Shown: positions 1 to 64,000 of the stretch, one piece after another
How positions within the stretch are numbered: position 1 is the stretch's first letter
Layout of the letters: the number at the start of each line of letters is the position of its first letter
Source of the DNA: Clostridium thermosuccinogenes
GTDB taxonomy: Bacteria > Bacillota > Clostridia > Acetivibrionales > DSM-5807
NCBI RefSeq assembly: GCF_002896855.1
Contig: NZ_CP021850.1
Location: 831,665 to 895,664 of the forward strand
DNA length: 64,000 bases
Direction: 5' to 3'
Notes under the pieces: generated by a model
What the model was told of the DNA's origin: nothing
Database searches by the model: none
Seen by the model: the letters and a program-made list of their open reading frames with translations, nothing else
Made by a program: the position numbers and the translations under genes

Positions 1-429
1 GAACCGCAATATGATTTTGTCGATGGAAAGCAGGTTTTCCGGGGATACAGGGTTCGACACATCCTGAAGGTCACTATCAGGGATATCCGCAGAACAGGGG
101 AGATAATCGATGCCTCTGTAGCCAGTGGTGCAAACATCGTAAATAATATCAGTTTTTCGGTCTCTCAGCCGTCAAACTATTATCAGCAGGCATTGAAGGC
201 AGCAATTGATGATGCTTTTGTGAAAGCTGCGACCATAGGGAACAGGCTGCAGGTAAGAGTAAATCCGGTGCCTGAAAGAATTGTTGAAGAAAGATATGAG
301 GCTCCTCCCATGCCTTTCCTAATGCAGGCGGCGGATGCATCCACACCGATACAGCCGGGACAGATAGAAATAACAGCGAGAATTGAAGCTGTATTTAGAT
401 ACGTTTGCTATAGGCAGCAGGAGAATTAA
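1..429 (+). CDS. SIMPL (DUF541) domain protein, 3' part
   Basis: The open frame runs in from the left edge and stops at 427-429, so only the last 142 residues are visible. The segment contains VTIRDIRRTGEIIDASVASG followed by a helix rich in Ala and Lys (QALKAAIDDAFVKAATIG). It ends in a beta-rich QIEITARIEAVFRY segment. This is the usual layout of the C-terminal half of SIMPL/DUF541 proteins, a family of periplasmic or extracytoplasmic proteins of poorly defined role (one member, YggE, is linked to oxidative stress). The signal peptide, if any, lies outside the window. A terminator follows 22 nt after the stop, so this gene ends its transcription unit. The family call is from pattern recognition; the exact function is unknown. 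Confidence 0.75.
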   Translation, partial: EPQYDFVDGKQVFRGYRVRHILKVTIRDIRRTGEIIDASVASGANIVNNISFSVSQPSNYYQQALKAAIDDAFVKAATIGNRLQVRVNPVPERIVEERYEAPPMPFLMQAADASTPIQPGQIEITARIEAVFRYVCYRQQEN

Positions 430-450
430 TGTTAAATAGCTCAATTTGTT

Positions 451-478
451 AGACTTGCGGAAAAGGCAGGTCTTTTTT
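451..478 (+). terminator. Intrinsic terminator after SIMPL gene
   Basis: An 8-bp stem (451-458 with 466-473, one G-T pair) is followed directly by a run of T, 22 nt behind the stop codon. The remaining sequence up to 725 shows no other gene or clear motif. Confidence 0.75.
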
Positions 479-725
479 GCTGTTTACTAAAGAATGAATC
501 AGCAAGCAATTGAAGGATTTTGTAAAAACATACCGAATATTTGCTTTAAAGGATAAAATTAGTGCAATGGCAAAACATCATGGCAAATCGGAAATAAAAT
601 CGCTGTAAGCCTGAATATAAGGCAGATAATGCATTATATGGCCATACTCAAATGGACGTGAATCAAACCAATGATTAAAGTATATCAAAAAATACATAAG
701 CAAAATTGTTTTCGGAGGGTTTAGT

Positions 726-2576
726 GTGAAAAAGATACTGATTTTAGCACTCTCAATGCTATTGCTTTTAGCGGCCTGCAGCAAGAAGGAGGTTATCAGC
801 AACCATCAGCCTGATGATGCTGATTTTGACGGAGCCGTAATTGAAGAAAGCGCAGGTAATGTCATTGAGGCTGATACCGTGCGCATTTCAAAGATTCGGA
901 TAGAGTACTTGTATGACGGCAGCAATGCGGAACATACGGACAGCGCATTGATTAAGGAATTTTGCGCTCTGCTTGCAGGACAGACCTATTCTCCCACCGA
1001 CACCGGCTGGGATGAGGACTATGGTTATCGGGTGGAGCTTTTCGACGCCGACGGGAATAAGATTACTACATTGGTTACTTATGGATCGTTTGTGTCCTTT
1101 GACAGCGATGTAACAGTTGACGGAAAAATGGTAAAAAAGGGTGGCTATGATGCCGGCCAATGGATATCCGAATATGTGAGAGAATATTTGGAAGGAGTGG
1201 TGGTGGACCCTGTTTATCTGCAATACCCTGCCTCCATAAGCATTCCTGACAACATATCCTATCATGAAATAGAGGATCATGGAAGCAGCAAAATCAACAC
1301 CTATGAAACCATTGAGAAAACCTATGGGTTTTTGAACAACTCCGTTGCCAACAATGAGTTTAAAATTCTGGAGGGCAGGAGGTTGTTTGACTATAGGGAA
1401 ATAGAGGCCGAGGTGGAAAGGTTAAAAGCCGAGGGAAGGTGCATACAGATTGAATTTAACTACAGCGAAACTTTATTCCCAATAAAATTTCCCGTTGAGG
1501 GAGAGCAATACGCCAAAGCCCATATTGCCGCACTTGCCTCCGTGCCTGGCAAGCCAGGGGTATATAAGCTTATAACAAATTCAATGATATTTGAGATAGA
1601 AGGCGGCAGGGATTTCGATGCGGAGTTTGATGCCATTTTCGAAGGCAATAAGGGCATATCAAAGGATTTAACGCCGGATGACATCAAAAAGCTGTACGAA
1701 GAGAATGATCCTTACAATGAAGGAAATAAACCTTACTATATGGAGTATATTTGCAAAAATCTAGGGACTGACATGTGGTATGGACACCCGCCTCAAAGGA
1801 TTGAAATAACAGAGAAGAAGCTTAGAAAGGATGAAGACAAGTATACGGTAGTAGCCTTAAGCAATTATGATTATATCCGGCTGCATGTATTTAAGCGTGT
1901 AGACGGACAATCATGGAAATTTGCCGATTATATAGACTTTGGCGGGAGAAATGCAGGCACCGAATACCGGATGGAATCGGATGGTAACCATATCTGGATG
2001 GCGGGAAACAGCTGCCGGGGTCATGGAACCGGGGAGTCAAGGTACTATCAGGACTGGTATGAGCTTACGGATGAAGGAAAAAAGCTTGTGCTGAGCTTCC
2101 CCTATGATGAATATTCCGAATATCATATGGGTGGATATAACATTGAAGCCAACGCTGTTAATGTGGAAACTGACGAAAAGGCGAAGGTTTTGGTGGATTA
2201 TACAATCACAAAGATATATCCTCTCCCGCTGGATATTGCGGATGAATATGGCAGGGTCAGCGTACAGGCAAAGAAGCGCGTGGAGTTTACATGGGATGAG
2301 TCTGTTGGTAAATTTGTATCGGAGCATGGTGTTGATGATTCCGGGCTTACAATAATTAGGCCGGAAAGTCCTGAAATAACCGAAAAGTGCGACAAAATAC
2401 TGGAGAAGTATTATGATGAGCTTATGAACAGCCTGACTGAAGCAGAGGCTGGAGAAGAAGAAAATAGCTTTAAGAGAGACGCGAGGGTTGGGGCATTGAA
2501 AAGGTTTTTGGATGACTGCAGCGATGGGGATAGGAAGATGAAGCTGATGAAGGCAGTAGAGGGCATGGAAGAATAG
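726..2576 (+). CDS. Large secreted lipoprotein of unknown function
   Basis: The 616-aa product begins MKKILILALSMLLLLAACSK, a classic lipoprotein signal with an LAAC lipobox, so Cys19 should be lipid-modified and the protein anchored on the outer face of the membrane. The start is GTG at 726 with GGAGGG at 714-719, 6 nt upstream. The mature part is acidic and has no catalytic motif that I recognise. Scattered aromatic-rich beta-like segments (KYTVVALSNYDYIRLHVF, GHIWMAGNSCRGHG) suggest a multi-domain extracellular fold. The C-terminal 60 residues are helical and charged (ITEKCDKILEKYYDELMNSLTEAE). It stands alone, with 296 nt in front and about 240 nt behind, so it is probably monocistronic. 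Function cannot be assigned from sequence. Confidence 0.85.
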   Translation: MKKILILALSMLLLLAACSKKEVISNHQPDDADFDGAVIEESAGNVIEADTVRISKIRIEYLYDGSNAEHTDSALIKEFCALLAGQTYSPTDTGWDEDYGYRVELFDADGNKITTLVTYGSFVSFDSDVTVDGKMVKKGGYDAGQWISEYVREYLEGVVVDPVYLQYPASISIPDNISYHEIEDHGSSKINTYETIEKTYGFLNNSVANNEFKILEGRRLFDYREIEAEVERLKAEGRCIQIEFNYSETLFPIKFPVEGEQYAKAHIAALASVPGKPGVYKLITNSMIFEIEGGRDFDAEFDAIFEGNKGISKDLTPDDIKKLYEENDPYNEGNKPYYMEYICKNLGTDMWYGHPPQRIEITEKKLRKDEDKYTVVALSNYDYIRLHVFKRVDGQSWKFADYIDFGGRNAGTEYRMESDGNHIWMAGNSCRGHGTGESRYYQDWYELTDEGKKLVLSFPYDEYSEYHMGGYNIEANAVNVETDEKAKVLVDYTITKIYPLPLDIADEYGRVSVQAKKRVEFTWDESVGKFVSEHGVDDSGLTIIRPESPEITEKCDKILEKYYDELMNSLTEAEAGEEENSFKRDARVGALKRFLDDCSDGDRKMKLMKAVEGMEE

Positions 2577-2814
2577 AAAATGTAAATCCCATTCCATGCC
2601 GGAAGGGTATAAGGTTTATTGCTAGCAGCAAAATTTCCTATTGTAGTTAATGACAGAAGGTCAGTGTTGTTTCAGCATCTTTGCGGAATACTTGACTTAT
2701 ATTCTTGCATAATATACCATGAAATTGCTTTTATAAGTTGTGTGCTCGCATGGCCTTGAATTTCTGCATGATATTATTATGCTAAGGGTTCTTAACGAGT
2801 ACCGGGGAGGTCTT

Positions 2815-3159
2815 ATGGTGAAAAAGAGAGTATTTCTTCTTGGCGGTATGACAGCTTTAATGCTGATGGCATTATCAGGATGTGTACCGGGGGACGGTAC
2901 AAATACAGCTAATGATCCGGCAGGTTTTTTCTGGGGCATATGGCACGGGTGGATTGCTCCCATTTCCCTTATTTTAGGCTTGTTCGATAAAAATATCAGA
3001 CTCTATGAAACGGCAAATTCAGGCTGGTGGTATGACTTCGGCTTCTATATTGCTGTTATCAGCGGATTTGGCGGATTGTCCCTGTTCCGCAAAAAGAATT
3101 CAGGTAAAATGGCAAGTAGTCATATATGCCGCGAGCTTGTTTGCGGTATATTGACTTGA
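2815..3159 (+). CDS. Small membrane lipoprotein
   Basis: The ATG at 2815 is preceded by GGGGAGG at 2804-2810, which fixes the start; an upstream in-frame codon at 2740 lacks a ribosome site. The 114-aa product starts with a lipoprotein signal (MALSGCVPG). It then has an Asn-rich linker and two hydrophobic segments, FFWGIWHGWIAPISLILGLF and WWYDFGFYIAVISGFGGLSLF, ending in a basic tail. I recognise the WGIWHGWIAPISLI pattern as a recurring small Firmicute membrane protein family without a known function. A hairpin (about 3123-3150) lies inside the last codons, so the 3' end may double as a transcription-ending structure. It is separated from the downstream rhamnosidase gene by 113 nt. Confidence 0.7.
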   Translation: MVKKRVFLLGGMTALMLMALSGCVPGDGTNTANDPAGFFWGIWHGWIAPISLILGLFDKNIRLYETANSGWWYDFGFYIAVISGFGGLSLFRKKNSGKMASSHICRELVCGILT

Positions 3160-3272
3160 TTAAAAGTTTTTCATTCTTTGCTGAAATTCATGTCATTTAT
3201 CAAATTTTGTGCTGCAATGTGAAGCCGGATATCCGGATAAAAAGCAAACCGTGAAATGGCAGGGTGGTCGAA

Positions 3273-5414
3273 ATGGAATTTTTGGATTTTAAGGCATTGG
3301 GTGCCGATTGGATATGGAATGAAGGCACAGGTTCGTTAAACAGTTACGCTAAGTTTATCCATGAGTTTGAGGTGGAGGAAATTAAGGAAATCCGGCTTAT
3401 GATATCGGCAGACACCGATTATGTGGTCTATGTGAACGGCCGGATGGCAGGCTATGGTCAGTATGATGATTATCCCTTTTATAAGGTTTATGATGAAATT
3501 GAAATCGGCTCGTTAGTGAAAAAAGGCAGAAACAGGCTGTGCATCCGTGGATATTACCAGGGGGTGGACAGCTTTCAATACTATAAAGCGGATGCCGGGA
3601 TTATTTTTGCAGTCCTTTGCGGCCATCAGGTGCTGGCATCCAGCGGGGAAAATACATGGAGCAGCCCATGTCCGGCTTATGAAAGCGGCCCTATGGAGAA
3701 TATATCCCCTCAGCTGTCCTTTACCTTCAAATATGATGCCTCAAGGGAGGATGACTGGCTGGATGAAAATTATAAGACAGGCAACTGGAGAAAAAGCGTA
3801 GTGGTTAACAAGAACAGCAAGCTCCATCCAAGGCCGGTAAAAAGGCTCATTACCGGGGAAAGGATACCTTCCAGGCTGTGCGCCCAGGGATTGTTTATGA
3901 GGGATAAAGAGGATGGGGATATCGGCCTTCTGATGCTGAGGGACTACCTCTCTGCCAGAAGAATAATGGAGATGTCCGACGGGAAGAAAGATGATATAGT
4001 GCTTTCCGGCTCAGAACCTCTATGCATAAAGCAGGACTTGACGGAAGGAAAAGGGGTATACCTGGTCTTTGACCTGGGAAGGGAAGAGGCAGGCCTGCTT
4101 GACATGGAGGTGGAGGCTCTTGAGGGCACTGTTTTCGAGATAGGGTATGGTGAGCATCTTGATGATCTCAGAGTGAGAAGCTATGTCGGTGCAAGAAATT
4201 TTGCCTGCCGGTATGTGAGCAAAGAAGGCAGGCAGAGCTTTACCCATTACTTCAAGAGACTGGGCTGCAGGTATGTGCAGCTAAATATCAGCAATATCAA
4301 AGGCGACATAAAGATATATTATGCAGGTGTTTTGCCGGTGAGATATCCCTTGACCTGTCAGCCTGTCAATATAAAGGACAAGCTGCATAAGAAGATATAT
4401 GAGGTGGCTGTAAGGACTCTGGAGCTTTGCATGCACGAGCACTATGAGGATTGTCCCTGGCGGGAGCAGGCATTGTATGCCATGGATTCACGCAATCAGG
4501 CCTTATGTGGGTATTACTGCTTCAAGGAGCTGGACTTTCCTGAAAGCTGTATAAGATTGCTGGCTTTGGGCCTGCAGGAGGATGGACTGCTGGAATTGTG
4601 CGCCCCTGCCAGAGCTCCGATAACCATACCGTCTTTTACCTTCCTATGGGTCATGGAACTGTATGAGTTCTGGAAGCATAGCCATAGAACGGAATTTGTC
4701 AAGGAAATGTTCGAAACGGTGGAAAAGATATGCAGCTCTGCTTTGAAACGCATGGAGGGCGGGTTGATTCCATGCTACCGCGAGACCAGATACTGGAACT
4801 TTTATGAGTGGGCGGAAGGCATGGATGGTACGCCTATTCAAAGGACGGAAGCTCTGGAAAAAAGATTTGACGCTCCCCTCAACATGCTTCTGGTCATTTC
4901 CTTAGACAGCGCTGCACAACTGGCCGGAGCAATAGGTCAGCAACAGCTTTTCAGATACTGGTCGGAATGTGCGGATAAATTGAGAAAAGCTATCAGAAAG
5001 CATTTTTATGACCACCGGTCCGGCTTGTACTACACATATATAAAGGATGAGAAAGGCTACCATCTTTCTGAGTTGACCCAAGCCCTGGCTGTTTGCAGCG
5101 GATGTGCCCAAGGCGTGGAAGCCGATAGCTTGAGAAAGGTGCTGGCCGGTGAAAATAACGGTCTGGTTCGGATTACCCTAAGCTACAGGGCGTTTAAATA
5201 TGATGCGCTGCTCATGGATATAGAAAGATACAGACAATGGGTTGTGGATGATATCGCTGAGATTTGGGGCAGCATGCTGTTCCGGGGAGCGACAAGCTTC
5301 TGGGAGACGGAAAAGGGAGCCGCAGATTTTGATAATGCCGGGAGCCTGTGCCACGGATGGTCTGCAATACCTGTATACTATTATCATAAGCTGGGCATTG
5401 CTGATGGGAAATGA
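3273..5414 (+). CDS. GH78-like alpha-L-rhamnosidase family protein
   Basis: About 713 residues. The N-terminal part carries the beta-sandwich signature of GH78 enzymes (WIWNEG near the start, then FIHEFEVEEIKEIRLMISAD and VVYVNGRMAGYGQYDDYPFY). The central to C-terminal part is an (alpha/alpha)6-barrel-like region opening with HEHYEDCPWREQALYAMDSR near residue 390, the position where GH78 proteins carry DCPxR-type acidic residues. A likely role is release of terminal rhamnose or a related sugar from plant or microbial glycans. No signal peptide is seen, so it should act in the cytoplasm on imported oligosaccharides. ATG at 3273 is preferred (AGGGTGG just upstream), although GTG at 3264 is possible. 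Substrate is inferred from family only. Confidence 0.8.
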   Translation: MEFLDFKALGADWIWNEGTGSLNSYAKFIHEFEVEEIKEIRLMISADTDYVVYVNGRMAGYGQYDDYPFYKVYDEIEIGSLVKKGRNRLCIRGYYQGVDSFQYYKADAGIIFAVLCGHQVLASSGENTWSSPCPAYESGPMENISPQLSFTFKYDASREDDWLDENYKTGNWRKSVVVNKNSKLHPRPVKRLITGERIPSRLCAQGLFMRDKEDGDIGLLMLRDYLSARRIMEMSDGKKDDIVLSGSEPLCIKQDLTEGKGVYLVFDLGREEAGLLDMEVEALEGTVFEIGYGEHLDDLRVRSYVGARNFACRYVSKEGRQSFTHYFKRLGCRYVQLNISNIKGDIKIYYAGVLPVRYPLTCQPVNIKDKLHKKIYEVAVRTLELCMHEHYEDCPWREQALYAMDSRNQALCGYYCFKELDFPESCIRLLALGLQEDGLLELCAPARAPITIPSFTFLWVMELYEFWKHSHRTEFVKEMFETVEKICSSALKRMEGGLIPCYRETRYWNFYEWAEGMDGTPIQRTEALEKRFDAPLNMLLVISLDSAAQLAGAIGQQQLFRYWSECADKLRKAIRKHFYDHRSGLYYTYIKDEKGYHLSELTQALAVCSGCAQGVEADSLRKVLAGENNGLVRITLSYRAFKYDALLMDIERYRQWVVDDIAEIWGSMLFRGATSFWETEKGAADFDNAGSLCHGWSAIPVYYYHKLGIADGK

Positions 5415-5432
5415 CGGACATTTTTCCTGGTG

Positions 5433-5466
5433 CTGCTTAAGCGGCGTAAGCGTTGAGCTTAAGCAG
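5433..5466 (+). other. Hairpin downstream of GH78 gene
   Basis: A perfect 10-bp stem (5433-5442 with 5457-5466) encloses a 14-nt loop, 19 nt after the stop codon. It lacks a T tract. It may stabilise the mRNA end or act as a weak terminator. Confidence 0.45.
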
Positions 5467-5535
5467 AAATAAAGGCATGGATATTTTAAAGAAAAGCTTA
5501 GAGCTCTATGTTAAAAATGATAATAATAGGCATGG

Positions 5536-5560
5536 AAAAAGCCGCCGTTTGGCGGCTTTA
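5536..5560 (-). terminator. Intrinsic terminator of the acyl-CoA ligase gene
   Basis: A GC-rich stem of nine pairs (5538-5546 with 5551-5559) with a 4-nt loop is followed on the minus strand by five T. It lies 4 nt beyond the stop codon of the minus-strand ligase gene. Confidence 0.8.
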
Positions 5561-5563
5561 AAA

Positions 5564-7129
5564 TTATACAAACAAACTGGAACCGGTTCCGCACCATTTC
5601 TCACGGAGTTTTGGTTTTTCAATCTTTCCGGTAGGATTGCGTGGAACCTTGTCAATGATGAACTTCCATGGCCTTTTATACTTGGGCAGAGCCTGGCAGA
5701 ATTTTACAAGCGCCGATTCCGTCACTTCTTTTCCCGGCTTTGGCTCAACGATGGCCAAAGGCACTTCAATCAGGCGGTCATGGGGCATCCCTATAACAGC
5801 AGCATCCTTTACTCCGTCACAAGTCTGCAGAAAATCCTCGATTTCCACAGGGAAAATGTTCTCGCCGCCGGAAATGATCACATCCTTTTTGCGGTCAACC
5901 AGATATATAAATCCGTCTTCGTCCATGCGGGCCATATCTCCGGTGAAAAGCCATCCGTCTTTTAAAACCTTTTCGGTGGCTTCAGGATTTTTGTAATATC
6001 CTTTCATGACACCGGGGCCTTTCACACAAAGCTCACCCACCTCATTGCAGGCAACGGGGTTTCCTTCCGAATCCACTATCTTGACTTCCCAGTTGTATCC
6101 GGGGACTCCGATGGCTCCGACCTTGTGTATATTTTCAATTCCAAGATGCACACATCCGGGGCCGGTGGATTCGCTGAGACCATAATTTGTATCATACATC
6201 TGGTCGGGAAAATATTCCTTCCATCGTTTTATCAGGCTCGGAGGCACAGGTTGCGCTCCTATATGCATCAATCTCCACTGCTTGAGATTATAATCTTCCA
6301 GATTTACATCCTTGTTCTCTATTGCGCAAAGTATATCCTGGGCCCATGGGACCAAAAGCCATACTATGGTTGCCCTTTCCTCCGAAACTGCCTCAAGGAT
6401 CCATTCCGGCTTTATGCCGCGCAGGATAACAGCCTTAGAACCGGTATAGAGGCTTCCAAACCAGTGCATTTTAGCTCCGGTATGGTATAGGGGCGGAATG
6501 CAAAGAAAATTGTCATCATGGGTTTGCTTATGATGCTGGCTTTCGGTAATGCAGGCCGAAACAAGGTTGGCGTGGGTCAGCATTATGGGCTTTGGAACAC
6601 CTGTGGTGCCGGATGTAAAGTACAATGCCGCATCATCGTCATCGGAAATTGCTATATCCGGGGCATGGTCAGGGAAGCTGCTTATCATGCTGTAAAAGCT
6701 TTCTGCTTCCTTGGAAGGACAATCGCCTACAAATACCAGATCCCGGGTATATTCCAGACTGTCGGCGATCATATCTATTTTTTCCTGAAATTCCGGGCCA
6801 TAGATAAGGAGTTTGGATTCGGAGGTATCCAGGCATTTTTTTATTTCATCGGCGGTGAACCTGAAATTCAAGGGAACAGCCAGCGCTCCGGTTTTCAATA
6901 TGCCGAAATAAACCGGAAGCCATTCCAGGCAATTCATCATAAGCAGTGCCACCTTGTCACCCCTGCCGATACCTTTTGACAAAAGTGCATGAGCAAGCTT
7001 GTTGGACATGCTTTCAAATTCCAGCCACGTGATCTCCCTGCGGCTGCCGGACTCAGGTATGCGCTCTATCAAGCTTATCTCATCCGGGTACAAATGCGCG
7101 TTTCGTGAAAGCATTTGTGTAATGGGCAT
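5564..7129 (-). CDS. Acyl-CoA synthetase / AMP-dependent ligase
   Basis: The 521-aa protein has every core motif of the adenylate-forming superfamily: the P-loop-like YFTSGTTGVPKPIMLTHAN, the A5 motif YGLSESTGPG, the hinge region FTGDMARMDEDGFIYLVDRK with the following ISGGENIFPVEIE, and the C-terminal catalytic lysine in NPTGKIEK. These enzymes activate a carboxylate with ATP and load it on CoA; the closest general class is medium/long-chain fatty-acyl-CoA or aryl-CoA ligase. The start is ATG at 7129, because TGGAGGT stands 8 nt upstream on the minus strand; a longer frame to 7195 has no ribosome site. It is a single-gene unit with its own terminator. It borders the island of mobile elements but shows no damage. 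The true substrate cannot be read from the sequence. Confidence 0.88.
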   Translation of the reverse strand: MPITQMLSRNAHLYPDEISLIERIPESGSRREITWLEFESMSNKLAHALLSKGIGRGDKVALLMMNCLEWLPVYFGILKTGALAVPLNFRFTADEIKKCLDTSESKLLIYGPEFQEKIDMIADSLEYTRDLVFVGDCPSKEAESFYSMISSFPDHAPDIAISDDDDAALYFTSGTTGVPKPIMLTHANLVSACITESQHHKQTHDDNFLCIPPLYHTGAKMHWFGSLYTGSKAVILRGIKPEWILEAVSEERATIVWLLVPWAQDILCAIENKDVNLEDYNLKQWRLMHIGAQPVPPSLIKRWKEYFPDQMYDTNYGLSESTGPGCVHLGIENIHKVGAIGVPGYNWEVKIVDSEGNPVACNEVGELCVKGPGVMKGYYKNPEATEKVLKDGWLFTGDMARMDEDGFIYLVDRKKDVIISGGENIFPVEIEDFLQTCDGVKDAAVIGMPHDRLIEVPLAIVEPKPGKEVTESALVKFCQALPKYKRPWKFIIDKVPRNPTGKIEKPKLREKWCGTGSSLFV

Positions 7130-7361
7130 GAAAAAAGACCTCCATTCTACCATTCTGCATATATTTAATTGACATTTATATTTGAAACAATGCATTAAAA
7201 CTTGTATCTACCATGCCATCCATACTGCTTGGATATAACTTTACACATAATCCATATTTGCCGGATTATTCCCTAAAGATATATTATTATATGTTCAATT
7301 GATGTGTCAACTATGAAATGGGTTTGCCGGGCTATCTCGGCATGTCCGCATAAGGCGAAAA

Positions 7362-7384
7362 AAAGAAGGCTTAAGCCTTCTTTC
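7362..7384 (-). terminator. Palindromic terminator, uninterrupted copy
   Basis: A perfect 23-nt palindromic core built around GGCTTAAGCC, flanked by a run of A on the plus strand (T on the minus strand), overlaps the end of the helicase fragment. The same core occurs twice more, at 24124-24146 and 25742-25764, on either side of the IS1182 element. This copy therefore represents the site before insertion. Confidence 0.8.
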
Positions 7385-8104
7385 TTCCCGTCATAATATT
7401 CTTCATCATTGGGTAAATCATAATTGAATACCGCATCCACATCATCCACGTCTATACCCCGTGCTGCGACATCGGTTGCCACCAGGATATCTATTTTGCC
7501 TTTCCTGAACTTGTTCATAACCCTGTCCCGCTGCTCCTGTCTCATATCTCCATGAAGGGCTTCGGCGGAATATCCCCGGGTCTGAAGGCTTGAGGCCACT
7601 TCGTCTACGCGCTTTTTTGTATTGCAAAAAACCAGAGCCAAATTAATGTTATTCGCATCTATAAGCCGGGACAGCACTTCCAGCTTGGACGCTTCGCTTA
7701 CTTCCAGGTAATACTGCTCAATGCTTGGCACCGTCAGCTCCTTATGGGTTGCTTTAACATACACAGGTTCCTTTTGGTACTTTTTGGTAAGCTCCAGTAT
7801 CTCTTTTGGCATCGTGGCGGAGAAGAGCACGATCTGCTTCTCTTCCGGCACTTTTTCCAGGATGGTGTCTATATCTTCACGAAAGCCCATGTTCAACATT
7901 TCATCCGCCTCGTCAAGGATTACCATCTTTAATCCCGCAAGCTTGAGCGTTTTTCTTCGCAGGTGATCCATGATGCGCCCTGGGGTGCCTATTATGATCT
8001 GGGGCCTTTTCTTCAGGGCGTATATCTGGCGGTCGATGGGCTGACCTCCGTAAATAGCCAGTATGCCAATATTGCTTTTATATTTGGATACATGCTTTAA
8101 TTCA
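7371..8104 (-). pseudogene. Broken DEAD-box RNA helicase copy
   Basis: This fragment is nearly identical to part of the intact helicase at 25751-27391. It begins inside the helicase (about residue 91, at the HVSKYKSNIG region) and keeps the GTPGRIMDHL, VILDEADEML and LFSATMP motifs. It continues to PNDEEYY (about residue 328). There it jumps directly to the last few codons of the gene, losing 638 nt of the second RecA domain and the RNA-binding tail. The junction shares only CA, and the deletion is out of frame, so reading continues into DGKKEGLSLLFF and a spurious tail. The 5' end is cut where an IS4-type transposase remnant begins. It cannot encode a working helicase. Confidence 0.9.
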
Positions 8105-8106
8105 AA

Positions 8107-8851
8107 TGCTAAAACAAGTTATGGCAGCCGGCATTAAGGTGAAATATGTTCTGTTTGACAGTTGGTTCTCCTTTCTGGCTGCTATTATCAAGATTTGCAA
8201 AACGAACCTTAAAGTAATAGCTATGCTGAGGGGTACACCAAAGATTAACTATACATTCAATGATGAAAAGAAATCATTACGCGAGATATACCGAACTATC
8301 AGAAAACGTAGAGGAAGAGCAAAATGCCTGACGTCTGTCATGTTAGAACTGCACGATAAAGAAGGAAACCTTGTTCCAGCAAGAATTGTCTTTGCCTGTG
8401 ACCGAAGAAATAGGAGCAAATGGCTTGCTCTAATTTTAACGGATATGGCTTTTACCGAGATAGAGATAATCAGGTTATATGATAAACACTAGGACATCAA
8501 GGTATTCTTTAAAATGTGCAAGTCATATCTAAAGCTTGCGAAGGAATTCTAAGGCCGTTTGTACGATATGATGGTTGCTCATACTACTATTGTTTTTCAA
8601 GGTACATTATATTAGTGGTCGAAAAACACAATAACACTAATTTGCGCACCATTGGTGCTTTGCTCTATTACTGCTTTGATGAGCTTGAGGATATCAAATT
8701 CCTTGAGGTACTGTAGCTCATAATAGAAGCTTTAAAATTGATTTACAGGAAAACTGTTCCTGACAAAGGGGACAATTAATGAGTTTCTAGACTACTTTGT
8801 ATCTTCTTTGCCTGATTATATCAAGGCAAAGCTATCAGTTGCTTCCTGTTA
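8107..8851 (+). pseudogene. IS4-family transposase remnant
   Basis: The frame starting at the junction with the helicase fragment encodes VKYVLFDSWFSF, characteristic of IS4-type DDE transposases, and then AMLRGTPKINYTFNDEKKSLR. In the same frame follow LYDKH, a TAG stop, and DIKVFFKMCKSYLKLAKEF. The expected family sequence has a Trp where the TAG now stands. A second stop (TAA for Gln) and a frameshift come before DMMVAHTTIVF. The tail GALLYYCFDELEDIKFLEVL and VPDKGTINEFLDYFVSSLP is still readable to about 8851. The 5' third, including the first catalytic Asp, is missing. It is dead. No terminal repeat could be assigned. Confidence 0.8.
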
Positions 8852-9212
8852 AAGTTGATTAATATACTTATGATTTTAATTCATGGTGGTAATTAGTGAA
8901 TAGTCTATCTAAATCATTTAGTATATTTCGGGTGAATGATGTGTACAGAAAGTTGTAGTGCTGCTCATACATTGCTTCATGCTTCTAAGGATAATGCTTC
9001 TATCTGCTGTCTTTAGCGCATTTGTTATCCAATGTATGAATTTTCAATAACTAGCAAACATATTCCTTTCTTTCTGTAAAATATATTCTGTCATTGATAG
9101 ATTAAATAGGTCATGATGATTGTTTTCCAAAGGTTATAGGATACTATATCCTTTAGGTTCATATTATCATTTACTTTGTGTGTAAAAAAGTGTAAAATAG
9201 TTATAAAACAGT
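8852..9212. other. AT-rich spacer without recognisable gene
   Basis: About 360 nt between the IS4 remnant and the degenerate IS110 copy. No reading frame, hairpin with a T tract or repeat that I could recognise; presumably decayed mobile DNA. Confidence 0.5.
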
Positions 9213-11015
9213 GTTGATAAAGGCCAGCTAACTAAAGTCAAGAGTTTAATAAATATTTTAAAAATTGTTGAAAACTCCTGACAGAGAAAAAAGCATTGCA
9301 ACATGACACCCTGGTAAAGCAAACATAAAATAGATAGTCTAATAAAGAAATTTGATCTTTGAAAACTAAACATTAAGTATAGTATTTATTAAACGATTGT
9401 GTACTTCGCAACAAGCATTTGCGTATGTTCTTGTGGAGCACGTAGCTCATAGGGCTTTTTGTCCCTAAGTACAACAAAGATAATACAAACAAGCTTACAT
9501 ATAATAGCTCCCTAAGCTACTTTTTTATGCTTACTCTAGCATTTTTGCGATAGACTCCAGTAGCACAGGGTTTGAAAGCTGTATTATTCCGAATGGTTCG
9601 ATTATTAGCAGAGCTACTGTGAAAAGTACCTTGCGAAGAAGCCTTGAGACTATCCTGGACATTTTATTAGGTGTCCCTGTAAGCTCTCTGGACTGTATTA
9701 CATATGGATCAATACCGAAACAAGCAACCAGCTTACCTGGCTTTAAAAACGCAGAAAAGTGCCAACCTTAGCCAGAATGGTAGTAACAGAGAGAAGTCTA
9801 ATACTTGGAATGCTTTGTAAGAGTTCAAGCATCAATGCCATCATAGGTAAATCCTTTGCAATATTTTCATAAACTAATACACGAATGTCCTTTAGAACTC
9901 TCTCAAGGTTTTAAGCATAGAAGTATACACACCAAGTATGGTAATATTTGATTAATACTAAATGCTTAGAGAAGTGATCTCTTTAGCCTTGGTGATTGGA
10001 AGTTCATACTTACTAATTGCCTATTATGGGACTTTTCATGAATCAGTGTAATCAGCCTGTTCCTGTTAGCCTTAAGATATGAACAGGTGTAGGGCGTTCT
10101 TCAAAGATAGCTATAGCTACCTTTGAGAATATATTAGAGAATTTATCTTTCTTAAAGTTGAGAATGAATTGGTCAACTATGCCTGTAAATCTTTTTTGTA
10201 TGCAGTAAGCTCATCATTAAGCTTATAGTAGTGGAGGCATGGGCAAATATCCTAATCGAGGATTTTTGTAGATTTAAGCTCCTGAAATCTGTATAGCATG
10301 GCAATTCTCCGGGCATCAACTTTGTCAATTTTCACTTTCCTTATTCCAATATTTTTGATAAAATCAGCTTAGATGGGGTTTATGAAAGAGACCCCAAATC
10401 AAAACTTACAGAGTAAATGGAAAAGGATTTTGTGATAGTGCTCGGTGGATTCCATAACCATGAAATACTTTGAAGCAAAGTCTTTTTTCGTTTTTTTAGT
10501 AATTCAACGATACTTTCAACACCAGTATTGGATCATTATGGATCTTTATGCGGGCAATCACTTCATTGGATGGAGAAAGAATTACCATCTTCCTGGCGAT
10601 TTTACTTACATCGATTCCTGCAATAGGTCTGAAATTCATTAAGGGCCTCCTTTACAAGATTAATGGACTTAAAAGCCTTCATTCTCCCTATGTAAGCAAA
10701 CAGCCTTGCAAGTGACACGAAGAACCAGCAAATCATGTAGATTTACTGGAATGAATAAATATTCTTTCACATGGGGTAATTGGCCAGATAAAGTTCGTCC
10801 CAGGAGATGATACACACACCATTAAAGTACGGATGATATTATACATGATTGTCAAGGTTCAAGCTAACTGATGCTAGCATAATGGCTAAGGTGTAAAGCT
10901 GGATAATGTGCTTAATGTTTATATATGGTATTAAATATGAATTGTTATGTTAATTATAATTTTTATGGGTCGAACAGTGACTTAGGTTACTGATATAATA
11001 CAATATTAATTATAC
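9213..11015 (-). mobile_element. Degenerate IS110-family element (copy B)
   Basis: The whole stretch aligns by eye to the intact IS110 element at 50742-52616. Shared landmarks are CCAGCTAACTAAAGTCAAGAG near the left end, TTTGAAAACTAAACAT ahead of the transposase stop, and the long upstream end with CCCAGGAG, TTATACATGATTGTCAA, GCATAATGGCTAA and ACAATATTAATTATACAA. Copy B has lost parts of the transposase and part of a hairpin in the non-coding end. The exact ends are ambiguous because only two copies are visible; they are placed where similarity fades. Confidence 0.75.
9389..10639 (-). pseudogene. Degenerate IS110 transposase
   Basis: The region is collinear with the transposase at 50921-52210, from the ATG equivalent at 10639 (ATGAATTTCAGACC retained) to the TAA equivalent at 9389. 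It is broken by many stops and indels and is shorter by about 40 nt. The Shine-Dalgarno sequence in front is still present on the minus strand. Recognisable pieces are the counterparts of the N-terminal DEDD part and of the C-terminal Tnp20 part (SSRYCF-like region near 9690-9780). Confidence 0.75.
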
Positions 11016-11030
11016 AAGGAGGTGAATAAG

Positions 11031-11207
11031 TTGTATGAATTGGTTGGTTTAGCAGCGCCTTGGTGGGTAAGTGCTTGGCCTCTCTTAAACTTAATTCTAC
11101 TAATTATTTTTTTATTAATAATAACAGGTTGTTCAATTGTATTTATAAAATTTGCACGACTAGGAATAAGAGTATTTAATGATTATTTGGAAAAAAATAA
11201 AAGGTGA
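11031..11207 (+). CDS. Small single-span membrane protein
   Basis: AAGGAGG at 11016-11022 stands 8 nt before a TTG at 11031, which I take as the start; GTG at 11022 overlaps the ribosome site itself. The 58-aa product has a short Trp-rich head (LVGLAAPWWVSAWPLL), one strong membrane segment (NLILLIIFLLIITGCSIVFI) and a basic, amphipathic tail (KFARLGIRVFNDYLEKNKR). It sits exactly at the outer end of IS110 copy B and ends about 180 nt before the IS3 remnant. It may be a survivor of the pre-insertion genome or a passenger. The intact frame and perfect ribosome site argue that it is real. Function is unknown; small holin-like or leader-type membrane proteins look similar. Confidence 0.5.
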   Translation: MYELVGLAAPWWVSAWPLLNLILLIIFLLIITGCSIVFIKFARLGIRVFNDYLEKNKR

Positions 11208-11399
11208 ATATTTTTCAACAACAAAGATTATTGGGGCTGCTTCAAAATAAGGTAATTTTTTTGGGCGGCTCTCTTTTTTACTTAAGATTGAAATATTTCA
11301 TCCGAATTATACTTTTAAATAAAAACTATAAGACTAAAAGCTGTCTTGATAAATTTGAGTATGACAATAGACCGATTGAGGCGGGGGTGTGAACGATAT

Positions 11400-11526
11400 T
11401 TTAGACAGCTCAAACTGCTAATCCAAGACTTCGTCGGTACTCCAATGGACTCATATTTCCAAGTGATATTTTAATTCTAGTTTCATTATACCATACAAGA
11501 TACTCATTAAGGATTCCTATAAATTG
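11400..11526 (-). pseudogene. IS3 OrfB transposase, C-terminal piece
   Basis: The minus strand reads QFIGILNEYLVWYNETRIKI, then SLGNMSPLEYRRSLGLAV and a stop. This is the standard C-terminus of IS150-group OrfB integrases. It is cut off from the rest of the gene by the IS21-type insertion at 11527. Confidence 0.8.
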
Positions 11527-11636
11527 TGTTAATGCTACTCTAAAATTGTACCACATGCCGGCAAAAAATAGGCCACCTTAATCAAATTTCCTGTATGATT
11601 TTGTTGAGCAGGCACTATCGTATAGGAGGAAAGGAT

Positions 11637-12358
11637 ATGATTAAGATGACACAATTAGAGGATATCAGAAAAATGTACTTTATGGAAGACCTAAGTATCA
11701 GGGAAATAAGCCGAAGGACAGGAATACACAGGGACACAATATCAAAATATATTTCGCTGGAAGAATCAAAACCGCCTAATACAGGTTGACAAAGGAGAGA
11801 AATCATCCGGTATTGGAGCCATATATACCACTGATTAAGCATATAATAGAAGACAATAAAACCAGGCACCGTAAGCAAACGCCATACAGGAACCAAAATA
11901 TTTGAAATACTCAAAAAAGAGGGTTTCACAGGCGGATACAATACTGTAATGGACTACCTGAGAAAGGAATACAAAAAACCAAGAGAGGCTTTTCTACCGC
12001 TGGAATTTGAATTGGGAGCCTATGCAGAAGTAGACTGGACAGAAGCATATTTCTATCTTAAGGGCAAGGAGACCAAAGCACATGCATTCGTAATGAAGTT
12101 AAGAGGCTCAGGTGTTTTCTATGTAAGAGCATATCCTTTTGGGAAACAGGAGGCTTTCTTTGATGGGCATATCAAATGCTTTGAGTTTATGAACAGAGTA
12201 CCGTACAAGATAGCATACGATAATCTGAAGACAGCAGTAAAGAAAATACTCGTAGGAAGCAACAGAGAAGAACAAGAGCAATTCATCGCCTTACGTACGC
12301 ATTACCTTTTTGAACCACTTTTTGTCGTCCGGCAAAAGGGAATAATAAAGGTGGTGTA
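11637..12358 (+). pseudogene. IstA transposase remnant
   Basis: The reading starts MIKMTQLEDIRKMYFMEDLS and continues with an HTH (IREISRRTGIHRDTISKYIS). It breaks near 11790 by stop and frameshift and resumes at about 11949 with MDYLRKEYKKPREAF, LGAYAEVDWTEAYF (a catalytic Asp of the DDE core) and IAYDNLKTAVKKIL (second Asp). It ends near 12358 inside the catalytic core. The third catalytic residue is missing. IstA normally cuts and joins the IS21 ends; this copy cannot. Confidence 0.75.
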
Positions 12359-12359
12359 G

Positions 12360-12781
12360 AGAATGCAGGTAAAGAGGCTGTCCGAAAATTTTTTGTTCCC
12401 TACCCTGATGTTGATTCTTTTGAAGAACTGAATGTATATCTGCATAACGAATGTGTAAAGCTTCTTGAAGCAATCCGAAATGGGAAGCAGAAAAGGCTGT
12501 ATTGAGGCCATTACCGGCAGTAAAGTTTGATGGCTGGCACCCCAATTAGTAATTCTTGATGAATTAAGCTATGTACCTTTTAGCAAAATAGGAGCTGAAC
12601 TGCTCTTCCAGTTTGTTCCTCCCGATATGGGAGAGGCAGCCTGATCATATCAACAAATCTGGAATTTCCAAAATGGACGGAGGTGTTAGGAGATGAACAA
12701 ATGACAGCCGTTTTGCTTGACCGATTAACCCATAATGCACACATACTGAACATAAACGGGGAAAGTTACAGGTTTAAGTAA
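12360..12781 (+). pseudogene. Remnant of IstA tail and IstB ATPase
   Basis: In shifting frames one can read pieces of an IstA C-terminus (ELNVYLHNECVKLLEA). Then come IstB pieces: ELSYVPFSKIGAELLFQF, the strand LIISTNLEFPKWTEVLGDEQ and the tail MTAVLLDRLTHNAHILNING followed by ESYRFK and a stop. The Walker A part of IstB is absent, so most of istB has been deleted. Confidence 0.7.
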
Positions 12782-12883
12782 GTTTTTTCTAGACAGGCAT
12801 AGGTAGATTAATTTTTCTAATGTCTTCGTGGCCTAATTTTGAACAGTAACTGGCCCAAATTTTGATTGACATTAACAAAATTG

Positions 12884-13600
12884 TTCTATAATTACACCTG
12901 ACCTGCCCAATTACGATTGTAAAACATTTCATTTTTCAATCTTCCAAAAAATCTTTCACAAGCTGAATTATCTGGTGAACATCCTTTCTTTGACATGGAT
13001 CTGCGTAGGCCTGCATTTTCCATTCTAGATATCCAGCCCGGCCATCGATAATGGCAATCTTGATCTGTATGGATGATTGGATGTTCATTATTATTAAGGG
13101 TACTTATTGCATCATCCAACATACTGTTGACTAGTAGAGCATCCGGTGTTGTGCTTATTCTCCATGCAGGAAGCATTCCGTTAAAACAATCTACTATAGG
13201 TGACAGATATACCTTTCCGGCTGGAATCTGGTATTCATAAGTCCAGCAGCTCCTTTCAGGATATACTTTTTCCGCCACGTATAGATACTGGCTCTGCTAT
13301 ATCCAATTTCTTCTGATACTAATTGTACATTCACGCCCATTTCAAAGCAACGCTTAATTGCTTCAAGCTTAAGTTCAAGAGGTGGATGTCTAGGATGTTC
13401 AGAGTATTGTTATATTTTTTTCTGGGAGCTTTTCTGCTTGGAAGGGAATTACGCTCGGCAATCCAATCTTACAGTCTTTTTCGAGTTGGATATCCCAATT
13501 TCTGAATAACCTTACTTACAGATTTACATTGGTCATAAAGTTGCAAAGCCTTTTTTCGCTGATTTTTGAATATACGTATTGTTACTCCTTCCCGAATCTC
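12884..13600 (-). pseudogene. IS3 OrfA and OrfB, N-terminal and central parts
   Basis: The minus strand encodes, from about 13600 downward, an OrfA-like HTH protein (KKALQLYDQCKSVSKVIQKL, then GYPTRKRL, a stop, DWIAERNSLP). With further frameshifts it runs into OrfB: CWTYEYQIPAGKVYLSPIVD containing a catalytic Asp, HTDQDCHYRW with the second Asp, and SACERFFGRLKNEMFYNRNW with the catalytic Glu. The gene is then cut by the IS21 insertion. Several stops show that it is dead. Confidence 0.8.
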
Positions 13601-13640
13601 AATAGTGTCCAACTTTATGTCTGCATCCCCTAAAGTATAA

Positions 13641-14980
13641 TATTTTTCGCAAACTCATAAAAGTCCAATAAAAAAAGACATGGACGTAACCGTTTGGTAG
13701 AATTAAGTTGCTACACAAAAAACCAACCAAAGGAGGTTACGAACCATGTCAGATAAAATTATACAACTAAATGAAGGTGTAATAAAGCAGGAATTAAAAG
13801 ATTTAGTTCGCAGTAGTGTTGAGGAAACTCTTAATCAGTTATTGGAGCAAGAGGCGGCAGAACTAACTAAAGCAGAACGCTATGAGCGCACTTCGGAAAG
13901 GCAGGGCTATAGATCCGGTCACTATGAAAGAAATCTGACCACAACCTCGGGAAATGCAAGGCTAAAGATGCCTAAATTAAAAGGGATAGCCTTTGAAACA
14001 GCAATAATTGAACGATACCGTCGGAGTGAAAGTTCAGTGGAAGAAGCTCTAATAGAAATGTACTTGGCGGGTGTATCGGTACGGCGAGTCGAGGATATTA
14101 CCGAAGCCCTTTGGGGGACAAGAGTCTCTCCTGGCACTATCAGTGAACTAAACAAGAAAGTATATGTACATATTGATGCATGGCGTAATAGACCACTGAA
14201 AAATAGATATCCGTATGTCTACCTGGATGGAATCTATTTAAAACGCAACTGGGGTGGCGAATATGAGAATGTATCCATTCTCATAGCAATGGCGGTAAAC
14301 GAAGAAGGCTACAGAGAAGTCATTGGTGCCGCTGAAGGAATGAAAGAAGATAAAGCAAGCTGGCTAGCCTTTTTGCAGAGTTTAAAGGAGCGAGGACTAA
14401 CTGGAGTCCAGCTATTCATAGGAGATAAGTGTATAGGACTTCCAGAGGCAATTAATGAGGTTTATCCCGATGCAAAGTATCAGCGCTGCACAGTACACTT
14501 CTATCGAAATGTTTTTACAGTTACACCGCGGTCCAAAGTGAAAGACGTAGCAGCAATGCTGAAGGCAATACATGCTCAAGAGAATAAAGAAGCAGCAAGG
14601 CAAAAAGCCCAGATGGTAGTTTCAGAAGCTAAGGGAAATGAAACTAAAAAAAGCAGCAGACAAAATAGAAAAAGTCATTGAGGAAACGCTGACCTACATG
14701 GAATTCCTCTATGCCCATTGGCCTAAAATAAGAAGTAATAATGTAATCGAACGGCTTAACCGTGAGATCAAGCGCAAGACAAAGGTAGTTGGTACTTTTC
14801 CTGATGGGAATTCAGCCTTAATGTTGGTCTGTGCACGGTTACGACATGTTGCAAGTAAGGATTGGAGAACCAAGCGTTACATGAGCATGAAACTCCTTGA
14901 GGAAATAGATCCTGAGAATTCTCAATTAACTGTCGGCTAACAAATATCTACCAAGAGGAAAATGATTTTGCGAAAAAATC
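13641..14980 (+). mobile_element. IS256-family element
   Basis: Terminal inverted repeats of the form ATTTTT(T)CGCAAA are found at 13641-13658 and, inverted, at about 14964-14980. They enclose one transposase gene. The size (about 1.34 kb) fits the family. I could not identify a clear 8-9 bp target duplication. Confidence 0.75.
13746..14940 (+). pseudogene. IS256-family (Mutator-type) transposase, frameshifted
   Basis: The first frame (13746-14681) has the N-terminal part ERQGYRSGHYERNL, then YPYVYLDGIYLKRNWGG (first Asp), LFIGDKCIGLPEAI (second Asp) and YQRCTVHFYRNVF, all standard for this family. An extra G at about 14628 throws the frame after VVSE. The correct continuation KLREMKLKKAADKIE is in another frame, running to 14940 with RSNNVIERLNREIKRKTKVV (catalytic Glu) and GTFPDGNSALMLVCARLRHV. 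GGAGG precedes the start. With the single extra base the protein would be truncated before its catalytic Glu, so it is probably inactive unless the base is a sequencing error. Confidence 0.85.
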
Positions 14981-15080
14981 TAGATGGTACCAATTTTTGG
15001 TATGTCTCATTGTAGCAGTACTGATTTTACAAACGTATTCTACCTTACTTGGAGGGTACTTTATGTTTTTACATAAAAAA

Positions 15081-15127
15081 GGAGCTATCTAAAAGTATAT
15101 TTTGAAATAGCTCCGATTAACTTTTTT
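15081..15127 (+). terminator. Hairpin with T tract in spacer
   Basis: The stem GGAGCTAT (15081-15088) pairs with 15107-15114 and is followed by a T-rich run after 8 nt. It lies between the IS256 and IS21 elements in about 250 nt of otherwise featureless AT-rich DNA. Confidence 0.4.
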
Positions 15128-15282
15128 ATTTACAAATTGCCTCTAGAGAGAAAATAGGTTCAAAATATAGCATTATTAATTCATGGCACTGGTGTGTGTT
15201 TTGTCAACTAGAAATGCATCAAAATGACAAGAAAAATGCAGCACCCAAGCAATCCAATTTTGTTAATATAAGGTATGAATTT

Positions 15283-16008
15283 TTATCGTACTTTCATCAA
15301 GGAGTTCTCTAAACGATTACTTGAACCTTCAAATACAATTAAGTGGCTGTGATGAATAATTCTATCAATGATTGCGCTTGTTAGCTTTTCATCGTAGAAA
15401 ATACTGTTCCATTTACTGAATTCTAAATTAGTAGTAATAATTAGACTTTTGCGTTCGTAACAGTCTGATATAACCTGAAATAAAAGTTGCGCTCCCTCTT
15501 TTTCAAATGGAATGAAACCCCATTCATCGCAAATAATCAAATCTGCCTTATTCAATTGCTTCATAAAACGTTTAAGGCTTCCTTCAGCTTTGGCATCCAA
15601 TAGTTGATTAACAAGTGAAGATGTGCGGAAAAACCTTACCCTTTTCCCACGGTTACAGGCTTCCACACCCATTGCCGTAGCCAGGTGAGTTTTCCCAAGC
15701 CCAACAGATCCATAGAGAATCAGGTTTTCCTTTTTGTCAACGAAAGAAGCTGTTTTAATAGCTTCTACATCGATAGTATTGGGTATACTCATCTTTTCAA
15801 ACCGAAAGTCTCCAAAGGTTTTCAAGACATCAAATTGCGCTTGCTTCAGCAGGGCATTTTTACGATTGAGTTCTCTGGCCTCTATTTCCATAGCCAAAAG
15901 CTTAGCAAGAAATTCCTCATGGGTCTCGGCCTCAATCTGCGAATAATTCTTGGCAATTCTTGAGCCAAGTTTTAGAGTGTTACAGTAGGCAGCAATTAGT
16001 TCATGCAT
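15283..16008 (-). CDS. istB: IS21 helper ATPase IstB
   Basis: The 241-aa product contains Walker A in LILYGSVGLGKTHLATAMG and Walker B in ADLIICDEWGFIPFE. It also has the IstB sensor region IITTNLEFSKWNSIFYDEKL and the tail LTSAIIDRIIHHSHLIVFEG. IstB is a DnaA/DnaC-like AAA+ ATPase that helps the IstA transposase capture and bend the target. The start is ATG at 16008, with GAGAGGGGG upstream; it overlaps the end of istA by 8 nt, the usual translational coupling in IS21. The gene looks intact. Confidence 0.9.
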   Translation of the reverse strand: MHELIAAYCNTLKLGSRIAKNYSQIEAETHEEFLAKLLAMEIEARELNRKNALLKQAQFDVLKTFGDFRFEKMSIPNTIDVEAIKTASFVDKKENLILYGSVGLGKTHLATAMGVEACNRGKRVRFFRTSSLVNQLLDAKAEGSLKRFMKQLNKADLIICDEWGFIPFEKEGAQLLFQVISDCYERKSLIITTNLEFSKWNSIFYDEKLTSAIIDRIIHHSHLIVFEGSSNRLENSLMKVR

Positions 16009-17497
16009 GAGGAAGCCCCCTCTCAAGCAGGTCGTCGTAGATTGAGTTATTCACCTCATATGACAGACAAGGGATTTCATCTTTCACAACAATATCAGGT
16101 ATGGGAGCATTTGCGAAGACCATACTGTAATAACGGGCCCATATACTATCCAAGTCTTGTATACCTTTTTGAACACAGTAGTTAAAAGCATCCACTGCTG
16201 TTTCAAGCTCACTGTTAGCAACCATCTTCTTCAGCATTCTTAGGGTAGCTTTCTTTTGCTCGTAATCACAGCCAGAAAGGTACTCCTGCAATGTTTGGGG
16301 CAACTGCTGAAAAAAGCCGGTATATTTTATGGCATTTGGTCTGTTACTCATCAGTACCAGATAGGGTTCCCATTTCATAGATTCTTTTTGTTTTCCATAT
16401 AATCGGTTATGCCATTGAACAACCTGATACTGATCATCAAGAATCCAGACATTGAAAGCATTGGCTTTCACAAAAAGCTCCCTTTGAGCATGCTCAGGAC
16501 TGGCAGAGTATTTTCTGTTTTCAAAGTTCACTTTCCCGTATTTATCGGACTTCACTTTCTCAAGACGGTAGATCTCATACTCAGCTTTTGGCAAAGGTTT
16601 CATTGCTTTCTTATCCTGTTCAAACAGAGTTTTAATGAGGATATCTTTTAAGTAGTGCTTACGATGCATATCTTCATCACATTCGATCAGCAGGTTCTTA
16701 TTAAATTCTTGAAGGTCTTTGAATTCCGGCACCGGAACCAGCATATTTCTTCTTGAATAGCCTACCTTGTTTTCCACATGCCCTTTTTCATGCCCACTGT
16801 CGGGATTGCAGAAATTACTCTCAAAACCATAATGCAGTCGAAATCTGTTGAATGCGTCTGTAACTTCCCTCTCACCGTTAGTCAATATCTTCTTTACAAC
16901 AGCCTTATCGTTATCAAACCATATACAGGTGGGAACTCGTCCCATGTGATTGAATATATTTTGCATACCCTGGAGCAGGCATTCAATGTTGGTTCCCTTA
17001 TAGGCCTGTATGTAACCGCCATTGCTGTATGGGAAAGACATGGCCACATAGCAGCCTTCATATCGAATCCCGTTTTCCACAAATTCTGCCATTCCAAAGT
17101 CTAACTGCGCCTCCCCGGCAGGATGATAAAGCGGGATATAGCTTTCATTGCTTCCATATAGTTTTCGTTTCTTTTCTGCTACATATCTGGCAACAGTTCG
17201 ATATGATACAGTAAATTCATCTTTGTATAACTTACTAAGCCGATTATATATTCTTTTGGCTGTATGTCTCTGTTTCCTTGGTGCCTTTAAATCGGCTTCC
17301 AGCCATTCATCAATAGTTTTTGCAAATGAGTCAAGTACACTTTTGCTGTTCTTTTTTCTGGTTAATGGTTTTGACCAATCATCCTTATCCACATATTTCT
17401 GGACAGTTCTGAAGTTAAAACCGGTTATTCTTGAAATTTCTCGTAAGGATAAGCCTTTCTTATCCGATAAATCTTTGATATACTTAATATCAGCCAT
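16001..17497 (-). CDS. istA: IS21 transposase IstA
   Basis: The 498-aa protein opens with MADIKYIKDLSDKKGLSLRE and an HTH (ISRITGFNFRTVQKYV). It has the DDE core with AQLDFGMAEFVENG (first Asp), CIWFDNDKAVVKKIL (second Asp) and GHEKGHVENKVGYSRRNML (Glu), then a beta-barrel-like C-terminal part. The start is ATG at 17497 with GGAAAGG 9 nt upstream; an in-frame ATG at 17506 directly abuts that ribosome site. All catalytic residues are present, so this is the best candidate for an active transposase within the island. Confidence 0.9.
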   Translation of the reverse strand: MADIKYIKDLSDKKGLSLREISRITGFNFRTVQKYVDKDDWSKPLTRKKNSKSVLDSFAKTIDEWLEADLKAPRKQRHTAKRIYNRLSKLYKDEFTVSYRTVARYVAEKKRKLYGSNESYIPLYHPAGEAQLDFGMAEFVENGIRYEGCYVAMSFPYSNGGYIQAYKGTNIECLLQGMQNIFNHMGRVPTCIWFDNDKAVVKKILTNGEREVTDAFNRFRLHYGFESNFCNPDSGHEKGHVENKVGYSRRNMLVPVPEFKDLQEFNKNLLIECDEDMHRKHYLKDILIKTLFEQDKKAMKPLPKAEYEIYRLEKVKSDKYGKVNFENRKYSASPEHAQRELFVKANAFNVWILDDQYQVVQWHNRLYGKQKESMKWEPYLVLMSNRPNAIKYTGFFQQLPQTLQEYLSGCDYEQKKATLRMLKKMVANSELETAVDAFNYCVQKGIQDLDSIWARYYSMVFANAPIPDIVVKDEIPCLSYEVNNSIYDDLLERGLPHA

Positions 17498-17729
17498 TGT
17501 TAGCATCCTTTCCGTACCCCCTTAGCATTGACAACTAAAGGGTACTATTTTTAATTGGGTGCTGGCAATGTTTTTTTCTTCTATCAAAATCATGAATAGC
17601 TAAATATGCCTGCCGTTGACGATAGAAATCAACCGCAGTGAAAGTTGTATTAATATTTACTGTAAAATATTCTCAAATTTGTTTGGCAAGCTGCTGCACT
17701 TTTACGTGGCAACTTGCTGTACTTTTATT

Positions 17730-18488
17730 TTACAATACACACACTGGTGTGAAATATGCATCCCAATACCAAGAGTCTGGAGTTGAACTTATTAAGACTA
17801 CACCTATACCAGGAACTACTATATAAGTATCCCAAGTTCCTGTACATTCAGCATGTATGCCTTTACCACCGCCTAAAACATATCCCGATGCCGAAGTTTG
17901 AGTCCAGCCAACAAGTGGGTGTATACCAGATAAGTAAGAAGATGCACCAGTAACGCTTAAGAAGTAGTTATTTTGCGGATAATCAGGATAATGTTTGAAA
18001 GTATAATATGCAGTTAAGTTTAGATAATAATCAAATCCAATATATGCACTATTAGTATATGATCCATTCACAGTAACTGGATTGGCAGCTAATGGAGTTA
18101 TGATGTCACTTTCATTAGAAATAATTGAAGATTCTGAAGTAATTTCATTTAATGAAAAATTATTTTTAATAGCAGTACTAATCGAAGTAGCTATTTGCTT
18201 TCCTTCTAAAATCAGTTTTTCTATATCTGCAGTTGTATTAGCTGTTACTGTTTCGACATTATCAGGTAAGTCACTTATATCGATCATTTTCAAATCATAT
18301 TTTTGAATTAAAGCTCTTATCTGATCTTTTTCATTTTGATCTAAATCACTATTATCAATAACTTGATTCAATCCATCTAGAGAATAGTAATTTTTTTCTA
18401 TGATTTCTGATGCGAAACTAGTAATGTTGATTGAAAAAATGAATATGCAAGACAGTATAACTGAAACTATCTTCTTAGATTTAGACAT
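17730..18488 (-). CDS. Secreted protein of unknown function
   Basis: A 252-aa protein with a clear signal peptide: basic head MSKSKKIVSV, hydrophobic core ILSCIFIFSINIT and a probable cleavage after SFAS. Next comes an acidic, Asn/Asp-rich propeptide-like region (residues about 30-130). The C-terminal half (about 130-252) is rich in Tyr, Trp, Gly and Ser (VNGSYTNSAYIGFDYYLNL, ASGYVLGGGKGIHAECTGTW, DSWYWDAYFTPVCVL), suggesting a small beta-sandwich domain. Two Cys are present in the last 40 residues. It is AT-rich compared with the core genome, lies between IS21 and ISL3 elements, and is probably cargo brought by transfer. It could be an extracellular binding protein or toxin-like factor, but I recognise no family. 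Confidence 0.75.
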   Translation of the reverse strand: MSKSKKIVSVILSCIFIFSINITSFASEIIEKNYYSLDGLNQVIDNSDLDQNEKDQIRALIQKYDLKMIDISDLPDNVETVTANTTADIEKLILEGKQIATSISTAIKNNFSLNEITSESSIISNESDIITPLAANPVTVNGSYTNSAYIGFDYYLNLTAYYTFKHYPDYPQNNYFLSVTGASSYLSGIHPLVGWTQTSASGYVLGGGKGIHAECTGTWDTYIVVPGIGVVLISSTPDSWYWDAYFTPVCVL

Positions 18489-18629
18489 ATAACATTCATT
18501 CCTTTCATCTTTTTTATTTTTATAATGATATTTTACTGATACTTATATTTTACACATTCCAGTATTGCCTTTGAGTAGTGTTTGATGTATGATAATTACA
18601 TAGGGTTCTTGATATCCTTTTATATATTT

Positions 18630-18695
18630 CTAACGGACCAAGATATTAGGATATTGAGAGCCTTTTCTTTTAACAGGTGCTCTTATATATTGCAT
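18630..18695 (-). CDS. Possible 21-aa basic peptide
   Basis: On the minus strand GAAAGGAGTGG stands 5-6 nt before an ATG that opens a 21-codon frame, MQYIRAPVKRKGSQYPNILVR, ending in TAG. The ribosome site is the best in this neighbourhood. The peptide is strongly basic with no hydrophobic stretch. It lies about 140 nt upstream of, and on the same strand as, the secreted protein, so it could be a leader, a signalling peptide or a decayed gene start. A 15-nt palindrome (CAACATT-A-AATGTTG type, 18739-18753) lies just upstream and could be an operator. Confidence 0.35.
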   Translation of the reverse strand: MQYIRAPVKRKGSQYPNILVR

Positions 18696-18945
18696 GCTTG
18701 TCCACTCCTTTCATTATTTTTTATTATAAATAAAGATTCAACATTAAATGTTGTGGATGATGGTAGCATCACCCAGTCAACATAATGCATGTTTGTAATA
18801 AATTGATATATTTACCACGGAGTTGGAAACACAAGTTTTCCTGTGATTCCGAAGAACTCCTATGTAACACAGGTTATCAAATTAGGGATAAATCAGGTAA
18901 TCCAACAGATTACACTATCCCCACTGCACCTTGACATCTAAATAT

Positions 18946-20151
18946 TTAGGAACATTCAAACTCGAGTTTGACCCTTAGATTGAAGTTGCTGTCATTCCGG
19001 TATCCATAGCCTCTTCGTTTTATGTTCTTCACCTTATGGTTGTTACCCTCGGTGAGACCGTTGGATATCCGGTAATCGTAGTAGTTAAGGATGTATGGCA
19101 ACCAGTTGTCCAAAGTCTTGCAGAAAGTTTCAAGTTCCGGAATACCATACTCTGCAGCAAGGTCCTTGAAATATGCAATAAATGCAATTGTCTCTTGTTT
19201 AGTTTCAAGATTAAAAAACTCCCTGAACTCTTCTTTGAGGTAATGCAACTGCTCAATTACAGGATACTTATTACAAGCCAGAATCAACAGCAGGGCCTCT
19301 TCTCTCTTTAGGTCTTCTACATGTTTTAGAAGAGCCCAGCGGATCTTGAATACCTCATCCTTGTTGCCATGTTTCCGGATATGATTTTGAATGTGTTTCC
19401 TTGCATCATCCACGCACTTATGAAAGTTTTGTGCCAGGTGGAAGCGGTCAACTACAGGTTTGGCATTGGGGAAACAGTCAAGGATAGATTGGCAGTAACT
19501 GCGACTCATATCCATGGATACTGCTTCAATCTTAGCCCTTACCTCTTCAGGCCATCCCTTGAGATAAGTGACGACATCTTCCTTCTTTCTACCGGTGAAT
19601 AAAGCAACAATATTGCCTGTTTCCTGGTTATATACTACAGTATTGTAGTTGTGGCCTTTCTTTCGGGCGATGTCATCAATGCCCAAAAGTCTTAAGGATT
19701 CAGGTTCTCTGGCTTCCAGCAACGAGTCGGCATGGTGGTTATATATCCTTTGGCACTTGCACTCACTGATATCAGCGATCTCTGAAGCATTCTTTATTGT
19801 GTTTTTATGAGAGAGCGTGAAAACATACTTCTCAAAGGGTATGGTCTGCCGCTGATACTTGCGTAGAAAGTCAAACTGCTCATCGAAGGGATGCTCCATG
19901 TCACAGGAACATATGAATCTTCTTTTCTGTAGTACGATTTCCGTGGGCATTCCCCAGATAGGCAAGTGTTTTATAGTCTGCCAGCGACTGTCATGAATCT
20001 CTTGAGTTAGTCTCTTACACCTGGGACATATGGCAAAGCTATATGAGGATGTTGCAAACACCTGAAATATGCCATTATTTACATTGGTAGAGATTATCTC
20101 TATCCCTTGCAAACCAATCATGTTTTTTATAAAATCATAGTTGGTTTTCAA
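18946..20151 (-). CDS. ISL3-family transposase
   Basis: Intact 401-aa frame with the family layout. It has an N-terminal zinc finger with CPRCKRLTQEIHD and RRFICSCDMEHPFDEQFDFL, an HTH (NASEIADISECKCQRIYNHH), then a DDE core with LRLLGIDDIARKKGHNYNTV (first Asp), EAVSMDMSRSYCQSI and VVDRFHLAQNF, and EGNNHKVKNIKRRGYGYRN (Glu). A TTG at 20151 gives the usual family length; an ATG at 20235 adds 28 residues without good ribosome-site support. Inverted ends could not be pinned down. The gene is undamaged and could be functional. Confidence 0.88.
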   Translation of the reverse strand: MKTNYDFIKNMIGLQGIEIISTNVNNGIFQVFATSSYSFAICPRCKRLTQEIHDSRWQTIKHLPIWGMPTEIVLQKRRFICSCDMEHPFDEQFDFLRKYQRQTIPFEKYVFTLSHKNTIKNASEIADISECKCQRIYNHHADSLLEAREPESLRLLGIDDIARKKGHNYNTVVYNQETGNIVALFTGRKKEDVVTYLKGWPEEVRAKIEAVSMDMSRSYCQSILDCFPNAKPVVDRFHLAQNFHKCVDDARKHIQNHIRKHGNKDEVFKIRWALLKHVEDLKREEALLLILACNKYPVIEQLHYLKEEFREFFNLETKQETIAFIAYFKDLAAEYGIPELETFCKTLDNWLPYILNYYDYRISNGLTEGNNHKVKNIKRRGYGYRNDSNFNLRVKLEFECS

Positions 20152-20235
20152 AATCCGATCACCACCTTGTTTTGATTTGTAGCATATTTCAGAATAAACG
20201 GTGCATCGGATTTTTTGTACCCTTTTTACCAGCAC

Positions 20236-20782
20236 TTTGCCAAGGTACTTTATGGAATTGTCAATGTGCTACAAAATTCAGCGTTGAATCTAAATAAATA
20301 ATCAAATTCCAATTGCTACAATTTGCTTATTGTCCAATTAACAGATTTTAGCTATACAAGATTTGGTAATAATAAAATCCAGTAATTGATTATAATATAT
20401 ATCAATATTTGGTTCGAATATTTGTTCTTATAGCTATTGTACATTAATTTGTATTATATGTCAATTCGTTCCATGTTAAACTTATCGCACATTCTTTACA
20501 GTGTTTAACAAATAGAAACATTGCTGTCATATATATCTAATTTAACAATCTCATTGACAACTTCCATATAGGAAGGAATATCCATATAGGTAAGAAGAGT
20601 TAGGTAAGAAGAGTGTCGCATCCTATTGCTATTCATATTGTATCGGAAACTCAACGAAATATATAAAGATTCCATCAGGTAATGCTGCTTATAAATTATG
20701 TTCAGAAAGAATATATAAGTCAGATGGACAACTTCATGAAGATCTGAATTTTTTGTATGCTATAGGTATAATAGTTTTTGGT
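20236..20782. other. AT-rich spacer with short direct repeats
   Basis: About 550 nt with no complete gene. A stretch at about 20621-20780 reads in one frame as SYCYSYCIGNSTKYIKIPSG and NAAYKLCSERIYKSDGQLHE without a start codon; it may be the 3' remnant of a lost gene. Close direct repeats (TAGGTAAGAAGAGT twice at about 20590-20618, and CCATATAGG twice just before) are also present. Confidence 0.45.
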
Positions 20783-20880
20783 GGTAAATCTCGCTTAGCA
20801 ATCCAGTCATACAACCTTGTTCGAGTTGGATAACCTAAATACTGAATTATCATACTTACAAATTTATATTAGTTATAAAG
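20783..20880 (-). pseudogene. IS3-family OrfA fragment, split by IS66
   Basis: The minus strand reads MIIQYLGYPTRTRLYDWIAK then RDLPP, the HTH part of an IS3 OrfA related to that at about 13.5 kb. Its N-terminal continuation lies beyond the IS66 insertion at 23701-23780 (KLENNDSESSKKVYSKEHQK). No OrfB is left. Confidence 0.7.
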
Positions 20881-20887
20881 CTGTAAT
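20880..20887 (+). repeat. IS66 target-site duplication, left copy
   Basis: GCTGTAAT directly precedes the IS66 end GTAAGCGTCAAA; the identical 8 nt follow the other end at 23693-23700. IS66 elements typically duplicate 8 bp. Confidence 0.9.
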
Positions 20888-21008
20888 GTAAGCGTCAAAG
20901 AAAAACTCACATAGTGTAACAGTTGCGAATGCAGTACAATCACTATGAATACGGTTGAAAAAGTTGAAAAAGTAAGCAAACTTTTTCAACCAGAAACGGA
21001 GTGATTGT

Positions 21009-21362
21009 ATGGATACACAAAAAGTAACATCAGAGTACCGATTGTCTCAATGGGCGCAAGTGATACAAGCCCGGCTTGACAGTGGGCAAAGTGTCAAAGA
21101 CTTTTGCCTGGCGAATGGGATAAGCAGAAATTCATATTTTTACTGGCAGAAGAAGTTGCGGGAGGCGGCTTGTAAAGAGCTTTCAAAGACGGAAGAACCC
21201 AGGAATATTGTGCCGAGCGGATGGATGCAGCTTACACCGAAACAGGCGCAACACACGAAAGAATCGTTAAACATTGAAATCAACGGCTGTCATATCACTG
21301 TGAATGATGATACGGATCCTGAACTGCTGAAAAAAGTCTGCCGGGTGCTGAGAACGCTATGA
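21009..21362 (+). CDS. tnpA: IS66 accessory protein TnpA
   Basis: The 117-aa product has the family HTH region RLSQWAQVIQARLDSGQSVK followed by DFCLANGISRNSYFYWQKKL. Accessory TnpA is required together with TnpB for IS66 transposition, probably through DNA binding. Its last codon overlaps the start of tnpB (ATGA-type coupling at 21359-21362). Confidence 0.9.
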   Translation: MDTQKVTSEYRLSQWAQVIQARLDSGQSVKDFCLANGISRNSYFYWQKKLREAACKELSKTEEPRNIVPSGWMQLTPKQAQHTKESLNIEINGCHITVNDDTDPELLKKVCRVLRTL

Positions 21363-21712
21363 TAAGATGGAATGACAAACCTGTATATCTTTGCTGCGGA
21401 TTCACGGATATGAGGAAATCCATAAATGGTCTGATGACGCTTGTGCAGGAGAGTTTCTCCCTTGACCCGTTTGCGGACGCATTGTTTGTGTTCTGTAACC
21501 GAAACCGGAACAGGCTTAAAATCCTCGAATGGGACGGAGACGGGTTCTGGCTGTACTTTAAGCGTCTGGAGCGTGGGCGTTTTCGCTGGCCATCAGATGG
21601 GAACTCCACCACAATGATTCTGGATGTGGATGAATTAACCTGTCTGATTGACGGTGCCAGGCTGGAAAAAAAGCTTGGACGGAAGGAAGTCTTCGAACGG
21701 CAAATTTCATAA
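21359..21712 (+). CDS. tnpB: IS66 accessory protein TnpB
   Basis: The 117-aa protein carries the IS66 Orf2 signature CCGFTDMRKSINGLMTLVQE, ALFVFCNRNRNRLKILEWDG and GFWLYFKRLERGRFRWP. It is an essential accessory factor in this family, with unknown biochemistry. The frame is intact, and translation is coupled to tnpA by a 4-nt overlap. Confidence 0.92.
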   Translation: MIRWNDKPVYLCCGFTDMRKSINGLMTLVQESFSLDPFADALFVFCNRNRNRLKILEWDGDGFWLYFKRLERGRFRWPSDGNSTTMILDVDELTCLIDGARLEKKLGRKEVFERQIS

Positions 21713-21776
21713 AAAACAATATAAAAATACTATTCTAAATGTGCCGAAATGCTGGATTTTATGGTAATATTATCAT

Positions 21777-23377
21777 ATGAGTACACAAGAAATTTCCGCA
21801 GAAAAACTGCTTAGCATAATTGAAGAAAAGGACCGCAGGATTGCTGAACTAGAGCAACAAGTTCAATGGTTCATGGCGCAAATCCGTCTTGCGAAGCATA
21901 ATCAATTTGGCGCATCAAGCGAGCAAACCAACGCCCTCCAAATGAGCCTTTTTAACGAAGCGGAAGCGACCGCTGATTTGACAGCATCTGAGCCATTATT
22001 GACAAAGGTGAAGACGCATTACCGAAAGAGGACCCGCCTGACGACAGACAAGTTGCCGGAGGATCTGCCTGTCGAAGTAATTGAGCACGAGTTGCCGGAA
22101 ACTGAGCGTGTTTGTCCGGACTGTGGCGGCGAGTTGCATACAATGGGCAGGGAAACCCGTGAGGAACTAAAGATTATTCCTGCAAAAGCGGTGATTGTAC
22201 GGCATGTACGGCATGTTTATTCGTGCCGGAATTGCGAGGAGACTTCCGAACACACACCCATTGTGAAGGCGGACATGCCTGAACCTGTCATAAAAGGCGG
22301 ATTTGCTTCTCCGGAAACGATTGCCCATATTGCGTCACAGAAGTTTATGATGGCATCGCCATTATACCGGCAGGAGCAAGAATGGAAGTAAAATGGCATC
22401 CTACTTTCACGGCAGACCATGTCAAACTGGCTCATTAAAGCCTGTGAGAACTGGCTGGAACCGATATACGAGGAAATGAAGCGGCGACTGTGCGAGCATG
22501 AGGTGCTGCATGCGGACGAGACAGTTTTGCAGGTGCTGAAAGAACCGGGAAAGACAGCACAGTCAAAGAGTTATATGTGGCTGTTCCGTACAAGCGGGGA
22601 GGCAAAGCACAGATTATACTTTATGACTATCAACCCGACAGGAAGCATACACGCCCGGAGGAATTTCTGAAAGGTTTTTCGGGGTATCTCCACACCGACG
22701 GTTATGAGGGGTATCACAAGCTGCCTGAAAACATCACTGTTGTCGGTTGCTGGGCGCACCTGCGGCGGAAACTTTTTGATGCATTGAAAACTCTTCCAAA
22801 GGACAAGCAAGCGAATTCCAATGCGGCAAAGGGAGTCGCATATTGCGATAAACTGTTCCATTTTGAGAAACAGTTCGCTTTGTTGACCCCTGAAAACCGG
22901 ATTAAAAAACGTGAACGGCAGTCCAGGATTCTGATAGATGAATTTTACGACTGGATTGAACACTTGAATGCGCTGCCCAATACCCTTCTTGGCAAAGCGG
23001 CGTATTACGCAAAGTCCCAGCGCAAATATCTTGAACGGTATCTGCTGGATGGACGTTTGGAAATATCGAACAACCGTGCGGAGCGCAGTATTAAGCCTTT
23101 TGTGATTGGGCGTAAGAACTGGCTTTTTTCCAACACGCCAAGCGGGGCGAGGGCCAGCGCGGTGTATTACAGTCTTGTTGAAACTGCAAGAGAAAACGGT
23201 TTGAACCCGTTTGAATATTTGACATGGATATTTACTCACGCCCCCAACCTTGGAAAACCGGGCTATGTATCGGTGATCGAAGATTTTTTGCCAGGCAGTG
23301 AGAAAATGCCACAGAAGGTGTTTATACCGAGGTCAAAAGGAACAGAGCCTGAAAAATATGCATGGGAGGAAGACTGA
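21777..23377 (+). pseudogene. tnpC: IS66 transposase TnpC, broken
   Basis: The N-terminal coiled coil (EEKDRRIAELEQQVQWFMAQ), the zinc-finger region (RVCPDCGGELHTMGRE then YSCRNCEETSEHTP) and the start of the DDE domain are in one frame that meets a TAA after EQEWK, where the family has Gln or Arg. The same frame continues with NGILLSRQTMSNWLIKACEN and HEVLHADETVLQVL (first Asp). It then shifts at about 22600-22620 to the frame that encodes HTDGYEGYHKLPENITVVGC, RRKLFDALK and LEISNNRAERSIKPFVIGRK (catalytic Glu), ending at 23377. One nonsense change and one frameshift make an active transposase unlikely. Confidence 0.88.
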
Positions 23378-23661
23378 TGAAAGTTGGAAAACATACGGCG
23401 TTTATGATTGATTTTATCTCGGATTTCGTAAATGGTGAAATAGAGCGTTATTTTTTTGATTTGGATTACTCTGCCTACGTGATAGAGCACTTTCCCCATA
23501 TGGAGCTTGAGAACGCCAGATTAGCGGACAAGTTTGCTTATACCATAGACCGGGCATATGAGCGCGGAACTGATCTTGGTCTGTCAGATGAAGAGTTTAG
23601 GGCTGAAATCTCCAATGCTTTTGATGAGTGGTTGGGAAGAAAGAAGCCTGACATAATTTAA
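23377..23661 (+). CDS. IS66-associated small protein
   Basis: The start ATG overlaps the tnpC stop (TGATG), pointing to coupled translation. The 94-aa acidic product (MKVGKHTAFMIDFISDFVNG, EIERYFFDLDYSAYVIEHFP) ends inside the IS66 right end. Similar short ORFs follow tnpC in a subset of IS66 elements of Clostridia; no function is known. No signal peptide or membrane segment is visible. Confidence 0.7.
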   Translation: MKVGKHTAFMIDFISDFVNGEIERYFFDLDYSAYVIEHFPHMELENARLADKFAYTIDRAYERGTDLGLSDEEFRAEISNAFDEWLGRKKPDII

Positions 23662-23692
23662 AAGTACATGTCTAACAGTGTTTGACGCTTAC

Positions 23693-23700
23693 GCTGTAAT
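23693..23700 (+). repeat. IS66 target-site duplication, right copy
   Basis: GCTGTAAT, identical to 20880-20887. The sequence that follows (to about 23780) continues the interrupted IS3 OrfA fragment. From there to about 24080 no further feature is seen. Confidence 0.9.
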
Positions 23701-24123
23701 GCTATTTTTGATGTTCTTTTGAATACACTTTTTTGCTACTTTCAGAGTCATTATTCTCTAACTTTAAGTCAGTACCCCGCTACTGTTCATTCTATGGGTT
23801 GTTATGATTAAATTTGCTTATGTTGATTTTACTCTAAGTATAGATTTAAATCTCAGGTAGGAGCAGTTAGTAGTGTTACTGCTGACATTGTTAGTCGCTT
23901 TACCAATAATTCCTAAGTTGGGACGTAAATGTTATGGTTGCATATCTTTTACTTTAGAAGGGATTGGAAATTTTTCCGATACTACTGCAGCTTGTTGGAT
24001 AGTATTTTTTTGAACTGCTCCAATGCAAAAGTGTTATTATTGATGACTGTATGAGAGTAACTAGTAAGCTGTTTTGTATACTTGTTTGACGGGCTATCCA
24101 CGGCATGTCCATATAAGGCAAAA

Positions 24124-24146
24124 AAAGAAGGCTTAAGCCTTCTTTC
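24124..24146 (-). repeat. Terminator palindrome, left target duplicate of IS1182
   Basis: The same 23-nt palindrome as at 7362-7384 and 25742-25764. It is preceded here by a run of A and by helicase-downstream sequence (GGGCTATC...CGGCATGTCC, 24087-24110) that also precedes the copy at 7362. The IS1182 element starts at the next base. Confidence 0.85.
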
Positions 24147-25741
24147 AGGCTGCTGACATACATAAAATGACAGCAGCCTGTTTCATGTAATTACCAAAGA
24201 AAAATTAAATAACATATAGTACAATAAATCCTCGAAAGGGGATTTTTTAATGCTTAATATTAGAGATAAAAATGTTGTATGAGTTTGTTAGTATAGATAG
24301 CTTAGTTCCACAAGACCATATTTTAAGAAAAATAGGTAAATATATAGATTTTTCATTCATAGATGATTTGGTAAAAGACCTTTACTGCCATGATAATAGT
24401 AGACCGGCTGTTGATCCGAAAATAACTGTAAAGATGCTTCTTCTGGGATACCTGTTTGGAATAAGGTCCGAAAAACAAATTGTAAGAGAAGTACAAGTAA
24501 ACTTAGCATATAGATGGTTCTTAGGCTATGGTTTTACAGATAAAATCATTGATGCTTCTACTATTATTAGTCAAAATAGGAGACGTAGATTTAATGGGAC
24601 AGATATTTTCCAGCAAATATTTGATAATATAGTTCTTCAAGCTATGGAGCACAAACTTATCAGTGGAAAAGTTCTGTACACTGATTCTACTCATTTAAAG
24701 GCAAATGCAAATAAAAGAAAATTCATTGAGCAACAAGTAGAGAGATCAGTAAAAGAATATGTAGAAGAACTTGATAAGGCTGTAGATGAGGATCGTGAAA
24801 AACATGAGAAAAGACCAACAAAAAAAGACCATCAACCTGAACTAGTAAAAACTAAAATCAGCACAACAGATTCTGAAAGTGGTTATATGGTCAGGGACGG
24901 AAAACCCAAGGGGTTTTTTTATCTTGATCATAGAACAGTAGATATAAAATACAATATCATTACCGGTGTTTTTGTTACTCCTGGGAATGTTAATGATGTT
25001 GACCCTTATCTTGACAGGCTTGACAGGCAAATTGAGAAATTTCATTTTGATGTAAAGTATACTGGAGCAGATGTAGGCTATTTCACAAATGTTATATGTA
25101 AAGGATTTGCAGATAGAAAAATACAAGGGGTCATCGGTTCACGACTTGGCCCCCATACGAAAGGTAAATATCATAAATATAATTTTCAATATGTTAAGGA
25201 ACTAGATATATGTGTATGTCCTAATTTAAGAGCACTAGAATATAAAACTACTACAAGAGCCGGAAATAGAGAGTATGTAAGTAATCCTGAGCATTGTCAA
25301 AACTGCGATAAAAAAGATAGATGTCTTATAGGGAAAAATGATCGAAGAATAGTATATCGCCATATTTGGGAAGAGTATAAAGATCAGGTATATGCCTTTA
25401 CCAAGACGGAAAAGGGAAAAAGAATATATAAAAAAAGAAACCATTGAGCGAAGTTTTGCAGATTCAAAAGAACTGCATGGACTTCGCTATTGTCGTTTGC
25501 GTGGATTATCTAAAGTAAGTGAACAATGCCTACTAACGGCAGTTGCTCAGAATATAAAGAAGATAGCAATGGTATCAGATAGGAGGTTTTCTTATAAAGT
25601 AAATATGTTTGCATTCCTTAATTATCCATATTTTTCAAAATTGCTGTTTAACGAGAATAGTTATTACATATCACACCAATATATATGTAAATAAAAGTAA
25701 AAACCTCCATGTTGGTAACTTGGAGGTTAGTCAATAATCTG
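24147..25741 (+). mobile_element. IS1182-family element inserted in a terminator
   Basis: About 1595 bp between two copies of the helicase terminator palindrome. The outer ends are weakly inverted: left AGGCTGCTGAC, right (complement) CAGATTATTGAC. A hairpin follows the left end (GGCTGCTG/CAGCAGCC, about 24148-24179) and another precedes the right end (AACCTCCA/TGGAGGTT, about 25702-25727); these could block outside transcription. The uninterrupted site is seen at 7362. Confidence 0.8.
24250..25694 (+). pseudogene. IS1182-family transposase, two frameshifts
   Basis: A start at 24250 (MLNIRDKNV, with GAAAGGGG upstream) runs out of frame after nine codons; the rest is in the frame from 24272. 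This has LYEFVSIDSLVPQDHILRKI, VKMLLLGYLFGIRSEKQI, YTDSTHLKANANKRKF (first Asp), FVTPGNVNDVDPYLDRL, YTGADVGYFT (second Asp) and the Cys cluster CVCPNLRALEY/CQNCDKKDRC. At a run of seven A (25430-25436) the frame shifts again, and the end [20 protein letters not shown] carrying the catalytic Glu is read in another frame to 25694. Both shifts would need correction, so the gene is probably dead, although the A-run shift could be a homopolymer sequencing error. Confidence 0.85.
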
Positions 25742-25764
25742 AAAGAAGGCTTAAGCCTTCTTTC
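25742..25764 (-). terminator. Helicase terminator palindrome, right duplicate
   Basis: The palindrome overlaps the helicase stop codon (25751-25753) and is the right-hand duplicate of the IS1182 target. The T tract that follows the stem on the minus strand in the original site has been separated from it by the IS (only one base of IS follows), so termination here may now rely on the IS hairpin. Confidence 0.7.
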
Positions 25765-27391
25765 TTCCCGTCACCCTTTTCCTGCTGGATCTCTCGATGT
25801 TTATCCTCTTTCCCCTGACGGTGTTATTCTTCATGGATTCCAGGACTTCTGCGGCATATTCCGCCGGAACCTCCACAAAAGTATACCTGTCATAAATGTC
25901 GATAGCGCCTATAAGCTTACCCGGGAGGCTTGTGCTGGAAGCAATGCTCTCAACTATGTGCCGGGGCTGAATTTTGTTTTCTCTGCCGATGTTTATAAAC
26001 AGTCTTACCATGCCCTTCTCGGCACCGGCATCTACATCATCTATTTCGGGGGAAAGATCGGACGAAGTGCTGTTTTGTGCTGAAAGCATTTTGAGAAGCG
26101 CCGCTGCTATCTCCATAGAGGTAATATAACTGGTATCGCTCCCATCATGGGAATTGGCTTCCTCCAACACATTATTTATATAAGCTGCATATCTGGAAAG
26201 ATCCCCTTCATGGAGGGTTTCCTTCACTTTATCCAGAATAGCGGCAGTTTTTTTCTCCTCAACATCCATCAGGGTGGGGGGTTTCATAAAAACTATATTG
26301 GACTTCGTGTATCTTTTGATGTCTTTAAGCTTGTATATTTCCCGGCCTACGACAAAGGAGAAGGCCTTGCCTGTTTTTCCGGCCCTGCCTGTCCTTCCGA
26401 TCCGGTGTACATAATATTCTTCATCATTGGGTATGTCATAGTTAAATACCGCTTCCACATCATCAACATCTATACCCCGGGCAGCGACATCCGTTGCAAT
26501 CAGGATATCTATTTTGCCTTTCCTGAATTTATTCATAACCCTGTCCCGCTGCTCCTGCCTCATATCTCCATGAAGGGCTTCGGCGGAATATCCCCTGGTC
26601 TGAAGGCTTGACGCTACTTCATCTACGCGCTTTTTTGTATTGCAAAAAACCAGGGCTAAATTGATGTCATTCGTATCTATAAGCCGGGACAGCACTTCCA
26701 GCTTGGAGGCTTCGCTTACTTCCAGGTAATACTGCTCAATGCTTGGCACCGTCAGCTCCTTATGGGTTGCTTTAACATACACAGGTTCCTTTTGGTACTT
26801 TTTGGTGAGCTCCAGTATCTCTTTCGGCATCGTGGCGGAAAAGAGCACGATCTGCTTTTCTTCCGGCACTTTTTCCAGGATGGTGTCAATATCTTCACGA
26901 AAGCCCATGTTCAACATTTCATCCGCTTCGTCAAGGATTACCATCTTTAAGCCTGCAAGCTTGAGTGTTTTTCTTCGCAGGTGATCCATGATGCGACCGG
27001 GGGTGCCGATTATTATCTGGGGTTTTTTCTTCAGGGCGTATATCTGGCGGTCGATGGGCTGACCTCCGTAAATAGGCAGTATGCCAATATTGCTTTTATA
27101 TTTGGATACATGCTTTAGTTCTTCAGATATCTGTATGGCCAGTTCGCGCGTCGGACAAATGATCAAAACCTGGACTTCCTCGCTCCCGGCATCTACCATT
27201 TCTATGGCCGGTATGCCAAAGGCGCATGTCTTTCCCGTGCCGGTCTGAGCCTGGCCCAGGACATCTTTTCCTTCAAGTATGTGGGGTATGGCCAGCGACT
27301 GGATGGGGGTAAGCTCCTCAAATCCCATGTCGGTGACTGCCTTTAATATTTCTTCAGATATGTTTAAGTCTTTAAAAATTGTATCCTCCAT
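25751..27391 (-). CDS. DEAD-box RNA helicase (CsdA/DbpA-like)
   Basis: The intact 546-aa protein has all DEAD-box motifs: the Q-motif region FEELTPIQSLAIP, motif I AQTGTGKT (about 46-53), Ia PTRELA, Ib TPGR, II DEAD, III SAT, IV VFCNTKKRVDE, V ATDVAARGIDV and VI HRIGRTGRAGKTG. After a helical linker comes a C-terminal RNA-binding domain of the DbpA type (RLFINIGRENKIQPRHIVES, YDRYTFVEVPAEYAAEVLES) and a basic tail. It should remodel structured RNA, for example during ribosome assembly or cold stress. AAGAGG precedes the ATG. A strong hairpin lies in the 5' leader. An inactive, internally deleted copy is at 7371-8104 and an IS1182 is inserted right at its 3' end. Confidence 0.95.
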   Translation of the reverse strand: MEDTIFKDLNISEEILKAVTDMGFEELTPIQSLAIPHILEGKDVLGQAQTGTGKTCAFGIPAIEMVDAGSEEVQVLIICPTRELAIQISEELKHVSKYKSNIGILPIYGGQPIDRQIYALKKKPQIIIGTPGRIMDHLRRKTLKLAGLKMVILDEADEMLNMGFREDIDTILEKVPEEKQIVLFSATMPKEILELTKKYQKEPVYVKATHKELTVPSIEQYYLEVSEASKLEVLSRLIDTNDINLALVFCNTKKRVDEVASSLQTRGYSAEALHGDMRQEQRDRVMNKFRKGKIDILIATDVAARGIDVDDVEAVFNYDIPNDEEYYVHRIGRTGRAGKTGKAFSFVVGREIYKLKDIKRYTKSNIVFMKPPTLMDVEEKKTAAILDKVKETLHEGDLSRYAAYINNVLEEANSHDGSDTSYITSMEIAAALLKMLSAQNSTSSDLSPEIDDVDAGAEKGMVRLFINIGRENKIQPRHIVESIASSTSLPGKLIGAIDIYDRYTFVEVPAEYAAEVLESMKNNTVRGKRINIERSSRKRVTGRKKA

Positions 27392-27448
27392 GTTAATATC
27401 CTCTTCTTACTTCAAATTTTATGCTGATAATATTTATTATTCCACCGA

Positions 27449-27472
27449 TGAAACCATTTAGTAATGGTTTCA
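27449..27472 (-). other. Perfect stem-loop in helicase leader
   Basis: TGAAACCATT and its complement pair over 10 bp around a 4-nt loop, 58 nt upstream of the helicase ATG. No T tract follows. It may be a leader hairpin (temperature- or helicase-responsive) or a dyad operator. The rest of the 350-nt gap to the kinase gene shows nothing else clear. Confidence 0.55.
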
Positions 27473-27740
27473 CCGTGAAAATCCGATATTGATGCCTAGA
27501 AACGAAATTTGCTTTTATGCGTGATTTTTTAAAATCCACCACTATAGCTGCAGCAAATTAGAAGCCCAATGGCATGAGGCCATTTTTACGGCATAACAAC
27601 AGGATGTATTATTGCCGCGGGAGAATACTGGGGACGAAAATTGCCAAATGTACATAGTTGATCTGAAGACGGAAGTTGACATTGAATTATCCCTGGTATA
27701 AAATTCCCCTAGGATGGCAGGTCACGGGAGAAGCAAACCG

Positions 27741-28859
27741 ATGGAAAACTGGATTATTATAAGCAAGTTCGGCATACTTTTATATTGCTGCATAAAATAC
27801 GTGGAAAGCGGGATGGGAAACAAGGCCGGTGTTATATTCTTCATCCTCGTCCACATTATATTAAATATGCTCTATTATGTGCTGAAGCCTGCCGTGCTTA
27901 AGCTCTTGATGGCCTTTGCATCAACGGCTTTGCTGGTTTACTGTTTTTTTAATATCAATATGCTTTTTGTCCTTTTTATCCCCATGGGCATTTTCGACAT
28001 TATTCATATAACCTTGAATGACATGCGTCTTGCTGCCGTCGCCCTATTACCCTATTTGGCGATGCCGTCCAATATCATGGCAGAGTATACGTTGATTTTG
28101 CTGTTGGGTTTTGCACTGGATATTGTTGCCTATAAGGCTTCCGACAGGATAAGGCAGTTGTCACTTCAAAATGACGGGCTAAGGGAGAAAATTGATGATC
28201 TGTACAGGGAGATAGACAAGACGGAAGAATTTCAGAAGCAGGTAAAATACCTTTCCCAATTGGAAGAAAGAAACAGCATTGCCCAGGAGATACATGACAA
28301 GGTGGGGCACGCTATTTCCGGGAGCCTCATACAGCTGGAGGCTGCTATGCTGCTTGTGGATAAGGATAAGGAGAGGTCAAAGGGCATAATGCGCAATGTC
28401 ATTAATATATTGAGAGAGGGAATGGAAAATATCCGGGCCACCTTGCACAACATCAAGCCTCCGGCGGAGCAGCTGGGCATTAACCGGTTGAAATCCCTCC
28501 TGGATGAGTTCACTTTTAATAACGGGATTAGAACAAGCCTTACTTATTCAGGAAACTTGGGCTGTATAACCCATATGCAATGGAAGGCCATTACCGACAA
28601 TACGGTCGAGGCCCTGACCAATGCTGTCAAACACTCGAAATGTACAGCCGTATCCGTAAGGGTTGATGTGTTGAACAAGATCATCAAAGCGGAAGTGAGG
28701 GACAATGGAAGGGGAGCATTAAACATAAAAAAAGGACTGGGACTGAAAGGAATTGAGGAAAGAAGCGGCAGCATAGGGGGAAAAGTTATAATTGACGGTT
28801 CCAAAGGTTTTTCCATAATTACCATTTTACCGATAGAGGGAGGTTCAAATGGGAATTAA
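27741..28859 (+). CDS. Sensor histidine kinase, LnrJ/NarL-type
   Basis: About 372 residues. Five or six N-terminal hydrophobic segments (roughly residues 5-130) form the membrane part without a large outside domain, as in intramembrane-sensing kinases. A coiled coil (SLQNDGLREKIDDLYREIDK) leads to a HisKA_3 dimerisation domain with the phosphorylatable His in EERNSIAQEIHDKVGH. The ATPase domain follows, with EALTNAVKHSKC (N box), VRDNGRG (G1) and GLGLKGIEERS (G2). ATG at 27741 with CGGGAGA upstream is preferred over ATG at 27714. It overlaps the response regulator by 11 nt. With the downstream ABC genes it matches the LnrJK-LMN arrangement, suggesting sensing of membrane-active lipopeptides or polyenes; that is inference. 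Confidence 0.88.
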   Translation: MENWIIISKFGILLYCCIKYVESGMGNKAGVIFFILVHIILNMLYYVLKPAVLKLLMAFASTALLVYCFFNINMLFVLFIPMGIFDIIHITLNDMRLAAVALLPYLAMPSNIMAEYTLILLLGFALDIVAYKASDRIRQLSLQNDGLREKIDDLYREIDKTEEFQKQVKYLSQLEERNSIAQEIHDKVGHAISGSLIQLEAAMLLVDKDKERSKGIMRNVINILREGMENIRATLHNIKPPAEQLGINRLKSLLDEFTFNNGIRTSLTYSGNLGCITHMQWKAITDNTVEALTNAVKHSKCTAVSVRVDVLNKIIKAEVRDNGRGALNIKKGLGLKGIEERSGSIGGKVIIDGSKGFSIITILPIEGGSNGN

Positions 28860-29484
28860 AATATTGATCGCTGATGACGATGCTTTGGTAAGGGAAGGCT
28901 TGAAAATTATACTTGAAATGGACGAAAGATTTGATGTGGCAGGCTGTGTGGAAAACGGCCTCCAGGCTGTGGAATTCTGCCTCAAGGAGCCGGTGGACAT
29001 TGCGCTTCTGGATGTGAGAATGCCTGTGATGAACGGGCTGCAAGCAGCCAAGGAAATAGTGGAACGCACATCGGCCAGGCCTGTGATTCTGACCACTTTT
29101 GATGATGATGAATTCATAGTGAATGGTATTAAGAACGGCATAAGGGGATATCTTTTAAAAAATACTCCGCCGGAGAGGATGAAGGATGCGTTAAAGCTGG
29201 TGCACGAAGGTGGAACGGTAATGCAGGATGTGGTGCTGGACAAGATCAGGGACGGACTTGGCCGGAGCGATAAAGGGAAAATCGATGCCGGATGCTTTTC
29301 GGAGCGGGAGATGGAGATTATGCAGCTCATATCGAAGGGGCTGTCAAACCGGGAGATAGCTTCCCAGCTTCATATATCCGAAGGCACCGTAAAAAATCAC
29401 ATCACCTCCCTGTTGAACAAGACAGGACTGGAGCATAGAACGCAGATAGCCATTTATTATCTTAACGGTGGGAAAATATCATAA
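28849..29484 (+). CDS. Response regulator, NarL/LuxR family
   Basis: The 211-aa protein has a receiver domain with IADDDALVREG (acidic pocket), the phosphoacceptor Asp in IALLDVRMPVMNG, Thr in ILTTFDDDEF and Lys in GYLLKNTPPERM. A LuxR-type HTH follows: FSEREMEIMQLISKGLSNRE, IASQLHISEGTVKNHITSLL. The start overlaps the kinase gene and has GAGGG in front, so the pair is co-translated. It presumably activates the ABC genes that follow after a terminator and a 300-nt gap. Confidence 0.93.
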   Translation: MGIKILIADDDALVREGLKIILEMDERFDVAGCVENGLQAVEFCLKEPVDIALLDVRMPVMNGLQAAKEIVERTSARPVILTTFDDDEFIVNGIKNGIRGYLLKNTPPERMKDALKLVHEGGTVMQDVVLDKIRDGLGRSDKGKIDAGCFSEREMEIMQLISKGLSNREIASQLHISEGTVKNHITSLLNKTGLEHRTQIAIYYLNGGKIS

Positions 29485-29514
29485 ATTCAACATGACTTTT
29501 GTCATATCATTAAG

Positions 29515-29550
29515 GTGACCTTTTGTACTTACGGAGAGGTCGCTTTTTTT
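29515..29550 (+). terminator. Terminator after the two-component pair
   Basis: A 7-bp stem (29515-29521 with 29537-29543) is followed by seven T, 30 nt after the response regulator stop. The remaining 240 nt to the ABC gene should hold the regulated promoter, but I see no certain -35/-10 pair there. Confidence 0.7.
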
Positions 29551-29789
29551 ATATATTGTTTTGTAAAAGGTTTTCTGTGCCGAAGTAAAATGGCGCTGCC
29601 AAGAGCCGGAAGGGAGCTTACAGCCTGGTTATCGGCCGGAATATCGAAACCGGCATTGAAGATTTAAGTGTTAAATGTATTAATATCTAAATGCATAATG
29701 TCATGCCCTTACGTTTTATCAAGGGCAACCAACGGCTAGAATTGATATTTTGTGTTACCAACTAAAATAAACGTTAGGAAGGGATGTTC

Positions 29790-30728
29790 ATGAAAGTAGT
29801 TAAAATTAGCGAGCTTACCAAAAAATACGGCGATATCATCGCTGTGGACAATATCAGCCTGGAAATCGAAGAAGGTGAGATATTCGGATTGCTGGGTCCC
29901 AACGGGGCTGGAAAGAGCACAACCATAAACATGATAACCGGCCTGGTGTCCATGGATAAGGGTAAAATCCTGGTTATGGACAAGGATGTTAAAAAGAATT
30001 CCAATGAGACAAAGAAAAATATTGGGATAGTACCTCAGGATATCGCCATATATGAGGACCTGACCTGCATGGAAAACGTAATGTTTTTTGCAGGCCTTTA
30101 TGGCTTAAAGGGAAGTGAGCTGAAAAGGCAGGCGGAGGAAGCGCTGGAATTCACAGGGCTTAAGGATAAAGCCAAAAGTTTTCCTAAGGGATTTTCAGGA
30201 GGCATGAAAAGAAGGCTCAATATCGCATGTGCCATAGCCCACAAACCGAAGCTTATAATTATGGATGAGCCTACGGTGGGGATTGATCCCCAGTCCAGGA
30301 ACCACATACTCCAGTCGGTTAAAATGCTGAACAGCATGGGCTCCACCATCATTTATACCAGTCATTACATGGAGGAAGTGGAAGAAATCTGCACCCGGAT
30401 TGCCATAATGGATCATGGGAAGGTTATAGCCGAGGGCACCAATGAGGAACTCAAATCCATCATTACCGATAAAAACTCCGTATGGATTACAGTTTCCGGT
30501 CCTGTGGAAAAAGTTGACAAAGAACAGCTTAAGGAGATATATGGAGTTTCAAGCGTTGATATTGAGGAAAATACCGTGAAAATCAGCAGCTCAAGGGATG
30601 TGAGCAATCTGGATAAAATAATCCTCTACTTTACCAAAAACAACATACCCATTAGAAACATAGAAAGCAAGACCCCCGATCTGGAAACCGTGTTCCTTAC
30701 CCTTACGGGAAGGAAGCTCAGAGATTGA
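29790..30728 (+). CDS. ABC transporter ATPase, LnrL-like
   Basis: The 312-aa ATPase has Walker A GPNGAGKSTT, Q-loop region IGIVPQDIAIYEDLT, signature FSGGMKRRLNIACAIAHKPK, Walker B LIIMDEPTVGID and the H-loop YTSHYMEEVEE. The C-terminal 90 residues form the extra domain typical of drug- and antibiotic-export ATPases (DrrA/CcmA class). ATG at 29790 is preferred because GGAAGGG lies 6 nt upstream; the ATG at 29784 touches the ribosome site. It energises the two permeases encoded downstream. Confidence 0.93.
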   Translation: MKVVKISELTKKYGDIIAVDNISLEIEEGEIFGLLGPNGAGKSTTINMITGLVSMDKGKILVMDKDVKKNSNETKKNIGIVPQDIAIYEDLTCMENVMFFAGLYGLKGSELKRQAEEALEFTGLKDKAKSFPKGFSGGMKRRLNIACAIAHKPKLIIMDEPTVGIDPQSRNHILQSVKMLNSMGSTIIYTSHYMEEVEEICTRIAIMDHGKVIAEGTNEELKSIITDKNSVWITVSGPVEKVDKEQLKEIYGVSSVDIEENTVKISSSRDVSNLDKIILYFTKNNIPIRNIESKTPDLETVFLTLTGRKLRD

Positions 30729-30795
30729 CGAGACAACGTTAATTTCGTGATAAAGCAGTGGGGAAATAGTTGGATTTATATATGAGGTGTGAAAA

Positions 30796-31926
30796 ATGAA
30801 CATCAACAATATGTTAAAAATATTCAAAAAAGAATTGCTGCAAAATTTGCGGGAGACCAAAGGGAATGCCATGATGGTGCTTTTTCCTATAGTCCTGATC
30901 GTAATCCTGGGGACGGCCCTGTCCACGATGTTTGGTAAAGACACGGAGCTTGACGTGGCAAAGGTATTGTATACAAATCAGGCGGGAAAAGAGCTTGCCG
31001 CCGGGTTCGAAAGCTTCATGGAGCATGCCGGGGAACTGGGAATAGAGTTTGAGGAGACGGATGATATAGAAGCGGGAATCGGCAGTGTAAAACATGCGGG
31101 ATATTCGTGCTATGTGCTCCTTAAAGATGATCCCCAGGAAATCATATTGTATAAAAACGACCGGTATTATTTTGAGGCAAACCTGGTGGAAATAATACTT
31201 CATTCTTTTGTGGGAAAATATAACGCAATATCTGTGGTGGCCGCAGAAAACCCAGCTATGCTGGAAACAGTGATGGAAGATCCGGAAATTGATTTGTTGG
31301 AATTGAAATCGCTGGATAGGGAGCGGCAACCCAGCTCAATGGACTACTATTCGGTCACCATGCTTACAATGATACTGTTCTATTCTGCCATGACCGGCTA
31401 TTGGAGCGTTAAGAATGAACAGAATCTCAAGACCGGCAACAGGATATTGTGCAGTCCGGTGCATAAAAGCGAAATTCTTACGGCCAAGGTCATGGGAAGC
31501 ATTATAGTTACCATAATACAGGGTTTCCTAGTGCTGGTGTTCAGCAGGTTTGTTTTAAATGCCTATTGGGGTGCCAATATCTGGCCGATAATTGCGGTTA
31601 TAATTTCCGAGGCGATAATGGCAGTCAGCGTCGGAGTCGGTATCGCCTTTACCGTCAGGAATGAAGCGGCATCTTCGTCAATACTGAATACCGTAATTCC
31701 CATATTTGTTTTCTTCGGAGGGGGATATGTACCTTTTGAAGTGTTGGGAGAATTCTTGCAAAAGATATCGGTAATTTCACCGATAAGGTGGATGAACATG
31801 GCTATTTTCAATGTCGTGTACAGCAATGATTTTTCCCATGTACCGGTGGCAATTGCAATAAACCTTGTTATTGCGGTCATATTCATAACGGTTTCATCCC
31901 TGGCATACAGAAAGGAGGCGGTATAA
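30796..31926 (+). CDS. ABC-2 permease, LnrM-like
   Basis: The 376-aa protein has the ABC-2 layout: one N-terminal membrane segment (MMVLFPIVLIVILGTALSTM), a large extracytoplasmic domain of about 160 residues, then five membrane segments from about residue 185 (SVTMLTMILFYSAMTGYWSV, VFSRFVLNAYWGANIWPIIA, IFVFFGGGYVPF). GAGGTG precedes the start. Only 1 nt separates its stop from the next permease, so the two form one translational unit and probably a heterodimer. Confidence 0.9.
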   Translation: MNINNMLKIFKKELLQNLRETKGNAMMVLFPIVLIVILGTALSTMFGKDTELDVAKVLYTNQAGKELAAGFESFMEHAGELGIEFEETDDIEAGIGSVKHAGYSCYVLLKDDPQEIILYKNDRYYFEANLVEIILHSFVGKYNAISVVAAENPAMLETVMEDPEIDLLELKSLDRERQPSSMDYYSVTMLTMILFYSAMTGYWSVKNEQNLKTGNRILCSPVHKSEILTAKVMGSIIVTIIQGFLVLVFSRFVLNAYWGANIWPIIAVIISEAIMAVSVGVGIAFTVRNEAASSSILNTVIPIFVFFGGGYVPFEVLGEFLQKISVISPIRWMNMAIFNVVYSNDFSHVPVAIAINLVIAVIFITVSSLAYRKEAV

Positions 31927-31927
31927 G

Positions 31928-33073
31928 ATGAGAAAAATCCTTCTGCTCACTGTCAATACTCTAAAGGTTACTTTCAGAAAAAAAGGCAATTTTGTGATAT
32001 ATCTGATTTTACCCATCATTGGAATATTTGCATCCATTGGTCTTTATGCCAACACGGGAACCAGTACGGTGCATATAGGAATAGCCAATAAAGACAGAGG
32101 CGTTTTGTCTGCCGACATGATAGAATCCTTCAGAAGGATCGAAAATTTCAAGCTGAAGGATGTGGATGTGGAAGAAGCCGACAAGCTCCTATTGGATGGT
32201 TCGATAAGCTGCCTGGTGGTTTTCCCGGAAGGCTTTTCCGACAGCTTTGCAGCCGGATTGCCAAAAAAAGTTGAGATTGTTTCTCTCAAAGGAAAGGATA
32301 CTACGGCATGGATAGAAACTTCTGTAAAACTGTATGCCGAAAACCTCTACAACCTTGCAAGAGCAGCCGGAGGAAAAAAGGATGTCTTTGACAAATTATA
32401 TGAAGGCTTCAGCAATAAAGGCCTGAAATTGAGGGTTGACAAGGTTGATGACCAGGCCAACAACAGGCTTATGACCATACAGACCTTAGGCTTTCTCATT
32501 ATGTTTGTCATGCTGGGAACGGGTATGACCTCGGAGCTGATACTGCGAGAAAAACGAAACAGGACTTACTTTAGGATATGCTCATCCCCGGTAAGCTCAA
32601 AAACGTATATATTCGCCAATGTCATTGCCAGCATTTTGATAGTGATGGTGCAGATATTCATAACCCTGATGGTGATGAGATGGGGGCTCCGCGTCAATAC
32701 CTATGTTCCGGACTGGCAGATGTTTATCATACTGGGCTGCTTCGGTCTGGTGGCCATAGGAATTGGCACCATGATAGTGGCCTTCAGCACATCTTCATAT
32801 CAGGTCAGTACCCTGTCCACCCTGGTCATCACTCCCATGTGCATGCTGAGCGGCTGCTACTGGCCAGTGGAATACATGCCGGATATTATGCAGAAGATAT
32901 CCTGGTTTATGCCTCCGAGATGGGCTTTGGATATGGTGGACAAACTTCAAAAAGGCACAGCCTTTGGGGAAGTGATGATGAACCTTGTGGTAATGCTGGC
33001 CTTTGCTGCGGCATTCTTTGCAATTTCAGCATATAAGTTCGGCACCAGCGACGATATAAGAAAGTTTGTGTAA
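31928..33073 (+). CDS. ABC-2 permease, LnrN-like
   Basis: The 381-aa partner permease has the same architecture: a first segment (FVIYLILPIIGIFASIGLYA), an outside domain of about 150 residues, then segments starting at LGFLIMFVMLGTGMTSELIL, ending MPPRWALDMVDKLQKGTAFG plus a last helix. AGAAAGGAGG stands at the end of the upstream permease. It is the last gene of the operon, which ends at the terminator at 33224-33259. Confidence 0.9.
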   Translation: MRKILLLTVNTLKVTFRKKGNFVIYLILPIIGIFASIGLYANTGTSTVHIGIANKDRGVLSADMIESFRRIENFKLKDVDVEEADKLLLDGSISCLVVFPEGFSDSFAAGLPKKVEIVSLKGKDTTAWIETSVKLYAENLYNLARAAGGKKDVFDKLYEGFSNKGLKLRVDKVDDQANNRLMTIQTLGFLIMFVMLGTGMTSELILREKRNRTYFRICSSPVSSKTYIFANVIASILIVMVQIFITLMVMRWGLRVNTYVPDWQMFIILGCFGLVAIGIGTMIVAFSTSSYQVSTLSTLVITPMCMLSGCYWPVEYMPDIMQKISWFMPPRWALDMVDKLQKGTAFGEVMMNLVVMLAFAAAFFAISAYKFGTSDDIRKFV

Positions 33074-33133
33074 AACCAGATTGGTTTGAAATGAGCTAAT
33101 TGAAATGGATGATTGTTGTTCCGGAAGAATTTT

Positions 33134-33190
33134 AAGCATATAACAATCAATGTATCCATTATTAGCAGAATTCATTCTTAAATCATATAA
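33134..33190 (+). repeat. Dispersed intergenic repeat, copy 1
   Basis: About 57 nt similar (roughly three quarters identical by eye) to 55148-55204. Shared blocks are GCATATA, TTATTAGC and GAATTCATTC. Both copies are downstream of a plus-strand operon and contain a short frame reading LLAEFI. Nature unknown. Confidence 0.55.
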
Positions 33191-33223
33191 AAAGTTACGC
33201 CATATCAAGGGGCGTTCCTCAAC

Positions 33224-33259
33224 GCAGCAGGTAACATATCGGCTTACCTGCTGCTTTTT
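33224..33259 (+). terminator. Terminator of the ABC operon
   Basis: An 11-bp perfect stem (33224-33234 with 33244-33254) is followed by five T. Confidence 0.9.
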
Positions 33260-33441
33260 ATATGGAATGAATATTAATCCTCGTGGAGGAGCAGGAATAA
33301 ATATGAATCCACAAGAACACTTTTTTAAATAAAAAGTTATCCCCATGGTTGTATTTTTAAAAGAGTTGGAATATAATTAATACCAGGTAATAATATTAGG
33401 TAATATTTAATTGGAGATTTTATAAACGAGAGGCTGATGGT

Positions 33442-35274
33442 ATGAATAAAGGAATTGAAATGTCGGTGGATAAGGGCAGAAGAGTGGTTAAAGGGTTGGG
33501 ATACTATGAAACCCGGGAGATAAAAGACCTCAGAGAGCTGGTTAAGGAAAGCGCAAGGATATATGGCTCTGCCATAGGTTTCAAGTTTAAAGACGGAAAC
33601 GGGAAAATAATCGGAAAGACTTATGAGGAACTGAACGGGGAAATTGACTGCCTCGGTACGGCCCTTGCCTCATTAGGATTAAAGAACGCGCGGATCGCCA
33701 TACTCAGTGAAAACAGATATGAATGGGGACTTTGCTATTTTTCCATTGTGAACGGTACAGGGGTGGCTGTACCTTTGGATAAATACCTGCCCAAGATAGA
33801 GGTGGAGAACCTGGTGGAAAGGGGAAAGGTGGAAGCGATATTCTACAGCCCTGCTTTTCACGATATAATGAAGGAGCTTTCAAAAACAAACTCCCGGCTG
33901 AAATATTTCATATGCATGGAGAAAATGCCGGAAGAAGAAGGTGGAAAGTTTTTAAATCTTCCGGATATGATAAGAAAGGGAAGGAAGCTGCTGGATTCCG
34001 GCGACAGATCCTTCGTCGATGCCCCCATAGACAGGGAAGGCATGTCGGTGCTGCTTTTTACTTCCGGGACTACGAGCATGTCAAAGGGCGTAATGCTGTC
34101 CCACACCAATATAGTTTCCAACATAATGGCCGTTGCATCAGCCATAAAAGCAATGCCTGGCGATGTTCATCTTTCACTGCTGCCGCTCCATCATACCTTT
34201 GAAAACACCATAGGGCTTTTGTTCATGGTATACAGCGGTGTGTGCATAGCATACAGCGAAGGTATAAGGCATGTTGCGCAAAACTTGAAGGAGTACAGGG
34301 TAACGCTGTTGGTGGCTGTGCCCGCCATCCTGGAGATGATGTACAAAAAGCTGCAGGAAGGCATAGAAAAGTCAGGAAAAGCCAGACAGTTTGCATTCCT
34401 GGTGAAAATATCCGAATTCCTGAGGGCTATAGGCATAGATATCAGAAGAAAATTGTTTTCCAGCGTGCTGGAAAAGATTGGACCTGGACTCAGATTGGCC
34501 GTTTCCGGAGCAGCTCCGCTGGACCCGGAGGTGATAAAGGGTTTTGACAGGATCGGGCTGAAGCTGATTCAGGGATACGGACTTACCGAGACATCGCCGG
34601 TGGTATCGGCCAATAACGATTTTGTCAACAAACCGGGCACAATAGGATATCCTCTGAGGGGAATTGAAGTGGCAATAGATTCTCCGGATGAAAACGGAAT
34701 GGGAGAAATACTGGTGCGCGGTAAAAACGTGATGCTGGGGTATTATGAGGATCCGGAAGCTACAAAGGAAGCCATAGATCCAGAGGGATGGTTCAGAACC
34801 GGCGATCTGGGAAGCATAGACGAAGAAGGCTTCATAAGAATAACAGGCCGGGCAAAGTCGATGATAGTGCTGAACAACGGCAAAAAGGCATTTCCGGAGG
34901 AGTATGAGGTGCTGCTGAACAACATACCGGGCGTGAAGGATTCGTTTGTATGGGGCAACAAAGCTCCTGACGGAGATATTCAGGTATGCGCAAAGCTGGT
35001 GATCGACGATGAAAAGCTGATGAAAGAAAAAGGAACGGTACCATCGGAGAAGGAGCTGGCGGATATCCTGGAAAAAGCCATCAGGGATATCAATAAAAAC
35101 ATCCCCAAGTATAAGATCATACGCTATTTTGTGATGACCAGGGAGGATCTTGTAAAAACCACCACCTTAAAGATAAAAAGGCCGATGGAGCTGGAGAAAA
35201 CTGTGAGTATTCTGAATAAGGCCGGCATGGATATGAGGAAAGCTTCCGGAAGATACCTCGAAACACTGGTATGA
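33442..35274 (+). CDS. Long-chain acyl-CoA synthetase (AMP-forming)
   Basis: The 610-aa protein is an adenylate-forming enzyme with LLFTSGTTSMSKGVMLSHTN (P-loop-like motif), IQGYGLTETSPVVSANN, GWFRTGDLGSIDEEGFIRIT and LNNGKKAFPEEYE. The C-terminal region has VKTTTLKIKRP where the catalytic Lys should lie. The length and LSENRYEWGLCYFSIVNG fit the FAA1/FadD15-like long-chain class rather than the shorter ligase at 5564-7129. It should activate fatty acids for phospholipid use or degradation. It is followed by the flippase gene after 87 nt; common transcription is possible. Start ATG 33442, GAGAGG upstream; a second in-frame ATG at 33460 is possible. Confidence 0.9.
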   Translation: MNKGIEMSVDKGRRVVKGLGYYETREIKDLRELVKESARIYGSAIGFKFKDGNGKIIGKTYEELNGEIDCLGTALASLGLKNARIAILSENRYEWGLCYFSIVNGTGVAVPLDKYLPKIEVENLVERGKVEAIFYSPAFHDIMKELSKTNSRLKYFICMEKMPEEEGGKFLNLPDMIRKGRKLLDSGDRSFVDAPIDREGMSVLLFTSGTTSMSKGVMLSHTNIVSNIMAVASAIKAMPGDVHLSLLPLHHTFENTIGLLFMVYSGVCIAYSEGIRHVAQNLKEYRVTLLVAVPAILEMMYKKLQEGIEKSGKARQFAFLVKISEFLRAIGIDIRRKLFSSVLEKIGPGLRLAVSGAAPLDPEVIKGFDRIGLKLIQGYGLTETSPVVSANNDFVNKPGTIGYPLRGIEVAIDSPDENGMGEILVRGKNVMLGYYEDPEATKEAIDPEGWFRTGDLGSIDEEGFIRITGRAKSMIVLNNGKKAFPEEYEVLLNNIPGVKDSFVWGNKAPDGDIQVCAKLVIDDEKLMKEKGTVPSEKELADILEKAIRDINKNIPKYKIIRYFVMTREDLVKTTTLKIKRPMELEKTVSILNKAGMDMRKASGRYLETLV

Positions 35275-35361
35275 AGATAAAACAAGGCATCTGACTGTTG
35301 ATATAATTTATATTTTGTCATATTATTATTTCATAGGCGAGCAAAGAGAAATTTTGGATAT

Positions 35362-37011
35362 ATGAGGATGGGTATGAGAGAACAGTCGGTGCAGAAAGAG
35401 CATACAGAAGAGCAGTCAGTGGCAAAAGGTTTTGCAGTGTTGTCGGCGGCGGGAATTATAGTAAAGCTGCTGTCTTTACTATATATTCCTTTTTTGCTCT
35501 CTATTATAGGAGAGGAGGGCAACGGCATATATGCCGCGGCATATCAGGTATATGTCCTGATATACGCCATATCCAACTCCGGAATGCCTGTAGCATTGTC
35601 AAAACTGGTTTCCGAGCTTATTGCCGTCGGAAATTACAAGGATGCTGTGAGAAGCTTTAAAATAGCCAGATTTCTGCTGCTGGTCATAGGTGTGGTCATG
35701 GCTGCAGTCATGTTTTTTACGGCCTATCCCATATCCAGAATGATGCATTATGAAAAATCCCATATGGCGATACTGGCATTGTCTCCCACATTGCTCTTTA
35801 CATCCGTAGCCTCGGCATACAGGGGATACTTCCAGGGCAGGGGCAATATGACGCCTACCGCTGTATCCCAGATTATTGAGCAGGTGGTGAATACCATATT
35901 CACGCTGGTGTTTGCGGCGGCCTTTTTAAGGTTTGGGGTAGAAGCCGCATGTGCCGGTGGTACCGTGGGAACTTCGCTGGGGGCTTTGGCTGCTGCCGTT
36001 TTTCTCGTCTGGTACCACAACAACAGGGGAAAAATGCGCATACCTTCGGAGTATAGGTTCAAAAAAACGGAAAGATACTCCTATTCCCAACTGGTAAAAA
36101 GGATCATCGCCTATAGTGTGCCCATCGCTCTTTCCATCGGGCTTCAATATACAGGCAACCTGATTGATGTGTCGGTAACCAAAGCCAGGCTTTTAGCCGC
36201 AGGCTTTGCCGACGAGACGGCCAGTGAGATGTACAGTTTTCTATATAAATACCAGCAGCTTTTGAATGCGCCCATAGCCGTAGTGGCGTCCCTTGGTTCC
36301 ACCATCCTGCCGGCTGTATCCGCAGCTGTAGCATTGAGGAATAAAAGGTTGGTAAAGAGCAGGGTGGATTTTGCTTTCAGGCTGTGTTTCATGGTTACCA
36401 TACCTTCCGCAGTGGGTTTTTCAGTTCTGAGCGGCCCCATCTACAGGCTGCTTAGGTATGGTCAGGGATCATATCTTATGATGTACGGCTCTGCTGCCGT
36501 CATACTTATGGCCATTGTTCAGATACAGACTTCCATCCTTCAGGGATCAGGAAAGTTTTATCCGGTGACCTTCAACCTGGTTTTGGGCATAATAGGCAAG
36601 ATCGTAACCAATTATATTCTCATTGGGATACCGGAGATAAATATAAACGGTGCAATAATAGGCAGTGTTGTGAGCTACTGCATTCCTATTGCACTAAACG
36701 GCATGCTGATAAGAAAAAGGCTAAAGATAAGGACAAGGCTTCCCGGGCTTGCGTTAAAGCCTGCAGCGGCAGCCGGAGTGATGGGCGCAGGGGTATATGC
36801 CCTATACCGGATATTTGCTGGTGCTCTTTTCTTCCTGAAAAACGCGTATCTGGCAAATGCTTTGGCAACATTGGTGTCAATTGCAACCGGAGCATTAATA
36901 TATGCCGCTGTTTTGCTGGCGCTGAAAGGGCTGTCCCGGGAAGAGCTTGACATGCTTCCCGGAAGGATTGCCGCACGTTTGCCGGAGAGCGTGCTCAAAT
37001 ACATTCAGTAG
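35362..37011 (+). CDS. MOP-superfamily flippase (SpoVB/MurJ-like)
   Basis: A 549-aa integral membrane protein with about 14 hydrophobic segments and typical polysaccharide-transporter sequences: NGIYAAAYQVYVLIYAISNS followed by GMPVALSKLVSE, then SAYRGYFQGRGNMTPTAVSQ, ILQGSGKFYPVTFN. These proteins flip lipid-linked sugar precursors such as lipid II or export polysaccharides; SpoVB members act in spore cortex assembly. The call at family level is firm, the specific substrate is not. Either ATG 35362 or ATG 35374 (with GAGGATGGG upstream) could be the start. Confidence 0.88.
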   Translation: MRMGMREQSVQKEHTEEQSVAKGFAVLSAAGIIVKLLSLLYIPFLLSIIGEEGNGIYAAAYQVYVLIYAISNSGMPVALSKLVSELIAVGNYKDAVRSFKIARFLLLVIGVVMAAVMFFTAYPISRMMHYEKSHMAILALSPTLLFTSVASAYRGYFQGRGNMTPTAVSQIIEQVVNTIFTLVFAAAFLRFGVEAACAGGTVGTSLGALAAAVFLVWYHNNRGKMRIPSEYRFKKTERYSYSQLVKRIIAYSVPIALSIGLQYTGNLIDVSVTKARLLAAGFADETASEMYSFLYKYQQLLNAPIAVVASLGSTILPAVSAAVALRNKRLVKSRVDFAFRLCFMVTIPSAVGFSVLSGPIYRLLRYGQGSYLMMYGSAAVILMAIVQIQTSILQGSGKFYPVTFNLVLGIIGKIVTNYILIGIPEININGAIIGSVVSYCIPIALNGMLIRKRLKIRTRLPGLALKPAAAAGVMGAGVYALYRIFAGALFFLKNAYLANALATLVSIATGALIYAAVLLALKGLSREELDMLPGRIAARLPESVLKYIQ

Positions 37012-37028
37012 AGGAGTAAGGTGCTTGC

Positions 37029-37571
37029 CTATGGTTCCTCTGTAATCGTAAAGGACTCAAGGAATTCCTTTATTATATCGCTGTCGATTTTGTCCTTTTT
37101 ATCCTCTGCGATTACATAATACACTCTCTTTTCCGTAACATAAATCCTAAATATAAGCCTTCCAGCGTCTCCTTGGGTGGACATAATATATTCCATACCG
37201 TCGGTTCCGTTGGTGTTGATTTTGTTTTGAGAAATTATCTCTATATTTTTGTTCTTCATAAACATATTCGTTATTTCTTCGGCAATATCCTCAACACTCT
37301 TTTCGGAGCCAAAAAATGAAGGTCTGTCTCCATATGAAACGCTGAGATATCGGGTATAGCCTTCGGATTCATAGACTTCCATGGAATAGCCAGCCTCATC
37401 CAGATAACTGGTCTCAGTTCTGTGGGAGGGTTTTTCCGGGAAAGTTACTTTAAAGGCATTGTCCGGGGATGTAAATTTAACTGTTCTGTCCAAGGTATTT
37501 CCGGTGCTGCCGCAACCCGTCAATATAGCGGTTACCAGAAAAACTGCCGTTAAAAGTTTCAGCTTTCTCAC
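37029..37571 (-). CDS. Lipoprotein of unknown function
   Basis: A 180-aa product with a lipoprotein signal (MRKLKLLTAVFLVTAILTGC). The rest resembles a small alpha/beta domain: FTSPDNAFKVTFPEKPSH, GYTRYLSVSYGDRPSFFG, NTNGTDGMEYIMSTQ, VYYVIAEDKKDKIDSDIIKE and FLESFTI. This pattern (substrate in FPEKP, an ending FLESF) is common in secreted beta-rich lipoproteins of Clostridia and is similar to PsbP/MOG1-type folds. It converges with the flippase gene, with 17 nt between the stops. Confidence 0.8.
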   Translation of the reverse strand: MRKLKLLTAVFLVTAILTGCGSTGNTLDRTVKFTSPDNAFKVTFPEKPSHRTETSYLDEAGYSMEVYESEGYTRYLSVSYGDRPSFFGSEKSVEDIAEEITNMFMKNKNIEIISQNKINTNGTDGMEYIMSTQGDAGRLIFRIYVTEKRVYYVIAEDKKDKIDSDIIKEFLESFTITEEP

Positions 37572-37675
37572 TTGCTATTCTCCTTCTCATCAACAACTAA
37601 TCCTATCGTATATAGGGCTGTAAACCTTATCCCTAAGCCATGCCGCAGAGGTATAAAGCTATGATTGCATCCTCA

Positions 37676-38437
37676 TCAGATGGCAGGCATAACATTTCCG
37701 CCGCAAACCGGAATATACGCTCCGGTGATGTAGCTTGCCAGGTCCGATGCCAGAAAAGCTACCACATTGGCTATTTCCTGGTCGGTGCCCCTGCGTTTTA
37801 GCGGAACTTTCGCATCATATTCGGCGCTGCGCTCTGTCCCTGCTTCTCTGTCCCTATCGCTTATTGTCCAACCGGGAGCCACCTGATTCACTGTAATCTG
37901 ATGCTCGCCCACTTCCTTGGCCAGGATTCTGAATATTCCGTCCATACCCCTCTTGCCTGCAACATAGGCGGATTGGGTGGGGAAATTCTGCATGGAGCAT
38001 TCAGTGTTGATGCCTATAAACCTGCCGTATTTTTTCTCTATCATATAAGGTATAAAGGCTTTGGCCATTATTACATTCTGCATGACACATGAACGGAACT
38101 GGCTTTCATAATCCTCCAGAGGCTGCTTAAGTACAGTCGTCCAGTTGTATTGGATCACAGCATTGTCAACCACGATATCCGGTGCCCCCAGGCTGTTTAC
38201 AACGATATCCTTCATCTGCATAACGGAATTATAGTCCGTAATATCAGCCTGGACGATCAATGCCTTCCTTCCCAGGGACATTACTTCCCGGCACAGCGCC
38301 TCCGCCATTTCCTTGTTTTTCAGATAGTGGATGACTACATCCGCACCGCATTCGGCCAGAGTGCGGACCATAACCCTGCCTAATTGACCGGTTGCACCCG
38401 TAACCAGCGCAATTTTTCCTGTTAAATCTATCTTCAT
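37676..38437 (-). CDS. SDR-family oxidoreductase
   Basis: The 253-aa protein is a classical short-chain dehydrogenase. It has the NAD(P)-binding GATGQLGRVM, the acidic adenine-binding QADITDYNSV, the NAG-equivalent VVDNAVIQYN and the active-site YVAGK with the preceding NTECSMQ (Ser). It ends DLASYITGAYIPVCGGNVMP. GGAGG is positioned before the ATG. The substrate is unknown; such genes next to sugar metabolism loci often act on sugars or 3-oxoacyl groups. It is transcribed divergently from the Gfo/Idh/MocA gene. Confidence 0.92.
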   Translation of the reverse strand: MKIDLTGKIALVTGATGQLGRVMVRTLAECGADVVIHYLKNKEMAEALCREVMSLGRKALIVQADITDYNSVMQMKDIVVNSLGAPDIVVDNAVIQYNWTTVLKQPLEDYESQFRSCVMQNVIMAKAFIPYMIEKKYGRFIGINTECSMQNFPTQSAYVAGKRGMDGIFRILAKEVGEHQITVNQVAPGWTISDRDREAGTERSAEYDAKVPLKRRGTDQEIANVVAFLASDLASYITGAYIPVCGGNVMPAI

Positions 38438-38719
38438 AAAGAAATACCTCCTATAAAGCTTCTGCTAATATCATACCATTATCCGGATATATTACTCAAC
38501 TTTCAGTTTATAATCCTTTGCCAAGGGTTATGCTTAAATAGGTATGAAACCCTTAAGTATGAAATCATTATAGGATAAATAGGACAAACAACCCATAGAT
38601 TCGGCACACATTGGAACAAGGCTTTGCTGTGTGTTATAATTGTCCTAAATCAAATAAAAAATAAGCCAGAACTTATACCGAAATAAAAAACATCGCCAAA
38701 GAGGAAAGGAAGATAATTC

Positions 38720-39706
38720 ATGGTCAATATGGGCATTATAGGCACCAACTGGATAACTGACAGCTTCATAAAAAGCGCAAGCATGGTGGAAGGCTTTAAG
38801 CTGAACGCCGTTTACTCCAGAACGGAGGAGAGGGCAAAGCTTTTTGCAGGAAAATACAATGTTCAACATATATATACCGACATTAAGGAAATGGCCAGGA
38901 GCAAAGTCATAGACGCAGTTTACATAGCAAGCCCCAATTCCTGCCATGCCGAGCAGGCTATCGAGTTTCTGAATAATGGGAAGCATGTGCTGTGTGAAAA
39001 GCCTATCACTTCAAACATAAGGGAACTGAGAGCTTTGGTCGAGGCAGCAAGGCAAATTAACGTTCTTCTTATGGAAGCCATGAAATCCACCTTTTTACCC
39101 AACTTCAAGGTTATTGAGGACAACCTTCACAGGCTGGGCAAAATCCGGAGGTTTTTTGCCAACTACTGCCAGTATTCTTCCCGCTATGACCTGGTTAAGG
39201 ATGGTGCTAAAATCAACATATTCAGTCCGGAATTCTCCGGAGGCTCGGCAATGGATATCGGCATATATTGCATTTATCCAATAATAAAGCTTTTCGGCAT
39301 GCCGAAGGAAATCAAGGCATCGGCCTTAAAGCTCGCATCAGGGGTGGACGGGCTGGGAAGTCTTATTCTTTCATACGATGAGATGGAAGGGGTTATCATA
39401 CACTCAAAAATAACCCAGACCTACATCCCATCGGAAATTCAGGGTGAGGACGGCTCGATGGTAATAGACAGGATAGATGGGCCAAGAAAGGTGCAGATAT
39501 ACTTCCGGGACGGCAGGATAGAAGATATCTCGGTGCCTCAGAAGGAAGACCAGATGTATTATGAAGCTAAGGAATTTATAAGCTTGATTGATGCCGGAAA
39601 AACGGAATCATCAGTCAATACCTGGGAGATTTCCTGCAATGTCATGAAAGTATTGGATGAGGCAAGAGCGCAAAATGGCATTGTATTTAAAGCAGATTCC
39701 GTCTGA
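38720..39706 (+). CDS. Gfo/Idh/MocA-family oxidoreductase
   Basis: The 328-aa protein has an N-terminal Rossmann fold (MGIIGTNWITDSFIKSASMV) and the family hallmark HVLCEKPITSN. The C-terminal alpha/beta domain has GGSAMDIGIYCIYPIIKLFG, where the active-site Asp and a His-equivalent position lie. Such enzymes oxidise or reduce sugars, inositols or cyclic polyols with NAD(P). AGAGGAAAGGAAG precedes the ATG. Substrate unknown. Confidence 0.92.
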   Translation: MVNMGIIGTNWITDSFIKSASMVEGFKLNAVYSRTEERAKLFAGKYNVQHIYTDIKEMARSKVIDAVYIASPNSCHAEQAIEFLNNGKHVLCEKPITSNIRELRALVEAARQINVLLMEAMKSTFLPNFKVIEDNLHRLGKIRRFFANYCQYSSRYDLVKDGAKINIFSPEFSGGSAMDIGIYCIYPIIKLFGMPKEIKASALKLASGVDGLGSLILSYDEMEGVIIHSKITQTYIPSEIQGEDGSMVIDRIDGPRKVQIYFRDGRIEDISVPQKEDQMYYEAKEFISLIDAGKTESSVNTWEISCNVMKVLDEARAQNGIVFKADSV

Positions 39707-39763
39707 TAGGGACGGCTGCTGACGAGCATTGCAGGGTCATAAGCTTCTGTTTTTTGCTTGCTT

Positions 39764-40720
39764 TTAGGATAGCAGCCTCTGCATGTTTTCCTGACAACCA
39801 TCAGGATTTTGCGGGGCTGCATCCTTTTTGGCATTCCGGATCAGCTCAAAATTCCTGAGCAGCAGTTTTTTGCCCCTCCAGCTGAAAGCTCTGTCCCTGT
39901 ATCTTCGCATAAACTCCCTGTTGGAGATTTCCCGAAGCTCATCATAATCGATGCTGTATTTAAGGTTATCCTTGAATTCCTCGATGCCGGTGTGCTGGAC
40001 CTTCCTGTTGTGGGGACAGACATCCTGGCATATATCGCATCCATATATAAGATGGTGCTTTGTCAGGATATCTTTTTCCAGTTCGGTCAGTTCATCTTTT
40101 TTCTGCGTGATGTAAGAACGGCATCTTAAGGGATTTATATCGAAGTTTCCCAGGATAGCGCATCCGGGGCAGCTTTTCACGCAAAGCCCGCATTTTATGC
40201 ATGTTCTATCCATAGGCTGGTCTTGGGAGAATGGGTGATTATTTATTATATAGCCTATGAACACGTAGGAGCCGAATTTATCGTTTATGATGTGCCCGTT
40301 TATTCCATAATAACCCAACCCTGCCAGGTAGGCCATATACCTGTCCACCAGGGGTCCGTTATCCACAAAAGCCTTGTATTTGAACCCATCGATGCGGCTG
40401 CTTAAAAACTCACCGATTTGTTCCAGCTTCTTTTTTATGATGATGTGATAATCGATGGAAAACGCGGACTTGGACAAATTTGCATGGGCACTTAGTCCTG
40501 TGAAATACGGAAAAAGGCAGACTATCACGGATTGGGCATCTTCCAGTGTAAGGCGAGGATCTATTCTTTTTGAGATGTCCATTTCTTCGAAGCCTGTATA
40601 ATGACCTTCTGCCAGCCTCTTACTCCATATTTTCTCCAGCTCATGATAAGGTCCGGGATGTGCAATCCCTGCATACTCAATGCCCAAAGAGCGGCAAAAA
40701 TCCATTAATTCATCCTTCAA
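39764..40720 (-). CDS. queG: Epoxyqueuosine reductase QueG
   Basis: The 318-aa product matches QueG: the N-terminal cobalamin-binding part (YFTGLSAHANLSKSAFSIDY, DNGPLVDRYMAYLAGLGYYG), two [4Fe-4S] clusters (CIKCGLCVKSCPGCAI and YGCDICQDVCPHN) and the basic tail FMRRYRDRAFSWRGKKLLLR. It lacks the C-terminal HEAT-like extension of the long forms, as usual in Firmicutes. QueG reduces epoxyqueuosine to queuosine in tRNA anticodons and needs a corrinoid, which fits the cobalt/nickel-type transporter 6 kb away, although a direct link is not shown. TTG at 40720 (GGATGG upstream) or ATG at 40705 may be the start. Confidence 0.92.
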   Translation of the reverse strand: MKDELMDFCRSLGIEYAGIAHPGPYHELEKIWSKRLAEGHYTGFEEMDISKRIDPRLTLEDAQSVIVCLFPYFTGLSAHANLSKSAFSIDYHIIIKKKLEQIGEFLSSRIDGFKYKAFVDNGPLVDRYMAYLAGLGYYGINGHIINDKFGSYVFIGYIINNHPFSQDQPMDRTCIKCGLCVKSCPGCAILGNFDINPLRCRSYITQKKDELTELEKDILTKHHLIYGCDICQDVCPHNRKVQHTGIEEFKDNLKYSIDYDELREISNREFMRRYRDRAFSWRGKKLLLRNFELIRNAKKDAAPQNPDGCQENMQRLLS

Positions 40721-40798
40721 TCCGGTTCCATCCTTTCTGTGATATTACTTATTATACCGCAAAGGAAAAATGAAAAACAAATATGGCAATATATTTTC

Positions 40799-40827
40799 TT
40801 GTTATATGTCTCCAAATTTGATAATAT
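40799..40827 (+). promoter_or_regulatory. Candidate promoter of the SPFH gene
   Basis: TTGTTA (40799-40804) and TAATAT (40822-40827) are separated by 17 nt, about 50 nt upstream of the start codon. Confidence 0.5.
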
Positions 40828-40878
40828 AGGTTAAGAAGCATTATATGCAATATGCATGTTTTAAGGAGAGTGCTTGTT

Positions 40879-42018
40879 ATGGGTCTTTTCAACTTTCTGA
40901 AAAAACAGTTGATTGAAGTGATAGAATGGCTGGACAATACTTCTAATTCCATAGTATACAGGTTTCCTGCGGGAGATAACGAAATCAAGATGGGTGCCCA
41001 GCTGATAGTTAGGGAATCGCAGGTGGCGGTATTTGTTAATGAAGGACAGATTGCCGATATATACCCTCCAGGAAGATATGAGTTGTATACTCAGAATATG
41101 CCTGTCCTCACAAAACTGAAATCGTGGAAGTATGGCTTTAACTCGCCCTTTAAAGCAGAGGTATACTTTGTAAATACGAAGCAATTCACTGATCAGAAAT
41201 GGGGCACTTCCAATCCGATAATGATGAGGGACCCTGAGTTTGGAATGCTGAGGCTGAGAGCTTACGGCATATTCTCCTTCCAGGTGTCGGATGCTGAAAA
41301 ATTCCTGAAGGAGATTTTTGGTACGAAACGGTATGTGGACACAGATGAAATAGCTGGATATCTTAAGCGCTCTCTGGTTTCAGGAATAGCCGACACGATT
41401 GCTGAAGAAAAAATACCTGCGTTGGATCTGGCAATGCATTATGATGAGCTGAGCGAGAAGGCTAAAACGAAGCTGCAGGCGAAATTTGAAAGTCTGGGAC
41501 TTAAACTCAATTCCCTTGTGATAGAGAATATTTCTCTTCCGGAAGAAGTGGAGAAAGCTCTGGATAAAAGGACATCCATGGGTGTCCTGGGCAATATGCA
41601 GCAATATATACAATATCGTGCAGCTGAGGCTATGGGAGATGCAGCTAAGAATCCTGGAAGCGGCCTGGCCAGTGCAGGAATTGGATTAGGTGCTGGAGCT
41701 GCTTTAGGCCAGGCTTTGAGCAATGCGATAACCAATCCAGTTCAGCCTACACCACAGCCAAAGGCGTTTAAAGCTGTAACCTGCCCGCATTGCATGGCGC
41801 AGGTGCCGGAAGGAAGCAAATTCTGCGGCAATTGTGGCAAGCCTGTTGCACCTCCAAAGGATAAGTGCATAAAGTGCGGCCATGAGCTGGATAAAGGAGT
41901 TAAATTCTGTCCCGAGTGCGGAACCCAGCAGATCAAAACCATAGAATGCGGAAAATGTGGCAAACAGGTGAATGCAGGAGTGAAATTCTGCCCTGAGTGT
42001 GGAAATAAATTAAATTAG
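40879..42018 (+). CDS. SPFH-domain protein with zinc ribbons (YdjI-like)
   Basis: The 379-aa protein starts at ATG 40879 (AAGGAGAG upstream). Residues about 1-230 are an SPFH/virion-core-protein domain (FPAGDNEIKMGAQLIVRESQ, VAVFVNEGQIADIYPPGRYE, YGFNSPFKAEVYFVNTKQFT). A Gly/Ala-rich linker follows (about 260-300). The tail carries three CxxC pairs-of-pairs (CPHC/CGNC, CIKC/CPEC, CGKC/CPEC) forming zinc ribbons. B. subtilis YdjI has this layout and helps hold PspA at the membrane. The next gene matches YdjG, so the pair is probably a membrane-surface scaffold. No pspA gene is seen in the window. Confidence 0.88.
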   Translation: MGLFNFLKKQLIEVIEWLDNTSNSIVYRFPAGDNEIKMGAQLIVRESQVAVFVNEGQIADIYPPGRYELYTQNMPVLTKLKSWKYGFNSPFKAEVYFVNTKQFTDQKWGTSNPIMMRDPEFGMLRLRAYGIFSFQVSDAEKFLKEIFGTKRYVDTDEIAGYLKRSLVSGIADTIAEEKIPALDLAMHYDELSEKAKTKLQAKFESLGLKLNSLVIENISLPEEVEKALDKRTSMGVLGNMQQYIQYRAAEAMGDAAKNPGSGLASAGIGLGAGAALGQALSNAITNPVQPTPQPKAFKAVTCPHCMAQVPEGSKFCGNCGKPVAPPKDKCIKCGHELDKGVKFCPECGTQQIKTIECGKCGKQVNAGVKFCPECGNKLN

Positions 42019-42030
42019 TGGGGTGCCGTT

Positions 42031-43149
42031 GTGAAACAGGATTCCGGTGAAATGGTAAAAAGAGAGGATACCCAGCGCTTCCCGTGCAGGAACTGCGGAG
42101 CAAACATGGTGTTTGAGCCTGATACCCAGTCGCTTTTCTGTCCATATTGCGAGAGCAGGATAGATATAACAAAGGAGAATGACGGCATACAGGAATATGA
42201 CTTTTTCTCTGCCCAGGATTCAATGCCTGGGGACTGGGGAAGGGAAAAGAGAATTATCCACTGCGAAAGCTGTGGGGCAGATACTGTATTGGACAGTACC
42301 AGCATGGCGGAGTTTTGTGCTTTTTGCGGTTCCTCCCATATTGTCAGGAATGAAGGACAGGTAGGCATACCACCGGAATCGCTGGTTCCTTTCAAAATTT
42401 CTGCCAAGAAAGCCAAGGAATGTTTTTCTACATGGATAAACAAGAGATTTTTCGCACCCCGTGCCCTTAAGACGTCGCATTATATGAACAGGCTTTCGGG
42501 AGTTTATATACCTTGCTGGACTTACGATGCGAATACCTACTCAACCTATACGGCAGAAGCCGGAACTTACTATTATGAAACTGTAAGAGAGTGGGTTGTG
42601 GAAAACGGGAAAAGGAAACAGGTAACCAAGCAGGTGAGAAAGATCCGATGGAGGCATACGAGCGGAATTTACTCGGATGAATTTGATGATGTGCTGGTAA
42701 ATGCCTCGAGTAAAATAGATGAGGGGCTTATGCGCAAGCTGGAGCCTTTTGATCTCAGTGCCCTGGTGCGATACAAGCCGGAATTTTTATCAGGCTTTCT
42801 GGCGGAAAAATACAGCATAGGATTGAAAGAAGGCTGGGAGAAGGCGAAATGTCATATAGACGACTGTATAAGGCGGGGAGTAATCGACAAGATAAATGCT
42901 GATGAGGTGCGAAACCTGCATATTCGTACCAAGTACGACAAAATAAAGTTCAAGCATATACTTCTGCCGGTCTGGATTTCAAGCTACACCTACAAAAACA
43001 AGGTTTATCGTTTCCTTGTAAATGGGCAGACCGGGGAAGTGCAGGGAAAATCACCGGTAAGCCCGTGGAAGGTTGCTGCGGTAATACTGCTGGTTCTGGC
43101 AGTTGGTGCAGCGGTATATTTTGGATATACATATTATAAAGGAATTTAA
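42031..43149 (+). CDS. Zinc-ribbon membrane protein (YdjG-like)
   Basis: The 372-aa protein has two TFIIB-like zinc ribbons near the N-terminus (FPCRNCGANMVFEPDTQSLF with CPYCES, then IHCESCGADTVLDSTSMAEF with CAFCGS). A middle domain follows with YIPCWTYDANTYSTYTAEAG and VLVNASSKIDEGLM. One C-terminal membrane helix ends it (WKVAAVILLVLAVGAAVYFG). GTG at 42031 with GTGGGG in front, 12 nt after the SPFH gene, shows co-expression. It probably anchors the SPFH partner at the membrane. YdjG-type proteins are otherwise poorly understood. Confidence 0.85.
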   Translation: MKQDSGEMVKREDTQRFPCRNCGANMVFEPDTQSLFCPYCESRIDITKENDGIQEYDFFSAQDSMPGDWGREKRIIHCESCGADTVLDSTSMAEFCAFCGSSHIVRNEGQVGIPPESLVPFKISAKKAKECFSTWINKRFFAPRALKTSHYMNRLSGVYIPCWTYDANTYSTYTAEAGTYYYETVREWVVENGKRKQVTKQVRKIRWRHTSGIYSDEFDDVLVNASSKIDEGLMRKLEPFDLSALVRYKPEFLSGFLAEKYSIGLKEGWEKAKCHIDDCIRRGVIDKINADEVRNLHIRTKYDKIKFKHILLPVWISSYTYKNKVYRFLVNGQTGEVQGKSPVSPWKVAAVILLVLAVGAAVYFGYTYYKGI

Positions 43150-43158
43150 GCTTTCGAA

Positions 43159-43196
43159 TGTCGGCGGGGGTTGTGCGCCGACAGCTTTTGTTTTTG
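43159..43196 (+). terminator. Terminator after the SPFH/zinc-ribbon pair
   Basis: An 8-bp GC-rich stem (43159-43166 with 43176-43183) is followed by a T-rich run, 10 nt after the stop. Confidence 0.85.
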
Positions 43197-43262
43197 CATG
43201 TTATACTTGTAATCATAATTAAAGCAAATTAGAGCAGCACTAAGACAGAAAGGATAGTACTA

Positions 43263-45434
43263 ATGGGAAAAATACTGGTTTTGGCAGAAAAGCCTTCAGT
43301 AGGGAGAGATATTGCAAGAGTGTTGAACTGCAGCCGTAATGGAAACGGCTGCCTTATGGGGGATAAATATATTGTGACCTGGGCGCTTGGGCATCTGGTC
43401 ACCTTGGCAGAACCCGAAGCCTATGGAGAAAAATATAAAACATGGAATCTGGCAGATCTCCCCATGCTTCCGGATAAAATGCAGCTGGTGGTGATAAGGG
43501 AGACTGCCAAGCAATTCAATGCGGTTAAAAGCCTGATGATGAGGGATGATGTGGACGAGCTGGTGATAGCTACCGACTCAGGACGGGAGGGAGAACTGGT
43601 AGCAAGGTGGATCATGATAAAAGCAGGCTGGAGAAAACCTGTAAAAAGGCTGTGGATATCCTCCCAAACCGACAGGGCTATCATGGAGGGATTTAAAAAC
43701 CTGAAGCCTGCCCAAGAATACGACAACCTTTTCAGGTCTGCACAATGCAGGGCGGAAGCCGACTGGCTCGTTGGCCTTAATGTTACCAGGGCATTAACCT
43801 GCAAGTATAATGCCCAGCTTTCGGCCGGAAGGGTGCAGACTCCTACCCTGGCAATGATTGTGGAAAGGGAGAATGAGATTCGGCGGTTTGTGCCTAAGGA
43901 TTATTGGACAATACAGGCAAAGGTAAAAGGGTTTACCGTGCATTGGAAGGACAAAAGGTCGGAACAGACCAGGATATTTGACAAAGCTTATGCCGACAGC
44001 ATTATTACCAAGGTAAGCGGGCAGGCGGGCACCGTGGTGGGCGTTAAAAGAGATGCAAAAACCGAGCTGCCGCCCCTGGCATATGACCTTACGGAGCTGC
44101 AGAGGGATGCCAACCGTAGGTTTGGATACTCAGCTAAAAAGACCCTGTCCATAATGCAGAGGCTTTATGAAACGCATAAGCTGGTGACATATCCAAGAAC
44201 CGACTCCAGATATATCAGCGACGATATAGTGCCGACGCTGCCGGAGAGGCTGAAAAGCATAGCGGTAGGACCTTATGCCGAAGCGGCGCGCAGCCTTTTG
44301 AGAAGCAAAATTAAAGTGACCAGGAGGTTGGTGGATAACAGCAAAGTCACCGACCATCATGCGATAATACCGACGGAGCAGTATGTGAACCTGGCATCGC
44401 TGAATCCGGAGGAGCGGAACATATATGACCTTATCATAAAGAGGTTTCTGGCGGTTCTAAGCCAACCCTTCGAGTATGAGCAGACCACTGTTTTAATCGA
44501 TGCAGCAGGAGAATATTTTTACGCCAAGGGAAAGATAGTGAAATCCAAAGGTTGGAAGGCTGTTTATGATGGAGAAGAAATGGAGTATGAAGAGGATGAT
44601 GATGAAAGGGAGCAGTCCCTTCCGGAGATAAGAGAAGGCGAAACGGTAAAGATGGCCTCTGTGGCTTTGATTAACGGAAAAACAAAACCGCCGGCAAGAT
44701 ACACCGAAGCCACGCTGCTGTCAGCAATGGAGCATCCGGGCAAATTTGTGGAGGACAGGAATTTGAGAGAAACGCTGGAGAGCACCAGCGGTCTGGGAAC
44801 TCCGGCAACGAGGGCTGATATCATCGAGAAGCTCTTTGATTCCTTCTATGTTGAAAGGAGAGGCCGGGAAATCGTTCCCACCTCTAAGGGAATCCAGCTT
44901 ATAGGCCTTGTTCCGGAAGACCTGAGGTCCCCTGAGCTTACTGCAAAGTGGGAGCAGCAGCTTCAGCTCATCAGCAGGGGAAAGGCGGATGCAGGCAAAT
45001 TCATAGCTGAAATGAAGAAATTCGCTTCAAAGCTGGTAGCCGATGTTGTTGCCGCCAATGAAACTTACAGGCATGACAATCTTACGAAGGAGAAATGTCC
45101 CCAGTGCGGAAAATATCTTCTGGACGTCAACGGCAGGAAAGGAAAAATGCTGGTTTGTCCGGACAGGGAATGCGGATATAGAAAAAGCATATCTATATTA
45201 TCCAATGCCCGGTGCCCTGAATGTCATAAAAAAATGGAAATCAGGGGCGAGGGAGAGAAAAAAGCCTTTTACTGTGTCTGTGGCTTCAAGGAAAGTATGG
45301 ATGCGTTTAAAAAGCGAAAAAGTGAGCAGGTAAACAGAAAAGAAATAGTAAAGTTTTTAAAGCAGCAGGACACAAAAGAAAGCATAAATTCTGCTCTGGC
45401 AGATGCCCTGGCAGAGTTGAAGAGGAAGCTTTGA
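43263..45434 (+). CDS. topB: DNA topoisomerase III
   Basis: The 723-aa type IA topoisomerase has the Toprim domain (LVLAEKPSVGRDIARVL, IATDSGREGELVARWIM with the acidic DxxxE), LSAGRVQTPTLAMIVERE and the active-site Tyr in KLVTYPRTDSRYISDD. Then come YTEATLLSAMEHPGKFVEDR, LGTPATRADIIEKL and a C-terminal zinc part (CPQCGKYLLD, CPDREC, CPECHKK). TopB relaxes and decatenates DNA through single-strand passage. The Firmicute TopB family is about this length. A start at ATG 43263 has AGAAAGG in front. It is monocistronic, ended by a strong nested hairpin. Confidence 0.97.
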   Translation: MGKILVLAEKPSVGRDIARVLNCSRNGNGCLMGDKYIVTWALGHLVTLAEPEAYGEKYKTWNLADLPMLPDKMQLVVIRETAKQFNAVKSLMMRDDVDELVIATDSGREGELVARWIMIKAGWRKPVKRLWISSQTDRAIMEGFKNLKPAQEYDNLFRSAQCRAEADWLVGLNVTRALTCKYNAQLSAGRVQTPTLAMIVERENEIRRFVPKDYWTIQAKVKGFTVHWKDKRSEQTRIFDKAYADSIITKVSGQAGTVVGVKRDAKTELPPLAYDLTELQRDANRRFGYSAKKTLSIMQRLYETHKLVTYPRTDSRYISDDIVPTLPERLKSIAVGPYAEAARSLLRSKIKVTRRLVDNSKVTDHHAIIPTEQYVNLASLNPEERNIYDLIIKRFLAVLSQPFEYEQTTVLIDAAGEYFYAKGKIVKSKGWKAVYDGEEMEYEEDDDEREQSLPEIREGETVKMASVALINGKTKPPARYTEATLLSAMEHPGKFVEDRNLRETLESTSGLGTPATRADIIEKLFDSFYVERRGREIVPTSKGIQLIGLVPEDLRSPELTAKWEQQLQLISRGKADAGKFIAEMKKFASKLVADVVAANETYRHDNLTKEKCPQCGKYLLDVNGRKGKMLVCPDRECGYRKSISILSNARCPECHKKMEIRGEGEKKAFYCVCGFKESMDAFKKRKSEQVNRKEIVKFLKQQDTKESINSALADALAELKRKL

Positions 45435-45438
45435 TGCA

Positions 45439-45490
45439 GCCGGTGTTCAGTAAAGCTCCAGGAGCTTTACCTGAACACCGGCTTCTTTTT
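45439..45490 (+). terminator. Strong two-storey terminator of topB
   Basis: A 12-bp perfect outer stem (45439-45450 with 45471-45482) encloses a second perfect stem (TAAAGCTCC/GGAGCTTTA), followed by a T-rich tail. It separates topB from the convergent glycosylase gene. Confidence 0.93.
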
Positions 45491-45516
45491 AGCATGGACA
45501 GCTTATTTGGACAGCA

Positions 45517-46113
45517 TTATTTTGGTGCTTTTACCGACACAAACTTATTGTCCTTTATGACGAATCTCCAGGGATAATTCTTTGCCTCACCGGCATAGTC
45601 TATATTTATCCTGGGGGTTGTCGCTATATTTTCATCCGGAACCGGGTCGCCATCAGTAAGATACAGACTGTCCCCGCATAAGTCCACTCCGTTGTCTTTC
45701 TTGGTGATATCCATGGCAACGCAGAGCTTGCCGGGTCCACTGCAAAGGTTTTTAATTTTGTCCGTTTTCCTGCGCTTCATCATCAATTCCAGGCCATCCA
45801 CAGGCTCCAGAGCGCGAATGAGCACCACTTCAGGTTTTTCGGCAACGTTTGTGACAATGTTGAAGCAGTGATACATGCCATAAATCAAGTATACATATGC
45901 GAAGCCGCCGGGACCGAAGGCGACCTCCGTTCTTTTGCTCCTCAGAGACCTGAAGGTGTGGGCGGCAGCGTCATCAGGGCCTATGTACGCCTCGGTTTCA
46001 ACTATTTTTCCTATGGTCATACCCTCCGGGGTGTTGCGTACAAGGTGTTTGCCGAGCAGCTCCCTGGCCACCAGGAGAGTATCCCTCTCATAAAATTCTC
46101 TTGAAAGCTTCAT
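45517..46113 (-). CDS. 3-methyladenine DNA glycosylase (Mpg/AAG)
   Basis: The 198-aa protein has the AAG-family signatures ARELLGKHLVRNTPEG, GKIVETEAYIGPDDAAAHTF (catalytic Glu), YVYLIYGMYHCFNIVTN and VVLIRALEPVDGLELM, then CSGPGKLCVAMDITKKDNG. These enzymes remove alkylated and deaminated purines by base flipping. Length and motifs are complete. It is a single gene ending against topB. Confidence 0.96.
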   Translation of the reverse strand: MKLSREFYERDTLLVARELLGKHLVRNTPEGMTIGKIVETEAYIGPDDAAAHTFRSLRSKRTEVAFGPGGFAYVYLIYGMYHCFNIVTNVAEKPEVVLIRALEPVDGLELMMKRRKTDKIKNLCSGPGKLCVAMDITKKDNGVDLCGDSLYLTDGDPVPDENIATTPRINIDYAGEAKNYPWRFVIKDNKFVSVKAPK

Positions 46114-46619
46114 AATACCTATCCTTCTGATTTTCTAAACCCGGCGTCAGAGAATGCCGGATGCCTTTCTCCCACCAGATTTCAAATCTTTACATTTTTC
46201 AATTATAATGGGAGCAGCATGAAAGTTCAACGGCATAATCTATAGTATAAGCATAAGCAAATTTATTATTTGCTTGTGCCATTATTGCTAAAAGTGCTGC
46301 TGTCTATAAGTGATTGGTTTCTATGCTTCATAAGGGCGATTTCTTCTGAACTGGAAAATCGTCTCCCTGATGTAAAAGTACTTCTTCAAAGTGAAATCAC
46401 CAAGTTAACTCACCGCGCACTGATAACCCAATATAATTGTGGTAAAAATTACCATTTAAACCTCTCGTGCTTGCATAACGCAGCCAATAATGAAAATAGC
46501 ATTGCTATTTTCGTTTTAACAAGTTAATTTAAGCATCCGTCAGATTTCCAATATTTTTTTCATATCACCTGCTTCTGAACTTTTACAGGGTTCGAACCAG
46601 TGAAATGAAAAAATGCAGG
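46114..46619. other. Intergenic region with two hairpins
   Basis: Over 500 nt between the glycosylase and metal-transport genes. A hairpin with AAGCAAAT/ATTTGCTT stems lies at about 46255-46275, and a 9-bp perfect stem with a 3-nt loop at 46492-46512 is followed by GTTTT, terminator-like on the plus strand. This might end an unrecognised short transcript. No riboswitch consensus (for example a B12 box) was seen, and an 85-codon frame at 46270-46527 resembles nothing known. Confidence 0.5.
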
Positions 46620-46657
46620 CTATAATCATTGACAACAAGGAACATATTGATTATAGT
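46620..46657 (+). promoter_or_regulatory. Promoter with flanking inverted repeat (metal-responsive operator candidate)
   Basis: TTGACA (46629-46634) and TATAGT (46652-46657) have ideal 17-nt spacing. CTATAATCA (46620-46628) directly precedes the -35 box, and its exact complement TGATTATAG (46648-46656) covers the -10 box. A repressor bound to both half-sites would block RNA polymerase. It stands 69 nt upstream of the cbiM start, so a nickel- or cobalt-responsive regulator such as NikR is a reasonable guess, not proven. Confidence 0.65.
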
Positions 46658-46725
46658 GAGAACAGTTATAAAAGGAAGCAATGCTAAGTTAACATATAGT
46701 AAAATTTTTAAGAGAGGTGATTTTC

Positions 46726-47763
46726 ATGCATATGGCAGATGCTTTGATTTCGCCTGCGGTAGGCGGGGTCATGTGGGCTGCAGCTGCAGGAACTGCAGCA
46801 TATTCAATTAAAAAGGTTCAAAAGGACCTGGATGAAAAGAAAATACCGTTGATGGGAGTTATGGGGGCTTTTGTGTTTGCCGCGCAAATGATTAATTTTT
46901 CCATACCCGGTACCGGCTCCAGCGGACACTTGGGCGGAGGACTGCTGCTTTCTGCGCTGCTTGGACCCTATGCCGGATTTATTACCATGGCATCCATACT
47001 GATTATTCAGGCATTATTTTTTGCAGACGGAGGACTTCTTGCCCTTGGCTGCAATATATTCAATCTGGGCTTTTTTACATGCTTCGTCGCTTATCCGTTT
47101 ATTTATAAGCGCATATTAAAAAAGGCGCCTTCCCCGCTGAGGATTCTTGGGGCGTCTGTGCTGTCCGCAGTTGTCGGACTACAGCTGGGGGCTTTTGGTG
47201 TCGTTATGGAGACAATGCTTTCCGGAAAGACGGAATTATCCTTTGGCACCTTTACTTTATTGATGCAGTCGATCCATCTGGCTATAGGTGTTGTGGAAGG
47301 TCTTATTACGGCAGCGGTTTTATCCTTTGTATGGAAGGCACGGCCTGAAATACTGGAGAAAGTTGAAGCAGGGGTGCCCCTGGGCAATGTTTCGGTCAAA
47401 AGGGTAATCTCTGTAATCGCCGTAGTGGCTGTTTTGACCGGGGGAGTATTTTCCTGGTTTGCATCTTCACATCCGGATGGCCTGGAATGGTCCATAGCCA
47501 AGGTTACCGGGCAGGAGGAACTGGAAAGCGGAGATGGGATTTATAAGTCACTGGAGGATATCCAAAGCAAAACGGCATTCCTGCCGGATTATGGATTTAG
47601 AGGGGAAAAGGAAGAGGAAGCAAGCTTGATGGATTCCAACAAGGAAACCAGCGTATCGGGAATTGTCGGTGGTGCCATGACGCTGGCAGTGGTCGCCGTC
47701 ATCGGTATAGGAATCCATGCGATAAAGAAAGGAAATAGACTTAAGTCTCAGGAAGCAAAATAA
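46726..47763 (+). CDS. Cobalt/nickel ECF transporter substrate subunit, CbiMN/NikMN fusion
   Basis: The 345-aa membrane protein starts at ATG 46726 (AGAGAGGTG upstream), giving MHMADALISPAVGGVMW; the N-terminal Met-His and following residues are the metal-binding tip in this family. About seven helices follow (for example FSIPGTGSSGHLGGGLLLSA, GPYAGFITMASILIIQALFF). The C-terminal part is an N-component-like module with one helix, HPDGLEWSIAKVTG (PDGLE motif), and a final helix. It should bind and import Ni2+ or Co2+ with the CbiQ and CbiO partners downstream. It is the first gene of the operon. Which metal is carried cannot be told from sequence. Confidence 0.93.
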   Translation: MHMADALISPAVGGVMWAAAAGTAAYSIKKVQKDLDEKKIPLMGVMGAFVFAAQMINFSIPGTGSSGHLGGGLLLSALLGPYAGFITMASILIIQALFFADGGLLALGCNIFNLGFFTCFVAYPFIYKRILKKAPSPLRILGASVLSAVVGLQLGAFGVVMETMLSGKTELSFGTFTLLMQSIHLAIGVVEGLITAAVLSFVWKARPEILEKVEAGVPLGNVSVKRVISVIAVVAVLTGGVFSWFASSHPDGLEWSIAKVTGQEELESGDGIYKSLEDIQSKTAFLPDYGFRGEKEEEASLMDSNKETSVSGIVGGAMTLAVVAVIGIGIHAIKKGNRLKSQEAK

Positions 47764-47828
47764 AAAGACGTTTATGTTAATAAGCAGTTTACAACCGCAG
47801 CCTATAAAACATATGAGGTTAATATGAT

Positions 47829-48638
47829 ATGCCGAAAGTAACACAATCATTATACGAAATGAGATTTCTGGAGGAGCTGTCCGAAGGCAATACGGCCATA
47901 CATAGAATTCATCCGGCGGCAAAGCTGCTGGTGACGCTTTTGTTTCTGACGGCAGTTGTATCTTTTGGAAAGTATGAAATTGCCGGATTGCTGCCATTAG
48001 CGCTTTACCCAGCTTTGATTTTCAGCCTGGGCGAGATTCCTGTGAAGCCACTATTAAAGAGGTGCCTGCTGGCAGCTCCTTTTGCTGTCGGCATAGGGAT
48101 TCTGAACCCTGTATTTGACAGCACACCGATGGAGTTTGCGGGAATCAGCATTGCCGGAGGTTGGATTACTTTTGCTTCGATACTCATCAAAAGCGGCTTG
48201 ACGGTTGTTGCTGCCCTGCTGCTTATTGCCACCACCGGCATGACTAAAACAGGGCTGGCCCTTAGAATGATCAAGGTTCCCCGGTTGATGGTGCTGCAGC
48301 TTTTGCTCACCTACCGGTATATATCGGTGCTTATGGAGGAGGTGGCCCGCATACTGCGGGCATATTCCATGAGAGCGCCGGAGCAAAAGGGGATAGACAG
48401 GAGCATATGGGGTTCTCTGCTGGGGCAACTGATGCTGAGGTCCTTCGACAGGGCTGAAAGGGTTTATCAGGCGATGCATTTGAGAGGCTTTGACGGCAAT
48501 TATTATGACGGGAGTACGCCAAAAGCCAGGCTGGTGGATTTTCTTTATGTGATATTATGGGGTTCTTTTTTTGCGACAGCGAGGTTTGTGAATATCCCCG
48601 AGCTGGTAGGTTCGGTGATCATGTCATGGACAGCCTGA
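47829..48638 (+). CDS. cbiQ: ECF transporter T component CbiQ
   Basis: The 269-aa protein has about five membrane helices and the family coupling motifs MRAPEQKG and QAMHLRGFDG (Ala-Arg-Gly type grooves that contact the ATPase). It begins FLEELSEGNTAIHRIHPAAK, typical of the T subunit. It connects CbiMN to CbiO. It lies 65 nt after cbiM and shows normal composition; AGGTTAATATGAT with a weak ribosome site precedes the ATG. Confidence 0.93.
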   Translation: MPKVTQSLYEMRFLEELSEGNTAIHRIHPAAKLLVTLLFLTAVVSFGKYEIAGLLPLALYPALIFSLGEIPVKPLLKRCLLAAPFAVGIGILNPVFDSTPMEFAGISIAGGWITFASILIKSGLTVVAALLLIATTGMTKTGLALRMIKVPRLMVLQLLLTYRYISVLMEEVARILRAYSMRAPEQKGIDRSIWGSLLGQLMLRSFDRAERVYQAMHLRGFDGNYYDGSTPKARLVDFLYVILWGSFFATARFVNIPELVGSVIMSWTA

Positions 48639-48662
48639 AGGGTTTTATAATTGGAGGTTGAG

Positions 48663-49427
48663 ATGAGTCATCATATTATTGAAGGAAGAAATTTGCATTA
48701 CAGATATCCTGATGGACGTGAAGCCGTGAACGGTATATCATTCCTGATCCATCACGGGGAGTCCGTGGCTGTCGTCGGGGAAAACGGCGCAGGAAAGTCA
48801 ACATTGCTCTTGCTGCTTACAGGAGTGCTGTTCCCGGATGAAGGCGAAGTGCGCATAGGAGATGTTAAACTTACAAAGAAGACGATGCCCTCCATCCGCC
48901 GGCGAGTTGGTATGGTTTTTCAGGACCCTGACGACCAGCTGTTTATGACGACGGTATATGATGATGTGGCTTTTGGGCCCCGGAATTTAAAGCTTGATGA
49001 AGAAGAGGTGGAAAAGCAGGTTGTTCAGGCTCTGGAGGCGGTAGGAATACTGCACCTGAAAGACCGCCCACCATATAAGCTATCCGGGGGTGAAAAGCGT
49101 TCCGCTGCCATCGCATCGGTCCTGTCCATGAACCCTGATATCCTCCTCCTGGATGAGCCTACGTCATCCCTTGACCCTAAATCCAGGAGGCGGCTCATCA
49201 ATATCTTGAAAGGATTCATGCACACCAAAATCATAGCCACCCATGACCTTGACATGGCCTATGAGGTGTGTGAGAGAGTGATAGTGTTGAAAAACGGCAG
49301 GATAGAAGCCGACGGACCGGCTGCCGGTATACTTGCAGACGCGGCGCTGATGGACTCCTGTGGCCTGGAAATACCCTTTGGCCTTCAAAACTGTCCTGCA
49401 TGCGGATCGCCAAAAACATTAAAATGA
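48663..49427 (+). CDS. cbiO: ECF transporter ATPase CbiO
   Basis: The 254-aa ATPase contains Walker A GENGAGKSTL, Q-loop RVGMVFQDPDDQLFMTTVYD, signature LSGGEKRSAAIASVLSMNPD, Walker B ILLLDEPTSSLDP and ATHDLDMAYEV (His switch). The DDQLF sequence after the Q-loop is the hallmark of ECF and cobalt-type ATPases. The true start is ATG 48663 with GGAGG at 48653-48657. The C-terminus carries an added CPACGS motif which might bind metal. It closes the operon. Confidence 0.94.
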   Translation: MSHHIIEGRNLHYRYPDGREAVNGISFLIHHGESVAVVGENGAGKSTLLLLLTGVLFPDEGEVRIGDVKLTKKTMPSIRRRVGMVFQDPDDQLFMTTVYDDVAFGPRNLKLDEEEVEKQVVQALEAVGILHLKDRPPYKLSGGEKRSAAIASVLSMNPDILLLDEPTSSLDPKSRRRLINILKGFMHTKIIATHDLDMAYEVCERVIVLKNGRIEADGPAAGILADAALMDSCGLEIPFGLQNCPACGSPKTLK

Positions 49428-49577
49428 TCTGGCATATGCGTCCAGTCTTATTTTGAGGAGGATGCATGGGTAAAAATAGCCTTTTGCAAAAGAGCAAAGC
49501 TGAGGATTTGGATGGATAAGGAGCTGCAGCTTTAATAGCAGCATGGAAATATAAAAAATATGAGGGAGGAATCATGT

Positions 49578-50450
49578 GTGCTGACAAAGCTTGAAAACGA
49601 AAGGATGGAAGTATACATAAAAAACCAAGGGGCAGAGCTTACGGGGATGAAACTGAAATCCAACGGAATCCAATATCTCTGGCAGGCTGATCCCAAAGCG
49701 TGGGGAAGGCATGCACCGGTATTGTTTCCCGTAGTGGGCGGGCTAAAAAACGACAGCTACAGGTTTGAGGGTAAGACATTCAATCTTGCAAAGCACGGGT
49801 TTGCAAGGGACATGGATTTTGAGACGGTAAGCGTATCGGACAGAAGGGTCGAATATTCTCTGAAAAGCAATGAGGAGACTTTGAAAGTTTATCCTTTTGA
49901 ATTCGAGCTGATCATAGCCTATACGCTAGACGGAGTTTCTCTGACAGTGGATTATAAGGTTGTCAATACCGGGGACAGGGATATGCTGTTTTCAATAGGA
50001 GCCCATCCTGCTTTTAACTGCCCTCTTGAGCCTGGAGAGACTATGGAGGATTATATCCTGGAGTTCGAGACGGAGGAAAATGCCGATACTTATGTAATTG
50101 ACGGAAACCTGATAAGCGATGAAAAGCTGAGCTTTCTTAAGGACAGCAAAATCGTAAGGCTATCACCGGATATGTTCAGAAATGATGCCATAGTGCTGGA
50201 AAACTTAAAATCCAAGTGTGTCATCATGAAAAGCAGCAAGACAGGAAAATTTGTACGAGTGGACTTTGAAGGTTTTCCCTATCTGGGAATATGGTCAAAA
50301 GCTGAAGGAGCGCCTTTTTTATGTATTGAACCCTGGTACGGAATAGGCGACTTTGTAGATGCCACCGGAAATCTGGAGGAAAAGAAGGGTATCATGAAAC
50401 TTGCAAAAGGCCAAATCTTCAGCTGCAGCCATAAAATAACCATAGGCTGA
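49578..50450 (+). CDS. Aldose 1-epimerase-like (mutarotase) protein
   Basis: The 290-aa protein has the galactose-mutarotase beta-sandwich: GMKLKSNGIQYLWQADPKAW, GRHAPVLFPVVGGLKNDSYR, KHGFARDMDFE (His), FSIGAHPAFNCPLEPGE (second His), FLCIEPWYGIGDFVDATGNL (Glu). The lineage is closest to LacX-type epimerases that interconvert sugar anomers. GTG at 49578 has GGGAGGAA 8 nt upstream and is a better start than ATG 49560, which overlaps the ribosome site. Gene neighbours with sugar hydrolases suggest a catabolic role. Confidence 0.88.
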   Translation: MLTKLENERMEVYIKNQGAELTGMKLKSNGIQYLWQADPKAWGRHAPVLFPVVGGLKNDSYRFEGKTFNLAKHGFARDMDFETVSVSDRRVEYSLKSNEETLKVYPFEFELIIAYTLDGVSLTVDYKVVNTGDRDMLFSIGAHPAFNCPLEPGETMEDYILEFETEENADTYVIDGNLISDEKLSFLKDSKIVRLSPDMFRNDAIVLENLKSKCVIMKSSKTGKFVRVDFEGFPYLGIWSKAEGAPFLCIEPWYGIGDFVDATGNLEEKKGIMKLAKGQIFSCSHKITIG

Positions 50451-50702
50451 TTCTACTTTGCCATCGCAGCATTAAAGGGTAAATCAATAGCCGGAACAGA
50501 AGGCTTGCTTCACCCGAAAGGCTGTAATTTGGCTCATAATTATTCCTGCGCCATGTACTCGCGGCTTTAGCAGATGGGTTTGAGCATCAGCAGGGAAATT
50601 GGAAAGAGCCTTAAAGCCTTTGATTTTCGCGGAATTTCCTTGCCAGGACGATAGACCTTGGGAATAGCAGCAAGCCTGTATGAATAAATATAGCATGCGG
50701 TG

Positions 50703-50731
50703 TTGACATCTGTGTTTTTGGCACTAATACA
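50703..50731 (+). promoter_or_regulatory. Possible mannosidase promoter cut off by IS110
   Basis: TTGACA (50703-50708) and AATACA/TAATAC (about 50725-50731) lie about 10 nt before the left end of the IS110 element. It may have driven the beta-mannosidase gene now 1.9 kb away. The -10 match is weak. Confidence 0.35.
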
Positions 50732-50920
50732 CGTTTATTATTATAAAAAGACCAGCTAATTAAAGTCAAGAGCTTTTTTTGAAAAATAAAAGAATTTTTC
50801 AAAAAACACATGAGCTAAAAAAGGCATGACAACAAGACCACCCAGGTGAAGTAGACATAAAATAGCTGGTCCAAAATAGTAAGTTGCTCTTTGAAAACTA
50901 AACATCAAGTAACAGTACTA

Positions 50921-52210
50921 TTAAGCTGCTGTATGCTTTGCTGCAAGATTCTTCGCATGTTCCTGAGGGCTACGTAGCTGATAAGGCTTTCTATCCCTAA
51001 GAACAGCAAAAATATAATTAACAAGCTTACGCATAACAGCTCCTAAGGCCACTTTTTTAGGCTTGTTCTGGCATTTGTTTTTGTAATATTCCATCAGTAC
51101 AGGGTTGCAAGCTGTTTTGTCACGCTTAGTGCGGATATTAGCAAGAGCAATTGTGAAAAGTACCCTGCGAAGCAGCCTTGACCCCCTTTTTGACATCTTG
51201 TTTTGTGTGCCGGTAAACTCTCCGGACTGCATTACAGAGGGGTCAATGCCGAAATAAGCAACTAGCTTGCCTGGCTTTGAAAAAGCTGAAAAGTCGCCAA
51301 TTTCAGCCAGAATGGTAACAGCAGAGATAAGTCCTATACCTGGAATGCTTTGTAGAAGCTCGAGAGTCAGTGCCAGCATGGGTATGTCCTTTGCCATATC
51401 TTCAGCAATCAATGAACGAATGGCTTTGAGGACTTTCTCAAGGTTTTCCTCCAAGGTTTTAATCATAGAGATATACACCCCAAGCATGGCAATATTTGAA
51501 GAGTTATTAATGCTCAAAGGTGCAAATTCTCTGGCCTTGGAGACCAAAAGCTCATACTTTGCAGTTGACCACTTAAGGCTTCTGCGGGAATTCTTTTGTA
51601 TCAGTGCAATCAACTTGTTTCTGTTGGCTTTAAGAATATGCACAGGCGTAGGATATTTTTCTAATACTGCGAGAGCAGCCTTTGAAAAGATGTTAGGGAA
51701 TACATCCTTGAAGTTTAGCATGAGTTGGTCAACAATACCTGTAAGCCTGTTTTTGTAGGCAGTAAGTTCGTCAGAGAGCTTGTAGTACTGTCGGCAAAGG
51801 CTTCGCAGACATTCAATATCTTCATCTGGGATATTAGTAGTTTTAAGCTCCTGAAATCTGTATAGCAGGGCAATTTTCCGGGCATCAACTTTATCATTTT
51901 TCACTTTCCTGATTCCAATATTTTTGATAGAATCAGTTTGGATGGGGTTTATGATGGAAACCTCAAATCCAGCTTTACAAAGTGAATGGAAAAGGATTTT
52001 GTGATAGTGCCCGGTGGATTCCATGACGACGAAAGGCCTAGAATCAAAGTCCTTTTCCGTTTTTTTCAGTAATTTAACGGCTCTTTCAACGTCAGAACTG
52101 GAATCATGGCGGATCTTCATGCGGGCAATTACTTCATTGGATGGAGAAAGAATTGCCATCTCACTAAAGAATTTACCTACATCGATTCCTGCCATAGGTC
52201 TGAAATTCAT
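50921..52210 (-). CDS. IS110-family transposase / bridge-type recombinase
   Basis: The 429-aa protein has the N-terminal DEDD/RuvC-like domain (MAGIDVGKFFSEMAILSP with the first Asp, VVMESTGHYHKILF with Glu, VKNDKVDARKIALLYRFQEL with two Asp). A long coiled-coil region follows. The C-terminal Tnp20 domain (LLQSIPGIGLISAVTILAEI, GDFSAFSKPGKLVAYFGIDP) contains the catalytic Ser in VMQSGEF. IS110 recombinases insert and excise their element using a non-coding bridge RNA from the element itself, as shown for IS621. ATG 52210 has AAAGGAGGC in front; the frame is intact, so it could be active. Confidence 0.93.
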   Translation of the reverse strand: MNFRPMAGIDVGKFFSEMAILSPSNEVIARMKIRHDSSSDVERAVKLLKKTEKDFDSRPFVVMESTGHYHKILFHSLCKAGFEVSIINPIQTDSIKNIGIRKVKNDKVDARKIALLYRFQELKTTNIPDEDIECLRSLCRQYYKLSDELTAYKNRLTGIVDQLMLNFKDVFPNIFSKAALAVLEKYPTPVHILKANRNKLIALIQKNSRRSLKWSTAKYELLVSKAREFAPLSINNSSNIAMLGVYISMIKTLEENLEKVLKAIRSLIAEDMAKDIPMLALTLELLQSIPGIGLISAVTILAEIGDFSAFSKPGKLVAYFGIDPSVMQSGEFTGTQNKMSKRGSRLLRRVLFTIALANIRTKRDKTACNPVLMEYYKNKCQNKPKKVALGAVMRKLVNYIFAVLRDRKPYQLRSPQEHAKNLAAKHTAA

Positions 52211-52426
52211 AAAAAATGCCTCCTTTACAAGATGAATGGACTTAAAAGTCTCCATTCCTTCCCATGTAAGCAAACAACCTTGCATGTGACACGAGGAACC
52301 AGCTTTAAGCTGGCCTCAACCAGCCAAATCATGTAGACTTACCGGAATGGATAAATACTCTTTTTTACGGGTAATCGGCCCGCTAAGGTCCGTCCCAGGA
52401 GGTGAAACACACACCTTCCAAGTCCG
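52211..52426 (-). ncRNA. Candidate IS110 bridge RNA
   Basis: Upstream of the transposase the minus strand has TATAAT at 52438-52433, so a transcript would start near 52426. It would contain a stem-loop GGAAGGTG...CACCTCC (plus-strand 52398-52419), a second CCAGCTTTAAGCTGG hairpin (52299-52313) and a third strong stem just before the ribosome site (52234-52257). The same region is conserved in copy B (10640-10860), including the -10 box, while copy B lacks the second hairpin. Guide loops complementary to target and donor were not worked out. Confidence 0.55.
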
Positions 52427-52624
52427 GAAAATATTATACATGATTGTCAAAGTTCAGGCCAACAGATGCTGGCATAATGGCTAAGATGTGAAGCCGGATG
52501 ATGTGCTTGATGTTTGGAAAAGTATGAAGCTTAAAATGTTATGTTAACTATAAAAATTGATGGGTCAAACAGTGGCTTTGGTCACTGATTTAATACAATA
52601 TTAATTGTACAAGGGAGTGAGAGA

Positions 52625-55036
52625 ATGCAAAAGTACCTTTTGAACGGCATATGGAAAATGAGCGATGCTGGCGGAAAAGTGAGGGAAGGAACCATACCGG
52701 GTTCCGTATATTCCTTTCTCTTGAACAGTGGAGAGATGGAAGATCCCTATTACAGGGATAATGAGTTGAAAGCCCTGAAGCTGATGGATGATGATTACAC
52801 GTTCTACAGAAGCTTTTATGCTCCACGGGAAATATTGCAATGCCCGCAGGTTCTGCTGCACTGCGATGGCCTCGATACCATATGTGAAATTTTCTTAAAC
52901 GGAAGCTTTATTGGAAACGCATTCAATATGCATCGCATATGGGAATTTGATATAACATCCTTCCTGAAGGAGGGAGAGAATGAAATCCGGATCGTATTTC
53001 GTTCACCGGTGAAGTATATCAAAGAGATGCAGGCAAAGGACTACATAGGAGGAACCCTTGATGCCATGGATGGATTCCCTCATATACGCAAAGCCCACTG
53101 CATGTTTGGCTGGGACTGGGGCCCAAGATTGCCTGATGCAGGAATATGGAGGGATATTTATCTTGTAGGTGTTGATTCATCAAGGATTGAGGATGTGCAT
53201 ATAAGGCAGCACCATGAGGACGGCCATGTGGCGTTTACTGTGGATGTAAAGCAGTCCCGGGCAGCAGAAGTACGCATTGCTGTCATCGGTCCCGATGGGT
53301 CTGTGACCATGCTGCAAAATGGAGTTAAAACGGAGATAGAAAATCCAAAGCTATGGTGGCCGCATGGATACGGAGGGCAGCCTCTTTACACGGTAAAGGT
53401 GGAGCTTTTGGAAAACGGAATTGTGGTAGATGAGGAAACTAAGCGGATAGGACTGCGCACTCTGACTATATCCAGAAAGAAGGATCAATGGGGTGAGAGC
53501 TTTGCCCACTGTGTAAACGGAATTGAGATTTTTGCCATGGGAGCTGATTATATCCCGGAGGATAATATATTATCTAGGATAACTCCGGAGAGGACCCGCC
53601 GGTTGCTGGAGCAGTGCATTGCCGCCAATTTTAACTGCATCCGGGTATGGGGAGGCGGTTATTATCCCGATGACTTCTTCTTTGATATTTGTGACGAGCT
53701 TGGATTGATAGTCTGGCAGGATTTCATGTTCGCTTGTGCCAATTATCATCTGACTCTGGATTTCGAGAAAAATATCCGGGCGGAGTTTATCGATAATGTT
53801 CGCAGGATACGGCATCATGCGTCTTTAGGCTTATGGTGCGGAAACAATGAGATGGAAATGTTCCAGGCCATAGGCGTGTATAACGGAACGCATAAAACCC
53901 GTGCGGATTATATCCGCATGTTTGAGCACATAATTCCGGAAGTGCTGCGGGAGTATGATCCGGATACCTTCTACTGGCCTGCGTCCCCCAGCTCTGGCGG
54001 AAGCTTTGACAATCCCAACGATCCTGACCGCGGAGATGTGCATTATTGGGATGTCTGGCATGGGAACAAACCTTTTGACGAATACCGCAAATATTATTTC
54101 CGCTATGTTTCGGAGTTTGGTTTTCAGTCCTTCCCGTCCCTTAAGACGGTGGAAAGCTTTACCCTACCCGAGGACAGAAATATTTTCTCCCGGGTGATGG
54201 AAATGCATCAGAGGAATGCAGGAGCCAACGGAAAGATTATGAACTATCTGTCCCAGACCTTCCTCTATCCCAATGATTTTGACACACTGCTGTATGCTTC
54301 CCAGTTGCTCCAGGCAGAAGCCATTCGCTATGGTGTGGAACACTGGCGCCGCAACCGTGGGCGTTGTATGGGAGCCATCTACTGGCAGCTGAATGATATC
54401 TGGCCTGTGGCATCCTGGTCATCCATTGATTATTATGGCAGGTGGAAGGCGCTGCATTATTACGCAAAACGCTTTTTTGCCCCCGTCATGATATCCTGCT
54501 GCGAAGTGGGAGAGACCACCGACCGTGCGGCGGTATGCATGCAGCCATCGCCGATTGAGACTTCTGCTCATCTCTGTGTTGTCAATGAAACCATGAGCGA
54601 TGTATCCGGTACCGTGCGGTGGTACCTGAGGGATTCCCGTGCCGCCATACTGGAATCCGGCGAGTTCGATATTACGGTGCCTGCCCTTTCCAGCCGGTGG
54701 TGTGAAAAGAAGGATTTTAACTGTACGGACTTCCTGAACAATTATATAAGCTTTGAATTTATTTCGAATGGAGTTTGCCTTTCCTCAGGAACAGCTCTTT
54801 TCACGGCGCCTAAGCATTACCGCTTTGTGGATCCTCACTTGACTTATGAGATTCATGACGGAAAGATAACTGTCCATGCCGATGCCTATGCAAAAAGTGT
54901 GGAGATTTCTTCCCCTGACTGTGATTTGTTGCTCAGTGACAACTATTTTGATATGAATGGGGGAAGCGTCACCGTAGATATCCTTGAGGGCAATCCTAAG
55001 ACGCTGAAGCTCCGTTCCGTATATGATATAAGATAA
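52625..55036 (+). CDS. Beta-mannosidase (GH2)
   Basis: The 803-aa protein matches GH2 beta-mannosidases. It has an N-terminal jelly-roll (MQKYLLNGIWKMSDAGGKVR, EGTIPGSVYSFLLNSGEMED with YRDNEL), CMFGWDWGPRLPDAGIWRDI, immunoglobulin-like domains and the TIM barrel. The barrel carries the acid/base Glu in GLWCGNNEMEMF and the nucleophile Glu in YVSEFGFQSFPSLKTVESF. No signal peptide is present, so it hydrolyses imported manno-oligosaccharides in the cytoplasm. GGGAG is located 9 nt before ATG 52625, directly next to the IS110 end. This means that the IS has replaced its native leader; expression may depend on readthrough or an IS promoter. Confidence 0.93.
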   Translation: MQKYLLNGIWKMSDAGGKVREGTIPGSVYSFLLNSGEMEDPYYRDNELKALKLMDDDYTFYRSFYAPREILQCPQVLLHCDGLDTICEIFLNGSFIGNAFNMHRIWEFDITSFLKEGENEIRIVFRSPVKYIKEMQAKDYIGGTLDAMDGFPHIRKAHCMFGWDWGPRLPDAGIWRDIYLVGVDSSRIEDVHIRQHHEDGHVAFTVDVKQSRAAEVRIAVIGPDGSVTMLQNGVKTEIENPKLWWPHGYGGQPLYTVKVELLENGIVVDEETKRIGLRTLTISRKKDQWGESFAHCVNGIEIFAMGADYIPEDNILSRITPERTRRLLEQCIAANFNCIRVWGGGYYPDDFFFDICDELGLIVWQDFMFACANYHLTLDFEKNIRAEFIDNVRRIRHHASLGLWCGNNEMEMFQAIGVYNGTHKTRADYIRMFEHIIPEVLREYDPDTFYWPASPSSGGSFDNPNDPDRGDVHYWDVWHGNKPFDEYRKYYFRYVSEFGFQSFPSLKTVESFTLPEDRNIFSRVMEMHQRNAGANGKIMNYLSQTFLYPNDFDTLLYASQLLQAEAIRYGVEHWRRNRGRCMGAIYWQLNDIWPVASWSSIDYYGRWKALHYYAKRFFAPVMISCCEVGETTDRAAVCMQPSPIETSAHLCVVNETMSDVSGTVRWYLRDSRAAILESGEFDITVPALSSRWCEKKDFNCTDFLNNYISFEFISNGVCLSSGTALFTAPKHYRFVDPHLTYEIHDGKITVHADAYAKSVEISSPDCDLLLSDNYFDMNGGSVTVDILEGNPKTLKLRSVYDIR

Positions 55037-55049
55037 TTATCCTGAAGGC

Positions 55050-55072
55050 CAGGGGGGACGATATCCCCCCTG
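55050..55072 (+). terminator. GC-rich hairpin after mannosidase gene
   Basis: An 8-bp stem CAGGGGGG/CCCCCCTG (55050-55057 with 55065-55072) 14 nt after the stop, without a T tract. Confidence 0.5.
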
Positions 55073-55147
55073 TGGCGAGTAATGCTTTTATATGGAGTTG
55101 GCTTTATTTCAGCTGACTGGAAAAATTGCTGCAAAAGGATTTAGAGG

Positions 55148-55204
55148 CATATAGCAGTTAATGAGCCTGTTATTAGCTGAATTCATTCCTAAGTTATATA
55201 GGCT
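55148..55204 (+). repeat. Dispersed intergenic repeat, copy 2
   Basis: Partner of 33134-33190. Blocks GCATATA, TTATTAGC and GAATTCATTC are shared in the same order and spacing, and the LLAEFI reading frame is kept in both. Origin unknown. Confidence 0.55.
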
Positions 55205-55274
55205 GTATTACTGCCTAAGGAAGAGGCAAAGCTTTTATATTATCAGAAAATCAATGTTCACTAGGCATAAAAAG

Positions 55275-55359
55275 GTTTACAAATGTAAAAATTTAGTACA
55301 TATAAAAAGTTGATAAATGCAAGAAATTGATAAACACGAGAAGTTGACAAATTCAAAAA
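55275..55359. repeat. Five 17-nt tandem repeats (iteron-like)
   Basis: Five consecutive units of exactly 17 nt: 55275-55291, 55292-55308, 55309-55325, 55326-55342, 55343-55359, with consensus near GTTGATAAATNCAANAA. A more distant unit may precede at 55258. The last unit runs into the terminator of the pantothenate kinase gene. Confidence 0.65.
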
Positions 55360-55396
55360 GACAAGGAGTTGTAAGCATCATTGCAGCTCCTTGTCT
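55354..55396 (-). terminator. Terminator of the pantothenate kinase operon
   Basis: On the minus strand a 10-bp stem AGACAAGGAG/CTCCTTGTCT (55387-55396 with 55359-55368) is followed by a short T run, starting about 20 nt after the kinase stop. Confidence 0.8.
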
Positions 55397-55414
55397 CATT
55401 ATTGAAAAACTATT

Positions 55415-56263
55415 TTACTGCTTTTGTATTTCAACAAACTGCCTTCCCTCAATAAAGCTCACTGCAGCGCCGGTAGCAGTCGCATATTCGGCATGCTCAG
55501 GAATATGGAAGTTTACATCATACAGCTGGGACAGTTGGCTGAAAATCTTCCGGCATTGGTGAACGTTTGTAAGGTTTCCCGTCAGCACGACATCCTTTAT
55601 CTGGTCTATTCTCGTGGCGAATACGGCCATCATGCCTATGGTCTGGAATACGAGATTGATGATGCCATAAGCTATGTCCGCTTTTGTAGCCAGGTCGCTG
55701 ATCTTCCCGAAATTGGATGCGGTGGTTTCCGGAGGCAGGCCTTTCAGCACGTCACGGGTGATATCTCCAATTGAGAGATCTACATTGGCCAGATTGCCGC
55801 CTTGGGAAGTTTCAATGATATCATCAAAATGCCGGATATTCAGCATCCTGTTGGACAAGCCGAGGAGTGTTCCTCCTCCGACACCCGTGCCTCCCATATG
55901 TTTTTCGCTTTTTCCGTCGGCTCTTATAAAGGCGGTTCCTGTGCCCATGCTAACTATTATAGCCTTTTGAAGCTTGCTGAGGTGTAAACCGCCCATTCCT
56001 GTAGCGACAAACTCATCCACCTTTCCGGTGGGAATTCCAAACAGGTTCTCCTTTAAAAATGAAGAACCGACCCCCGTTACCATGATTCTTTCAATATTGT
56101 CAAGGGATAGGCCATTGACGCTCACAAACTTGCCAAAGGCTCCGTACACCGAAGCCAGAGGGTCGTTTGCCTTCACCAGCATGGGACTGAACATGCTTCG
56201 GTCATTGAACCCTGCTATTTTTGTTGTGCTTCCGCCTATATCTATACCTACTATTATCGGCAT
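55415..56263 (-). CDS. coaW: Type II pantothenate kinase
   Basis: The 282-aa protein carries IVGIDIGGSTTKIAGF (phosphate-1 loop), MVTGVGSSFLKENLFGIPTG, VSMGTGTAFI, GGTGVGGGTLLGLSNRMLNI and VVLTGNLTNVHQC, with the ATG at 56263 preceded by GGGAGTG. These features define type II PanK (CoaW) of the ASKHA superfamily, the first step of CoA synthesis. It follows a truncated OPT transporter ORF by only 5 nt, so they share a transcript. A terminator and 17-nt repeats close the unit. Confidence 0.93.
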   Translation of the reverse strand: MPIIVGIDIGGSTTKIAGFNDRSMFSPMLVKANDPLASVYGAFGKFVSVNGLSLDNIERIMVTGVGSSFLKENLFGIPTGKVDEFVATGMGGLHLSKLQKAIIVSMGTGTAFIRADGKSEKHMGGTGVGGGTLLGLSNRMLNIRHFDDIIETSQGGNLANVDLSIGDITRDVLKGLPPETTASNFGKISDLATKADIAYGIINLVFQTIGMMAVFATRIDQIKDVVLTGNLTNVHQCRKIFSQLSQLYDVNFHIPEHAEYATATGAAVSFIEGRQFVEIQKQ

Positions 56264-56268
56264 TAATT

Positions 56269-56523
56269 TCACTCCCTTGCTCCTGAAGACATGGCTGCCT
56301 GAATAATGTTGATTTCGTTCAGAGTTGTTTTTACAAGGACCTTAAGAAGTGCCATAGATAGCACGTATACGAATATTGTTGGCCAAGGCAGGGCGCTCAT
56401 GCTGAGCGCTACATACATGGAACACGCTGTGATAATGCACGAGCCGAGCATTCCTATAAGGATTGCTCTTAATGAAAGCTGACCTACGCCAAAGAAACTG
56501 CGTTCTTTTTCACCTGTTTTCAT
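56269..56523 (-). CDS. Short ORF matching N-terminus of OPT-family transporter
   Basis: The 84-aa product begins MKTGEKERSFFGVGQLSLRA, then ILIGMLGSCIITACSMYVAL and SALPWPTIFVYVLSMALLKV, ending TTLNEINIIQAAMSSGARE. This matches the first two membrane helices of OPT/YSL oligopeptide transporters (usually over 600 aa) and stops where the third would start. The stop overlaps the GTGAAATTA just in front of the kinase gene. It has a good ribosome site (GGAGGGTG). It may be a remnant of a deletion that fused the transporter start to the kinase gene, or a small independent protein. I see no remainder of the transporter. Confidence 0.65.
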   Translation of the reverse strand: MKTGEKERSFFGVGQLSLRAILIGMLGSCIITACSMYVALSMSALPWPTIFVYVLSMALLKVLVKTTLNEINIIQAAMSSGARE

Positions 56524-56834
56524 TTTACACCCTCCGTTCTTATTCCTCTCAAGGATATAAGTCGAATAACTAAAATAATAACAATATAATATAATGTCCG
56601 GTTTCAATAATGAATACCGGCTTTTATTGATTATATTACCACATTAATATGTAGGCAGCAAATAATAAGTTCATCAGATTCAATATGGTGCTTGGGGCAG
56701 CGAATGCCTTTATGTGCGGTATCACCCGACATGTTAGTCCATAATTTTAGGACAAAGATTGATAATATCTTACTGGGGTGGCCTGGAAAATGGTATAATA
56801 TCTAATGTCAAACATTAGCATGGAGGTAGATAAT

Positions 56835-57797
56835 TTGAGAGTAAAAAGTTTTTTGAAACTGGTTGAGATTCAGACAAAACTGGCCAGCGTGATACCGTTT
56901 CTATTGGGTACGGTTTATGCTTTATACCGTTTTCATAAGTTCAATGCCTTGAATTTTATTTTGATGATGATTTCACTTTTGTGTTTTGATATGTTTACAA
57001 CAGCTTTGAACAACTTTTTGGATTTTAAGAAAGCCAGAAAAAAACATGGCTACAACTATGAGAGGCACAATGCCATAGTGAGAGACGGACTTACCGAATC
57101 TTCAGTATTGAGCGTCATGGTGGCATTGTTTTCATTAGCTGTGCTGTTTGGGATACTGCTTTTCATAAGGACGGATATACTGGTGCTTTTAATAGGAGTT
57201 GTTTCTTTCCTGGCAGGCATAAGCTATTCCTACGGTCCCATACCAATATCCAGGACTCCCTTCGGCGAGGTTTTATCGGGTCTTTTTATGGGCTTTATCA
57301 TCACATTTTTGTCAATTTACATCCACATATACGATAGTGGTATTGTTCAAATAGCCCTCGACAATCGCATGCTTTCCATCAATATCGACTGGTATGAGAT
57401 TATGGCAATCTTCCTGCTGTCTGTCCCCACGATGTTCGGAATAGCCAACATAATGCTGGCCAATAATATCTGTGATATTGAGGACGATATAGAGAACAGG
57501 CGCTATACACTCCCTGTGCATATAGGCAGGGAAAAGGCATTGATGGTTTATAGCTATCTGTATTATGCCATATATATTGACATATTGCTTATGGTATTCT
57601 GCAAGCTGACTCCTGTGGCCTCGCTTCTGGTTTTGCTTACCTTTGTGCCGGTCAGAAAGAACATTAAGGAGTTTTTCAAGCTGCAGACTAAAAAAGATAC
57701 TTTTGGGCTGACCGTCAATAATTTCGTGCTCATCTGTGCATCAATGACAGTGGTAGTAGGTGTGTTTGCGGCCATTGGGTCTATTGCCTGGAGATAG
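56835..57797 (+). CDS. UbiA-family prenyltransferase, MenA-like
   Basis: The TTG at 56835 has GGAGG at 56822-56826, 8 nt upstream, and gives 320 residues; an ATG at 56805 lacks a ribosome site. The protein has about eight membrane helices and the two Asp-rich active-site motifs NNFLDFKKARKKHG and ANNICDIEDDIENRRYTLPV, with SYGPIPISRTPFGEVLSGLF between. These belong to the UbiA superfamily; the sequence type resembles 1,4-dihydroxy-2-naphthoate polyprenyltransferase (MenA), which attaches a prenyl chain in menaquinone synthesis. No other men genes are seen in the window, so the quinone role is tentative. Confidence 0.87.
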   Translation: MRVKSFLKLVEIQTKLASVIPFLLGTVYALYRFHKFNALNFILMMISLLCFDMFTTALNNFLDFKKARKKHGYNYERHNAIVRDGLTESSVLSVMVALFSLAVLFGILLFIRTDILVLLIGVVSFLAGISYSYGPIPISRTPFGEVLSGLFMGFIITFLSIYIHIYDSGIVQIALDNRMLSINIDWYEIMAIFLLSVPTMFGIANIMLANNICDIEDDIENRRYTLPVHIGREKALMVYSYLYYAIYIDILLMVFCKLTPVASLLVLLTFVPVRKNIKEFFKLQTKKDTFGLTVNNFVLICASMTVVVGVFAAIGSIAWR

Positions 57798-58045
57798 GCT
57801 GCTGCAACCGTCAAATTCCTGTTTGCTCCAGCAGTGCAGCAAAATTTCGGCACATTTACTTCTATCACCAGGAGCAGAGATAGGACAGGCTATGATGGCG
57901 GTGTCGTTCGATGTAAAGTGAAGTGCTTCGCAAAATTCCTGTGAAAGGCTGCCTTGCCCCAATGCGGCATGACACGATTAAATTTAGGAGCATCAAGCAA
58001 ATTTCACCGTTATGATTTCAGCATAAATACATAATATAAGTATAA

Positions 58046-58473
58046 GATAGTGTAAAGCGACGCATTAAAAAATGGTATGGCACAATTGATGAGAAAAAGA
58101 TGGTGCAAAGCAACGCATGAAAAACGTGGTATTACAGTATTGATGAAAAAATGATGATGCAAAACAGCGCATGAAAATTGCAATGCGGCAGTATTAATGA
58201 GAAAATATAGCATAAAGTAGCACATAAAAGCGTGAATGAGGTACTATTAATGAGAAATGATGGTGTAAGCAGCCCATGAAAAGCGTGGTATGGTGCAATT
58301 AGTGAGAGAAGCGACGGTTCAAAGCAACTCATGAAAAACGTGGTATTACAGTATTGATGAAAAAAATGATGATATAGGACAGCGCATGAAAAATGTGGTG
58401 CGGAAATTTTAATGAGAAAATGACAATATAAAGCAGCATATTAAAAATGCGGCTTGGCATTATCGAAAAAAAT
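58046..58473. repeat. Array of eight degenerate 54-nt tandem repeats
   Basis: Eight abutting units of 52-55 nt: 58046-58098, 58099-58152, 58153-58206, 58207-58258, 58259-58312, 58313-58367, 58368-58421 and 58422-58473. Each has the pattern GATGGTGCAAAGCA, CGCATGAAAAACG, TGGTATTACA, GTATTGATGAGAAAA with changes. There are no unique spacers. The final unit ends in the ribosome binding site of the PH-domain gene. Confidence 0.85.
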
Positions 58474-58488
58474 CAAGGAGGTAAATTT

Positions 58489-58866
58489 ATGGGTTTTTTA
58501 GATGGTTTAATGGGCAATGCTTCCGAAATCAGTGTCGGCGCTGCTGAAGAGGAGTTTTCCAATCTGCTGGCGGAGGGGGAGCATATAGAAAAAGCATATC
58601 AGCTTATCAGAGATATGTTTTTATTTACCAATAAGAGACTGATTTTGGTGGACAAACAAGGAGTAACCGGTAGAAAGGTGGAATACCATTCCATACCTTA
58701 CAATAAGATCACCCACTTCAGCATAGAAACAGCAGGACATTTCGATCTGGATGCGGAACTTAAAATATGGATTTCCGGCACTCAAATGCCGATTCAGAAG
58801 CAGTTTAACAGAAACCTGAACATCTATGAGCTGCAGAAGGTGCTGGCAGCACACATACTGAAGTAA
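58489..58866 (+). CDS. Bacterial PH-domain protein
   Basis: The 125-aa protein starts at ATG 58489 with AAGGAGG in front. The sequence (LAEGEHIEKAYQLIRDMFLF, TNKRLILVDKQGVTGRKVEY, HSIPYNKITHFSIETAGHFD, LDAELKIWISG) is a bacterial pleckstrin-homology-like domain (bPH, YokE/PF08000 type). The N-terminal MGFLDGLMGNASEISV helix is usual for the family. It has no membrane segment. The role is unknown, with a guess of membrane-stress or scaffold function. The 54-nt repeat array directly upstream is an unusual leader. Confidence 0.88.
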   Translation: MGFLDGLMGNASEISVGAAEEEFSNLLAEGEHIEKAYQLIRDMFLFTNKRLILVDKQGVTGRKVEYHSIPYNKITHFSIETAGHFDLDAELKIWISGTQMPIQKQFNRNLNIYELQKVLAAHILK

Positions 58867-59050
58867 ATAGGGCTTTTGGATTACTTATGTGATTTTTGTT
58901 TAATGCCGGGAGATGAAAGCCTATTTGACTTGTTTCAATAGTAAACGGGCTGTATATCCCTATAAAGCCGGTTTCTTTTCGGCTGCCGCAATTTTTGATG
59001 CGGCGTGTTTAACCATTTTTGTTGGTTTATAGAGGATAGCAGCCCTTTTT

Positions 59051-59359
59051 CTATCCCAGGAATTCAGGCTTTTCAACATAGTCCGAGCGGAAGGCTTTCT
59101 GTAAAATTGTAAAATCAATCCCTTTATTGCCATGGCTGAATTGGCATGGAAATCTGGCACCGCAGGTGTCGCACTCCACATATTGCCTGGCTTCCTTTTG
59201 CTCCCGGTTGTCAAATAAAAACGGCAGGAACTCTTCTCTGTTTCTGAGCCCCGGCGCATCGGAATCTATGACGTAGGAATATACATAGGTGGCTTCGTAT
59301 TTGGCTTTGAAGCTTTTTCCCTTGCAGACAGGGCAGATTATATGTTCCGATAAATCCAT
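59051..59359 (-). CDS. Small zinc-ribbon protein
   Basis: A 102-aa protein with two CxxC pairs (CPVCKGKSFKA near residue 9 and CDTCGARFPCQFSH near residue 63), which could bind one zinc. An acidic middle segment with RNREEFLPFLFDNREQKEAR separates them. GGGAGG stands before the ATG. No homologous function is recognised; similar small proteins are often DNA- or metal-handling accessory factors. It is divergent from the LarA-like gene. Confidence 0.75.
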   Translation of the reverse strand: MDLSEHIICPVCKGKSFKAKYEATYVYSYVIDSDAPGLRNREEFLPFLFDNREQKEARQYVECDTCGARFPCQFSHGNKGIDFTILQKAFRSDYVEKPEFLG

Positions 59360-59535
59360 TTTATTTTACCTCCCTCTGTTCTTTGGTGTGCAAATCATCT
59401 GCTATCTATAGTGTTTTCTTTTTGAATTTAGTATAATATTAGTAATGTTTGGCAATCACGAAGGTCTGGCAGTTCTTTTTATCCGTACGGTTTGTAGCTG
59501 ATGACCGGACAAAAGGTTTTATGGAGGGTTAATCT

Positions 59536-60813
59536 GTGAAAATATCAATTAAAGCATCATCCCGGGATGGGATAACAGATTCTGAAATAAAAAGCGCCCT
59601 GGAGCAAACTCTGAAAGACAGAGGGGAATTGAAAAGGGTTCTGCTCATACCTCCCGACTATACAAGGCTGAATTCCTATGCGGGAGTGATAACCGGCATT
59701 TATTATGATATGCTCAGTGAAAAGTGCAGGGTGGATATAATGCCGGCTTTAGGCACTCATATGCCTATGTCGGACGATGAGAGGATTGAAATGTTTGGCA
59801 GCCGGATACCGAAAGAGTGCTTTATAAACCATAACTGGCGTACGGATGTGGTGAAGATCGGAGAGGTACCGGCCAGCTTTGTCGAGGATGTATCCGATGG
59901 CCTTATGAATGAGCCGATAGATGTGGAGGTAAACAGGATTTTGCTGGACAAATCCTATGACTTGATAATCTCCATAGGGCAGGTGGTGCCCCATGAGGTG
60001 GTAGGCATGGCCAACTACAGCAAAAACATATTTGTGGGCTGCGGAGGCAGAAGCATGATAAACCAGACCCACATGCTGGGAGCTTTTTATGGCCTGGAGA
60101 GAATAATGGGAAGGGATTTTTCCCCTGTGCGCAAAGTATTCGACTATGCTGAGGAAAACTTCATCAGGGATATACCCTTGATATATGTGCTCACGGTCAC
60201 CAGCCAGCACAACGGAAAAACGGTGGTCGACGGTCTTTTTGCAGGTAGGGAAAGGTCGTTGTTTGAAGAGGCTGTCAGGTTAAGCCAGGAAAAGAACCTT
60301 AATTTCGTTGAGGAGCCGTTAAAGAAAGTCGTGGTTTACCTTGACGAAAAGGAGTTCAAATCCACCTGGTTGGGAAACAAGGCTGTTTACAGGACAAGGC
60401 TTGCTATAGAGGACGGAGGAGAGCTTTTGGTTTTAGCCCCCGGGGTCAGGAAGTTCGGAGAAGACGACGGAAATGATTTGCTGATAAGAAAATATGGTTA
60501 TGTCGGGCGGGAGAAGATACTGGAATTATTTGGAAAGAATCGGGATTTGAGGGATAATCAATCTGTTGCCGCCCACCTGATACATGGGTCTTCCGACGGA
60601 AGGTTCACTATAACCTATGCGGTGGATAAGCTTACCAAGGAGGAAGTTGAAGGGGTCAATTACAATTATGCTCCCATCTCTTCCGTTTATAAGAAATATG
60701 ATCCGTCGAAGCTGAGAGAAGGATTCAATGTGTTGGATGACGGAGAGAAAATCTATTATATAGCCAATCCTGCCCTGGGACTTTGGGCGGACAGAAAGCG
60801 GTTCCAAATGTAA
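59536..60813 (+). CDS. LarA-like (lactate racemase domain) protein
   Basis: The 425-aa protein belongs to the nickel-pincer racemase/epimerase family. The N-terminal half has LLIPPDYTRLNSYAGVITGI and the conserved His in ALGTHMPMSDDE (about residue 74). The motif VVPHEVVGMANYSKNIFVGC (about 151 onward) matches the His and Lys that carry the Ni-pincer cofactor in LarA. The C-terminal half (VAAHLIHGSSDGRFTITYAV) is of the usual type. GTG 59536 has GGAGGG upstream. Members isomerise alpha-hydroxy acids or sugar acids; the substrate is not evident. No larBCE cofactor genes are nearby. Confidence 0.85.
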   Translation: MKISIKASSRDGITDSEIKSALEQTLKDRGELKRVLLIPPDYTRLNSYAGVITGIYYDMLSEKCRVDIMPALGTHMPMSDDERIEMFGSRIPKECFINHNWRTDVVKIGEVPASFVEDVSDGLMNEPIDVEVNRILLDKSYDLIISIGQVVPHEVVGMANYSKNIFVGCGGRSMINQTHMLGAFYGLERIMGRDFSPVRKVFDYAEENFIRDIPLIYVLTVTSQHNGKTVVDGLFAGRERSLFEEAVRLSQEKNLNFVEEPLKKVVVYLDEKEFKSTWLGNKAVYRTRLAIEDGGELLVLAPGVRKFGEDDGNDLLIRKYGYVGREKILELFGKNRDLRDNQSVAAHLIHGSSDGRFTITYAVDKLTKEEVEGVNYNYAPISSVYKKYDPSKLREGFNVLDDGEKIYYIANPALGLWADRKRFQM

Positions 60814-60840
60814 ATAAAAGTGAAAATGTAAATAAAAATG

Positions 60841-60888
60841 AAAAAACGGCCTCCGCAGAGGTTTCAACTTTGCGGAAGCCGTTTTTTT
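60841..60888 (+). terminator. Two-way terminator between LarA-like and GH172 genes
   Basis: A long stem with one bulge (ACGGC-CTCCGCAGAG paired with CTTTGCGGA-AGCCGT) is flanked by A on the left and T on the right, so it can stop transcription from both convergent genes. Confidence 0.9.
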
Positions 60889-60893
60889 AAGTT

Positions 60894-61976
60894 TTATATA
60901 ATTTCCAAGTAGTCCCTGTCCGGAAGCTCGGGCAGCTTTACCGAAGGCAGAGTCTGATACCAATAAGCGACAGAGGAAATATCATCCTGGAGGGGCAGGT
61001 ATCTTCCGCCGCTGCGCCATCCGAGAGCTTGTATGGTGACCTTCAAATCCTTTTCAAATCTTATCGGATCGGTGATATGCCACCTGTACATGCCAAACCG
61101 CATCTGGGACTTGTAAACACCATCCGGTTTTATCACCTGATGCAAGCCGGAATACGGAGTGCTGAAAGTTTGATATTGATGGGTTTCCTGGTTCTCAAAA
61201 TTATATGACCCGCAGAAATAGTCTTCCGTACCAGTGCCGCAAATGGTGGGAAAGTCTTTGTCCCCATCTATATAGAATTTTATTTCGCCTTCTCCCCACC
61301 ATCCGGTGTTGTTTACGCCCCAGGCCAGATAGGTTCCGACATATTGACCCTGGCCCTGGACGTTATCCAGGATGGTATATACTTCCTTATAGGGCAGAGG
61401 ATTGACTCTTCTGAAACTAGCGTGAAAATATGCGCAGTCATCGGGGACATCGGTCAGAGTGTAATTTATCTGGTAGTAAAGGACCATGTCTTCATCCGCA
61501 ATATTTGTCATTGTGATAATGCATTTCTTTCTGAAAGGCATTTCCCAATAACAGTTGAAAGCGCTTCCCGGATTGACGCATACGGCAAGGGAGGAAAGCT
61601 GTGCGTATTTTCCCCAACCGCAGGCAAAAAAGTCACCTACGGGACACTCTACCGAAGGATGCTCCTGTCCGTCCCAGTATATCCTTAAGATACTGAACCT
61701 CCAATTGCCGGTAGGGGTCATCCATATTTGCTGGATTGCTCCCGGGCCGTCAATATCAGCCAGCGTGAATGTCTCACCGGCCTTTATTACTACCGAAGGG
61801 GAAATTTTCCACCCCTGGCCCAAGTCCCTGGCACAGCGGGCGCCTGTTCCTTCTGTAGCCATACCACCTTTGCCTTTTTCCCCGGTAAAGTTCTCCGGGC
61901 TGATGGAGCGAGTTTTGGCTGAAGACAGGCGGGAGAGATTCCCAAGATTCATTCCTAAACCATTAAATGCTGACAT
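60894..61976 (-). CDS. GH172-family (DUF2961) glycoside hydrolase
   Basis: The 360-aa protein matches DUF2961/GH172: FTLADIDGPGAIQQIWMTPT, LRIYWDGQEHPSVECPVGDF and FACGWGK. It then has GWWGEGEIKFYIDGDKDFPT and GTGTEDYFCGSYNFE, with the acidic residues that serve catalysis. Members cleave alpha-D-arabinofuranosyl or fructofuranosyl links. There is no signal peptide, so it is cytoplasmic or released by another route. GGAGG stands before the ATG. It is divergent from an AraC regulator, which probably controls it. Confidence 0.88.
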   Translation of the reverse strand: MSAFNGLGMNLGNLSRLSSAKTRSISPENFTGEKGKGGMATEGTGARCARDLGQGWKISPSVVIKAGETFTLADIDGPGAIQQIWMTPTGNWRFSILRIYWDGQEHPSVECPVGDFFACGWGKYAQLSSLAVCVNPGSAFNCYWEMPFRKKCIITMTNIADEDMVLYYQINYTLTDVPDDCAYFHASFRRVNPLPYKEVYTILDNVQGQGQYVGTYLAWGVNNTGWWGEGEIKFYIDGDKDFPTICGTGTEDYFCGSYNFENQETHQYQTFSTPYSGLHQVIKPDGVYKSQMRFGMYRWHITDPIRFEKDLKVTIQALGWRSGGRYLPLQDDISSVAYWYQTLPSVKLPELPDRDYLEII

Positions 61977-62255
61977 ATGAAAAACCTCCTGAGTTTATTA
62001 TGATGGTATGCTTTTATTATCATATAGCTTTCGTAAGTAGCTTCTGCTTCATACCATACCGATGAACCTCATGATTTTGAACCATGAAAATTCTTATACC
62101 TGACTATCATGCATATTACAAGTTTAATTTATCCGCGGGAGCATGTCTTTATCATATATTTACATTTATTTAACATTTATTGCTCTTTTATAACAGCCCA
62201 TATAAAATGTAAATGGAGAGGGCAAAACAGATTGGGTAAAGAGGTGCTTGCAAAT

Positions 62256-63125
62256 ATGGATATAAATTATCTGTCGCCTTATATTCGGGTAGCGATGGAC
62301 AGCAGGATAGAGCCTCCATGGCATCTGCAGGAAAGAGTCATTTTTGACTATGAATTGCTTTATGTCAAAGAGGGCAGGATACTGGTTACAGTCGAGGATC
62401 GCGAGTATTTCGGGAATCCGGGGGATATATTCCTTTTCAAGCCAAAGCAAAGGCATTCCATACGTGTACTTGGCGAAAATTGCTTTAGACAGCCCCATAT
62501 CCATTTTGACCTCTTTTATCAGCAGGATAGCCCGGAAGTGAAGGTTTCCTTTAAGCCTCTGGAAAGCATGACAGATCATGAAATGAGATGGTTTCGTGAG
62601 GATGTTACCAAAAATCCCGCCATGCAGCTGCCAAATAAAATCTGCTTGCGCAATACAAGATATTTCGAGGATATGCTTTTTGATATCATCAATGAATTTA
62701 CGATGAAAATGCCCTTCTATGAAATTAACATTAAAGGGCTTTTTACAAAACTATGGACATATCTGATGCGGGAAAACTACATGGAAAACAACCCGGCGGT
62801 TCTGGGAAATATCGATGAGCTCATACGCATCAAGGATTACTTGGCCAGCAATATTGACAGGGAAATCACCCTGGATATGCTGACGAAGGAGTTCAAAATC
62901 AGTAAGTTTCATCTGGTCAGACTGTTTAAAAAGGCTTTCGGAATTACACCAATGCATTATAACCGGCTGGCCAGGATCAATAAGGCAAAGGAAATGATAC
63001 AGTTCACCAGCAAAAGCTTTACGGAAATCTCGGAAATGCTGGGGTTTAACAGTGTTAACGCTTTCAGCCGGAATTTCAGGAATGTGGAAGGGGTTCCTCC
63101 GTCCTTTTACAGGAGAAAAGGCTGA
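62256..63125 (+). CDS. AraC-family transcriptional regulator
   Basis: The 289-aa protein begins MDINYLSPYIRVAMDSRIEP (ATG 62256, AGAGG upstream; the longer frame to 62109 lacks support). The N-terminal cupin domain (LYVKEGRILVTVEDREYFGN, PGDIFLFKPKQRHSIRVLGE) is followed by a C-terminal double HTH with MLTKEFKISKFHLVRLFKKA, FGITPMHYNRLARINKAKEM and EISEMLGFNSVNAFSRNFRN. It likely senses a sugar and activates the divergent GH172 gene. The common upstream region (61977-62255) holds the operators, but I cannot define them. Confidence 0.92.
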   Translation: MDINYLSPYIRVAMDSRIEPPWHLQERVIFDYELLYVKEGRILVTVEDREYFGNPGDIFLFKPKQRHSIRVLGENCFRQPHIHFDLFYQQDSPEVKVSFKPLESMTDHEMRWFREDVTKNPAMQLPNKICLRNTRYFEDMLFDIINEFTMKMPFYEINIKGLFTKLWTYLMRENYMENNPAVLGNIDELIRIKDYLASNIDREITLDMLTKEFKISKFHLVRLFKKAFGITPMHYNRLARINKAKEMIQFTSKSFTEISEMLGFNSVNAFSRNFRNVEGVPPSFYRRKG

Positions 63126-63339
63126 TGCCAAAGAGTTGTTGCTAACGTCTGAATAGAAACCGGTAAAGAGAAGCCGGCAGGAAAAGCACAGTAAATATTT
63201 AATAAATTATTAATAATTAGTGCATTGTAAATTAATATTATTTATATTAGAATTAAAATTGTTAATGGCAAAATTAACTATTACATGTTTTTTGTGTGTG
63301 GAGTTTTATCGCAGGATGATTTCGAAAGGAGATTCTATA

Positions 63340-63975
63340 ATGGAGTTAATTCCCCGCAATGCGTCTGATTTGACACCAAAATCGGAGGTTTCCGGCGAAA
63401 AACGAGCTTCCTCTTTAAAAATCAGTGAGATTTATCTTGACGGAAAAGTAAAAAAGGCAGAACTCATAGATGAAGATGAAAAAAGCTATGGAATATTCAT
63501 GCATTCTTTGATTTTAAGCAATTATGCGGAAGTTATCAAAGTCAGCAACGGTGAAGCAAATATAATCGGTGACGATATCGAGAAGGCAGTATTTTCGTAT
63601 ACATCATCAAAAGGCTTCAACAAGAGTCTTATAGACAGCATTGCCCCAAAAGTCGCCGACATTTCCCTGTCCGAAGATGACAGCCTTAAAGCTTCAGCCC
63701 ATGCAATAAACGAAAAGGTCAGAATAGTTTCCAAAGGAAGACCTGATGAGATTTTGGCTAGATGTTCATATATTCTTAGGGATTCCAGATTTGTGAAGGT
63801 TACAAGGAGAATTTGCCGTGAGGTGAATTATATGCTTCTGGGTATGCTGAGCAGATGCCAGGAAGTGTATGCCCTTGCTATAAAGGACATTTCAGAGCTT
63901 TCTGAGATGTTGGCTCCGGATGCATATGTAAAGGATATGGCCCTCGTTGCGTTGATCGGCATGGGATATGCCTGA
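63340..63975 (+). CDS. Stand-alone P-type-ATPase N-domain-like protein
   Basis: The 211-aa protein starts at ATG 63340 with GAAAGGAG in front. The middle to C-terminal part has EKVRIVSKGRPDEILARCSY and ILRDSRFVKV, where P2-type cation ATPases read KGAPDxxLxxCxx, and MLSRCQEVYALAIKDISELS, corresponding to RVLALAxKD. The protein ends in VALIGMGYA, where the ATPases continue to DPPR. So only the nucleotide-binding domain equivalent is present; the phosphorylation site DKTGTLT and membrane parts are absent. It may be a domestic regulator or a remnant; the clean start argues for a real gene. Confidence 0.65.
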   Translation: MELIPRNASDLTPKSEVSGEKRASSLKISEIYLDGKVKKAELIDEDEKSYGIFMHSLILSNYAEVIKVSNGEANIIGDDIEKAVFSYTSSKGFNKSLIDSIAPKVADISLSEDDSLKASAHAINEKVRIVSKGRPDEILARCSYILRDSRFVKVTRRICREVNYMLLGMLSRCQEVYALAIKDISELSEMLAPDAYVKDMALVALIGMGYA

Positions 63976-64000
63976 TCAATCCGATAAAAGATGAATTGCA

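What the first reader, a model, noticed from the sequence alone, without database searches (positions are those of the whole stretch)
52211..52616. Conserved 400-nt non-coding end of an IS110 element: a likely bridge RNA, with a second copy for comparison
The sequence between the transposase start and the element edge is conserved in two divergent copies (52211-52616 and 10640-11015), although it encodes no protein. It contains a conserved TATAAT, several hairpins, and one hairpin present in copy A but lost in copy B. IS110 recombinases use a bridge RNA from this end (as for IS621) to choose target and donor; this would be a clostridial member with its own guide loops. The transposase keeps DEDD and QSG residues, so it may be active.
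Basis: partly seen in the sequence, partly recalled or inferred. Interest (0 to 1): 0.72.

Follow-up and report, generated by a model that had tools for sequence, protein, structure and literature searches.

The report
IS110 element guided to Shine-Dalgarno sites
A bacterial jumping gene carries a guide RNA that, judged from many natural insertions, steers it into the ribosome-binding site just in front of genes, where it leaves that site readable; the kind of RNA is already known, but this clostridial family and its choice of target are a clear new example.

Summary
The observation and the interpretation both hold. 52211-52613 (minus strand) is the left end of a 1.86-kb IS110-group insertion sequence. 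The genome holds ten identical copies, one 89% copy and the decayed 76% copy at 9221-11018. The non-coding left end encodes a predicted bridge RNA of the IS621 type: a covarying target-binding loop, then a donor-binding loop. A covariance model finds it upstream of the transposase gene in relatives with 38-46% identical proteins. Over 61 insertions in 18 lineages the right target guide follows the flanking DNA (257/427 matches; shuffled 199±6; 0/20000), and so does the left guide (p 0.00035). The donor guide and the left end change together: CTTG/CAAG, CTAG/CTAG, CTGG/CCAG. Empty sites in relatives show insertion at a single CT core without target duplication. In several lineages the loop's target is identical over 11-13 nt to the 16S rRNA 3' tail. 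The left end abuts gene starts (45/65, against 2/65 on the right side), and the SD is kept. IS900 has a similar published target motif. Verdict: a new, well-supported member of a known kind. No transcript or activity data exist.

The parts
50749..52613 (-). Whole IS110-group element, copy A, from core CT (left end, 52612-52613) to core CT (right end, 50749-50750)
   Evidence: Ten identical copies with different flanks end here; empty sites of relatives' copies show a single CT core
50921..52210 (-). Transposase/recombinase CDS, 429 aa, DEDD plus QSG serine motif
   Evidence: Pfam DEDD_Tnp_IS110 and Transposase_20; NCBIfam NF033542 'IS110 family RNA-guided transposase', 262.5 bits against cut-off 140; aligns with IS621 8wt6
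52236..52438 (-). Predicted bridge RNA region (covariance model R1 match)
   Evidence: 243 bits, E 8.3e-47; 44 pairs, 94.4% paired, 9 pairs with changes on both sides, 0/500 shuffles
52433..52438 (-). Conserved TATAAT, possible -10 box of an internal promoter for the RNA; start site unknown
   Evidence: invariant in 17 aligned relatives
52415..52431 (-). 5' stem-loop (weakly supported; partly overlaps where transcription would start from TATAAT)
52352..52413 (-). Target-binding loop: outer stem 52407-52413 with 52352-52358
   Evidence: helix 2, 3 pairs with changes on both sides
52397..52407 (-). Left target guide TTTCACCTC-CT
   Evidence: matches left flanks of the lineage; lineage-level permutation p 0.00035
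52369..52396 (-). Inner hairpin of the target-binding loop, GGGACGG...CCG...CCC
   Evidence: helices 3 and 4, compensatory changes
52360..52368 (-). Right target guide GTAAAAAAG (reads CT-TTTTTAC on the target)
   Evidence: 257/427 guide-target matches against 199±6 shuffled, 0/20000
52251..52351 (-). Donor-binding loop with stem 52338-52351 / 52251-52270
   Evidence: helices 5 and 6
52317..52328 (-). Left donor guide TTTGGCTGGTTG, matches right end TTAGCTGGT-CT
   Evidence: kept in distant relatives, but nearly invariant and so not tested by covariation
52293..52317 (-). Hairpin between the donor guides, deleted together with one GCTGGTT repeat in copy B
   Evidence: alignment; helix 7
52279..52287 (-). 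Right donor guide ACATGCAAG, pairs with left end CTTGTA
   Evidence: three-way compensatory change with the left end: CTTG/CAAG, CTAG/CTAG, CTGG/CCAG
52604..52609 (-). -10 (TACAAT) of the promoter formed only when right and left ends are joined in the circle
   Evidence: TTGAC[T/A]-17 nt-TA[C/T][A/G]AT in 21 of 21 junctions built on paper
50764..50769 (-). -35 (TTGACT) of the same junction promoter, in the right end
52611..52627 (+). Kept Shine-Dalgarno and start codon of the neighbouring GH2-type gene (AAGGGAGTGAGAGAATG; first A from the element, AG is the core); CDS 52625-55036
9221..11018 (-). Copy B, decayed relative of the same element (76% identical), also inserted at an SD (TTCACCTC-CT)
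10663..10843 (-). Bridge RNA region of copy B
   Evidence: model R1, 142 bits

Best explanation
This is an IS110-group insertion sequence whose left end encodes a bridge RNA. The recombinase excises the element as a circle. Joining right end to left end creates a strong promoter (TTGACT-17-TACAAT) that can drive the RNA and the recombinase gene. The RNA's donor-binding loop pairs with the joined ends (AGCTGGT-CT-TGTACA). Its target-binding loop pairs with (T)CACCTC-CT-TTTTT (right half TTCTT, TTCATA, TTCACA or TAATTA in other lineages), which is the complement of a Shine-Dalgarno sequence. Recombination at the CT core then inserts the element in front of a gene, with its left end towards the start codon, without target duplication and with the SD kept (AAGGAGG at typical sites). 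Shown here by sequence: element edges, target, empty sites, guide-target and guide-donor concordance, RNA structure, junction promoter motif. Inferred from IS621 and ISEc21: transcription, binding by the recombinase, circle formation, strand exchange.
For: Ten identical copies at different sites. Guide-target tracking over 61 insertions in 18 lineages. Donor guide compensatory changes. Covarying structure and model hits upstream of the transposase in distant relatives. Empty sites. Gene-start adjacency 45/65 against 2/65. Junction promoter motif 21/21. IS110 family RNA-guided transposase model. The same layout is published for IS621 (PMC11208160), and an upstream non-coding region with guide RNA for ISEc21 (PMC11187229).
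Against: No transcript, RNP or transposition data. Left donor guide and right end are nearly invariant, so that pairing has no covariation test, and the guide's core bases (TG) do not match CT. Target positions +6 and +7 do not follow the guide. Some relatives with one known site (L028, L034, L088) match their guides poorly. The TATAAT lies so close to the 5' stem-loop that a start site 7 nt downstream would cut into it.
Confidence: 0.93

Rival explanations
1. The conserved region is only a leader of the transposase mRNA (regulatory hairpins, hidden start site), and the protein alone chooses the target.
For: The region lies directly upstream of the transposase gene and ends in its SD (AAAGGAGG, 52208-52226). 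Hairpins also exist upstream of TATAAT.
Against: Elements with about 90% identical transposases prefer different right targets as their guides differ: G222 GTAAGAAAG to TTCT, G366 GTATGAAAG to TTCATA, G000 GTAAAAAAG to TTTTT. Donor guide and element end change together.
Confidence: 0.04
2. Conservation reflects only recent common descent or copying between copies, not a functional RNA; target resemblance is chance in AT-rich SD-containing DNA.
For: Mean column identity in the near alignment is 86%, and several helices hardly vary.
Against: Compensatory changes beyond shuffles and slid controls; lineage-level permutation of guides; model hits at E 6e-18 to 8e-5 in relatives with 38-46% identical proteins.
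Confidence: 0.02
3. The element targets gene starts because the recombinase or RNA recognises ribosomes, transcription or the folded SD, rather than linear DNA pairing.
For: Left ends abut gene starts, and the guide resembles the 16S rRNA tail.
Against: About a third of insertions have no ORF of 60 aa or more at the SD-like site; the right half of the target varies with the guide; the known family mechanism is DNA pairing (PMC11208160).
Confidence: 0.03

Closest known systems
IS621 and its bridge RNA (IS110 group; PMC11208160, PMC11208158)
   Same: Upstream (left-end) non-coding RNA with 5' stem-loop, target loop, donor loop; guides left-then-right; CT core; junction promoter across joined ends; recombinase homologous
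   Different: Left end of about 400 nt against 191 bp in IS621, with about 175 nt between the left edge and the RNA block; extra conserved TATAAT just before the RNA; larger protein (429 against 328 aa); target is the SD complement
IS900 of Mycobacterium avium subsp. paratuberculosis (IS110 family)
   Same: Published target motif CATGNNNNNNTCTCCTT (PMC8141618), i.e. SD plus start codon read on the other strand; insertions mostly outside coding sequence
   Different: Different host and sequence; in the paper read here the motif was not linked to a guide RNA; relation to this clade not tested
ISEc21 and its seekRNA (PMC11187229)
   Same: IS110-type element with upstream non-coding RNA carrying matches to both target strands; natural redirection in a relative
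   Different: Target is a site inside IS3-family transposase genes, not the SD
ISCro4 recombinase (PDB 9t56)
   Same: Homologous recombinase
   Different: Only the protein was compared here

Membership tests
IS110-group insertion sequence with bridge RNA | DEDD RuvC-like domain plus C-terminal Tnp domain with conserved serine | tested here: met
IS110-group insertion sequence with bridge RNA | Long non-coding region upstream of the transposase gene (downstream in IS1111) | tested here: met
   403 nt upstream, about 170 nt downstream of the CDS
IS110-group insertion sequence with bridge RNA | Structured RNA with a target loop and a donor loop | tested here: met
   covariation; distant relatives
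IS110-group insertion sequence with bridge RNA | Target loop complementary to both halves of the target around a core | tested here: met
IS110-group insertion sequence with bridge RNA | Donor loop complementary to joined right and left ends | tested here: met
   right donor guide by compensatory change; left donor guide by sequence match only
IS110-group insertion sequence with bridge RNA | Insertion without target duplication beyond the core dinucleotide | tested here: met
   empty sites of two G366 insertions in relatives G242, G201 and G136; none found for copy A itself
IS110-group insertion sequence with bridge RNA | Promoter reconstituted at the circle junction | tested here: met
   motif present in 21/21 junctions built on paper; activity not tested
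IS110-group insertion sequence with bridge RNA | RNA is expressed and binds the recombinase | not testable with these tools
   needs RNA-seq and pull-down
IS1111 group | Non-coding RNA downstream of the transposase gene | tested here: not met
   RNA block lies upstream of the gene
IS1111 group | Subterminal inverted repeats | not tested
   not examined systematically
Known Rfam RNA family | Match to any Rfam 15 model | tested here: not met
   no match up to E = 1

The most novel reading that the evidence does not exclude
A clade of IS110 elements in Clostridia has its left target guide locked to the anti-Shine-Dalgarno sequence, identical over up to 10 nt to the 16S rRNA 3' tail, while the right guide drifts. 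Such elements carry a near-universal, gene-sparing address: in front of genes, with the SD kept. They can enter almost any SD-using genome without reprogramming, and must avoid or be purged from the 16S genes themselves, whose ends match the guide.
Probability: 0.7. Interest if true: 0.6.

Novelty: new member of a known kind. Interest (0 to 1): 0.48.

Why it matters
It gives a clostridial bridge-RNA family with natural guide variants, each with known targets and in part high copy number, so programming rules can be read from nature and tested by guide swaps. It links the SD and gene-start preference of some IS110 elements (as in the IS900 motif) to a guide RNA that resembles the ribosome's own anti-SD tail, and shows how an element can insert in front of genes without destroying their translation signal. 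It could also supply bridge recombinases for Gram-positive anaerobes.

Tried and rejected
Rfam search of the region: nothing up to E = 1. Empty site for copy A in five genomes: none found; the flanks of G366 copies worked instead. First take on the left donor guide (AAAGCTGGTTCC, the second GCTGGT repeat) rejected, because L025 and more distant relatives keep only the first repeat while the second belongs to a hairpin. The hairpin lost in copy B is not a guide change but a deletion in a decaying copy. L025 (Pseudobacteroides) seems retargeted to a palindromic site: right guide GTTTCGAAG against CT-TCGAAG fits, left guide fits poorly, one copy only, so it was left out of the statistics. The family-level genome search was uninformative (one genome only). 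Outward promoter activity of the left end onto the neighbouring gene was looked at by eye; no convincing -35 box was seen and it was not pursued. Rival readings (mRNA leader only, descent only, ribosome recognition) are in the rival list.

Full report
Observation. The finding covers the left end of an IS110-group element on the minus strand. Ten 100% identical copies of the element, one 89% copy and one 76% copy (copy B of the window) lie in the 4.73-Mb genome. Comparing flanks places the edges at a CT core: left end CT-TGTACAATT at 52613 and right end AGCTGGT-CT at 50749-50750. The transposase (50921-52210, 429 aa) matches Pfam DEDD_Tnp_IS110 and Transposase_20, NCBIfam 'IS110 family RNA-guided transposase' at 262.5 bits against a cut-off of 140, and the solved IS621 and ISCro4 recombinases. 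Copy B is broken by many stops and frameshifts. Identity over ten copies points to recent movement (inference).

Relatives. The same element was found in multiple copies in other clostridial genomes: G222 with 15 copies, G366 with 8, G348, G278, G082, Petroclostridium and others. This gave 61 distinct insertions in 18 lineages for statistics.

RNA structure. Seventeen left ends were aligned from the conserved TATAAT to near the start codon. A structure with 5' stem-loop, target loop (outer stem, inner hairpin), donor loop and its inner hairpin has 44 pairs, 94.4% of cells paired, and 9 pairs with changes on both sides against 3.5±1.3 in shuffles. Sliding the partners by 1-3 columns drops pairing to 37-50%. 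The structure was partly fitted by eye to this alignment, so the slide control favours it; the shuffle control and the distant hits are the stronger evidence. The model built from it finds only the two copies in the window, and finds the RNA directly upstream of the transposase gene in relatives with 38-46% identical proteins (E 6e-18 to 8e-5), more weakly further out. No Rfam family matches.

Target guides. The left guide precedes the inner hairpin, the right guide follows it, as in IS621 (PMC11208160). Guides differ between lineages and the flanks follow: GTAAAAAAG with CT-TTTTT (own genome), GTAAGAAAG with CT-TTCT (G222, G348, G278), GTATGAAAG with CT-TTCATA (G366), GTGTGAAAG with CT-TTCA (G082), GTAATTAAG with CT-TAAT (Petroclostridium). 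Over positions +1 to +7 there are 257 of 427 matches; shuffling guides among insertions gives 199±6 and never reaches 257 in 20000 trials, and shuffling among lineages gives 185±20, also never. Positions +6 and +7 carry no signal. For the left half, 280 of 420 against 255±10, p 0.00035; G348/G278 (guide TCACTC-CT) show A at -4 in 5 of 7 sites, where others show mostly C. More distant relatives fit too by eye: guide TCCCC-CT with flank TCCCC-CT in L039 and CACCCC-CT in L083, and ATCACCT-CT with TTCACCT-CT in L084.

Donor guides. The left end reads CTTG, CTAG or CTGG in different relatives and the right donor guide reads CAAG, CTAG or CCAG to match, wherever both could be read. L083 and L086, which have similar RNAs, differ in both at once, so the change seems to have occurred more than once. 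The left donor guide (TTTGGCTGGTTG) matches the right end AGCTGGT, but both are nearly invariant, so this pairing rests on sequence match only.

Empty sites. For two G366 insertions the uninterrupted site was found in relatives: TGTACCTC-CT-TTCATAT in G242, G201 and G136 for L129, and TTCACTTC-CT-TAAATT in G136 for L133. Each has one CT where the insertion has two, with no other duplication or loss at the core. The right flank is therefore host DNA, not element DNA. No empty site was found for copy A itself.

What the target is. ACCTCCTTT is the complement of AAAGGAGGT, the Shine-Dalgarno sequence. At 45 of 65 insertions a start codon 3-16 nt from the core opens an ORF of 60 codons or more on the left-end side, against 2 of 65 on the right-end side and 16% of shifted positions. 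Copy A sits before the GH2-type gene at 52625. The core and left end together supply CTT, so the gene keeps AAG followed by its own GAGG-like sequence. The target named by both guides is identical over 11-13 nt to the 3' end of the 16S rRNA genes of these genomes in several lineages (GGCTGGATCACCTCCTTTCTA), yet none of the 61 insertions lies there. Purging by selection or masking is possible; neither was tested.

Promoters. Joining right and left ends gives TTGAC[T/A], 17 nt, TA[C/T][A/G]AT in 21 of 21 relatives, as described for IS621 and ISEc21 circles (PMC11208160, PMC11187229). In addition there is a conserved TATAAT just before the RNA block. If it is a promoter, the start would cut into the 5' stem-loop, so its role is not understood. 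A small hairpin with a compensatory change lies just upstream of it.

Comparison. By every feature that can be tested in sequence this is an IS110-group element with a bridge RNA. SD/gene-start targeting has a precedent: IS900's motif CATGNNNNNNTCTCCTT (PMC8141618), which is start codon plus SD on the opposite strand. In the papers found here that preference was not connected to a guide RNA (searches; open-licence papers only). The novelty is thus modest: a new member with a natural anti-SD address and a rich set of natural guide variants.

Noticed in passing
L163 and L160 (16S 3' ends); The 16S rRNA gene 3' ends of these genomes (4-7 matches in most) match the element's predicted target over 11-13 nt in several lineages, yet no insertion was seen there among 61.
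   Followed up: partly
L025 around 2170-2480 and its right flank: A Pseudobacteroides relative (57% identical protein) has right guide GTTTCGAAG and sits at CT-TCGAAG inside a palindrome-like stretch, not at an SD: a possible natural retargeting.
   Followed up: partly
window 52433-52473: Conserved TATAAT preceded by a hairpin with a compensatory change (GCCAGC-ATCT-GTTGGC, 52458-52473); whether it is an internal promoter, a processing signal or both is unexplained.
   Followed up: partly
L090 and L101 (genome G278): Two copies in one genome share the same right flank but have different left flanks, suggesting recombination between copies or a rearrangement.
   Followed up: no
window 11595-12359 and 12892-13278: Remnants that look like IS21-type and IS3-type transposase genes next to copy B, so copy B seems to lie among other decayed mobile elements (judged by eye).
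   Followed up: no
window 52208-52226: The transposase gene's own SD (AAAGGAGG) is itself a partial match to the element's target; no self-insertion was seen.
   Followed up: no
L069 and L117, leader between left edge and RNA block: Some relatives carry an extra hairpin-like insert of about 35-50 nt in the leader between the left edge and the RNA.
   Followed up: no
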